In this document: positions 1-34,773 of the stretch, in pieces
How the letters are laid out: every line of letters begins with the position of its first letter
Position numbering within the stretch: position 1 is the stretch's first letter
NCBI GenBank assembly: GCA_035948415.1
Contig: DASZJD010000130.1
Span: 1-34,773 of the forward strand
Length of the DNA stretch: 34,773 bases
Source: Acidimicrobiia bacterium
GTDB taxonomy: Bacteria; Actinomycetota; Acidimicrobiia; IMCC26256; PALSA-555
Direction of reading: 5' to 3'
Program-made: the position numbers and the translations under genes
Notes under the pieces: model-generated
The model's database searches: none
Told to the model about the DNA's origin: nothing
The model's input: the letters and a program-made list of their open reading frames with translations, nothing else

Positions 1-333
1 CGCGTCGCCCTCGCCGGCCCGGATGGCGTGGGCCGCCATGCGGATCGTCTGCAGCGACGACGAGCAGTAGCGGTTGACCGTCGCCCCAGGCGCCTGCGGG
101 ATGCCGGCGAGGAGGCCCACGACGCGGGCGACGTTGTAGCCGGACTCGCCCGCGGGCTGCCCGCAGCCCCAGAGCACGTCCTCCACCGTCTCGGGGTCGA
201 GGGCGGGCACCTGGTCCAGCACGGCCCGCACGACGAGCGCCGACAGGTCGTCGGGGCGGCAGTCCACGAGCGAGCCCTTGTTGGCCCGGCCGATCGGGGT
301 CCGGGTGGCGGCGACGATCACGGGTTCGGGCAT
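1..333 (-). CDS. Thiolase (acetyl-CoA acetyltransferase family), N-terminal part, cut by window edge
   Basis: The first 111 residues of a thiolase are encoded; the rest lies left of the window. The protein opens MPEPVIVAATRTPIGR, the typical thiolase start, and reaches the nucleophilic cysteine near residue 90 in the motif NRYCSSSLQT. Thiolases condense or cleave acyl-CoA thioesters in beta-oxidation or acetoacetyl-CoA formation in the cytoplasm; which direction this one serves cannot be told. The ATG start is supported by a GAGGAG Shine-Dalgarno sequence about 9 nt upstream on the minus strand. It is divergent from the GH15 gene, with 116 bp between the starts. The family call is firm; the substrate is unknown. 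Confidence 0.93.
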   Translation of the reverse strand, partial: MPEPVIVAATRTPIGRANKGSLVDCRPDDLSALVVRAVLDQVPALDPETVEDVLWGCGQPAGESGYNVARVVGLLAGIPQAPGATVNRYCSSSLQTIRMAAHAIRAGEGDA

Positions 334-449
334 GGCGGGATCTCCTCGGCGCCTGGGATGCTGACCCCGGTCTACCCCCGGTCGGGGCCCAGGAGCGAAC
401 GAGACCGGGCCGGTGCCCGGGCCCCGGGACCGGCGAGCGAGGAGCGCAC

Positions 450-2273
450 GTGGCCTACCAGCCCATCGAGAACTACGGCGTCATCGGGGACCTCCAGACG
501 GTCGCCCTCGTCGGCATGAACGGCTCGATCGACTTCTGCAGCTTCCCGACCTTCGACTCGCCGACGATCTTCGCCGCCCTCCTCGACCACGAGCGCGGCG
601 GCCACTTCTCGATCCACCCCGCCCGGTCCGACGTCACGTACAAGCAGATGTACCTGCCCGACACGAACGTGCTCATCAGCCGGTTCCTGACCGGCGACGG
701 CCTCTCCGAGGTGTCGGACTTCATGCCCGTCGGCATCTACCCCCACGACCACCCCCGGGTGCTCGTGCGGCGGGCCAAGTGCGTCCGGCGGTCGGTGCGC
801 TTCGACCTCGTGTTCGACCCCCGCTTCGACTACGGACGGGCCGACCGCACCGTCGAGGTGCGGGACGGCGAGGTCGTCTACGCGTCGACCGGCGGCGACG
901 GGACGGCCTTGCGCCTGCGCACCCCCGTCCCCCTCACCGTCGACCGCCACGGCGTCGCCCGGGCCAGCTTCGAGCTGCAGGCCGGCGACACCGCCATCTT
1001 CGTGATGGAGGAGGTCGCGGAGGGGACGATGAGCTGGTTCGCCGACCCCGACCACGGGCCCGAGGCGTTCAAGGCCACGGTGAACTTCTGGCGGAGCTGG
1101 ATCGGGCACTCGGCCTACACCGGTCGATGGCGCGAGATCGTGAACCGGTCGGCGCTGGTGCTGAAGCTCCTCGTCTCGCAGACCCACGGGTCGCTGGTGG
1201 CGGCGCCGACGTTCGGGCTCCCCGAGGAGATCGGCGGGGAGCGGAACTGGGACTACCGGTACACGTGGATCCGAGACGCCTCGTTCACGGTGTTCGCGCT
1301 GATCCGCCTCGGCTACACCGAGGAGGCGGGCGCCTTCATGCGCTGGATCCACGACCGGTGCATGGACCTGAACCCCGACGGGTCGCTGCAGATCATGTAC
1401 GGCCTCGACGGGCGCAAGATCCTCACCGAGGAGGTCCTGCCGCACCTCGAGGGCTACCGGGGCTCGGCGCCGGTGCGCATCGGGAACGGCGCCTACAACC
1501 AGCTGCAGCTCGACATCTACGGCGAGCTCATGGACGCGGTGTACCTCTACAACAAGTACGGGGAGCTCGTCCCCTACGAGCTGTGGAACAACCTGGTCCG
1601 GCTCGTGGACTGGGTCTGCGACCACTGGCAGCTCCCCGACGCGGGGATCTGGGAGGTGCGCGGCGGCCACCAGGAGTTCCTCTACTCGCGGCTCATGTGC
1701 TGGGTCGCCGTCGACCGGGGGATCCGCCTCGCCGACCGGCGCTCGTTCCCCTATCCGTTCTCCCGGTGGCGGGGGGTCCGCGACGCGCTCTACCACGAGA
1801 TCATGACGTCGTACTGGAACCCCCGGCGCCGCACCTTCATCCAGTGCCTCGGCACCGACACCGTCGACGCGTCCACCCTCCTGATGCCGCTGGTGAAGTT
1901 CATCAGCCCGACCGACCCGCGCTTCCTCGACACCCTGGCGGTGGTGAGGGAGGACATCGTCGACGACTCGCTCGTGTACCGCTACAAGATCGGGGCCGCG
2001 GCCCGGGACGGGCTGAAGGGCGAGGAGGGCACCTTCAACATGTGCTCGTTCTGGCTCGCCGAGGCCACCGCCCGCGCCGGTGACGTGCAGCGCGGCCGCT
2101 TCCTCTTCGACAAGACCCTCGGCTACGCCAACCACCTGGGCCTCTTCGCCGAGGAGCTCGGCCCCCAAGGCGAGCACCTCGGCAACTTCCCGCAGGCGTT
2201 CACCCACCTCGGCCTGATCAGCGCCGCCTACTCGATCAACCGCAAGCTCTCCGACGCCGGCTGGGTCGGCTGA
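450..2273 (+). CDS. GH15 family glycosidase (glucoamylase/trehalase-like)
   Basis: A 607-residue cytoplasmic protein with the two-part layout of actinobacterial and archaeal GH15 enzymes: an N-terminal beta-sandwich region (about 1-230, opening [20 protein letters not shown]) and a C-terminal (alpha/alpha)6 barrel (about 230-600). Barrel signatures are [13 protein letters not shown] at 266-278, [11 protein letters not shown] with E402 as likely general acid, [14 protein letters not shown] at 525-538, and [20 protein letters not shown] with E568 or E569 as likely general base. The GTG start follows GGAG with short spacing. In this family actinobacterial members include trehalases as well as glucoamylases, so the substrate (trehalose, maltose or oligoglucan) is not settled. 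There is no signal peptide, which argues for turnover of an internal sugar store. Confidence 0.92.
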
Positions 2274-2319
2274 CGCGTCGCGGCCCTCGTCCGAGGCCGG
2301 TCGCCGGCGGCCCGGCGCC

Positions 2320-2325
2320 TACGAT
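2320..2325 (+). promoter_or_regulatory. Candidate -10 (TACGAT) of the first binding-protein gene
   Basis: TACGAT sits 48 nt upstream of the ATG. The same CCTACGATGCC context recurs at the equivalent place before the paralogous gene at 4095, so the two genes appear to have been duplicated together with their promoters. I see no convincing -35 element. Confidence 0.4.
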
Positions 2326-2373
2326 GCCGCCACCGCGTGGCACGGGGGACGCCGCGCGGCACGGGGGGAAGCG

Positions 2374-3993
2374 ATGCGGACACGGACTCGTGGATTCGTC
2401 GGGGTCCTCGCCGCCCTGCTGGCGGTGACGACGCTGGGCGCGGTGCGGGCGGCCGGCGCCGCCTCCGGCCCGAAGCACGGCGGCACCGTCACGTGGGCGG
2501 TCGAGGCCGAGACCCCCGGCGGCTACTGCGTCTCCGGCAACGCGCAGCTGGCGCCGGGGGGCATCCAGATCGCCAACGCCATCTACGACACGCTGACCAC
2601 CCTGAACAGCAAGGGTCAGGTCGTGCCGTACCTGGCGAAGGACGTGACGCCGAACAGCGACTACACGCAGTGGACGATCACGCTGCGGCCGGGCATCAAG
2701 TTCCACGACGGCGAGCCGCTCGACGCCAGCGCGGTGAAGCTGAACCTCGACACGTCTCGCGGCGCCAACCCGAAGGTGGGCGCGCCGCTCAGCACCTTCG
2801 TCGACCAGGACATCGCCTCGGTGACGGTCACGGGGCCCCTCACGCTGGTCGTGGGGATGCACACCCCGTGGCCCTCGTACCCGGTGTACCTGTTCGGCTC
2901 GGGCCGGTCGGGGATCGCCGCGCCGGCCCAGCTGTCGGGCACCCAGACCTGCCCCACGAACCTGATCGGCACCGGGCCCTTCGAGCTCGTCGACTGGGTA
3001 CCGAACGACCACCTCACGGTGAAGCGCAACCCCAGCTACTGGCGGCCGGGTCTGCCCTACCTGGACAAGATCATCTTCAAGCCCGTCCCCGAGGCCGCCT
3101 CCGAGCTCAACGGGCTCCAGGGCGGCGACCTCGACCTCATCCAGACGTCGTCCACGGAGAACATCAACGCCCTCCGTGACCGCAAGCGGTCGGGGCAGGT
3201 CGGCGAGTTCGACACCGACCAGGGCGCGGACGTCGGGTACGGGATGCTGAACCTCGAGAAGCCGCCGTTCAACGACATGACCGCCCGGCTCGCGGTGGCC
3301 TACGCCGGCGACCGCAACCAGCTGAACCAGATCCGCAACAAGGGGATCGAGACGCTGGCCACGGGTCCGTTCGGGCCCGGCACCCCCTACTTCCTGACCC
3401 CGGCCCAGGCCCGGGCCGCCGGCCTCCCGAGTCACGACCTGGCGAAGGCGAAGGCGCTCGAGCGCCAGTACGAGGCGGCCCACGGCGGCCAGCACATCGC
3501 CTTCGAGCTGCTCACGGTCAACGACCCCGAGCTGCTGGCCCTCACCGAGGTCGTGAAGCAGCAGCAGTCGCTCGCCGGCATCGACGTCACGATCCAGCAG
3601 GTCGACCAGGCGACGCTCATCAACCGCGTGCTGGGCGGCTCGTTCAACCAGGCGACGTTCCGGAACCAGCCCCAGGACGACCCCGACACCCAGTACGTGT
3701 GGTGGCACAGCGGCTCGCCGGTCAACTTCAGCCGGATCAAGGACCCGATCATCGACAACGACCTCGAGCAGGGTCGGCTCACGACCGACCCGGCCAAGCG
3801 GGCCGCGATCTACCGCGACATGAACCGACGGTTCGCGGCGCAGGTCTACGAGCTCTGGACCTGGTACACGAGGTGGGCCGTCGGCTACTCGAACGGCGTC
3901 CGGATCAGCGGGGTGCCCCTCCCCGACGGGCACGGCCAGCCGTTCCCGATCTTCGAAGGGGCCCTCCAGGTGGTGGGCGTCTCGAAGAAGTGA
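2374..3993 (+). CDS. ABC-type solute-binding protein, family 5 (peptide/nickel type), orphan copy 1
   Basis: A 539-residue exported binding protein of the family-5 (OppA/DppA-like) class. Residues 1-30 form a Sec-type signal peptide (two Arg-rich turns, a hydrophobic core, cleavage near AGAA/SG); there is no lipobox cysteine, unusual for a Gram-positive binding protein that must stay at the membrane. Family signatures include [34 protein letters not shown] and the late [16 protein letters not shown]. The start has a GGGGGAA ribosome site 5 nt upstream. The adjacent gene at 4095 is a close paralogue over its whole length. No permease or ATPase gene is in the window, so the transporter partners must be elsewhere or absent. 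The ligand is unknown; a peptide or other amphiphile is inference from the family. Confidence 0.92.
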
Positions 3994-4061
3994 CGCGGCG
4001 CGGGGGAGCGCCGCCGGCGCGGTCGACTCGGTCGCGACGGCCGATGTCGGTCGCGCCGACC

Positions 4062-4067
4062 TACGAT
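4062..4067 (+). promoter_or_regulatory. Candidate -10 (TACGAT) of the second binding-protein gene
   Basis: TACGAT lies 27 nt upstream of the start at 4095, in the same CCTACGATGCC context as before copy 1. It suggests each paralogue has its own promoter and does not rely on read-through across the 101-bp gap. Confidence 0.4.
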
Positions 4068-4094
4068 GCCCGCGACCGCAGCAGGGGGAAGCGG

Positions 4095-5717
4095 ATGCGC
4101 ACATCGGCCCGTGGGTTCGCCGCGACGGTCGTGGCCGTCATGACCGTGACCACGCTCAGCGGGGTACCGGCGGCGCACGGCGCCGCCGGCGGCCCGAAGC
4201 GCGGCGGCTCGATCACCTACGCGATCGAGGCGGAGACCACCGGCGGCTTCTGCCTGCCCGCCTCGCAGCTCGCCGCGGGCGGCATCGAGGTCATCACGGC
4301 GATCTACGACACGCTCGTGACGATCAACACCAAGGGCGACCTCGTGCCGTATCTCGCCCAGTCGGTGACACCGAACGCCACGTTCGACACCTGGACGATC
4401 CGGCTCCGACCCGGGATCAAGTTCCACAACGGCGAGGCCCTCGACGCGAACGCGGTGAAGCTGAACCTGGACACGTACCGCGGCGCCAACCCCAAGATCG
4501 GCGCGCCCCTCAACACCTTCGTCTTCAAGCCGATCACGAGCGTGACCGTGAGCGATCCCCTCACCGTCGTCGTGCAGATGAGCTCCCCGTGGCCGGCCTT
4601 CGAGGGCTACCTGTTCGGCACCGGTCGCGTGGGGATGGTGGCCCCGGCGCAGCTCGCCGACATGAGCACCTGTGCGACCAACATGATCGGGACGGGTCCG
4701 TTCAAGCTCGTCGAGTGGGTGCCGAACGACCACCTCACCGTGCAGCGCAACCCGAGCTACTGGCGGCCGGGGCTGCCGTACCTCGACCGCATCAAGTTCG
4801 TGCCGGCCCAGGACGCGCAGTCGCAGCTGAACGGGCTCACCGGGGGCACGTTCGACGTGATCCAGACGCGAAGCGAGCAGAACATCCTCGCCATGCGCGA
4901 CAAGAAGTCGTCCGGCTCGATCACCGAGATGGACACCGACCGCGGCTCCGAGGTCGGCTACGGGCTCCTGAACGACGCCAAGCCGCCCTTCAACGACCGG
5001 CTCGCTCGCCTCGCCGTGGCGTACGCGGGTGACGCGAACGAGCTGAACCAGATCCGCAACAAGGGCCTCGAGACGATCGCGACGGGTCCGTTCGCGCCGG
5101 GCACGCCGTACTACCTGTCGTTCCCGGAGGCCAAGGCTTCGGGCTTCCCCCACCACGACCTCGCGAAGGCGAAGGCGTACGCGAAGCAGTGGTCGGCGGC
5201 CCACGGTGGGCAGCAGCTCAGCTACGAGATCACCACCGCGACCGATCCCTCGCTGCTCGCGCTCACCGAGCTCGTCAGGGAGTTCAACGCCCGGGCCGGG
5301 ATCAACGTCTCGATCAAGCAGGTCGACCAGGCGACGCTCATCAACCTCGCCCTCTCGGGCAACTTCCAGCAGGCCACCTGGGAGAACCATCCGCAGGGCG
5401 ACCCGGACGGCCTCTACGTGTGGTTCCACAGCAAGTCGCCCGTGAACTTCAGCGGGATCAGCGACCCCGTGATCGACTCGGACCTCGAGCAGGGCCGGGT
5501 CACGACCGATCCCGCGAAGCGGGTGCAGATCTACCGGGACATGAACCGGCGATTCGCGTCCCAGGTCTACGAGCTCTGGACCTGGTACCAGCACTGGGGC
5601 GTCGGCGCCCAGACCAACATCGGTGGCCTGAACGGCGTCCCGCTCCCCGACGGGCACGGGCAACCGTTCTCGTTGTACGCCGGCGTCGTCCCGACGGTCG
5701 GCCTCTACAAGCGGTAG
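4095..5717 (+). CDS. ABC-type solute-binding protein, family 5, orphan copy 2
   Basis: A 540-residue paralogue of the preceding gene, alignable end to end: both carry [63 protein letters not shown] and a shared [10 protein letters not shown] near the C-terminus. Residues 1-30 are a Sec signal peptide ending around AHGAAGG, again without a lipobox cysteine. I place the start at the ATG after GGGGGAAGCGG because it gives a normal signal peptide; a longer frame upstream reads through copy 1 in the wrong frame. Conserved cysteines (FCLP near residue 55 and STCATN) are shared with copy 1 and could form a disulfide. Different residues in the binding-pocket half suggest the copies bind different ligands, but this is inference. 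Confidence 0.92.
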   Translation: MRTSARGFAATVVAVMTVTTLSGVPAAHGAAGGPKRGGSITYAIEAETTGGFCLPASQLAAGGIEVITAIYDTLVTINTKGDLVPYLAQSVTPNATFDTWTIRLRPGIKFHNGEALDANAVKLNLDTYRGANPKIGAPLNTFVFKPITSVTVSDPLTVVVQMSSPWPAFEGYLFGTGRVGMVAPAQLADMSTCATNMIGTGPFKLVEWVPNDHLTVQRNPSYWRPGLPYLDRIKFVPAQDAQSQLNGLTGGTFDVIQTRSEQNILAMRDKKSSGSITEMDTDRGSEVGYGLLNDAKPPFNDRLARLAVAYAGDANELNQIRNKGLETIATGPFAPGTPYYLSFPEAKASGFPHHDLAKAKAYAKQWSAAHGGQQLSYEITTATDPSLLALTELVREFNARAGINVSIKQVDQATLINLALSGNFQQATWENHPQGDPDGLYVWFHSKSPVNFSGISDPVIDSDLEQGRVTTDPAKRVQIYRDMNRRFASQVYELWTWYQHWGVGAQTNIGGLNGVPLPDGHGQPFSLYAGVVPTVGLYKR

Positions 5718-5721
5718 CCGC

Positions 5722-6594
5722 TCAGGTCGCCGCGGGGCGGGAGGCGACGAGCGCCTCGCTCACGTCCCAGAGGCGACGGGCGGCGTCGTCGTCCCTCGCG
5801 ACGCGCGACACCGCGGCCGGCCGGCAGCGGGCGAAGTACTGGCCGGTGACGTCGGCGACGTCCGGGCTGGACGCCAGGTAGACGGAGGTGCGGGCCCCGC
5901 GGGCGGGGCTGATGGCGAACGGCCGGGCGAGCGTCATCACGACCTCGCCGGCGAGGCCGGCGTCGCCGTCTCGGGCCAGGCGGCTGGCCACGAACCCGGG
6001 GTGCAGCGCGTTGGCGGTCACGCCGGTGCCGGCGGCGCGGCGGGCCAGCTCGCGGGCGAAGTAGACGTTGGCGAGCTTCGAGCGGTTGTAGGCGCCGAGG
6101 CCGCTGTACGCGCGCTCGGCCTGCAGGTCGTCGAACCGCAGGCCCGTGCGGGCGCTCTTGTGCGCGTGGGAGGCGACGACGACCACCCGCGCCGGGGCGC
6201 TGGCCCGCAGCCGGTCGAGCAGCAGGGTGGTGAGCAGGAAGTGACCGAGGTGGTTCACCCCGAACGTCGTCTCGAACCCGTCCTCGGTGACCGTCCGCTG
6301 CATCTGGACCAGGCCGGCGTTGTTCACGAGCACGTCCAGGCGGGGGTAGCGGCGTCGCACCTCGTCGGCGCAGGCCCGGATCGACGCGAACGAGGCCAGG
6401 TCGAGCGCGACGACGTCGACGCTCGCGCCCGGCACGCGCTCGCGGACCTCGGCCGCCGCGGCCGCGCCCCTCGACGGGTCCCGGGCGGTGATCGCGACCC
6501 GGGCGCCGTCGCGGGCCAGCCCGAGCGCGGTCTCCTTGCCGACGCCGGCGTTGCCGCCGGTGACGAGCACGGTGGCGGGCGTCGCGTCGGCCAC
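5722..6594 (-). CDS. Short-chain dehydrogenase/reductase (retinol-dehydrogenase-like SDR)
   Basis: A 290-residue classical-type SDR oxidoreductase. The Rossmann motif TGGNAGVGK is at 12-20, NNAG at 91-94, the catalytic Ser near 142 in VVVVASHAHKS, and the catalytic YNRSK (Tyr169, Lys173) follows. The arrangement and the LHPGFVASRLARD segment resemble the retinol-dehydrogenase/WWOX-like branch of SDRs; the substrate is unknown. The GTG start is chosen because TACGGT lies exactly 6 nt upstream (a leaderless arrangement) and because it places the Rossmann motif at the expected distance. The gene ends 4 bp from the convergent binding-protein gene. A ferredoxin gene lies upstream on the same strand, but each appears to have its own promoter. 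Confidence 0.9.
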   Translation of the reverse strand: MADATPATVLVTGGNAGVGKETALGLARDGARVAITARDPSRGAAAAAEVRERVPGASVDVVALDLASFASIRACADEVRRRYPRLDVLVNNAGLVQMQRTVTEDGFETTFGVNHLGHFLLTTLLLDRLRASAPARVVVVASHAHKSARTGLRFDDLQAERAYSGLGAYNRSKLANVYFARELARRAAGTGVTANALHPGFVASRLARDGDAGLAGEVVMTLARPFAISPARGARTSVYLASSPDVADVTGQYFARCRPAAVSRVARDDDAARRLWDVSEALVASRPAAT

Positions 6595-6600
6595 GTCGGC

Positions 6601-6606
6601 ACCGTA
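6601..6606 (-). promoter_or_regulatory. -10 element TACGGT, leaderless promoter of the SDR gene
   Basis: On the minus strand TACGGT is followed by six bases and then the GTG start, so transcription would begin at or next to the start codon. No Shine-Dalgarno sequence fits in that space. Confidence 0.5.
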
Positions 6607-6629
6607 CCGGCGGGCCCGCGCCGCCGGGC

Positions 6630-6821
6630 TCAGTCCTCGATCGTGATGGCCTGCTCGGGGCAGTTCCGCTCCCCGCTGCGGGCCTGGTCCTCGAGGCCGG
6701 GCGGGACCTCGACGACGAGCAGCACGCAGTGGCCGGCGTCGTCGGCGCCGAACACGTCCGGCCCGAGGGAGTAGCAGCGGCCGTGGCCGGTGCAGGCCTC
6801 GGCGTCGACCCGAACTCGCAT
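6630..6821 (-). CDS. Small ferredoxin of the [3Fe-4S] type
   Basis: A 63-residue ferredoxin opening MRVRVDAEACTGHGRCYSLG. Cluster ligands are Cys10, Cys16 and Cys54; the second position of the usual four-cysteine motif is His13 (C-x2-H-x2-C), with the last ligand in NCPEQAI. This pattern is known from small actinobacterial ferredoxins that donate electrons to cytochromes P450 and hold a [3Fe-4S] cluster. Cys32 is outside the pattern. No P450 or ferredoxin reductase gene is in the window, so the partner is unknown; the SDR 35 bp downstream need not be functionally linked. The ATG start is preceded by a TACGCT hexamer 8 nt upstream. Confidence 0.92.
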   Translation of the reverse strand: MRVRVDAEACTGHGRCYSLGPDVFGADDAGHCVLLVVEVPPGLEDQARSGERNCPEQAITIED

Positions 6822-6829
6822 CGCGCCGA

Positions 6830-6835
6830 AGCGTA
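6830..6835 (-). promoter_or_regulatory. -10 element TACGCT, leaderless promoter of the ferredoxin gene
   Basis: TACGCT on the minus strand lies 8 nt before the ferredoxin ATG with no Shine-Dalgarno sequence between, the same layout as at several other genes here. Confidence 0.45.
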
Positions 6836-7111
6836 ACGGGGCCTCCTCGGCGGAGGGGGGGCTCGTCGACCCCGCCCGGCCCGGGCCGGGGCGCCCCCGG
6901 CGCCGGTCCCGGCCGTCCCGGGCCCCGGCTGGGACGCTCCGTGGGCACCCGCCACAGGGAGTGGCAAAAAAGTGAAATCGGGGGTGGGGCCCGGCGTTGG
7001 ACCCGATGCATAGCTTGTCCACACCTCCTACCCCACCTAGCCCGAGCCGCGGTCGGTGGCGCCGCCCGCCCCATCCCTGCCCCCGGCGTCACCGGCAGCG
7101 GCCGGACTGGT
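6836..7111. other. Intergenic stretch between the divergent ferredoxin and ECF sigma genes
   Basis: Together with the flanking promoter elements this forms a 337-bp non-coding gap. It holds a G/C-rich tract, a run of six A at 6966-6971, and an inverted repeat TGGAC (6998-7002) / GTCCA (7017-7021) that might bind a regulator. An in-frame upstream extension of the sigma gene back to 6997 exists but encodes a Pro/Arg-rich stretch unlike any sigma factor, so I treat it as non-coding. Confidence 0.4.
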
Positions 7112-7138
7112 GGAACCACTCGACGGAGGCCCCCGGTC
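7112..7138 (+). promoter_or_regulatory. ECF-type promoter candidate (GGAACC - 17 nt - GGTC)
   Basis: GGAACC at 7112-7117 and GGTC at 7135-7138 match the GGAAC / xGTC shape recognised by many ECF sigma factors, with normal spacing, 20 nt before the sigma start. ECF genes are commonly autoregulated, so this may be the factor's own promoter. The match is by eye only. Confidence 0.35.
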
Positions 7139-7158
7139 CCGGTCACACTGAGAGGGCG

Positions 7159-7764
7159 ATGGGTCCGGCCGAATCGGACGAGCTGCGTCCGGCGGTGTCG
7201 CCGGACCTCGATGAACGCGCCCTGGTGGCGCGGGCGCGCACCGACCCGGCCGCGTTCGGGGTCCTCTACCGCCGCTACGTCGAGCGCATCTACGCCTTCG
7301 CCTTCCGGCGCACCTGGGGCCCGGAGGCCGCCGAGGACGTCACCGCCGCCACCTTCGAGCGGGCGCTGCGCCACCTCGGACGCTTCGACGCCGACGGCGC
7401 CGGCTTCGGCCCCTGGCTGTTCCGGATCGCCGCCAACGAGCTCGTGGACCACTACCGGCGGGAGGGCCGCAGCCGCAGCGACCGGGGCCAGCGCGGCCTC
7501 CACGTCCTGGCCGGCCACCCGGTCGAGGACGACGTCGAGGGCATCGAGCGCGACGACGAGGTCCGCCGCATGATCGACGCCCTCGGCACCCTGCGACCCC
7601 GGTACCAGCAGGCGCTCACGCTCCGCTACCTCTCCGGCCAGTCGGCGGACGACGCCGCCGAGGCGATGGGCTGCTCGAAGGCCGTGCTCGCCGTCACCCT
7701 CCACCGGGCCCTCGGGGCCCTCCGGCGCGCCGTCCTGGACACGGCCGAGCCCGAGGCCAGCTGA
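7159..7764 (+). CDS. ECF-family RNA polymerase sigma factor
   Basis: A 201-residue sigma-70 family protein with only regions 2 and 4. Region 2 spans about 33-100 (AFGVLYRRYVERIYAFAFRRT, then AEDVTAATFERAL and GPWLFRIAANELVDHYRR). Region 4 spans about 137-190 (LRPRYQQALTLRYLSGQSADDAAEAMG followed by a helix-turn-helix). It directs RNA polymerase to a small regulon; the signal is unknown. The ATG is chosen because it gives a normal N-terminus and follows an AGAGGG sequence. The next gene overlaps by 3 nt (TGATG), so the two are translated together, and that gene encodes a membrane protein: the usual layout of an ECF factor with its membrane-bound controller. Confidence 0.93.
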   Translation: MGPAESDELRPAVSPDLDERALVARARTDPAAFGVLYRRYVERIYAFAFRRTWGPEAAEDVTAATFERALRHLGRFDADGAGFGPWLFRIAANELVDHYRREGRSRSDRGQRGLHVLAGHPVEDDVEGIERDDEVRRMIDALGTLRPRYQQALTLRYLSGQSADDAAEAMGCSKAVLAVTLHRALGALRRAVLDTAEPEAS

Positions 7765-8525
7765 TGGCGACGAGACGCGACGTCCAGGCGGGGCTGGCCC
7801 GGCTCGGGGCCCGACCGGTCGCCCACCCGTCGCCCGAGTTCGTGGCCGGACTCGAGCGTCACCTCGTCGGCGCCGCGGCGCGGATCGGGGCGGGCGCACC
7901 GCCCGCCGACCTGCGCCAGCGCCTGGCCTGGCTCGGCGACCAGCCCGTCGTCGGCCCGTCGCCCGAGTTCGTAGCCGGCCTCGAGCGTCGCCTCATCGGC
8001 GCCGACCGACCGGCGGGCACGCTCGTCGCGCTGCCGGCCCGCCGCCGCCCCGCGGCCCGGGTCGTCGCGGCCGTGGCCGCCGCCGCCGTCGTCGTCCTCG
8101 GCGGCGCCGCGCTCGGCGGGGCGCTCCTCGGCGTGTTCTCGCCCAGCGCCAGCCCCGGTCACGGCCCCCTCGAGCTGAAGAAGGCCGTGAACACCCAGGT
8201 CGTGCTGCCCGACGGGCGCCGGGTGACGGGTCGGAGCGGCCTGAGGCTGCCGAACGGGGCGGTTTTGTCGACGGGCCCGAACGGTCAGGCCTCGGCGGGG
8301 TCGTTCCAGCTCGGCCCCGGTCTCCAGGGCACGATCGACGCCGGCCGGATCCACCTGACCACCCCGCAGCTGCCGCCGGTGACCACGCCCACGCTGCCGT
8401 CCCCGCCCCCGGTGACGACGCCGAAGGTGACGACCCCGGCGCCGCGGCTGCCGCCGTTCACGCTGCCGCCGGTGACGCTGCCGGTCCTGCCGCCGGTGAC
8501 GCTGCCGCACCTGCTGCCGCACTGA
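7764..8525 (+). CDS. Membrane protein, probable anti-sigma partner, with duplicated N-terminus and Pro/Thr-rich tail
   Basis: A 253-residue single-pass membrane protein. The cytoplasmic part holds two copies of one unit (residues 11-37 and 54-80) sharing PSPEFVAGLER and the flanking L-A-x-L-G and L-x-G-A positions. One hydrophobic helix (about 99-124) follows. The outer part has a stretch with FecR-like character (VVLPDGRRVTGRSGLRLPNG and VLSTGPNGQAS, about 147-178) and then a tail of PPVT repeats at 204, 215, 235 and 243. Position after an ECF sigma gene with start/stop overlap suggests a membrane anti-sigma or signal-receiving protein; no zinc anti-sigma motif (HxxxCxxC) is present, so the mechanism would differ from RsrA-type proteins. 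Function is inferred from context. Confidence 0.72.
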   Translation: MATRRDVQAGLARLGARPVAHPSPEFVAGLERHLVGAAARIGAGAPPADLRQRLAWLGDQPVVGPSPEFVAGLERRLIGADRPAGTLVALPARRRPAARVVAAVAAAAVVVLGGAALGGALLGVFSPSASPGHGPLELKKAVNTQVVLPDGRRVTGRSGLRLPNGAVLSTGPNGQASAGSFQLGPGLQGTIDAGRIHLTTPQLPPVTTPTLPSPPPVTTPKVTTPAPRLPPFTLPPVTLPVLPPVTLPHLLPH

Positions 8526-8531
8526 CCGCCC

Positions 8532-9251
8532 TCACCAGGTCAGGTGCGCCCGCACCGGCCGGTGGTCCGACCCGCAGTCGTCGAGGACGCCGGCGTCGGT
8601 GGCTTCGACCTCGCCGCCGCGCACGAGCACGTGGTCGAGCTGGCTGTGCGGCCACCGGGCCGGCCACGTCCGTCCGGTGACGGTCCGCCGCCACCCGGGC
8701 CCGAGGAGCGCCACGACCGGCGGTCCCCAGAAGTTGCAGTCGCCGGCGACCACCGTCGGCACGCCGGCCGGCGGCAGGAGCCCGGCGAGGCGACGCAGCT
8801 GCAGCACCGGCCCGTGCGGCAGCCGGGAGGTGAGGTGCACGCCCACGACCCGCAGCGGCGCGGCGCCGCCGTCGAGCTCGACCTGCGGCAGCCGCCGCGC
8901 CGGGGCGGGGTCGCCGCGCGTCGGTCCGACCGGCAGGTCCGGCAGCGGACGCGCTGCGACCCGGGTGAGGACCGCGGTGCCGGCGGTGCCCTCCCCGCGG
9001 GGGTCGTGGTGGGGCCAGCGGCTGTGCCGCGTGGCCCGGCCGGTGGCGGTGTGGTGGACGGCGAACCCGTGCTTGGCCGCGAACTCGTCGACCGCGCCCG
9101 GCCCGCCGTCGGGTCGCCAGACCTCCTGGATCACCATGACGTCCGCCGCCAGGGCCGCAAGCACGGCCGGCAGGTCGTACGGAACGACGCGGCCGCGCTG
9201 CGCGTAGAGGCCGTAGTGCGTGTTGAAGCTGACGAGGCTGATCGCCGCCAT
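8532..9251 (-). CDS. Endonuclease/exonuclease/phosphatase (EEP) family protein
   Basis: A 239-residue metal-dependent phosphodiesterase or phosphomonoesterase fold. The family's ordered motifs are intact: N10 in SFNTHYG, the metal ligand E43 in VIQEVW, D171/N173 in GDCNFW, D206/H207 in QLDHVL, and D229/H230 in GSDHRPV. There is no signal peptide. Substrates of this family range from DNA to phospholipids and inositol phosphates, and nothing here picks one. It starts 14 bp after the histidine kinase stop on the same strand and could be the last gene of that operon. The ATG at 9251 begins directly before the first strand; a GTG 12 nt further upstream is an alternative. Confidence 0.85.
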   Translation of the reverse strand: MAAISLVSFNTHYGLYAQRGRVVPYDLPAVLAALAADVMVIQEVWRPDGGPGAVDEFAAKHGFAVHHTATGRATRHSRWPHHDPRGEGTAGTAVLTRVAARPLPDLPVGPTRGDPAPARRLPQVELDGGAAPLRVVGVHLTSRLPHGPVLQLRRLAGLLPPAGVPTVVAGDCNFWGPPVVALLGPGWRRTVTGRTWPARWPHSQLDHVLVRGGEVEATDAGVLDDCGSDHRPVRAHLTW

Positions 9252-9264
9252 GGCGGCGCTCACC

Positions 9265-10593
9265 CTACGAGGGGGGCTCCGGCTGCTCGCCGTCACCGGG
9301 GAGGCGGACGACGAAGCGGGCCCCGCCGATGGGGGCGTCGTCGATCGTGACGGAGCCGCCGTGCCGCTCGGCGATCGACCGGACCATGGCCAGGCCGAGG
9401 CCGGCGCCGCCCCCGGCGCGGCCGCGCCCCTCGTCGAGGCGGGTGAACCGGTCGAAGACCCGCTCCCGGTCGGCGACCGGGACGCCGGGGCCGTCGTCGT
9501 CGACGACGAGCCACACCGACCCCTCGCCGGTCGCCACCGACGCCGCCACCCGGCTGCGGGCGTGGCTGCACGCGTTGTCGAGCAGGTTGCGCACGAGGCG
9601 GAGCAGCTGGCGGGGGTCGCCGGTGACCCGCCCGGCCGAGACCCGCGACGTGTCGATCGGCACCGGCCGCACCCGGCCGGCCTCCTCGAGCACGAGGTCG
9701 TCGACGTCGACGTCGGTCGGCGCCGGCGCGGCCTCCTCGACGCGAGCGAGCTCGAGCAGCTCGCCGACCGCGGCCTCGAGACGGTCGTCCTCGTCGAGCA
9801 CCCGGCGAGCCACCTGGGGCCAGTCGGCCCCGCCGCCCCGGCGGAGGGCCACCTCGAGCTGGGCTCGGATCGCCGCCACCGGGCTGCGGAGCTCGTGCGA
9901 GGCGTCGGAGACGAACTGCCGCTGGCGCATCGACGACTCCTCGAGGCGGTCCAGCATGGCGTTCATCGTGTGGGCCAGGCGGCCGACCTCGTCGCCGGTG
10001 TCGGGCTCCGGGACCCGTCGGTGGATGGTGCTGCCGGTGATCGCGGCGGCCTCGGCCCGGATCGACTCGACCGGGCGGAGGGCCCGCCCGGCCAGGTGCC
10101 AGGCCAGCAGCGCGGTCGCGGCGACGAGCGCCGGGACGCCGATGAGCAGCGCGTCGGTCACGCTGTGGACGGTGCGGTCCACCTCCCCCAGCGAGCGTCG
10201 GGCGATGAGCGTGACCTGGCCCTGCTGGGTGGCGACCCGCTCCTGGGCCCGCACCGACTGGCGCGTCGGCAGCGGCGACGCCGCGCGCAGCCCGGGCAGG
10301 GTGAAGAGCTGGCCGTCGGGGCTCTCGAGGATGATGTCCGGCGGGCCGCCGGCGCCCGGGTCGCTCGGGAAGTTCAGCTGGTCGGGCGCCCGTCCCGCCT
10401 GCAGCTGGCGGGCGATCATCGCCAGCTGGTCGCGGTTCGTGCGCTGGATCTCGCTCACGATGTTCGCGTGCACCGATCGCACGAGGCCGTAGGACGCCGC
10501 CGCCAGGCCGACGGCGACGAGGCCGGCGGCGGCGAGGGTGATCCGCACCCGCACCGACCCGAACCACCGGCGGACCAGGTCGCGGGGGTGCAT
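9265..10593 (-). CDS. Two-component sensor histidine kinase (HAMP, HisKA, HATPase_c)
   Basis: A 442-residue membrane kinase. Transmembrane helices at about 16-40 and 146-168 bracket an extracellular sensor region of roughly 100 residues. A HAMP linker follows (ALRPVESIRAEAAAI onward), then the phospho-acceptor His233 in SDASHELRSPVAAIRAQLE. The ATP-binding domain shows the N box (NLLDNACSHA, 336-345), G1 box DDGPG (366-370) and G2 box GAGLGLAMVRS (about 396-406). The start is 1 nt after the stop of the response-regulator gene, so the pair is co-transcribed. The sensor domain has no cysteines or obvious ligand motif, so the stimulus cannot be predicted. Confidence 0.95.
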   Translation of the reverse strand: MHPRDLVRRWFGSVRVRITLAAAGLVAVGLAAASYGLVRSVHANIVSEIQRTNRDQLAMIARQLQAGRAPDQLNFPSDPGAGGPPDIILESPDGQLFTLPGLRAASPLPTRQSVRAQERVATQQGQVTLIARRSLGEVDRTVHSVTDALLIGVPALVAATALLAWHLAGRALRPVESIRAEAAAITGSTIHRRVPEPDTGDEVGRLAHTMNAMLDRLEESSMRQRQFVSDASHELRSPVAAIRAQLEVALRRGGGADWPQVARRVLDEDDRLEAAVGELLELARVEEAAPAPTDVDVDDLVLEEAGRVRPVPIDTSRVSAGRVTGDPRQLLRLVRNLLDNACSHARSRVAASVATGEGSVWLVVDDDGPGVPVADRERVFDRFTRLDEGRGRAGGGAGLGLAMVRSIAERHGGSVTIDDAPIGGARFVVRLPGDGEQPEPPS

Positions 10594-10594
10594 G

Positions 10595-11269
10595 TCAGCT
10601 GGCGGCGGCGAGGTGGTAGCCGGCGCCGCGCACGGTGCGGATCAGGCTCGAGCCGAAGGGCTGGTCGATCTTGCGCCGGAGGTAGCCGACGTACACCTCG
10701 ACGACGTTCGGGTCGCCGGCGAAGTCGATGCCCCACACGTGGTCGAGGATCTCCGACTTCGACGCCACGGTCTCGCCGCGGCGCATCAGGAACTCGAGGA
10801 CGGCGAACTCGCGGGTCGTCAGCCGGATCTCGGCGCCGTCCCGGGTGAGCCGCCGAGCGCCGGGGTCCAGGCGCAGCGGCCCGAGCTCGAGGATGGCCGG
10901 CCGCGGCGGCGCACCGCGCCGGAACAGGGCCCGCAGCCGCGCCAGCAGCACCACGAACGAGAACGGCTTCGAGAGGAAGTCGTCGGCGCCGGTGTCGAGC
11001 GCCTCGGCCTCGTCCCACTCGCCGTCCTTCGCGGTCAGGATCAGGATCGGCGTCCAGATCTCCTCGTCGCGGAGGGTCTTGCAGACCCGGTAGCCGTTCA
11101 TGCCCGGGAGCAGCACGTCGAGGACGATCGCGTCGTACGAGCCCTCGCGGGCGCGCCAGAGGCCGTCGAGGCCGTCGTGGACGGCGTCCACGTCGAACCC
11201 CTCGGCGACGAGGCCCTCGGTGATGGCGTCGGCGAGGTGCACCTCGTCCTCGACGATCAGCACCCGCAT
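10595..11269 (-). CDS. OmpR/PhoB-family response regulator
   Basis: Receiver domain plus winged helix. With the start at 11269 (MRVLIVEDEVHLADA) the protein has 224 residues: acidic pocket E7/D8, phospho-acceptor D51 in VLDVLLPG, T79 and K101 (FLSKPFS), and a C-terminal DNA-binding domain from about 120, with LTTREFAVLEFLMRR and the wing IRTVRGAGYHL. An in-frame ATG three codons upstream (11278) is also possible. I prefer 11269 because CACAAT lies 7 nt before it, the spacing seen at other leaderless genes here, and because the receiver then begins directly with its first strand. It is the cognate partner of the kinase whose gene follows at once. Confidence 0.95.
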   Translation of the reverse strand: MRVLIVEDEVHLADAITEGLVAEGFDVDAVHDGLDGLWRAREGSYDAIVLDVLLPGMNGYRVCKTLRDEEIWTPILILTAKDGEWDEAEALDTGADDFLSKPFSFVVLLARLRALFRRGAPPRPAILELGPLRLDPGARRLTRDGAEIRLTTREFAVLEFLMRRGETVASKSEILDHVWGIDFAGDPNVVEVYVGYLRRKIDQPFGSSLIRTVRGAGYHLAAAS

Positions 11270-11276
11270 GTCGCGC

Positions 11277-11282
11277 ATTGTG
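11277..11282 (-). promoter_or_regulatory. -10 element CACAAT, leaderless promoter of the response regulator
   Basis: On the minus strand CACAAT ends 7 nt before the preferred ATG at 11269. It overlaps the alternative ATG at 11278, so only the shorter protein could be made from a transcript starting here. Confidence 0.4.
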
Positions 11283-11324
11283 CCCGGTGACCCCGGTCCC
11301 GGCGCCGGCAGGCTGAGAGCGCGC

Positions 11325-11690
11325 TCAGGATGGCGGGCCGATGAGCTCCCAGAGGTTGCCGGCGGGGTCGGTCGCGAACACGTGTCGGCCGCCGTCGAAG
11401 GTGAGGCCCGAGCCCGGGTGCTGCCCGTCGCCCGCGACCCGTGCGAGCACCTCGTCGAGGGCGTCGCCGAGGTCGATGGCGGTGTGCGCCCGCGCCGACG
11501 GATGGTGCTCGGCGTCGACGGTGAGGTGCACCTGGGTCCCGTCGTCGGCCTCGAACCAGTGCAGGGTGCCGAAGCCCGACGCGTCCGGGCCCGGCTCGAC
11601 CGGGCGGTAGCCGAGGACGTCGACGAGCCAGCGGGTCTCGGCGGGGACGCCGTCCTCGGGGACGCAGAGGTTGACGTGGTCGAGTCGCAC
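11325..11690 (-). CDS. VOC-superfamily (glyoxalase/bleomycin-resistance-like) protein
   Basis: A 121-residue protein with the paired beta-alpha-beta-beta-beta units of the vicinal-oxygen-chelate fold: it opens VRLDHVNLCVPED (ligand-type His5) and closes with VFATDPAGNLWELIGPPS, where the Glu of NLWELIG is the usual last metal ligand. Family members include glyoxalases, dioxygenases and antibiotic-binding proteins; this one cannot be assigned. It differs clearly from the two ArsI-like VOC proteins elsewhere in the window: it lacks their vicinal cysteines. The GTG start follows a TAGGCT hexamer by 8 nt. It lies upstream of the two-component genes on the same strand but is probably separately transcribed. 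Confidence 0.82.
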   Translation of the reverse strand: MRLDHVNLCVPEDGVPAETRWLVDVLGYRPVEPGPDASGFGTLHWFEADDGTQVHLTVDAEHHPSARAHTAIDLGDALDEVLARVAGDGQHPGSGLTFDGGRHVFATDPAGNLWELIGPPS

Positions 11691-11698
11691 CGCGCGCG

Positions 11699-11704
11699 AG
11701 CCTA
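11699..11704 (-). promoter_or_regulatory. -10 element TAGGCT, leaderless promoter of the VOC gene
   Basis: TAGGCT on the minus strand ends 8 nt before the GTG at 11690. Read on the plus strand the overlapping GAGCCT (11698-11703) ends 6 nt before the ATG of the divergent HhH-GPD gene, so one site may serve both directions. Confidence 0.4.
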
Positions 11705-11709
11705 CCCAG

Positions 11710-12288
11710 ATGGCGGTTCCCGAGATCCCGGTGACCGGCGACCTGGTCGCCGACCAGCTGCTGGCGGAGAACCCGTTGGCGCTCGTCCTCGGCATGCTGC
11801 TCGACCAGCAGGTGCCGATGGAGTGGGCGTTCAAGGGCCCGTCGACGCTCCGCGACCGGCTCGGCGGGCTCGACGCCCGCGCCATCGCCGCGATGCCGCC
11901 CGACGACCTCGAGGCGGTGTTCCGGGCCAAGCCGGCGCTGCACCGCTACCCGGGCTCGATGGCCAAGCGCACCCACGCCTTGTGCCGGTTCGTCGTCGAC
12001 GAGTACGGCGGCGACGTCGGCGCCATCTGGCGTGACGCGCCGAGCGGCGCCGAGCTGCTCGCCCGCGTGCGCGCGCTACCGGGCTACGGCGACGAGAAGT
12101 CGAAAATCTTCGTCGCGCTGCTCGCCAAGCGCCTCGGCGTGCGCCCCGAGGGCTGGGAGGCCGCGGCGGCGCCCTTCTCGGACGCCACGCCGCGCTCGGT
12201 GGCCGACATCGACTCGCCCGAGACCCTGGCCCGGGTCCGCGACTGGAAGCGGTCCCAGAAGGCCCGTGGCCGGGGGAAGGCCGAGTGA
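11710..12288 (+). CDS. HhH-GPD family base-excision-repair-like protein
   Basis: A 192-residue protein of an actinobacterial HhH-GPD group. Visible are the N-terminal helical segment PLALVLGMLLDQQVPMEWAF (22-41) and a helix-hairpin-helix at about 123-138 (LPGYGDEKSKIFVALL). I recall related sequences being annotated as uncharacterised HhH-GPD base excision repair proteins. The usual hairpin is followed by a catalytic Lys or Asp in glycosylases; here K130 and K132 are near the right place, but activity has not been inferred from a structure. It likely acts on DNA in the cytoplasm. The ATG at 11710 is 19 bp from the divergent VOC start, so the promoters must overlap. An ATG further upstream would run through the VOC gene and is rejected. 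Confidence 0.82.
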   Translation: MAVPEIPVTGDLVADQLLAENPLALVLGMLLDQQVPMEWAFKGPSTLRDRLGGLDARAIAAMPPDDLEAVFRAKPALHRYPGSMAKRTHALCRFVVDEYGGDVGAIWRDAPSGAELLARVRALPGYGDEKSKIFVALLAKRLGVRPEGWEAAAAPFSDATPRSVADIDSPETLARVRDWKRSQKARGRGKAE

Positions 12289-12293
12289 TCAGG

Positions 12294-12299
12294 TAAGAT
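12294..12299 (+). promoter_or_regulatory. -10 element TAAGAT of the DEAD-box helicase transcript
   Basis: TAAGAT follows the HhH-GPD stop by 5 nt and is one of the few AT-rich hexamers nearby. Transcription from it would begin near 12306 and give a leader of about 139 nt before the ATG at 12445. Confidence 0.4.
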
Positions 12300-12305
12300 G
12301 GATCT

Positions 12306-12444
12306 CTGACGGGCACCGCCGGTGCTCGTCGGGTCTTCCTCGTTCTCTCCGGAACGGTCCGGGTCGTGCCATCGAGGACGACCCCGCCGCCATCACCTCG
12401 CGGCGTCCCGAACCGAACCGTTGAGCAAAGCGAGCACCTTCCCC
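12306..12444 (+). promoter_or_regulatory. Long structured 5' leader of the DEAD-box helicase mRNA
   Basis: The inferred leader contains a hairpin at 12311-12327 (GCACC/GGTGC with three-base loop, extended by a G-T and a G-C pair) and a second at 12349-12362 (CCGGA/TCCGG, four-base loop). No strong Shine-Dalgarno sequence precedes the ATG. Long leaders are typical of cold-shock and RNA-helicase mRNAs whose translation responds to RNA folding; that role is inference here. Confidence 0.3.
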
Positions 12445-13623
<1,179 letters not shown>

Positions 13624-13657
13624 CCGAATCGGGCCCGGCCGGCGGACCCCGCCGTGC

Positions 13658-13663
13658 GAGGAT
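13658..13663 (+). promoter_or_regulatory. -10-like GAGGAT, leaderless promoter of the aminotransferase gene
   Basis: GAGGAT ends 6 nt before the GTG start at 13670, matching the spacing at other leaderless genes in the window, although it lacks the initial T of the TAnnnT form. Confidence 0.35.
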
Positions 13664-13669
13664 GGGGTC

Positions 13670-14860
13670 GTGGCCCGCATCTCGCGCAAGATCGGCGCGA
13701 TCACCGAATCCGCCACCCTGGCCGTCGACGCCAAGGCCAAGGCGCTGCGCGCGGCGGGCGAGCCCGTCATCGGCTTCGGCGCCGGCGAGCCCGACTTCCC
13801 GACGCCGCCCCACATCGTCGACGCCGCCGTCGCCGCCTGCGCCGACCCCCGCAACCACCACTACACGCCGACGGCCGGCTTGCCCGAGCTGCGGGCCGCC
13901 GTCGCGGCCAAGACCGCCCGCGACTCCGGCCTGGTCGTCGAGCCCAGCCAGGTGCTGGTCACGAACGGCACCAAGCAGGCGGTCGCGGAGGCGTTCCAGG
14001 TCCTGCTCGACCCCGGCGACGAGGTGCTGCTGCCGGCTCCCTACTGGACGACCTACCCCGAGGCCATCGCGCTCGCGGACGGCACCCCAGTCCCGCTCCC
14101 GACCACCGAGACAACCGGCTTCCGCGTGTCCGTGGACGCGCTCGAGGCGGCCCTGACGCCGCGGACGAAGGCGCTGCTGTTCGTCTCGCCGAGCAACCCC
14201 ACCGGCGTCGTCTACCCGCGCCACGAGGTCGCCGCGATCGGACGCTGGGCCGTCGAGCGCGGCCTGTGGGTGGTGACGGACGAGATCTACGAGCACCTGA
14301 CCTTCGGGGAGCACCGGTTCTCGTCGATGCCGGAGGTCGTGCCCGAGCTCGTCGACCGCTGCATCGTGCTGAACGGCGTGGCGAAGACCTACGCCATGAC
14401 CGGCTGGCGGGTCGGCTGGATGCTCGCGCCGCCGGACGTGGTGGCGGCGGCGACGAACCTGCAGTCGCACACGACCTCGAACGTCGCCAACGTGTCCCAG
14501 CGGGCCGCCCTCGCCGCCGTGTCCGGCGACCTGGCGGCGACGACGGCGATGCGCGACGCGTTCGAGCGGCGCGGCCGCACCATGTACGAGCTGCTGTCGG
14601 CCATCCCCGGTGTCCGCTGCCTGCCGCCGGAGGGCGCCTTCTACTGCTTCCCGTCGTTCGTCGAGCAGCTCGGACGGGAGATCGGCGGCCGCACCCCGAC
14701 GACGAGCCTCGAGCTGTGCGAGCTGGCCCTCGACGAGGCGCGGGTCGCGCTCGTGCCGGGGGAGGCGTTCGGAGCGCCGGGCTACGCCCGGATGTCGTTC
14801 GCGCTCGCCGACGAGGAGCTCGTCGAGGGCGTGGAGCGCCTCACGAAGCTGCTGCGCTGA
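13670..14860 (+). CDS. Pyridoxal-phosphate aminotransferase, aspartate aminotransferase type
   Basis: A 396-residue fold-type I aminotransferase of the prokaryotic aspartate aminotransferase subgroup. Signatures: [10 protein letters not shown] (37-46), [11 protein letters not shown] (65-75), SNPTGVVY (175-182, with Asn176), DEIYEHLTF (204-212) and the PLP lysine K239 in [16 protein letters not shown]. It likely exchanges the amino group between aspartate and 2-oxoglutarate; closely related enzymes also act on other amino acids, so the exact substrate is inferred. The GTG start gives [17 protein letters not shown], the usual opening for this group, and follows GAGGAT by 6 nt. The 3' end overlaps the convergent SRPBCC gene by 20 bp. 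Confidence 0.93.
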
Positions 14861-15311
14861 CCGTCGACGCGCCGTCGCGCACGAGCCGCTCGAGGTCCCG
14901 CAGCTCTCGGCGCATGCTGGCGCGGAGGTAGGCGACGATGCCGAGGCGCAGCGGCCGGAAGTACCACGGGAGCCGGTACTGCTCGTAGTGCACGACGACG
15001 CAGGCGTCGTCGTCCACGGCCTCCACCGTGAACCCGCCCTCGATCGTCGAGCCCCTCCGGGGCCGCGGGGCGTTCCGGCTGTGGAAGCCGGAGGGGTGCA
15101 GCTCGTAGAAGAACTCGCCCCGCCACGGCACCCCGGCGAAGTGCCCGCGCACGGTGTAGGAGCCCGCGGTCGATGACGTCTTCGTCACCGTGACGGCGTC
15201 GGCCTTCACCTCGGTCCGCTCGATGTTCTGGATGTCCCAGACCGCGGCCCGGGCGCGCGCCGGCGGCACCGCCATCGTCCGCCGGCTGACGACCGTGACC
15301 CGGCTCGGCAT
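14841..15311 (-). CDS. SRPBCC/START-like protein downstream of arsR
   Basis: A 156-residue protein with features of the SRPBCC (polyketide cyclase/START) fold: an N-terminal strand-helix unit ([21 protein letters not shown]), a row of beta strands ([20 protein letters not shown], then [12 protein letters not shown] and [13 protein letters not shown]) and a long C-terminal helix. Such proteins bind hydrophobic ligands in a cavity or act as cyclases; the ligand is unknown. It starts 23 bp after the arsR stop on the same strand and is probably in its operon, which would make it arsenic-responsive; I know of no established role for such a protein in arsenic resistance. Its 3' end overlaps the aminotransferase gene by 20 bp. 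Confidence 0.75.
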
Positions 15312-15334
15312 CGCGCCTCCGACCGGTGAGCGGC

Positions 15335-15676
15335 TCAGTGCGGGCCCAGGGCCCGCCGCAGGGCCTCGAGGCGCCCGGGCACGATCGACCACCAGACCCA
15401 CCGGCCCTGCTTCTCGCCGGTGATGAGGCCGGCGTCGGCGAGGATCCGGGTGTGGTGGCTCACCGTGGGCTGGCTCTTGCCGAGCGGCTGGAGCAGGTCG
15501 CAGGCGCAGATCTCGCCGGCGTCGGCGATGAGGCTCAGGAGCCGCAGCCGCACCGGGTCGGCGAGGGCGGCGAAGGCGCGGGCGAGGTCGCCGGCCTGGG
15601 CCTCGTCGAGCGGGGCCGCGAGCAGCGACGCGCAGCAGTCGCGGGACCCGAGGGTGGCGGCGGCCTTCGGCGCCAT
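15335..15676 (-). CDS. arsR: ArsR-family arsenic-responsive repressor
   Basis: A 113-residue ArsR/SmtB winged-helix protein. The core reads LARAFAALADPVRLRLLSLI, then GEICACDLLQPLGKSQPTVSHHTRILADAGLI, then EKQGRWVWWSI. Cys57 and Cys59 lie at the start of the DNA-binding helix as in classic arsenite sensors, and a vicinal pair Cys14-Cys15 offers further As(III) ligands. Binding arsenite should release it from the promoter between it and arsI. The ATG is preferred over a GTG four codons upstream because GGAGG sits just before it. The SRPBCC gene follows in the same operon; arsI, the aquaporin and arsC are divergent. Confidence 0.95.
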   Translation of the reverse strand: MAPKAAATLGSRDCCASLLAAPLDEAQAGDLARAFAALADPVRLRLLSLIADAGEICACDLLQPLGKSQPTVSHHTRILADAGLITGEKQGRWVWWSIVPGRLEALRRALGPH

Positions 15677-15706
15677 TAAGCCTCCCACCGTGATCGAACC
15701 CTGTGA

Positions 15707-15735
15707 TTGACAGCTATCGATGCATTCGCGATACT
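15707..15735 (+). promoter_or_regulatory. Promoter of the arsI-aquaporin-arsC operon (TTGACA - 17 nt - GATACT)
   Basis: A perfect -35 TTGACA (15707-15712), a 17-nt spacer and GATACT (15730-15735) make this the best sigma-70-type promoter in the window. It stands out as an AT-richer patch in very GC-rich DNA. Start of transcription would be near 15742, giving a normal leader with GCAGGAG before the arsI ATG. Confidence 0.75.
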
Positions 15736-15746
15736 CGATACATCGA
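15716..15746. promoter_or_regulatory. Putative ArsR operator palindromes
   Basis: Two inverted repeats overlap the promoter spacer and start site: ATCG-N9-CGAT at 15716-15732, and TCGAT-AC-ATCGA at 15735-15746. ArsR-type repressors bind such dyads. They lie just where bound protein would block the divergent ars transcripts. Confidence 0.5.
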
Positions 15747-15776
15747 CGAACGGCAATCTAGCAGGAGCCCGACCCC

Positions 15777-16220
15777 ATGTCTCGCCTACAGCTCGCCCTG
15801 AACGTCGACGACCTCGACGCCGCCGTCGAGTTCTACCGCCGGCTCTTCGCCACCGAGCCGACGAAGGTGCGGCCCGGCTACGCGAACTTCGCCGTCGCCG
15901 ACCCGCCCCTGAAGCTCGTGCTCTTCGAGGGTCGAGGCGAGGCCGGGACGCTGAACCACCTCGGGGTCGAGGTCGACACGACCGACGAGGTCGCCGACGC
16001 CGAGCGGCGCCTCCGGGGCGAGGGCCTGGCCACCGCCGTGGAGGACGACGTCGCCTGCTGCTACGCCCGCCAGGACAAGGTCTGGGTCGACGACCCCGCG
16101 GGGGCGCCGTGGGAGATCTACACCGTGCTGGCGGACGTCGAGATGGCGCCGGGCCAGCTCCGGACCGCCGACCCCGCGTCGCCGGTCGCGGCGTGCGCCG
16201 ACGACACTGCGTGCTGCTGA
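15777..16220 (+). CDS. arsI: ArsI/CadI-family dioxygenase-like protein (methylarsenite C-As lyase)
   Basis: A 147-residue VOC-fold protein of the ArsI/CadI group. ArsI is an iron-dependent dioxygenase that breaks the carbon-arsenic bond of methylarsenite. The family metal ligands are present: Gln5 (RLQLALNV), His61 (LNHLGVEV) and Glu113 (WEIYTVL). The vicinal Cys94-Cys95 (ACCYARQDKVWVDDP) that hold trivalent arsenic are intact, and the C-terminus ends in another Cys-Cys (DTACC). It is first in the operon with the aquaporin and arsC, directly behind the ars promoter; GCAGGAG precedes the ATG. CadI proteins are close relatives linked to cadmium, but the arsR/arsC setting favours arsenic. Confidence 0.9.
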   Translation: MSRLQLALNVDDLDAAVEFYRRLFATEPTKVRPGYANFAVADPPLKLVLFEGRGEAGTLNHLGVEVDTTDEVADAERRLRGEGLATAVEDDVACCYARQDKVWVDDPAGAPWEIYTVLADVEMAPGQLRTADPASPVAACADDTACC

Positions 16221-16924
16221 CCGCCCGGCGGCTGCTGGCCGAGTTCCTCGGCACCGCCTTCCTCGTCATCGCCGTCGTCGGCTCGGGCATCGCGGCGGCC
16301 CGCCTCAGTCGAGGCGACGCGGGCCTCGAGCTGCTCGAGAACGCCGCCGCCACGGCGGCGGCGCTGGTGGCGATCATCCTCGCCCTCGGCCCGGTGTCGG
16401 GCGCGCACCTGAACCCCGTGGTCACGCTCGTCGACCGCGTCTTCGGCGGGCTCGGGACCGGTGAGGCCGCCGGGTACTGGGCCGCGCAGGTCACGGGTGG
16501 CGTGGCGGGCACGGTGCTCGCGAACCTGATGTTCAGCCTGCCCGCGGTCGAGCTCTCCCGCCACGCGCGCACCGGCGGCGGCGTCTGGCTCGCCGAGGCG
16601 GTGGCGACGTTCGGGCTCGTCCTCGTGATCTTCGGCGTGGCCCGCTCGGGCCGCGCCGGGCTGGCCCCTTTCGCCGTCGGCGCCTACATCGGCGGGGCGT
16701 ACTTCTTCACCGCCTCGACGAGCTTCGCGAACCCGGCGGTGACGATCGCCCGCATGCTCTCGGACACCTTCACGGGCATCTCGCCCGCGTCGGTGCCCGG
16801 GTTCGTGGGCTTCCAGCTGATCGGTGGCGTCGCCGCGGTGGCGGCCATCCGCGTGCTCTACCCCGACGCCGCCGGGGCCGCGCCGCGCGTGGTGCTGCCG
16901 CACCCGACCGAGGAGGCCGCGTGA
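16211..16924 (+). CDS. AqpS-like aquaporin family channel in the ars operon
   Basis: A 237-residue, six-helix MIP-family channel. The two pore half-helices carry NPV (68-70, HLNPVVT) and NPA (174-176, SFANPAVTIAR), with the selectivity-filter Arg at 181. The altered first NPA box and the ars context resemble AqpS of Sinorhizobium meliloti, shown to let arsenite out by diffusion after ArsC reduces arsenate. The GTG start overlaps the arsI end by 10 nt and the stop overlaps the arsC start by 1 nt, so all three are translationally linked. No ArsB or Acr3 pump is present in the window, which makes this the only visible exit for arsenite. Confidence 0.9.
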   Translation: MLLTARRLLAEFLGTAFLVIAVVGSGIAAARLSRGDAGLELLENAAATAAALVAIILALGPVSGAHLNPVVTLVDRVFGGLGTGEAAGYWAAQVTGGVAGTVLANLMFSLPAVELSRHARTGGGVWLAEAVATFGLVLVIFGVARSGRAGLAPFAVGAYIGGAYFFTASTSFANPAVTIARMLSDTFTGISPASVPGFVGFQLIGGVAAVAAIRVLYPDAAGAAPRVVLPHPTEEAA

Positions 16925-17562
16925 TGACCACGGAGCGCGACGATCGAGAGCTTCAGTACCACCTCGGCGTGGTCGAGCGGAACGTCCGCCGGGAGTTCGC
17001 CGGCACCTTCTCGGACGAGACCGTCGAGCGGTTCCTCCGCGAGAGCGAGGCCGCGTTCCGCGACGCCCGCGTGCAGACGTTCGTCCCCGTGATGGTCGAG
17101 CGCTTCGCGCGGGAGCGCCTTCGCGCCCTCGCGCAGGCCGAGGGCACGGTCGCCAAGGACCGGCCCGAGGTCCTCTTCGTGTGCGTCCACAACGCCGGCC
17201 GCTCCCAGATGGCGGCCGCGCTGCTCGACGACCGGGCCAAGGGCCGGGTGCACGTGCGCTCGGCCGGCAGCGAGCCGGGGGAGTCGATCAACCCCGCCGT
17301 CGTCGGCGCGCTGGCCGAGATCGGCCTCGACGTCACGCGGGAGTTCCCGAAGCCGCTGACCGACGAGGTGGTGCGCGCCGCCGACGTGGTGATCACGATG
17401 GGGTGCGGCGACGCCTGCCCCGTCTATCCGGGCACGCGCTACCTGGACTGGGAGCTCGACGACCCGGACGGCAAGAGCCTCGAGCAGGTCCGGCCGATCC
17501 GCGACGAGATCGACCGCCGCGTCCGCGAGCTGCTCGACGAGCTGGTCGGCGAGCCGGCCTGA
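16924..17562 (+). CDS. arsC: Arsenate reductase (LMW-phosphatase type) with N-terminal helical domain
   Basis: A 212-residue arsenate reductase. Residues 1-70 form a helical domain (ERNVRREFAGTFSDETVERF onward) known from actinobacterial ArsC proteins as a three-helix dimerisation unit. Residues 82-212 are the low-molecular-weight tyrosine-phosphatase fold: P-loop CVHNAGRS with nucleophile Cys87 and Arg93, the second cysteines in MGCGDACPVYPG (Cys161, Cys165), and the acid Asp in YLDWELDDP. Such enzymes reduce arsenate to arsenite, drawing electrons from thioredoxin or mycothiol/mycoredoxin. I take the ATG at 16924, overlapping the aquaporin stop; a GTG at 16921 is possible. It is the last gene of the operon. 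Confidence 0.94.
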   Translation: MTTERDDRELQYHLGVVERNVRREFAGTFSDETVERFLRESEAAFRDARVQTFVPVMVERFARERLRALAQAEGTVAKDRPEVLFVCVHNAGRSQMAAALLDDRAKGRVHVRSAGSEPGESINPAVVGALAEIGLDVTREFPKPLTDEVVRAADVVITMGCGDACPVYPGTRYLDWELDDPDGKSLEQVRPIRDEIDRRVRELLDELVGEPA

Positions 17563-17634
17563 GCCCGCGCCCGAGCGTCGCCGGCGGAGGGCACGGCGGG
17601 CGACAACATCGTCGGTCAAACCGCCGGTCGCCGC

Positions 17635-17640
17635 TACCCT
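17635..17640 (+). promoter_or_regulatory. -10 element TACCCT, leaderless promoter of serA
   Basis: TACCCT ends 8 nt before the GTG start of serA. No Shine-Dalgarno sequence lies between, so transcription probably begins at the start codon. Confidence 0.5.
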
Positions 17641-17648
17641 CGGCGGGC

Positions 17649-19235
17649 GTGGCCCCCCGCGTGCTCGTGACCGAGGAGCTGGCCGCGCGCGGCCTGGACG
17701 CCATGCGCGGCGCCGGGCTCGAGGTGGACGAGCGGCTCGGGCTGTCGCCCGAGGCCCTGCTCGACGCCGTGCCGGGCGCCGCCGCGCTCGTCATCCGCAG
17801 TGCCACCCGGGTCGACGAGCGCGTCCTCGAGGCCGGGACCGACCTCGTCGTCGTCGGGCGAGCCGGCATCGGCCTCGACAACGTGGACGTCGAGGCCGCG
17901 ACGCGCCGGGGCGTCATGGTCGTGAACGCCCCCCAGTCGAACGTGCTCTCGGCGGCCGAGCACACCGTGGCGCTGCTGCTGGCCCAGGCCCGCAACATCC
18001 CCCAGGCCGACGCCGACCTGCGAGGCGGGGCGTGGAACCGGTCGCGCTGGGAGGGCGTCGAGCTGCACGGCAAGACGCTCGGGATCGTGGGCCTCGGGCG
18101 CGTCGGCGTCCTCGTCGCCCAGCGCGCCCACGCCTTCGGCATGCAGCTCCTCGCCTACGACCCGTTCGTAAGCAGCGACCGGGCCCGCCAGCTCGGCGTG
18201 GGCCTCGTGGCCGACCTCGACGACCTCGTCCGGCAGGCCGACTTCCTCACCATCCACCTGCCGAAGACCCCCGACACCGTCGGCCTCGTCGGCGCCGAGC
18301 TGCTCGCGCACGCCAAGCCGACCCTCCGGATCGTCAACACCGCCCGCGGCGGCATCGTCGACGAGGCCGCACTCGCCGACGCGATCCGCGACGGGCGCGT
18401 CGCCGGCGCCGCCCTCGACGTGTTCGCCATCGAGCCCACGGTCGAGTCGCCGCTCTTCGCCCTGCCGAGCGTGGTGGTGACACCCCACCTCGGGGCCTCG
18501 ACCGCCGAGGCTCAGGACAAGGCGGGCCACACCATCGCCGAGCAGGTGGTGCTGGCGCTCCGGGGGGAGTTCGTGCCCTACGCCGTGAACCTGGCCGCGA
18601 CCGAGGCGAACGCCACCGTGCAGCCGTTCCTGCCCCTCGCGGAGCGGCTCGGCGCCCTGTTCACGGCGCTGGCGGGCGGCGTCGTCGACACCCTCGAGGT
18701 GTCCTACGAGGGCGAGATCGCCGACTACGACTGCCGGGTGCTGACGCTGGCGGTGCTGAAGGGCGCGCTCCAGCGCGTCGTCGACGAGCCCGTCTCGTTC
18801 GTGAACGCCCCGCAGCTGGCGGCGAGCCGGGGCGTGTCGGTGCGCGAGACGACCTCGGCGTCCGCGGCCGACTACGTGAACCTCATCACCCTGCGCGGGC
18901 GGCGCGGCGACGACGCCGCGCACGTGGCGGGCACGCTGTTCGGCAAGCGGGCGGCGCCGCGGATCGTCGGCATCGACGACCACAGCGTCGACGTCCCGCC
19001 GTCGCGGTACATGCTCGTCGTTCGCAACGTCGACGAGCCCGGGCTGATCGGCACGGTCGGCACCATCCTCGGCGAGGCGCGCGTGAACATCGCCGACATG
19101 GACGTGGGCACCAACGCCGAGGGGGCGCCGGCGCTCATGGCCATCGCGACCGACACCCCGGTGCCACGCGACGTCGTCTCGCGGCTCCGGGCCGAGCCCG
19201 GGGTGCTGTCCGCCCGCGCCATCGAGCTCGACTGA
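17649..19235 (+). CDS. serA: D-3-phosphoglycerate dehydrogenase
   Basis: A 528-residue SerA, the first enzyme of serine synthesis, oxidising 3-phosphoglycerate with NAD+. The substrate/NAD core has VVVGRAGIGLDNVD (67-80), the nucleotide loop GIVGLGRVG (145-153), and catalytic Arg233 (NTARGGIVDE), Glu262 and His280 (TPHLGAST). An intervening ASB domain follows from about 316 and a C-terminal ACT domain from about 453 (MLVVRNVDEPGLIGTVGTIL), where serine feedback is expected. Length and domain order match the long type found in Mycobacterium. The GTG is chosen because it gives VAPRVLVTEELA, the expected opening, behind TACCCT. The gene ends 17 bp from a convergent small gene. Confidence 0.96.
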   Translation: MAPRVLVTEELAARGLDAMRGAGLEVDERLGLSPEALLDAVPGAAALVIRSATRVDERVLEAGTDLVVVGRAGIGLDNVDVEAATRRGVMVVNAPQSNVLSAAEHTVALLLAQARNIPQADADLRGGAWNRSRWEGVELHGKTLGIVGLGRVGVLVAQRAHAFGMQLLAYDPFVSSDRARQLGVGLVADLDDLVRQADFLTIHLPKTPDTVGLVGAELLAHAKPTLRIVNTARGGIVDEAALADAIRDGRVAGAALDVFAIEPTVESPLFALPSVVVTPHLGASTAEAQDKAGHTIAEQVVLALRGEFVPYAVNLAATEANATVQPFLPLAERLGALFTALAGGVVDTLEVSYEGEIADYDCRVLTLAVLKGALQRVVDEPVSFVNAPQLAASRGVSVRETTSASAADYVNLITLRGRRGDDAAHVAGTLFGKRAAPRIVGIDDHSVDVPPSRYMLVVRNVDEPGLIGTVGTILGEARVNIADMDVGTNAEGAPALMAIATDTPVPRDVVSRLRAEPGVLSARAIELD

Positions 19236-19252
19236 CCGAACGCGCCGGCGCC

Positions 19253-19606
19253 TCAGCGCTGGGCGCGGCGGAGCCCGTCGGCCTCGGCGGCGGTCGCGTC
19301 CTGGTAGCAGCGGTCCGGGATGGTGCGGCCGTAGCTGGCGCCACCGGGCTCGTGGAAGATCCCGCTGCGCAGCTTGGCCTTGACCGGGTGGGACGCTGGG
19401 CAGGCCTGCTCGACCGGCGCCACCCAGCGGTCGCGCCGCGCGCCGACCGCGGGCTCGGGGCGCGGCGGGGGCGGGAACGGGACGGGCTGGGGCTCCCAGC
19501 CGGCGTCGCCGAGACGCCGGTTCTGGTCGATGGCCCGCCAGAGGGCGAACGCCGCGCCGGCGAACACGCTCACCCCGATTGCACGCCAGAGGCCGCGACG
19601 CCGCAT
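19253..19606 (-). CDS. Small membrane-anchored protein with sunset-like C-terminal domain
   Basis: A 117-residue protein from the chosen ATG: a hydrophobic N-terminal anchor (about 6-26, RAIGVSVFAGAAFALWRAID), a Pro-rich linker (36-52), and a C-terminal module with Cys69 and Cys100 (ACPASHPVKAKLRSGIFHEP, then GGASYGRTIPDRCY and EADGLRRAQ). The pattern CPxxHPVK...SGIxHxPGG...TxPxRC resembles the small domain annotated as sunset in actinobacterial proteins, whose function is unknown to me. The start is uncertain: GTG at 19624 and ATG at 19660 or 19663 are in frame, but the longer forms would overlap the leu leader promoter. It is convergent with serA and divergent from leuA. Confidence 0.65.
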   Translation of the reverse strand: MRRRGLWRAIGVSVFAGAAFALWRAIDQNRRLGDAGWEPQPVPFPPPPRPEPAVGARRDRWVAPVEQACPASHPVKAKLRSGIFHEPGGASYGRTIPDRCYQDATAAEADGLRRAQR

Positions 19607-19634
19607 CGCCCACCATGTTCCCACGCCAACTGAC

Positions 19635-19663
19635 TTGTAATCCGGTTCGGCGACGGTCATCAT
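19635..19663 (+). promoter_or_regulatory. Promoter of the leuA leader transcript (TTGTAA - 17 nt - CATCAT)
   Basis: TTGTAA (19635-19640) and CATCAT (19658-19663) are separated by 17 nt. The -10 ends 7 nt before the ATG at 19671, so the leader peptide would be translated from a leaderless end, as at other genes in this window. Confidence 0.5.
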
Positions 19664-19670
19664 GGTGTTG

Positions 19671-19724
19671 ATGACCGAGCAGCACTCTCCGATCTGCGAC
19701 TACCAGGGCCTGCTCCTTACGTAG
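19671..19724 (+). CDS. leu leader peptide with three consecutive leucine codons
   Basis: A 17-residue open frame, MTEQHSPICDYQGLLLT, ends at TAG 19722-19724 and lies just upstream of two strong hairpins and leuA. The leucine codons CTG CTC CTT are consecutive and lie two codons before the stop, where a ribosome starved of leucyl-tRNA would stall beside the first hairpin. An in-frame ATG at 19662 would add MVL, including one more leucine codon. This is the arrangement of ribosome-mediated attenuation known for amino-acid operons and described for leuA in several actinobacteria. Too short to judge by homology; the case rests on codon run, position and the terminator. Confidence 0.8.
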   Translation: MTEQHSPICDYQGLLLT

Positions 19725-19726
19725 CG

Positions 19727-19746
19727 GCGAGCACACCCGTGCTCGC
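19727..19746 (+). promoter_or_regulatory. Leader hairpin directly after the leu leader peptide stop
   Basis: An 8-bp perfect stem GCGAGCAC (19727-19734) / GTGCTCGC (19739-19746) with loop ACCC begins 2 nt after the leader stop codon. A ribosome stalled at the leucine codons would cover its 5' arm. It is therefore the likely switch element between the leader peptide and the terminator. Confidence 0.7.
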
Positions 19747-19751
19747 GGACG

Positions 19752-19783
19752 CCTCCTCGTGCCTTCGGGCCGAGGAGGTTTTT
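19752..19783 (+). terminator. Intrinsic terminator (attenuator) upstream of leuA
   Basis: CCTCCTCG (19752-19759) pairs perfectly with CGAGGAGG (19771-19778); one bulged T is followed by a 3-bp inner stem closed by the very stable C(TTCG)G tetraloop; five T follow at 19779-19783. It is the clearest intrinsic terminator in the window and stands 33 nt before the leuA ATG, a position that makes sense only for attenuation. Confidence 0.9.
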
Positions 19784-19816
19784 CGTGCGGCGAGCAACCC
19801 GAGACTGGAGCCAGCG

Positions 19817-21358
19817 ATGAGCGACCACCTGAGGATCTTCGACACCACGCTGCGGGACGGCGAGCAGTCGCCGGGGATCTCCCTCGACGTGGCCGAGAAG
19901 CTCGAGATCGCCGAGCAGCTGGCCCGCCTCGGGGTCGACGTGGTCGAGGCCGGCTTCCCGATCGCCAGCATCGGCGACTTCGAGGCCGTGGAGGCCATCG
20001 CCAAGGGCGTGCGCGGGCCGGTGATCACGGCGCTGTCCCGCACCGGCTTCCAGGACATCGACCGGGCATGGGAGGCCGTCCGCCACGCGGAGCGGCCCCG
20101 CATCCACGTGTTCATCGCCACCTCGCCCATCCACATGGCCAAGAAGCTGCGCATGACCGAGGAGCAGGTGCAGGGCGAGGTCGTCGCCGGGGTCGCCCGG
20201 GCCCGCTCCTACTGCGCCGACGTCGAGTTCTCGCCCGAGGACGGCAGCCGCTCCGACGTGGACTTCCTGTGCGCGGTGCTCCAGCTGGCCGTCGACCAGG
20301 GCGCCACGACGCTGAACATCCCGGACACCGTCGGCTACGGCGTCCCCGAGGAGTTCGGGGGCCTGATCGCGCACGTCCTGGCGACCGTGCGCGGCGACTA
20401 CGTCGTGTCGACGCACTGCCACAACGACCTGGGCCTGGCCGTCGCCAACTCGCTGGCCGGCGTCCGGGCCGGCGCCCGGCAGGTCGAATGCGCCGTCAAC
20501 GGCCTCGGGGAGCGCGCCGGCAACGCCGCCCTGGAGGAGATCGTGATGGCGGTGCGGACGCGCAGCGACTACTTCGGAGGAGTCGAGACGGGCGTGCGGA
20601 CCGAGGAGCTGGCCCGCACCTCGCGGGTCGTGTCGCGGCTCACCGGCTACCCGGTCCAGTACAACAAGGCCGTCGTCGGCCGGAACGCCTTCGCGCACGA
20701 GTCCGGCATCCACCAGCACGGCGTCCTCGAGGACCGCGAGACCTACGAGATCATCGACGCCTCGACCGTGGGCCAGGAGGCGGCCCAGATCGTGCTCGGG
20801 AAGCACTCGGGCCGCCACGCCTTCGCCGACACCCTCGAGAAGATGGGGCTGCGGCTGCAGGGCGACGCGCTGAACCAGGCCTTCGTCCGGTTCAAGGAGC
20901 TGGCCGACCGCAAGGTGCAGCTGACCGAAGCCGACCTCGAGGCGATCGTCGCCGAGGAGCTGGGCATCGGCGCCGTGCACCGGTACGCGATCGCCAGCCT
21001 CGACGTGCACGGCGGGACCCAGGCCACGCCCACCGCGAAGGTCGTCCTGACCGACGGGTCCGCGAAGGTCGAGGGGGAGGCCGAGGGCAACGGGATGATC
21101 GACGCCGCCATCGCCGCCATCAGCCGGGCCACCGGCGTCACCGGGACGCTCGTCGACTTCAAGGTGTCGTCGGTCACGGGCGGCGGCGACGCCCTCGGCG
21201 ACGTCGTCGTCCAGCTCGCCGCCGGCGGCATCAAGGCCTCGGGGCGCGGCGTCGCGACCGACGTCGTCGAGGCCTCGGCGCGCGCCTACCTCAACGCCGT
21301 CAACAAGCTGGTGCGCCTGCAGAGCCGGGGGCCGCGTGAGCGAACGGTCGGGCCGTGA
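19817..21358 (+). CDS. leuA: 2-isopropylmalate synthase
   Basis: A 513-residue LeuA that condenses acetyl-CoA with 2-oxoisovalerate, the committed step of leucine synthesis. The catalytic TIM barrel shows [13 protein letters not shown] (8-20), the metal ligands His200 and His202 in [15 protein letters not shown], and [13 protein letters not shown]. The linker carries HESGIHQHG, and the C-terminal regulatory domain (about 380-505) includes [11 protein letters not shown] and [13 protein letters not shown], where leucine feedback is expected. The length fits the shorter bacterial LeuA group. GGAG lies 6 nt before the ATG. Expression is probably set by the leader peptide and terminator just upstream. 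The methyltransferase gene overlaps its end by 4 nt. Confidence 0.97.
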
Positions 21359-21990
21359 CCGTCAACCTCTGGTCGGAGGCGAGCCACGCCCGCGACTACC
21401 TGGCGCGGCGCCAGTCGATCCCGCACCGCGACGAGGGCTACGCGGCGGTGCTCGAGTTCCTCCCGCCGGCGCCGCGCCGCGTCCTCGACCTCGGGACCGG
21501 CGACGGCGAGCTCCTCGCCCGCATCCGCGCCGTCCACCCCGACGCCGACGGCGTGGCGGCCGACTTCTCGGCCGAGATGCTCGAGCGAGCCCGAGCCCGG
21601 TTCGCGGCCGACCCGGCCGTGACCGTCGTCGAGCACGACCTCAACGAGGGCCTGCCCGACCCGTGGGGGACCTTCGACGTCGTCGTCTCGTCCTTCGCCA
21701 TCCACCACCTCGACCACCGCCGCAAGCGCGGCCTCTACCGCGAGGTGCGAGACCGCCTCGAGCCCGGCGGCGTGTTCTGCAACCTCGAGCACGTCGACTC
21801 GGCGACGCCCGAGCTGCACGACGCCTTCCTCGTCGCGATCGGCTCCTCCCGCGCCGACGACGACCCGTCGAACCAGCTCCTCGACGTCGGGACCCAGCTG
21901 GCCTGGCTGCGCGAGCTCGGGTTCGAGCAGGTGGACTGCCACTGGAAGTGGCGGGAGCTGGCGCTGCTCGCCGGCGTCGCGCCAGGCTGA
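21355..21990 (+). CDS. Class I SAM-dependent methyltransferase
   Basis: A 211-residue protein with the Rossmann-like methyltransferase fold: motif I VLDLGTGDGELLARI near 43-57, an acidic motif II (DGVAADFSAEML), and FDVVVSSFAIHHLDHRRK as the motif IV region, followed by LEPGGVFCNLEHVD. The layout is that of small-molecule methyltransferases (Methyltransf_11/25 type). The GTG start overlaps the leuA stop (GTGA), so it is translationally coupled to leuA and subject to the same attenuator. No known leucine-pathway step needs a methyltransferase, so the coupling may be chance or point to an unstudied modification. The substrate cannot be told from sequence. Confidence 0.87.
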   Translation: MTVNLWSEASHARDYLARRQSIPHRDEGYAAVLEFLPPAPRRVLDLGTGDGELLARIRAVHPDADGVAADFSAEMLERARARFAADPAVTVVEHDLNEGLPDPWGTFDVVVSSFAIHHLDHRRKRGLYREVRDRLEPGGVFCNLEHVDSATPELHDAFLVAIGSSRADDDPSNQLLDVGTQLAWLRELGFEQVDCHWKWRELALLAGVAPG

Positions 21991-22060
21991 GCGGCCCGCA
22001 CCGATCCACCAACCTCCGGGGGCAGCGATCCGCACCCGCGAACGGGAGCGACGAGGAACC

Positions 22061-23380
22061 GTGCGAACGGCCGGGCACGCGCTGCCCCTCGCCGTCGCCG
22101 TCGCCCTGCTCGCGGCCGCGATTCCCACGGGCGCCGCCGAGGCAGCTCCGAGGCCGACGGCGACCGAGATCGGCGTGTCGGCCTCCGAGCTGCGCATCGC
22201 CGTGATCGCCGACGTCGACAACCCCGCCGAGCCGGGCCTGCACCAGGCGAACGTCGACGCCGTTCGCGCGTTCGCCCGTTCGCTGAACGCGCACGGCGGG
22301 CTCGCCGGGCGCAAGGTCGTCGTGGACTTCCTCGACTCCCACCTCAGCGCCAGTGACACCCAGAACGAAATCATCCAGGCCTGCCAGCACGACTTCGCGC
22401 TGGTCGGGACGGGGGCCTCGTTCGTGAACGACACCCGCCCGCTCGTCTCGTGCCCCGACCAGCGAGGTCAGCCCACCGGCCTCCCCGACCTCAGCACCTT
22501 CGCCCTCGACGTCGGCTACGCGTGCTCGCCCGTGAGCTTCCAGATCGCGCCGTCGCCGCTGGACTGCCGCACCACCGGCCAGTCGCCGCAGCGCTACCGG
22601 GTGCAGGTCGGCCCGGCGCAGTTCTTCCTGCGGCAGCACCCGGGCCTCCACGGCCAGTACGTGCTGTCCGGCGATCTGGCGTCGGTCCGGAACGCGGCGC
22701 TGCCCCTCGTGAACGGCTGGACCCAGGCTGGGGTCCGTGCCGACGGGGACGGCACCGACTTTGTCTCGTCCCTGGCGCCTCGGAGCGCCCTGACCCCGAT
22801 CGTGCAGAGCCTCGCGTCCCATCAGTCGACCTTCGTGTACGCCGGCGTTCCGGTCTCGGAGGTCGCCGCCTTGCGGGCGGAGGCCACGCTGCAAGGGCTG
22901 CGGTCGGTGAAGGTCTGGACCTGTCCGTTCTCGTGCTACGACCGGACCCTGCTCGGCGCGGGTGGCGCCGACGTCGACGGTGAGCTCGTGACGAGCACGG
23001 CGGTGCCGTTCGAGGAGGCCGGCGCGGTGCCGGCCCTGGCCCGGTACCTCCGGGCCGTCGGGCCGAGCAAGGCCACCGGCTTCGGGGTGCAGGCCTGGGT
23101 CGCCGGGCTGCTGCTCCAGCGCGTCGTGGACACCGTCACGCGGGGCGGGGGGCCGAACGCCCTGACCCGCAGCGCCTTCCTCGCCGGCCTCAAGGCCGTC
23201 CGGGGCTTCACGGCCGACGGAATCCTCGGCGCCACCGACATCGGCGACCGCCGACCGAGCGACTGCTTCCTCGTGCTGGCGGTGAGGGGCGGCCGGTTCA
23301 CCCGCGCCTACCCCTCGAAGGTCGGCACCTTCGACTGCCGGCCGACGAACACGCGTACCATCACCCTGGATCTTCACTGA
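22061..23380 (+). CDS. Exported periplasmic-binding-protein-like protein (branched-chain amino acid type), orphan
   Basis: A 439-residue protein with a Sec signal peptide (1-29, ending near AEA/AP) and a type I periplasmic binding fold: SELRIAVIADVDNP near 42-55, then NVDAVRAFARSLNAHGGLAGRKVVVDFLDSH, as in LivJ-type receptors (Peripla_BP_6). Many cysteines (SCPDQ, YACSPV, LDCRTT, WTCPFSCYD, SDCFL, FDCRP) suggest several disulfides in the exported form. The GTG start follows GAGGAA at normal spacing. No permease or ATPase is nearby, so like the tandem pair at 2.4-5.7 kb it is an orphan. The start codon lies 70 bp after the methyltransferase gene, and the second arsI-like gene begins 28 bp after its stop. 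Confidence 0.88.
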   Translation: MRTAGHALPLAVAVALLAAAIPTGAAEAAPRPTATEIGVSASELRIAVIADVDNPAEPGLHQANVDAVRAFARSLNAHGGLAGRKVVVDFLDSHLSASDTQNEIIQACQHDFALVGTGASFVNDTRPLVSCPDQRGQPTGLPDLSTFALDVGYACSPVSFQIAPSPLDCRTTGQSPQRYRVQVGPAQFFLRQHPGLHGQYVLSGDLASVRNAALPLVNGWTQAGVRADGDGTDFVSSLAPRSALTPIVQSLASHQSTFVYAGVPVSEVAALRAEATLQGLRSVKVWTCPFSCYDRTLLGAGGADVDGELVTSTAVPFEEAGAVPALARYLRAVGPSKATGFGVQAWVAGLLLQRVVDTVTRGGGPNALTRSAFLAGLKAVRGFTADGILGATDIGDRRPSDCFLVLAVRGGRFTRAYPSKVGTFDCRPTNTRTITLDLH

Positions 23381-23408
23381 CGACACGAGCGCACCAGGAG
23401 GTGCCGGG

Positions 23409-23816
23409 ATGGGCCGCGTCCAGCTGGCGCTGAACGTCGAGGACCTCGACGCCGCCATCGACTTCTACTCCCGATTGTTCGGGACCGGGCCGGCCAAGGT
23501 CCGGGACGGGTACGCCAACTTCGCCATCGCCGACCCGCCGCTGAAGCTCGTCCTCGTCACCGGCTACGGGAAGCCGGGGTCGCTGAATCACCTCGGCGTC
23601 GAGGTGCCGGGCCGCGACGACGTCGACGCCGCGAAGCGGCGGCTCGCCGACGAGGGGCTCGACACGACCGTCGAGGACGAGACCGAGTGCTGCTACGCCA
23701 CCCAGGACAAGGTGTGGGTGAGCGACCCCGGCGGGGCCTGGTGGGAGATCTACACCGTCCTCGCCGACTCGGACGTGTTCGATCCCCGTGACGCCGAGGC
23801 GACGTCGAGGCCGTAG
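23409..23816 (+). CDS. Second ArsI/CadI-family protein
   Basis: A 135-residue paralogue of the ArsI-like protein at 15777, matching it in GRVQLALNVEDLDAAIDFY, GYANFAIADPPLKLVL, LNHLGVEV, ECCYATQDKVWVSDPGG and WEIYTVLADS. The metal ligands Gln5, His61 and the Glu of WEIYTVL are kept, as is the vicinal Cys-Cys that holds arsenic; the C-terminal Cys-Cys of the first copy is absent. AGGAGGT precedes the ATG. It follows the binding-protein gene by 28 bp and lies well away from arsR/arsC. Its 3' end overlaps the convergent amidohydrolase gene by 67 bp. I expect methylarsenite or a related organometal(loid) as substrate, but regulation and role may differ from the ars copy. Confidence 0.88.
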   Translation: MGRVQLALNVEDLDAAIDFYSRLFGTGPAKVRDGYANFAIADPPLKLVLVTGYGKPGSLNHLGVEVPGRDDVDAAKRRLADEGLDTTVEDETECCYATQDKVWVSDPGGAWWEIYTVLADSDVFDPRDAEATSRP

Positions 23817-24955
23817 AGCCGCGCCGCGTTCGTCGACACCATCGCCCGCACCTCGTCGAGGGGCAGACCTCGGAACTGGTGCTCGATGGTCAGGCGCGAG
23901 CTCGGCCAATCGCTCGTGTCGTGCGGATAGTCGGAGGACCAGCACACGTGGCCCGGGTGCAGGCGGTCGAGGTGCTCGAGCCCGACCCGGTCGACGATGA
24001 ACGTGGCCCACACGTTGCGGCGGAACAGCTCGCTGGGCATCGCCTGCATGCGCTCGACCGCCTCACCCACCCAGCGGTAGCGCAGGAACATGGCGTCGAG
24101 CTGCTCGAGCGCGGTCGGGATCCAACCGATCCCGGCCTCGGCGAGGGCCACCCGGACGCCCGGGCAGCGCTCGAAGGCGCCGGAGAACAGCAGCGTGGCC
24201 GCCAGCTCGATGGCGTGGGCGCCGGCCTTCGCGGCGCCGGCCACGGCGAGGAACGACAGCGCCCGCGTGTCCGGCCAACGGGACACGCGAGGCGCCACGA
24301 AGCTGCCGATGTGCACCGCGGCCGGGAGCCCGGACGCCTCCACCGCCCCCCAGAAGCGCTCGTCGTCCGGCTCGGGGTCGCGGCTGCCGTTCGGGAAGCA
24401 GGACAGGAGGAACCCGCGGTGGCCGAGGGCCAGGGCGACCTCCAGCTCGGCGAGGGCGTCGTCCACGCCCGTGGTCGGCATGACCGCGAGCCCGGAGAGG
24501 CGGCCGCCGGTGTCGCGGCAGAACTCGGCCAGCCACTCGTTGTACGCCCGGACGCAGCAGCGCTGGAGGTCGCGCTCGTGGGCGCAGACGCGGGCGCCTT
24601 CGAGCGTCACCGACGGGTAGAGCACCTGGCGGTCGACGCCGTCGGCGTCGAGGTCGGCGAGACGGGCCTTGGCGTCGTAGCTGCCCGGCCGCATGTCCGA
24701 GTAGCGGCCGCCGTCGGCGCGGAACTGCACGACGCTGAGCCCGGCGGTGGCGCTGAGCCCGACCGGCCGGGTGGCGGCGCCGTCGTCGAACACCCACCGG
24801 TCGCCGCCGTGGTCGTCGCGGACAACGCGTGGTGCCCGGTCCCGCCACTGCGGCGGGACGCGGTCCTGCCACAGGTCCGGCGGCTCGTTGACGTGGGCGT
24901 CGGCGTCGACGATCGGGACGTCGAGGTCGGCGATCGAGCGGAACGTGCGCTCCAC
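23750..24955 (-). CDS. Amidohydrolase family protein (amidohydrolase-2 / decarboxylase type)
   Basis: A 401-residue metal-dependent hydrolase-fold protein of the amidohydrolase-2 group, which includes decarboxylases and hydrolases of ring acids. Metal and catalytic motifs: VDADAHVNEPPDLW (16-29, His21), VHIGSF (His215), and SSDYPHDTSDWP (340-351, Asp342). The single His in DADAH is normal for this group. The GTG start is 17 nt after the methyltransferase stop on the same strand, so it may be third gene of the radical SAM operon, although no ribosome site is visible. The C-terminal tail (after NAARLYGLD, about 18 residues) is encoded antisense to the end of the second ArsI-like gene. The substrate is unknown. 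Confidence 0.88.
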   Translation of the reverse strand: MERTFRSIADLDVPIVDADAHVNEPPDLWQDRVPPQWRDRAPRVVRDDHGGDRWVFDDGAATRPVGLSATAGLSVVQFRADGGRYSDMRPGSYDAKARLADLDADGVDRQVLYPSVTLEGARVCAHERDLQRCCVRAYNEWLAEFCRDTGGRLSGLAVMPTTGVDDALAELEVALALGHRGFLLSCFPNGSRDPEPDDERFWGAVEASGLPAAVHIGSFVAPRVSRWPDTRALSFLAVAGAAKAGAHAIELAATLLFSGAFERCPGVRVALAEAGIGWIPTALEQLDAMFLRYRWVGEAVERMQAMPSELFRRNVWATFIVDRVGLEHLDRLHPGHVCWSSDYPHDTSDWPSSRLTIEHQFRGLPLDEVRAMVSTNAARLYGLDVASASRGSNTSESARTV

Positions 24956-24972
24956 GGCGGGCGACGCGGGTC

Positions 24973-25767
24973 TCAGGCCTTCGCGGCGACGAGCAGCGAG
25001 TAGCCGGCGATCCCCTCGCGCACGGCCCGCTCGGCCGCGGCCACCCGGTCGAGCGCGGCGTCGAAGTCGACGCCGTCGAGGGCCGCGACCTTGGCCAGGC
25101 GGAAGGCCCGCAGGCGGCCGTCGATCTGGCTGATCATCTCGGCCAGGGCATCGTCGTGGGCCTCGGTGCGGGTCACGGTGAGGCCGGCGCGGTCGAGCAG
25201 CGCCACGTAGTCGGCCACGGGCCGGGCGTCGGCCATGCAGGCGACCCACCCCGCCAGGCTCTGCAGCTCGGCGTCGAGCCGGGCCGGGTCGAGGGCCACG
25301 TCGGTGATCCCGACCCGGCCCCCCGGCCTCAGCACCCGTGCCATCTCGGCGGCGGCGGTGGGCTTGTCGGGGAAGGTGCAGAAGGCGCACTCGCAGACGA
25401 CGGCGTCGACCGAGGCGTCGGGCAGCGGGATGCGCTCGGCGTCGCCGACGTGGAACCGCACCTGCTCGGCCACGCCCCGCTCGGCGGCCAGGGCGCTGGC
25501 GCGCGCCACCGCCTCGACGCCGAGGTCGACCCCGTCGACGGCGACGCCGAACTCGGCCGCCAGCAGGAAGGCGGTGGCGCCCGGTCCGCTGGCGACGTCG
25601 AGGACGCGCTGCCCGGCGCGCAGGTCGAGGGCCTGCCCGAGCCGCCGGGTGAGGGCCAGGCCGCCGGGGTGGTAGCTCTCGCCGAGCATCAGCGCCACCG
25701 CGTCGTGCTGGTAGGCGGCGGCGCAACAGACCTTGACGTCGGCTGCGGTCGGGCCGGAGGCGGTCAC
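24973..25767 (-). CDS. Cysteine-rich SAM-dependent methyltransferase, translationally coupled to the radical SAM gene
   Basis: A 264-residue class I methyltransferase: motif I RVLDVASGPGATA (54-66), acidic loop VDGVDLG, and VCECAFCTFPDK in the motif IV region. It has cysteines at 14, 15, 125, 127, 130 and 177 (VKVCCAAAY, VCECAFC, WVACMAD), placed near the N-terminus and around the active site. That resembles the logic, though not the exact motifs, of ArsM arsenite methyltransferases, which bind their metalloid through cysteines. The GTG start overlaps the radical SAM stop by 4 nt (GTGA). A thiophilic or metalloid substrate is my inference; an ordinary organic substrate linked to the radical SAM product is the alternative. 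Confidence 0.85.
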   Translation of the reverse strand: MTASGPTAADVKVCCAAAYQHDAVALMLGESYHPGGLALTRRLGQALDLRAGQRVLDVASGPGATAFLLAAEFGVAVDGVDLGVEAVARASALAAERGVAEQVRFHVGDAERIPLPDASVDAVVCECAFCTFPDKPTAAAEMARVLRPGGRVGITDVALDPARLDAELQSLAGWVACMADARPVADYVALLDRAGLTVTRTEAHDDALAEMISQIDGRLRAFRLAKVAALDGVDFDAALDRVAAAERAVREGIAGYSLLVAAKA

Positions 25768-27317
25768 CGCAGGGCCCGGCCGACGTTCGTCGCGTTCGCC
25801 GGGACGTGCCCGTCGCCGTCGGCCTCGTGGGTCTTCGAGCCGTACCGGGTCGTGAGCAGCACCGGCTGCAGGTCCGTCGCGTTCGGCACGATGGTCGGCA
25901 CCGACACGCCGCTCAGCTGCTCGCGGACCTCCTCCCGGTAGCCGACCGAGTTGTAGGCGCAGAAGGGGATCAGCCGCCCGTCGGGGGTGATCTCCTCGAC
26001 GCAGCACTTCATGAGCTGCTTGACGTTCAGCGTGTACGGGTCCTGGAAGTCCTGGATCACGATCATGAACGCCGAGTCGGTGAGCGTCTTCAGCGCCTCG
26101 GGCAGGTCGATCCCGCACACCGCGCACTCGAGCTGCTCCTGGGTCATCTCGGTGCCGGGCGTGGCGGTGGCGCTCCAGAGCTTCTCGAGGGCGTGGCGGA
26201 TGTCCATGTCCGGCATGACGCGGTTGCTGACGTAGTCGAGGTAGTCCTCGATCTTGATCAGGCGCGGGATCGGCACCACGTTCTCGCCGTCGATGAGCAG
26301 GTAGGTGATGCTCCGACAGGTGGGGAAGCAGCACGGCACCGGGAAGAAGTCCGAGACCCGGAACCACTCCGGCACCTGGTCCGCGAGGCCGTGGACGATC
26401 TCCGCGTTCGTGAGCCGCTGCATCGGGTCGAACTCGATGTGGCGGCCGGAGTGGGTCACGGGCTGGAACGCCACCGAGCGGACGGCGGGGTGCTGGATCC
26501 CGAAGCGGACGATGTCGCCGAGCTCGTGCTCGTTCAGGCCCTGCTCGATCGCGGCGACGAGGGTCACCGTGAGCCCGGCCTCGGCACAGTGGTCGAGGGC
26601 GGCCTGCTTGGCCCGGCGGAGGTCGCGGCCGCGGATCTCGAGGTGGGTGCGCTCGTTGAAGCCGTCGAACTGCAGGTAGATGTTCGGCTTGCGGTCGAAG
26701 CTGGCGAGCGCCTCGACGAAGCGCCGGTCGTGGGCGAGCTTGATCCCGTTCGTGTTCAGGTTGACCGTGCGCACGCCCTTGTCCATCGCCAGCTGGATGA
26801 AGTCGAGGATCAGGGGGTGGATCGTGGGCTCCCCGCCGGAGTACATGACGACCTCGGGCTCGCCCTCGGAGGCGACGAAGGCGTCGAGGGCGGTGGCGCA
26901 CTGCTCCATCGTGAGCGAGAACCCGTCGGGCTGGTGGCCCGAGTCGGCGAAGCAGATCGGGCAGTCGAGGTTGCAGTTGGTGTTGACCTCGATGATCCCG
27001 AGGCAGGCGTGCTGCTTGTGGTCCGGGCAGAGCCCGCAGTCGAGGGGGCACCCGTCGACGACCTCGGTCTGGGTCTCGAGCGGCATCGTGCCCGGCTTGT
27101 TGAAGCGCAGCGAGTCGAAGTACATCTGCGCGTCGCCGTAGAGGAGCGCCTCGAACTGCCCGTGCTCCTTGCAGCGCTTCCGCATGAAGACGCGGTTGTC
27201 CTTGACGTTGACCTCGGCGTCGACGACGGTCTTGCAGACCGGGCAGATGCTCTTCGTGTACTCGAGGAACACCTCGTCGCGGTCGACCTTCTGCCGCGGC
27301 GAATTCGTGATCGTCAT
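25764..27317 (-). CDS. Radical SAM protein of the Tes/MJ0619-like family
   Basis: A 517-residue radical SAM enzyme with about 20 cysteines. The SAM-cluster motif is CNLDCPIC (Cys115, 119, 122), with SGGEP at 160-164. Ahead of it are CPVC (25, 28) and RCKEHG (Cys49), then GCPLDCGLCPDH (Cys90, 94, 97). Later come PVPCCFPTC (329-334), CAVC (398, 401), and KCCVEEITPDGRLIPFCAYN (438-453). This layout, with a rubredoxin-like N-terminal site and extra Fe-S clusters, matches the family of archaeal tetraether lipid synthase (Tes, MJ0619) and its bacterial relatives, which join unactivated carbons. GGGAGGG precedes the ATG. Its partner methyltransferase overlaps by 4 nt. Family resemblance is strong by eye; the lipid role is not established here. 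Confidence 0.88.
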   Translation of the reverse strand: MTITNSPRQKVDRDEVFLEYTKSICPVCKTVVDAEVNVKDNRVFMRKRCKEHGQFEALLYGDAQMYFDSLRFNKPGTMPLETQTEVVDGCPLDCGLCPDHKQHACLGIIEVNTNCNLDCPICFADSGHQPDGFSLTMEQCATALDAFVASEGEPEVVMYSGGEPTIHPLILDFIQLAMDKGVRTVNLNTNGIKLAHDRRFVEALASFDRKPNIYLQFDGFNERTHLEIRGRDLRRAKQAALDHCAEAGLTVTLVAAIEQGLNEHELGDIVRFGIQHPAVRSVAFQPVTHSGRHIEFDPMQRLTNAEIVHGLADQVPEWFRVSDFFPVPCCFPTCRSITYLLIDGENVVPIPRLIKIEDYLDYVSNRVMPDMDIRHALEKLWSATATPGTEMTQEQLECAVCGIDLPEALKTLTDSAFMIVIQDFQDPYTLNVKQLMKCCVEEITPDGRLIPFCAYNSVGYREEVREQLSGVSVPTIVPNATDLQPVLLTTRYGSKTHEADGDGHVPANATNVGRALR

Positions 27318-27355
27318 GTGGACCGCCCTCCCAGACCCGGCTCCCCGGCTCCCGT

Positions 27356-27361
27356 ACCTTA
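27356..27361 (-). promoter_or_regulatory. Candidate -10 (TAAGGT) of the radical SAM operon
   Basis: On the minus strand TAAGGT lies 38 nt upstream of the radical SAM ATG, inside one of the few AT-rich patches of the 175-bp divergent gap. A start near 27349 would give a short leader containing the GGGAGGG ribosome site. Confidence 0.35.
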
Positions 27362-27492
27362 TTGATGTCTTCGCCGCCACGGCTGGCTCCGGATGCCTCG
27401 GCCCTCCGAGCGGGCTCGGGGTCGGGGCTTCAGAGCGGCCCTCACGGTGCCGATGCTTCGGCCTGGGCCGTGCGACCACGGGAGGACGGGCC

Positions 27493-28152
27493 TTGAAGGT
27501 GCTGGCGGTCGGGGCCCACCCCGACGACGTGGAGCTCGGCTGCGGGGCCACGCTGCTCCGGCACGTCGCCACCGGCGACGAGGTCACGATCCTCGTCCTG
27601 ACGACGGGCCAGCGGGGCCGGGTCGAGGGCTTGAGCCGACGGGCCGAGCAGGAGGAGGCCGCCCGCCGCCTCGGTGTCGGCCTGCGCTGGGCCACGTTCC
27701 AGGACGGGTCGGTGCCCGACGGGCCCGAGACGGTCACCGTGATCGACGAGGCCCTCGCGGCCACGAGGGCCGAGGTCCTCTACACCCACGCCTCCCGGGA
27801 CACCCACCAGGACCACCGGGCGACGGCGACCGCGAGCCTGGCGGCGGCCCGACGGCTGGCCACGATCCTCCAGTACGAGACGCCGTCCACCCAGGCGTTC
27901 GAGCCCACGATCTACGTGGACGTGGCCGGCACGGTCGAGGAGAAGCTGGCGACCCTGCGCTCCCACCTGTCCCAGGTGCTGCGCCAGGGGCCGGTCGACC
28001 TCGAGGCGATCGAGGCCCAGGCCCGGTTCCGGGGCTTCCAGGGCCGGGTCCGCTACGCCGAGGCCTTCGAGCCGGCTCGGCTGGTCTGGAACCTCGCCCA
28101 GCCGGCCGCCGGCGCGGCGGTGCTGCCGTTCGCGGTCGCCGCTACCGGCTGA
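27493..28152 (+). CDS. PIG-L/LmbE-family N-deacetylase
   Basis: A 219-residue zinc-dependent deacetylase of the PIG-L/LmbE family. The zinc site is AHPDDVELG (His9, Asp12), completed by His108 in THQDHRAT (104-111); the general-base Asp11 is in place. Relatives remove acetyl groups from GlcNAc-linked compounds, for example MshB and BshB in mycothiol and bacillithiol synthesis. Because this copy is short and outside any thiol-synthesis context, its substrate is open. I choose the TTG at 27493 because GGGAGGA lies 6-7 nt upstream and the protein then begins MKVLAVGAHPDD, the normal family start. It is divergent from the radical SAM gene and overlaps the leuD end by 11 bp. Confidence 0.88.
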   Translation: MKVLAVGAHPDDVELGCGATLLRHVATGDEVTILVLTTGQRGRVEGLSRRAEQEEAARRLGVGLRWATFQDGSVPDGPETVTVIDEALAATRAEVLYTHASRDTHQDHRATATASLAAARRLATILQYETPSTQAFEPTIYVDVAGTVEEKLATLRSHLSQVLRQGPVDLEAIEAQARFRGFQGRVRYAEAFEPARLVWNLAQPAAGAAVLPFAVAATG

Positions 28153-28744
28153 CGCTCGGCAGCCAGCCCGGCCGTCGGGCCTCGTGGGCGGCGATCTCGC
28201 CGTCGTGCCCGAGCGTCAGTGCGATGTCGTCGAGACCGTGCAGCAGCCGGTGGTGGGTGTGGTCGTCGAGCTCGAACGGCTCGTCGAGGTCGAGGGCGGG
28301 GACTGCCACCCGCCGATCGACGACGTCCACCACCACCTCGAGGGTCGGGTCGTCGTCGAGGGCGTCGAGCATGCGGCGGACCACCGGCTCGGGGAGGACG
28401 ACCGGCACCAGGCCGCCCTTCAGCGCGTTCGTCCGGAAGATGTCGCCGAACCGGGGCGAGATGACCGCCTCGAAGCCGTAGTCCTGGAGCGCCCAGACCG
28501 CGTGCTCCCGGGACGAGCCGGTCCCGAAGTTCGGGCCCGCCACGAGGACGCGGACGTCGTCGTGCTGGAAGTGGGCCCGGTTCAGCACGAAGTCGCTGCT
28601 CTCTCGCCACTCCGAGAACAGGCCCTCGCCGAAGCCCGTGCGCTCGACCCGCTTCAGCCAGTCGCTCGGGATGATCTGGTCGGTGTCGACGTCGGACCGG
28701 TCGAGCGGCACCGCCCGGCCGACGATCTCGCGGACGGGGTCCAC
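28142..28744 (-). CDS. leuD: 3-isopropylmalate dehydratase small subunit
   Basis: A 200-residue LeuD, the swivel domain of isopropylmalate isomerase. It shows DRSDVDTDQIIPSDWLKR near the N-terminus, then VLVAGPNFGTGSSREHAVWA, the conserved substrate-binding loop, and ISPRFGDIFRTNALKGG. With LeuC it converts 2-isopropylmalate to 3-isopropylmalate. The GTG start is 2 nt after the leuC stop, so the two are made together as subunits of one enzyme. The 3' end overlaps the convergent PIG-L gene by 11 bp. leuB is not in the window. Confidence 0.96.
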   Translation of the reverse strand: MDPVREIVGRAVPLDRSDVDTDQIIPSDWLKRVERTGFGEGLFSEWRESSDFVLNRAHFQHDDVRVLVAGPNFGTGSSREHAVWALQDYGFEAVISPRFGDIFRTNALKGGLVPVVLPEPVVRRMLDALDDDPTLEVVVDVVDRRVAVPALDLDEPFELDDHTHHRLLHGLDDIALTLGHDGEIAAHEARRPGWLPSVSR

Positions 28745-28746
28745 TG

Positions 28747-30144
28747 CTACACCAGCTCGTCGGGGGCCGCGAAGTGGCCCGCGACCGCGGGCGCGGGCGC
28801 CACCGCCGGCGACACCAGGTGGGTCCGGCCGCCCTTGCCCTGGCGGCCCTCGAAGTTCCGGTTCGACGTCGAGGCGCAGCGCTCGCCCGGCTCGAGCTTG
28901 TCGGGGTTCATGGCCAGGCACATCGAGCAGCCGGGCTCCCGCCACTCGAAGCCGGCGGCCCGGAACACCCGGTCGAGCCCTTCCGCCTCCGCCTCGGCCT
29001 TGACCCGCTGGGACCCCGGCACGACGAGGGCCCGCAGCCCGTCGCGCACGGATCGGCCGTCCAGCACCCGGGCCGCCGAGCGCAGGTCCTCGAGACGGGC
29101 GTTCGTGCAGGAGCCGATGAACACGGTGTCGACGGCGATGTCGCGGATCGGGGTCCCTGGCTCCAGCCCCATGTAGCGCAGCGCCAGGCGGGCGGCGTCG
29201 CGCTGGTGCGGCTCGGTGAAGGAGTCCGGGTCCGGGACGGCGTCGTCGATGGTCACGGTCTGGCCCGGGTTCGTGCCCCACGACACCGCCGGGCGCAGCC
29301 GGGCCGCGTCGAGGCTGACCTCGTGGTCGAAGGTGGCGTCGGCGTCGGTCGCCAGCGTCTGCCACTCGTCGAGGGCTCGCTCCCACGCCGCGCCGCGGGG
29401 CGCGAAGGGCCGACCCTCGAGGTACGAGAAGGTGGTGGCGTCGGGCGCGACCATGCCGGCGCGGGCGCCGGCCTCGATCGACATGTTGCACACGGTCATG
29501 CGGCCCTCCATCGAGAGGCCGCGGATCGCCGACCCCCGGTACTCGATGATCGAGCCGATGCCGCCGCCGGTGCCGACCCGGGCGATGATCGACAGGACCA
29601 CGTCCTTGGCCGTCACGCCGGCCGGCAGGTCCCCGTCGACGGTGACCGCCATCGTCCCGGGGCGGCTCTGGGGCAGGGTCTGGGTCGCCAGCACGTGCTC
29701 GACCTCGCTGGTGCCGATCCCGACGGCGAGGGCCCCGAAGGCGCCGTGGGTCGACGTGTGGCTGTCCCCGCACACGATCGTCATGCCGGGCAGGGTCAGG
29801 CCCTGCTCGGGCCCGATGATGTGCACGATCCCCTGGCCGGGGTCGCCCCGGCCGTAGAGGCGAACCCCGAACTCGTCGCAGTTGCGGGCCAGCACCTCGA
29901 TCTGGCGGGCCGAGACGGGGTCGGCGATGGGCCGGTCCACGTCCGTGGTCGGCACGTTGTGGTCCATCGTCGCCACGGTCAGGTCCGGTCGGCGAACCCC
30001 ACGGCCGTGGAGGCGCAGCCCGTCGAAGGCCTGGGGCGAGGTCACCTCGTGGATGAGGTGCAGGTCGATGTAGAGGAGGTCGGGCTCGCCGGGCGCGGCG
30101 CGGACCACGTGGCGGTCCCAAACCTTCTCCGACAGCGTGGCCAT
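28747..30144 (-). CDS. leuC: 3-isopropylmalate dehydratase large subunit
   Basis: A 465-residue aconitase-family subunit. The [4Fe-4S] ligands are Cys346 ([13 protein letters not shown]), Cys406 and Cys409 (GCSMCLAMN). Other signatures are MDHNVPT (60-66), [17 protein letters not shown] (124-140) and [19 protein letters not shown] near the C-terminus. The length is standard for bacterial LeuC. GGGAGGG before the ATG settles the start; upstream in-frame sequence is not LeuC-like. It is divergent from the winged-helix gene across 120 bp that hold an 11-bp-spaced GAAAC repeat. Unlike leuA, no leader peptide or terminator is evident upstream. Confidence 0.97.
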
Positions 30145-30222
30145 GGGCCCTCCCGGCGCCCCAGTCTGCCAGCCCCGATTCCGGCCGGCCCCGGAGATCG
30201 CCAGCGACCCCTTCACCGGGGC

Positions 30223-30238
30223 GAAACCAAACCGAAAC
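30223..30238. promoter_or_regulatory. GAAAC direct repeat with 11-bp period between leuC and the winged-helix gene
   Basis: GAAAC occurs at 30223-30227 and 30234-30238, one helical turn apart, with AAACC between. OmpR/PhoB-type DNA-binding domains bind head-to-tail dimers on such 11-bp direct repeats. The site is 26-42 nt upstream of a gene for just such a domain, so autoregulation, and control of leuCD, is plausible. Confidence 0.4.
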
Positions 30239-30248
30239 ACGCCCTGCC

Positions 30249-30254
30249 TACCGT
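30249..30254 (+). promoter_or_regulatory. Candidate -10 (TACCGT) of the winged-helix gene
   Basis: TACCGT ends 10 nt before the ATG at 30265, giving a leader of only a few bases. It is directly downstream of the GAAAC repeat. Confidence 0.4.
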
Positions 30255-30264
30255 GACGGCCGAC

Positions 30265-30768
30265 ATGGACGACGTCGCCCTCGTCCGATGGCCCGACGAC
30301 GCCGGCCGGCTGGAGGCCCTGCGCGCCGCTCGGTCACCACGGCTGCTGCTCGTGGGCTCGGGCGTCACGCCGCCGGTGGTCCGCGACCCGCTCGAGGACT
30401 GGGTGCGGCTGCCCGCCGACGACTCCGAGTTGGGGGCTCGGCTCGAGACGCTGCGGGCCCGAGGCGGAGCGGGCGCCGCCGTCCCCGAGGTCGACGGCGA
30501 CGGGCTGCTCCACTACCGGGACCGCTGGGTCGCGCTGTCACCGGTCGAGCGGTCGCTCGCCGTTGCCCTCACCGAGCGGTTCGGCGCCGTGGTCGGGCGA
30601 GACGCGCTGGCCCGGCGGGCGTGGCCGGACGGGACCCCGACCCGGAACGCCCTCGACGTGCACGTCCTTCGCTTCCGCCGCCGCATCGCCCCGCTCGGGC
30701 TCGAGCTGCGCACCGTCCGCGCCCGCGGCTACCTCCTCCAAGGCGCGCTCGGCACCGGAGCCGCCTGA
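30265..30768 (+). CDS. OmpR/PhoB-type winged-helix regulator without a receiver domain
   Basis: A 167-residue protein. Residues 90-160 are a winged-helix DNA-binding domain of OmpR/PhoB type: [20 protein letters not shown], then [13 protein letters not shown], the recognition helix [13 protein letters not shown] and the wing [12 protein letters not shown]. Residues 1-80 contain a short strand-like stretch RLLLVGSGV, but no receiver signature (no acidic pair, phospho-acceptor Asp or conserved Lys), so it is not a normal response regulator. It is divergent from leuCD and 50 bp upstream of hyuA. It may be a one-component regulator for one of these, perhaps sensing through its N-terminal region. 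The target is inferred from position only. Confidence 0.8.
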
Positions 30769-30806
30769 GGGCCGAGCCCCTCGGACCGGCGTCGGCCGCG
30801 CCGCGC

Positions 30807-30812
30807 GACGCT
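30807..30812 (+). promoter_or_regulatory. -10-like GACGCT, leaderless promoter of hyuA
   Basis: GACGCT ends 6 nt before the GTG start of hyuA, the spacing seen at other leaderless genes here. The first base departs from the TAnnnT form, so confidence is modest. Confidence 0.35.
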
Positions 30813-30818
30813 GGCGCC

Positions 30819-32606
30819 GTGAGGCTGGGCGTCGACACCGGGGGGACGTTCACCGACCTGGTCGCCGAGGACGGGCGAGTGGTGAAGGTGTCCTCCACCC
30901 CCGACGCCCCCGCCCGCGCCGTGCGCGACGCCGTCGGCCGGGTGGCGCGGCGTCCGGCGCTGCTGGCCCACGGGACCACCGTGGCCACGAACGCGCTGCT
31001 CGAGCGCCGGGGCGGCACCGTGGCGCTCGTCACGACGCGGGGCTTCGCCGACGTGGTGGAGATCGCGCGCCAGACCCGCCCGTCGCTCTACGACCCGCAC
31101 GTGGACCGCCCGCCGCCGCTCGTGGACCGTCCGCTGCGCCTCGAGGTCGACGGTCGCCTCGACGGCCGGGGCCGGGAGCTGGTGCCGCTCGACGCGGCCG
31201 GCGTGCCGACCGTGCCCGACGGGGTCGACGCCGTGGCCGTCAGCCTCCTCCACGCCGACCTCGACCCCACCCACGAGCGGGCCGTGGCCGCGGTGCTGCG
31301 CGAGCGGGGCCTCGACGTCACCTGCTCGCACGAGGTGTCGCCCGAGTTCCGCGAGTACGAACGGACGGTGACGACCGTCGCCAACGCGCTGCTGCGGCCG
31401 GTCTGCCGCGACTACCTCCGCGCGCTGACCGACCTCGCCGACGAGGTGCTGATCATGACCTCGGCGGGCGGGCTCCTCCCCGCCGCCGAGGGCGCGGAGC
31501 TGCCGGCGGCGCTCCTCCTCTCCGGTCCGGCCGGCGGCGTCGGGGCGGCCGCCGCCGTCGCGGCCGCGTGCGGCTACCCGGACGCCGTCTCCTTCGACAT
31601 GGGCGGCACGAGCACCGACGTCTGCCTCGTCCAGCGCGGGGTGCCGGCGCCCGCGCCGAGCCGGCTGGTCGCGGGCTACCCGATCCGCCTGCCCGCGCTC
31701 GACGTCCACACCATCGGCGCCGGGGGCGGGTCCGTCGCGCGGCTCGACGCCGGCGGCGCGCTCGTCGTCGGTCCCCGCAGCGCCGGCGCGGTCCCCGGCC
31801 CGGCGTGCTACGGCCGGGGCGGGCGCGAGCCGACCGTCACCGACGCCGACCTCGCCCTCGGCCGCATCGACCCCGACGCCACGTTCCCCGACCTCGGGCG
31901 CCTCGACGCCAAGCGCGCCCGCGCCGCCCTCGACGGCGCCGGCGTGGCAGCCGCGGGCGTCCTCGCGGTCGTCGACACCGCGATGGAGGAGGCGGTGCGA
32001 GCCGTGACCGTCGCGCGCGGCGTCGACCCGCGCCAGCTGGCGCTCGTGGCCTTCGGCGGCGCAGGGCCGCTGCACGGCTGCGCCGTCGCCGACGCGCTCG
32101 GCATGCCCGTGGTCGTCGTGCCGCCCCGCGCCGGCGCCCTGTCGGCGGTCGGGCTGCTGGCGTCGCCCCGGCGCCGAGAGCTCGTCCGCAGCTGGCCGAC
32201 GCCGGCCGACCCCCGAGGCGTGGACGCCGCGCTCCGGGCGCTCGGGGCCGAGGCGGCCGCGCTCGTCGGCGCGGGCGCCGCGGTCGAGACCGCCCTCGAC
32301 TGCCGCTACGAGGCCCAGAGCCACGAGCTGACCGTCCCGAGCGTGGCCGCCTTCCCCGCCGAGCACGAGCGTCGCAACGGGTACGTCCGCCCGGGCATCC
32401 CGGTCGAAGTCGTGGCTCTCCGGGCGCGCGCGACCCGCGCCGCCCCGCTCCGCGTCGAGGAGCTGCCGCCGGTCGAGCGATCGCAGGTCTGCGGACCGCA
32501 GGTGGTCGCCGAGGCCGACTGCACGGTGTGGGTGCCCGACGGGTGGCTGGCGACGCCGGGTCCCCTCGGCGCCTGGCTGCTCCGCCGCCGTGGTGGCGCC
32601 CGATGA
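30819..32606 (+). CDS. hyuA: Hydantoinase/oxoprolinase subunit A (HyuA)
   Basis: A 595-residue HyuA with actin-like ATPase folds: LGVDTGGTFTDLVA at 3-16 (phosphate 1 loop), AHGTTVATNALLERRGG, SPEFREYERTVTTVANALL, SFDMGGTSTDVCLV, TIGAGGGSVAR and ARGVDPRQLALVAFGGAGPLH. These enzymes use ATP to open cyclic amides (N-methylhydantoin, 5-oxoproline) or carboxylate ketones such as acetone; the substrate here is not evident. It is shorter than many HyuA proteins, mainly in the C-terminal third, but still ends with the conserved GPQVV...VWVPDGW segment. The GTG is chosen because it puts the first ATP loop at the N-terminus. hyuB overlaps by 4 nt. Confidence 0.93.
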   Translation: MRLGVDTGGTFTDLVAEDGRVVKVSSTPDAPARAVRDAVGRVARRPALLAHGTTVATNALLERRGGTVALVTTRGFADVVEIARQTRPSLYDPHVDRPPPLVDRPLRLEVDGRLDGRGRELVPLDAAGVPTVPDGVDAVAVSLLHADLDPTHERAVAAVLRERGLDVTCSHEVSPEFREYERTVTTVANALLRPVCRDYLRALTDLADEVLIMTSAGGLLPAAEGAELPAALLLSGPAGGVGAAAAVAAACGYPDAVSFDMGGTSTDVCLVQRGVPAPAPSRLVAGYPIRLPALDVHTIGAGGGSVARLDAGGALVVGPRSAGAVPGPACYGRGGREPTVTDADLALGRIDPDATFPDLGRLDAKRARAALDGAGVAAAGVLAVVDTAMEEAVRAVTVARGVDPRQLALVAFGGAGPLHGCAVADALGMPVVVVPPRAGALSAVGLLASPRRRELVRSWPTPADPRGVDAALRALGAEAAALVGAGAAVETALDCRYEAQSHELTVPSVAAFPAEHERRNGYVRPGIPVEVVALRARATRAAPLRVEELPPVERSQVCGPQVVAEADCTVWVPDGWLATPGPLGAWLLRRRGGAR

Positions 32607-34144
32607 CGCTCGACCCCGCGGCGCTGCAGGTGCTGGTGGCCCGGCTCACCGGCGTCGCCGAGGAGATGGGCACGGTCCTGCGCCGGGCCGCGTCGAGCCC
32701 GAACATCAAGGAGCGGGCCGACTGCTCCGCCGCGCTCTTCACCGCGGTCGGCGAGCTCCTCGTGCAGGCCGAGCACATCCCCGTGCACCTGGGGTCGATG
32801 CCGGCGGCGGTCCGCGCCGCGGTGGCGGCGGCCGGCCCCGAGGTCGACCCCGACGCGCAGTGGGTGCTGAACGACCCGTTCGCCGGCGGGACGCACCTCA
32901 ACGACGTCACCCTCGTGGCGCCGGTGCACGTCGACGGGGCGCTCGTGGGCTGGGCCGCCAACCGGGCCCATCACGCCGACCTCGGCGGCATCGCCCCCGG
33001 CTCGATGCCACCCGACGCGCTGGAGATCTACCAGGAGGGGCTGCGGGTGCCGCCGGTGCGGCTCACCGACGACACGGCCGAGCTCATCGTGGCGAGCTCC
33101 CGCGCCCCCGAAGAGCGGCGCGGCGACCTGGCGGCGCAGCGCGGCGCCAACGCCCTCGGCGTCGCGCGGCTCGGCGCCATCGTCGCCGGCCTCGGCGCCA
33201 CCGCCCCGCTCGCCGAGATCCTCGACTACGGGGAGCGTCGCATGCGGGCCGCGCTCGAGGCGCTGCCGGACGGCACCTGGCGGTTCGAGGACGTGCTCGA
33301 CTCGGCCGGCCCTCGACCGGAGCAGCAGCGCCCGACGCGCGTCGTCGTGACGCTCCGTCTCGACGGCGACACGGCGACGTTCGACTTCACCGGGACCGAC
33401 GCGCAGCGCCCCGGCAACGTCAACGCGGTCGAGGCGGTGACGGTCAGCGCCGTCGCCTACGCGCTGCGCGTCGCGACCGACCCGAGCCTGCCGGCCAACG
33501 GCGGGACGACCCGGCCGCTCCGCGTCATCGCCCCACCCGGGTCCGTGGTCGCGGCCCAGCCCCCGGTGGCGGTCGGCGCCGGCAACGTCGAGGTGAGCCA
33601 GCGCGTGGCCGACGTGTGCCTCGGCGCGCTGGCTGGGGCGGCACCGGCGCGCATCGGCGCCGCCGGTCAGGGAACCATGAACAACGTGCTGCTCGGCGGC
33701 TCGGGCTGGGTGTACTACGAGACCATCGGCGGCGGGCAGGGGGCACGGCCGTGGGCCGACGGGATGAGCGGCGTGCACACCGCCATGACGAACACCCGGG
33801 ACACGCCCGTCGAGGCCCTCGAGCGGTCCCTGCCGCTGCGCGTTCGCCGCTACGCGCTGCGCCGGGGGACCGGCGGCGGTGGCGCGCACCGGGGCGGCGA
33901 CGGCATCGAGCGCGAGCTCGAGATGCTCGAGGACACGACCGCGTCGCTCGTCACCGAGCGACGAACCAGCGCCCCGTGGGGCCTCGCCGGCGGCGCGCCC
34001 GGCGCGGTGGGGGAGAACTGGCTGCTGCCGGGCGGCGACGACCGCCGCGCCCGAGCGCTGCCCGACAAGGTGACGGTGGCCCTGAGCGAGGGTGACGTGC
34101 TGCGGATCCGCACCCCGGGCGGCGGCGGCTACGGCGCACCCTGA
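32603..34144 (+). CDS. hyuB: Hydantoinase/oxoprolinase subunit B (HyuB)
   Basis: A 513-residue HyuB, the catalytic partner of HyuA. Signatures: MGTVLRRAASSPNIKERADCS (23 onward), HIPVHLGSM, NDPFAGGTHLNDVTLVAPV, AHHADLGG with its His pair, PGNVNAVEAVT, GGGQGARPWADGMSGVHTAM, and a C-terminal RTPGGGGYG. Length is normal for the family. The ATG overlaps the hyuA stop (ATGA), so the subunits are co-translated. No transporter, racemase or carbamoylase gene is nearby to point to hydantoin use, so 5-oxoproline or another cyclic amide remains equally likely. The gene ends 80 bp from a convergent membrane-protein gene. Confidence 0.94.
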   Translation: MTLDPAALQVLVARLTGVAEEMGTVLRRAASSPNIKERADCSAALFTAVGELLVQAEHIPVHLGSMPAAVRAAVAAAGPEVDPDAQWVLNDPFAGGTHLNDVTLVAPVHVDGALVGWAANRAHHADLGGIAPGSMPPDALEIYQEGLRVPPVRLTDDTAELIVASSRAPEERRGDLAAQRGANALGVARLGAIVAGLGATAPLAEILDYGERRMRAALEALPDGTWRFEDVLDSAGPRPEQQRPTRVVVTLRLDGDTATFDFTGTDAQRPGNVNAVEAVTVSAVAYALRVATDPSLPANGGTTRPLRVIAPPGSVVAAQPPVAVGAGNVEVSQRVADVCLGALAGAAPARIGAAGQGTMNNVLLGGSGWVYYETIGGGQGARPWADGMSGVHTAMTNTRDTPVEALERSLPLRVRRYALRRGTGGGGAHRGGDGIERELEMLEDTTASLVTERRTSAPWGLAGGAPGAVGENWLLPGGDDRRARALPDKVTVALSEGDVLRIRTPGGGGYGAP

Positions 34145-34224
34145 TCCACCATCAGGTCCAGCCGGGCGGAATAGGTCTGGTCAGCGGGCCGATGGCGCCG
34201 ACGTGGCGGGCCGATCGACGTCAT

Positions 34225-34773
34225 CTACTGGCCGGGTGGTCCCGCGGGTGGGTCGGTCGCTTGGATCGGGATCGCCGAGTAGGCCGACACCGCGGTACCG
34301 AATCCACCCGCCGCGGGGGGTCCGGTCGCCGCGTCCGACGTGGTCGGTTGGTTGACAGTGCGCATGGCCCAGCTCACGAGGGCGGCGCCGATGGTCGCGA
34401 GGGTTGCCCCCGCTCCGACGGCCCACGCGTTGACGCCGCCAGAAGCGTCGGACTGCGTCGGCGCGCGTGACGGCGCCGCGGGCGCGACGGTGGTCGGCGG
34501 CGGAGCGGCCGTCGGGGCTGGTTGCTGCCCGGCCCCGGGCGCAATAAACGGCTCGCCGCCGCCGCCCGAGCCGGGCTGTCCCTGGTTCGGGACGACCCTG
34601 GCTCCCGGGGACGGCGGGTTCCGAGGGGCGGGCGGTGATGGTTGCGTGCTGGGCGGCGTGCTGCAGCCCGCGCCCGTCGACGTGTCGCAGGCGCTGGCGA
34701 CGCCGCTGACCGACCACAGCGCATAGCCGAAGCCACAGGCCACCAGCGCGCCGAGGCCGTACCCGACGACCCT
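34225..34773 (-). CDS. Proline-rich membrane protein, 3' part, cut by window edge
   Basis: An open frame of 182 codons runs in from the right edge without a definite start. The visible product has a hydrophobic helix near its beginning (VVGYGLGALVACGFGYALW), a spacer with two cysteines (SACDTSTGAGC), a long Pro/Ala/Ser/Gly-rich linker, a second hydrophobic helix (NAWAVGAGATLATIGAALVSWAM), and a Pro/Thr/Ala-rich end. I do not recognise a family. The layout suggests a membrane protein with a linker across the cell wall or between two membrane helices. A GTG at 34743 could be a start, but the frame is open beyond it. Convergent with hyuB. Confidence 0.55.
   Translation of the reverse strand, partial: RVVGYGLGALVACGFGYALWSVSGVASACDTSTGAGCSTPPSTQPSPPAPRNPPSPGARVVPNQGQPGSGGGGEPFIAPGAGQQPAPTAAPPPTTVAPAAPSRAPTQSDASGGVNAWAVGAGATLATIGAALVSWAMRTVNQPTTSDAATGPPAAGGFGTAVSAYSAIPIQATDPPAGPPGQ

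Follow-up and report, generated by a model that had tools for sequence, protein, structure and literature searches.

A doubled cytoplasmic module in the candidate membrane anti-sigma factor of an Acidimicrobiia ECF sigma factor

The locus described here raises the question of what a small membrane protein, encoded beside an ECF sigma factor, does with two copies of the same cytoplasmic sequence. The window, by which we mean the whole stretch of 34,773 nucleotides that was analysed, is a contig of an Acidimicrobiia bacterium whose genome comprises 3.4 Mb in 133 contigs. It carries the gene of an ECF sigma factor of 201 amino acids (7159-7764, + strand), in which Pfam finds both sigma regions 2 and 4 over cut-off (Sigma70_r2, PF04542, 1.1e-15, 57.6 bits; Sigma70_r4_2, PF08281, 5.3e-11, 42.4 bits). 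The TGA stop of this gene overlaps by one base the start of the partner gene (7764-8525, + strand), which encodes a candidate single-pass membrane anti-sigma factor of 253 residues and was matched once in the genome. An earlier, sequence-only reading had placed the open reading frame correctly and had called its product the partner of the ECF factor. This assignment holds, as the two genes overlap in nine of ten homologous loci (the exception is L030), and the orthologues in G001, G003 and G005 adjoin the same sigma factor. The partner protein itself gave no domain in a Pfam scan and no match at E ≤ 10 when compared by sequence with solved structures. On the opposite strand after the partner gene (8532-11278, −) follow, as judged by eye, an exonuclease-endonuclease-phosphatase type protein, a histidine kinase and a response regulator; this gene order is kept in three close loci, among the matches listed.

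The partner has one hydrophobic helix, with its peak at residues 100-118 (8061-8117, +; the 19-residue Kyte-Doolittle mean is 2.42 at residue 100), and an arginine-rich RRRPAAR lies on the N-terminal side of it. The protein contains no Cys and therefore no HxxxCxxC zinc motif, in agreement with the earlier remark that this is not the layout of a zinc anti-sigma factor, and membership in the zinc-type class I was rejected on the absence of the motif. The class I family NF052375 was likewise rejected, with 19.9 bits for the partner against a curated cut-off of 100; it is also a broad family, matched in 245 of the 296 phylum genomes scanned and in 5 of 14 controls, 1 of which exceeds the cut-off.

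The cytoplasmic part ahead of the membrane helix is repetitive. Two 27-residue units, LARLGARPVAHPSPEFVAGLERHLVGA (residues 11-37; 7794-7874, +) and LAWLGDQPVVGPSPEFVAGLERRLIGA (residues 54-80; 7923-8003, +), are identical at 20 of 27 positions and are separated by 16 residues. When residues 1-100 are matched against themselves, the best ungapped BLOSUM62 score is 102, compared with a maximum of 47 in 1000 shuffles. At the DNA level the repeat covers 82 nt (7794-7875 and 7923-8004) at an offset of 129 nt and with 84.1% identity; a divergence of 16% between the copies makes it unlikely that the assembly created the repeat. The two copies that the sequence-only reading had pointed out before the helix are thus present, with a score far above chance, but their extent had been drawn too short. 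The repeat period is 43 residues, and both the alignment with one-module orthologues and the profile show that two whole modules of about 43 residues are repeated. Module 1 (residues 1-43; 7764-7892, +) occupies the ancestral N-terminal place, and module 2 (residues 44-86; 7893-8021, +) adjoins the membrane helix. With a profile built from the nine modules outside the window, module 1 scores 43.8 bits (residues 1-46) and module 2 scores 47.5 bits (residues 47-100), so that each copy is a complete module and, the two scores being about equal, neither is visibly decaying. The module is read as two helices joined by a Pro-rich link (PxPEFVxxLExRL). Its profile gave four matches among solved structures, the best of which, to a beta-glucosidase at E 0.011, we take for chance.

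The doubling itself was found nowhere else. Among ten homologous sigma/partner loci, the window has two modules and the other nine have one, although in all ten the module precedes the hydrophobic helix. The gene was found in 4 of 12 genomes of the same family, the window included. The close orthologues, in G001 (same genus), G005 and G003, have one module each; the sigma factors adjoining them are 78, 74 and 67% identical, respectively, to that of the window, and neighbouring genes are common to all four loci, among the matches listed. The distant one-module loci come from the same order (G055, G042, G054) and the same class (G222, G239, G179). Left out of the count of ten were L006 in G028 (outer domain only), L017 (a Rieske protein), L032, L033 and L034 (weak matches with other architectures), weak phylum matches in G498, G063 and G418, and 30 class genomes with weak matches. 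These 30 (E 4.3e-5 or worse) are part of the at least 40 genomes matched when 390 genomes of the class were scanned with the module profile. In that scan two strong matches in one frame occurred only in the window genome, among the candidates listed, and one strong match (E 3.6e-13 or better) occurred in at least nine other genomes. Genome counts from the module scans are lower bounds, as family members can have been missed, and the ten loci match the profile by construction because the same ten loci built it. A scan of GTDB contigs with the sigma factor returned two loci, whose partner genes are those of L002 and L004, and a scan of viral contigs found no relative.

A conserved two-unit design was therefore rejected at one locus in ten, and a lack of conservation is what the sequence-only reading had itself named first as grounds for refuting its proposal. 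That reading had also advised looking for one-, two- and three-unit versions in relatives; among the ten loci, nine have the one-module version and the window alone has the two-module version. Module 1 at the ancestral N-terminus and module 2 at the ancestral place before the membrane are as expected of a tandem copy. The doubling is most likely private to the window lineage and recent, later than the divergence from the one relative of the same genus, to judge from the sequences at hand. Searches of the open-access literature under the words tandem, duplicated or bivalent anti-sigma domains found no description of such an arrangement. Two loci outside the count show parts of the family in other settings. 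At about 1389-1689 of L006 (G028), a hydrophobic helix and this family's outer domain lie in two frames as an orphan, with no sigma factor seen beside it. At L017 (1378-2076, +), a Rieske protein (PF00355) has an N-terminal ALPSTEFVSDLHRRL, which resembles the module core and lies before a hydrophobic stretch; this may be a sigma-binding module attached to a redox protein.

A duplication found in one locus of ten would also fit a recent and near-neutral accident, in which module 2 works while module 1 is passive or fading. The codons of the two copies can be read either way. In the 16 codons outside the 11-residue core there are 8 nonsynonymous and 3 synonymous differences, with no sign of constraint; against an accident, the 11 core codons differ by 2 synonymous and 0 nonsynonymous changes, and neither set has enough changes for a test. 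The profile scores given above also count against it, since module 1 matches about as well as module 2. On balance we regard such an accident as possible but rather unlikely.

What a single module might do is suggested by the RsbN-BldN system. The best solved relative of the window sigma factor is 6dxo_A (E 9.1e-21 over sigma residues 22-101; the next is at 3.5e-14), which we take to be the RsbN-BldN complex. For comparison, the nearest sigma factors were taken from 12 genomes of the phylum, eight of which, of 7 to 10 Mb, belong to one genus that is presumably Streptomyces, and for 11 of these sigma factors the adjoining membrane protein genes were examined. Of the 11 loci beside BldN-like sigma factors, nine entered an RsbN-type alignment, without L075 and L079; L070 and L081 denote one and the same locus. 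The module profile (11 rows) matches the RsbN-type profile (nine rows) over 32 columns with a probability of 81% and a score of 31.8, where the best of 200 column shuffles reached 12.4. The six Streptomyces-like rows alone match it weakly (score 15.8, probability 1.9%, with 1 of 200 shuffles higher at 18.8), so the link to RsbN rests mainly on three RsbN-like proteins of other genera, which as a subset without its own shuffle control score 33.6. Given this match to the cytoplasmic part of RsbN-type proteins, which are encoded next to BldN-like sigma factors, the repeated unit looks like the sigma-binding module that it had been supposed to be, and the partner likely binds the neighbouring sigma factor. 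In a tree of the sigma factors, the ten form one clade (100/99) that lies outside the BldN group and next to it; the basal fork is weak (79/68) and the bootstrap is not quite settled; the loci had been picked by the partner profile, so that this clade is not independent evidence. The module could instead be a juxtamembrane element of some other kind that binds no sigma factor, the two genes being merely co-transcribed. While the lack of a Pfam domain and the weak NCBIfam anti-sigma match would suit this explanation, the position of the module, the overlap with the sigma gene, the one hydrophobic helix and the match to the RsbN-type profile do not, and we consider it highly improbable.

The window protein shares with RsbN the absence of zinc, the one membrane helix and the place beside an ECF sigma factor, which in the window may be BldN-like, and the stretch before the membrane helix of RsbN-type proteins matches the window module. 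It differs in three respects. RsbN has an extra first helix, whereas the one-module relatives start at the module and are without a counterpart. A DUF5667 outer domain is present in the three RsbN-type proteins scanned (L074, L082, L083), and a domain scan gave no DUF5667 match in the window protein or six relatives; we found no description of DUF5667 together with anti-sigma in the open-access literature under those words. Finally, the window protein carries the module twice. The likeness to class I (the RskA/RseA type of NF052375) is of a more general kind: a cytoplasmic sigma-binding part, a membrane helix and an outer sensor, as against the missing zinc motif and the weak family match of the window protein. 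In the best local alignment with class I, the pre-membrane helix falls in the same register as in the window module; the match of a class I profile (26 members) to the module profile is not significant (probability 1.3%), with the same helix-link-helix register. CnrY of class II, whose short cytoplasmic part has two helices and precedes a single membrane helix (PMC7406223), is similar in this layout. The CnrY family NF033790 gave one sub-threshold match, on L005 (E 0.035, 14.6 bits, cut-off 35), and the Pfam CnrY family one sub-threshold match on one relative (E 1.2).

PMC7406223, section 10 of which interchanges the names RsbN and BldN, states that in each of the three anti-sigma classes sigma region 4 is contacted by an early helix and region 2 by the last one. 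For RsbN, PMC8103513 describes a block of region 4 and retention of BldN at the membrane. From the shared helix placement in the three classes, together with the match to the RsbN-type profile, we infer that the module may be a minimal RsbN-like clamp. By analogy with RsbN of class III and CnrY of class II, its first helix would cover region 4 and its second, membrane-adjoining helix would cover region 2, so that a single module would be enough to keep one sigma factor at the membrane.

How two such clamps on one protein would work together can be thought of in several ways. The two modules could pool their helices into one larger four-helix domain on one sigma factor, nearer to the layout of RsbN or class I, which use three and four helices, respectively (PMC7406223). 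An AlphaFold model of the whole partner protein does place four helices before the membrane (residues 4-13, 24-40, 47-59 and 67-79), at low confidence (mean pLDDT 38, from a three-row alignment). The modules, however, are near copies, so their helices are not specialised, and nine relatives manage with one module; we think pooling very unlikely. Alternatively, the two modules could hold two sigma factors at once, with a steeper, two-to-one response on release. Two complete modules in tandem would allow this, and according to PMC7406223 the final helix of the anti-sigma chain touches another sigma molecule in the crystal of RsbN with BldN, so that one anti-sigma chain touching two sigma factors is possible in class III. 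With only 16 residues between the 27-residue units, and with a doubling that is not conserved (one of ten loci), simultaneous holding seems quite unlikely to us. The broader proposal of a natural bivalent anti-sigma factor, in which tandem complete modules on one anchor either hold two sigma factors or grip one with two-point avidity, is doubtful as well.

The reading that we prefer, with a probability of about 0.5, is that the partner is a membrane-anchored, minimal, zinc-free anti-sigma factor whose clamp was recently doubled, the likeliest effect being a tighter hold on one sigma factor. The module would have been duplicated in tandem, recently, in the window lineage. One sigma factor would be held by one module at a time, and the second copy would raise the chance of rebinding; the result would be a tighter hold, not a new mechanism. 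The small outer domain and the Pro/Thr tail would sense a signal outside, and the sigma factor would be freed by loss of the anti-sigma protein, probably through regulated proteolysis.

The outer part of the protein has two segments. The small outer domain (residues 134-200; 8163-8363, +), delimited by alignments, has about 65 residues and is present in nine of the ten loci (L031 is without it). Its model is all-beta with seven strands, at low confidence (pLDDT 54), and a Foldseek comparison of the model with the PDB gave no match at E ≤ 0.001; with the limit at E ≤ 10 there were 135, the best 50 of 135 being listed. The sequence-only reading had seen a FecR-like stretch here, and the outer part does share LPDG and TGPxG turns with FecR, a protein that works with an outer-membrane receptor. 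The resemblance turned out to be visual: PF04773 had no match at E ≤ 10 in any of seven family members scanned with Pfam, and the hhalign comparison with eight FecR domains gave a probability of 4.8% and a score of 18.6, just above the best of 200 shuffles (17.3). Membership in the FecR family was rejected on these two results.

The Pro/Thr tail (residues 201-253; 8364-8522, +) does contain the four PPVT repeats that had been counted in it, at residues 204, 215, 235 and 243; the tail of L003 contains VTLPPVTLPPVTLP. In the six distant loci, the protein ends in a domain that resembles Fn3 on visual inspection and comes after a Thr/Pro-rich stretch; no Fn3 family had a match in the family members scanned, and the terminal domain is absent in the window and its three orthologues. 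The domain-bearing stretch of these six relatives appears to lend some context to the window tail.

The same distant loci hold a further gene of interest. In five of the six, the gene upstream of the sigma factor encodes a secreted-looking protein (L141:4828-5244, −; L142:4180-4581, +; L143:4163-4570, +; L144:5220-5867, −; L146:4060-4827, +) with a domain homologous to the terminal domain of the anti-sigma protein (hhalign probability 97.5%, score 65.3, compared with a maximum of 15.3 in 200 shuffles). At the sixth, G239, no such gene was seen among open reading frames of at least 90 residues in the kilobase upstream of the sigma gene. When the loci were compared with one another by BLAST, all against all, no open reading frame of the window or its three orthologues matched this upstream protein, among the matches listed. 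A wider and equally doubtful form of the bivalent proposal, drawn from the relatives and not from the window, is that a soluble version of the sensor domain, made by the cell itself, might tune the switch. In G005 and G003, a lipoprotein-like glucosaminidase gene lies directly downstream of the anti-sigma gene (L003:716-1417, −; L004:668-1324, −; PF01832, 41.3 and 41.9 bits, cut-off 30.2), and its relatives in the window genome and in G001 lie on other contigs only. This neighbour, present in two of the four close loci, is no more than a hint that the system is linked to the cell wall.

What is new here is most likely the lineage-specific doubling of an anti-sigma module, the underlying kind of anti-sigma factor being already known. 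If both modules bind, the window protein would be a natural test of how anti-sigma valency sets the threshold of a sigma switch, for which the one-module sister in the same genus would be the control. A further suggestion from the family is that RsbN-type clamps are small modules that can move and be placed on varied outer sensors (DUF5667, the small domain, Fn3-like ends); unannotated ECF partners would then become recognisable by it.

A last observation concerns the C-termini. Among the eight Streptomyces-like proteins beside BldN-like sigma factors (L073 to L080), six have VTLPPLLPGLLPGLG a few residues before the end, and the remaining two are cut off by the locus. The tails of L003 and of the window protein end in VTLPPVTLPPVTLPTPPGLPGLP and TLPPVTLPVLPPVTLPHLLPH, respectively, and these Pro tails are similar to those of the VTLPPLLPGLLPGLG proteins, perhaps by convergence.
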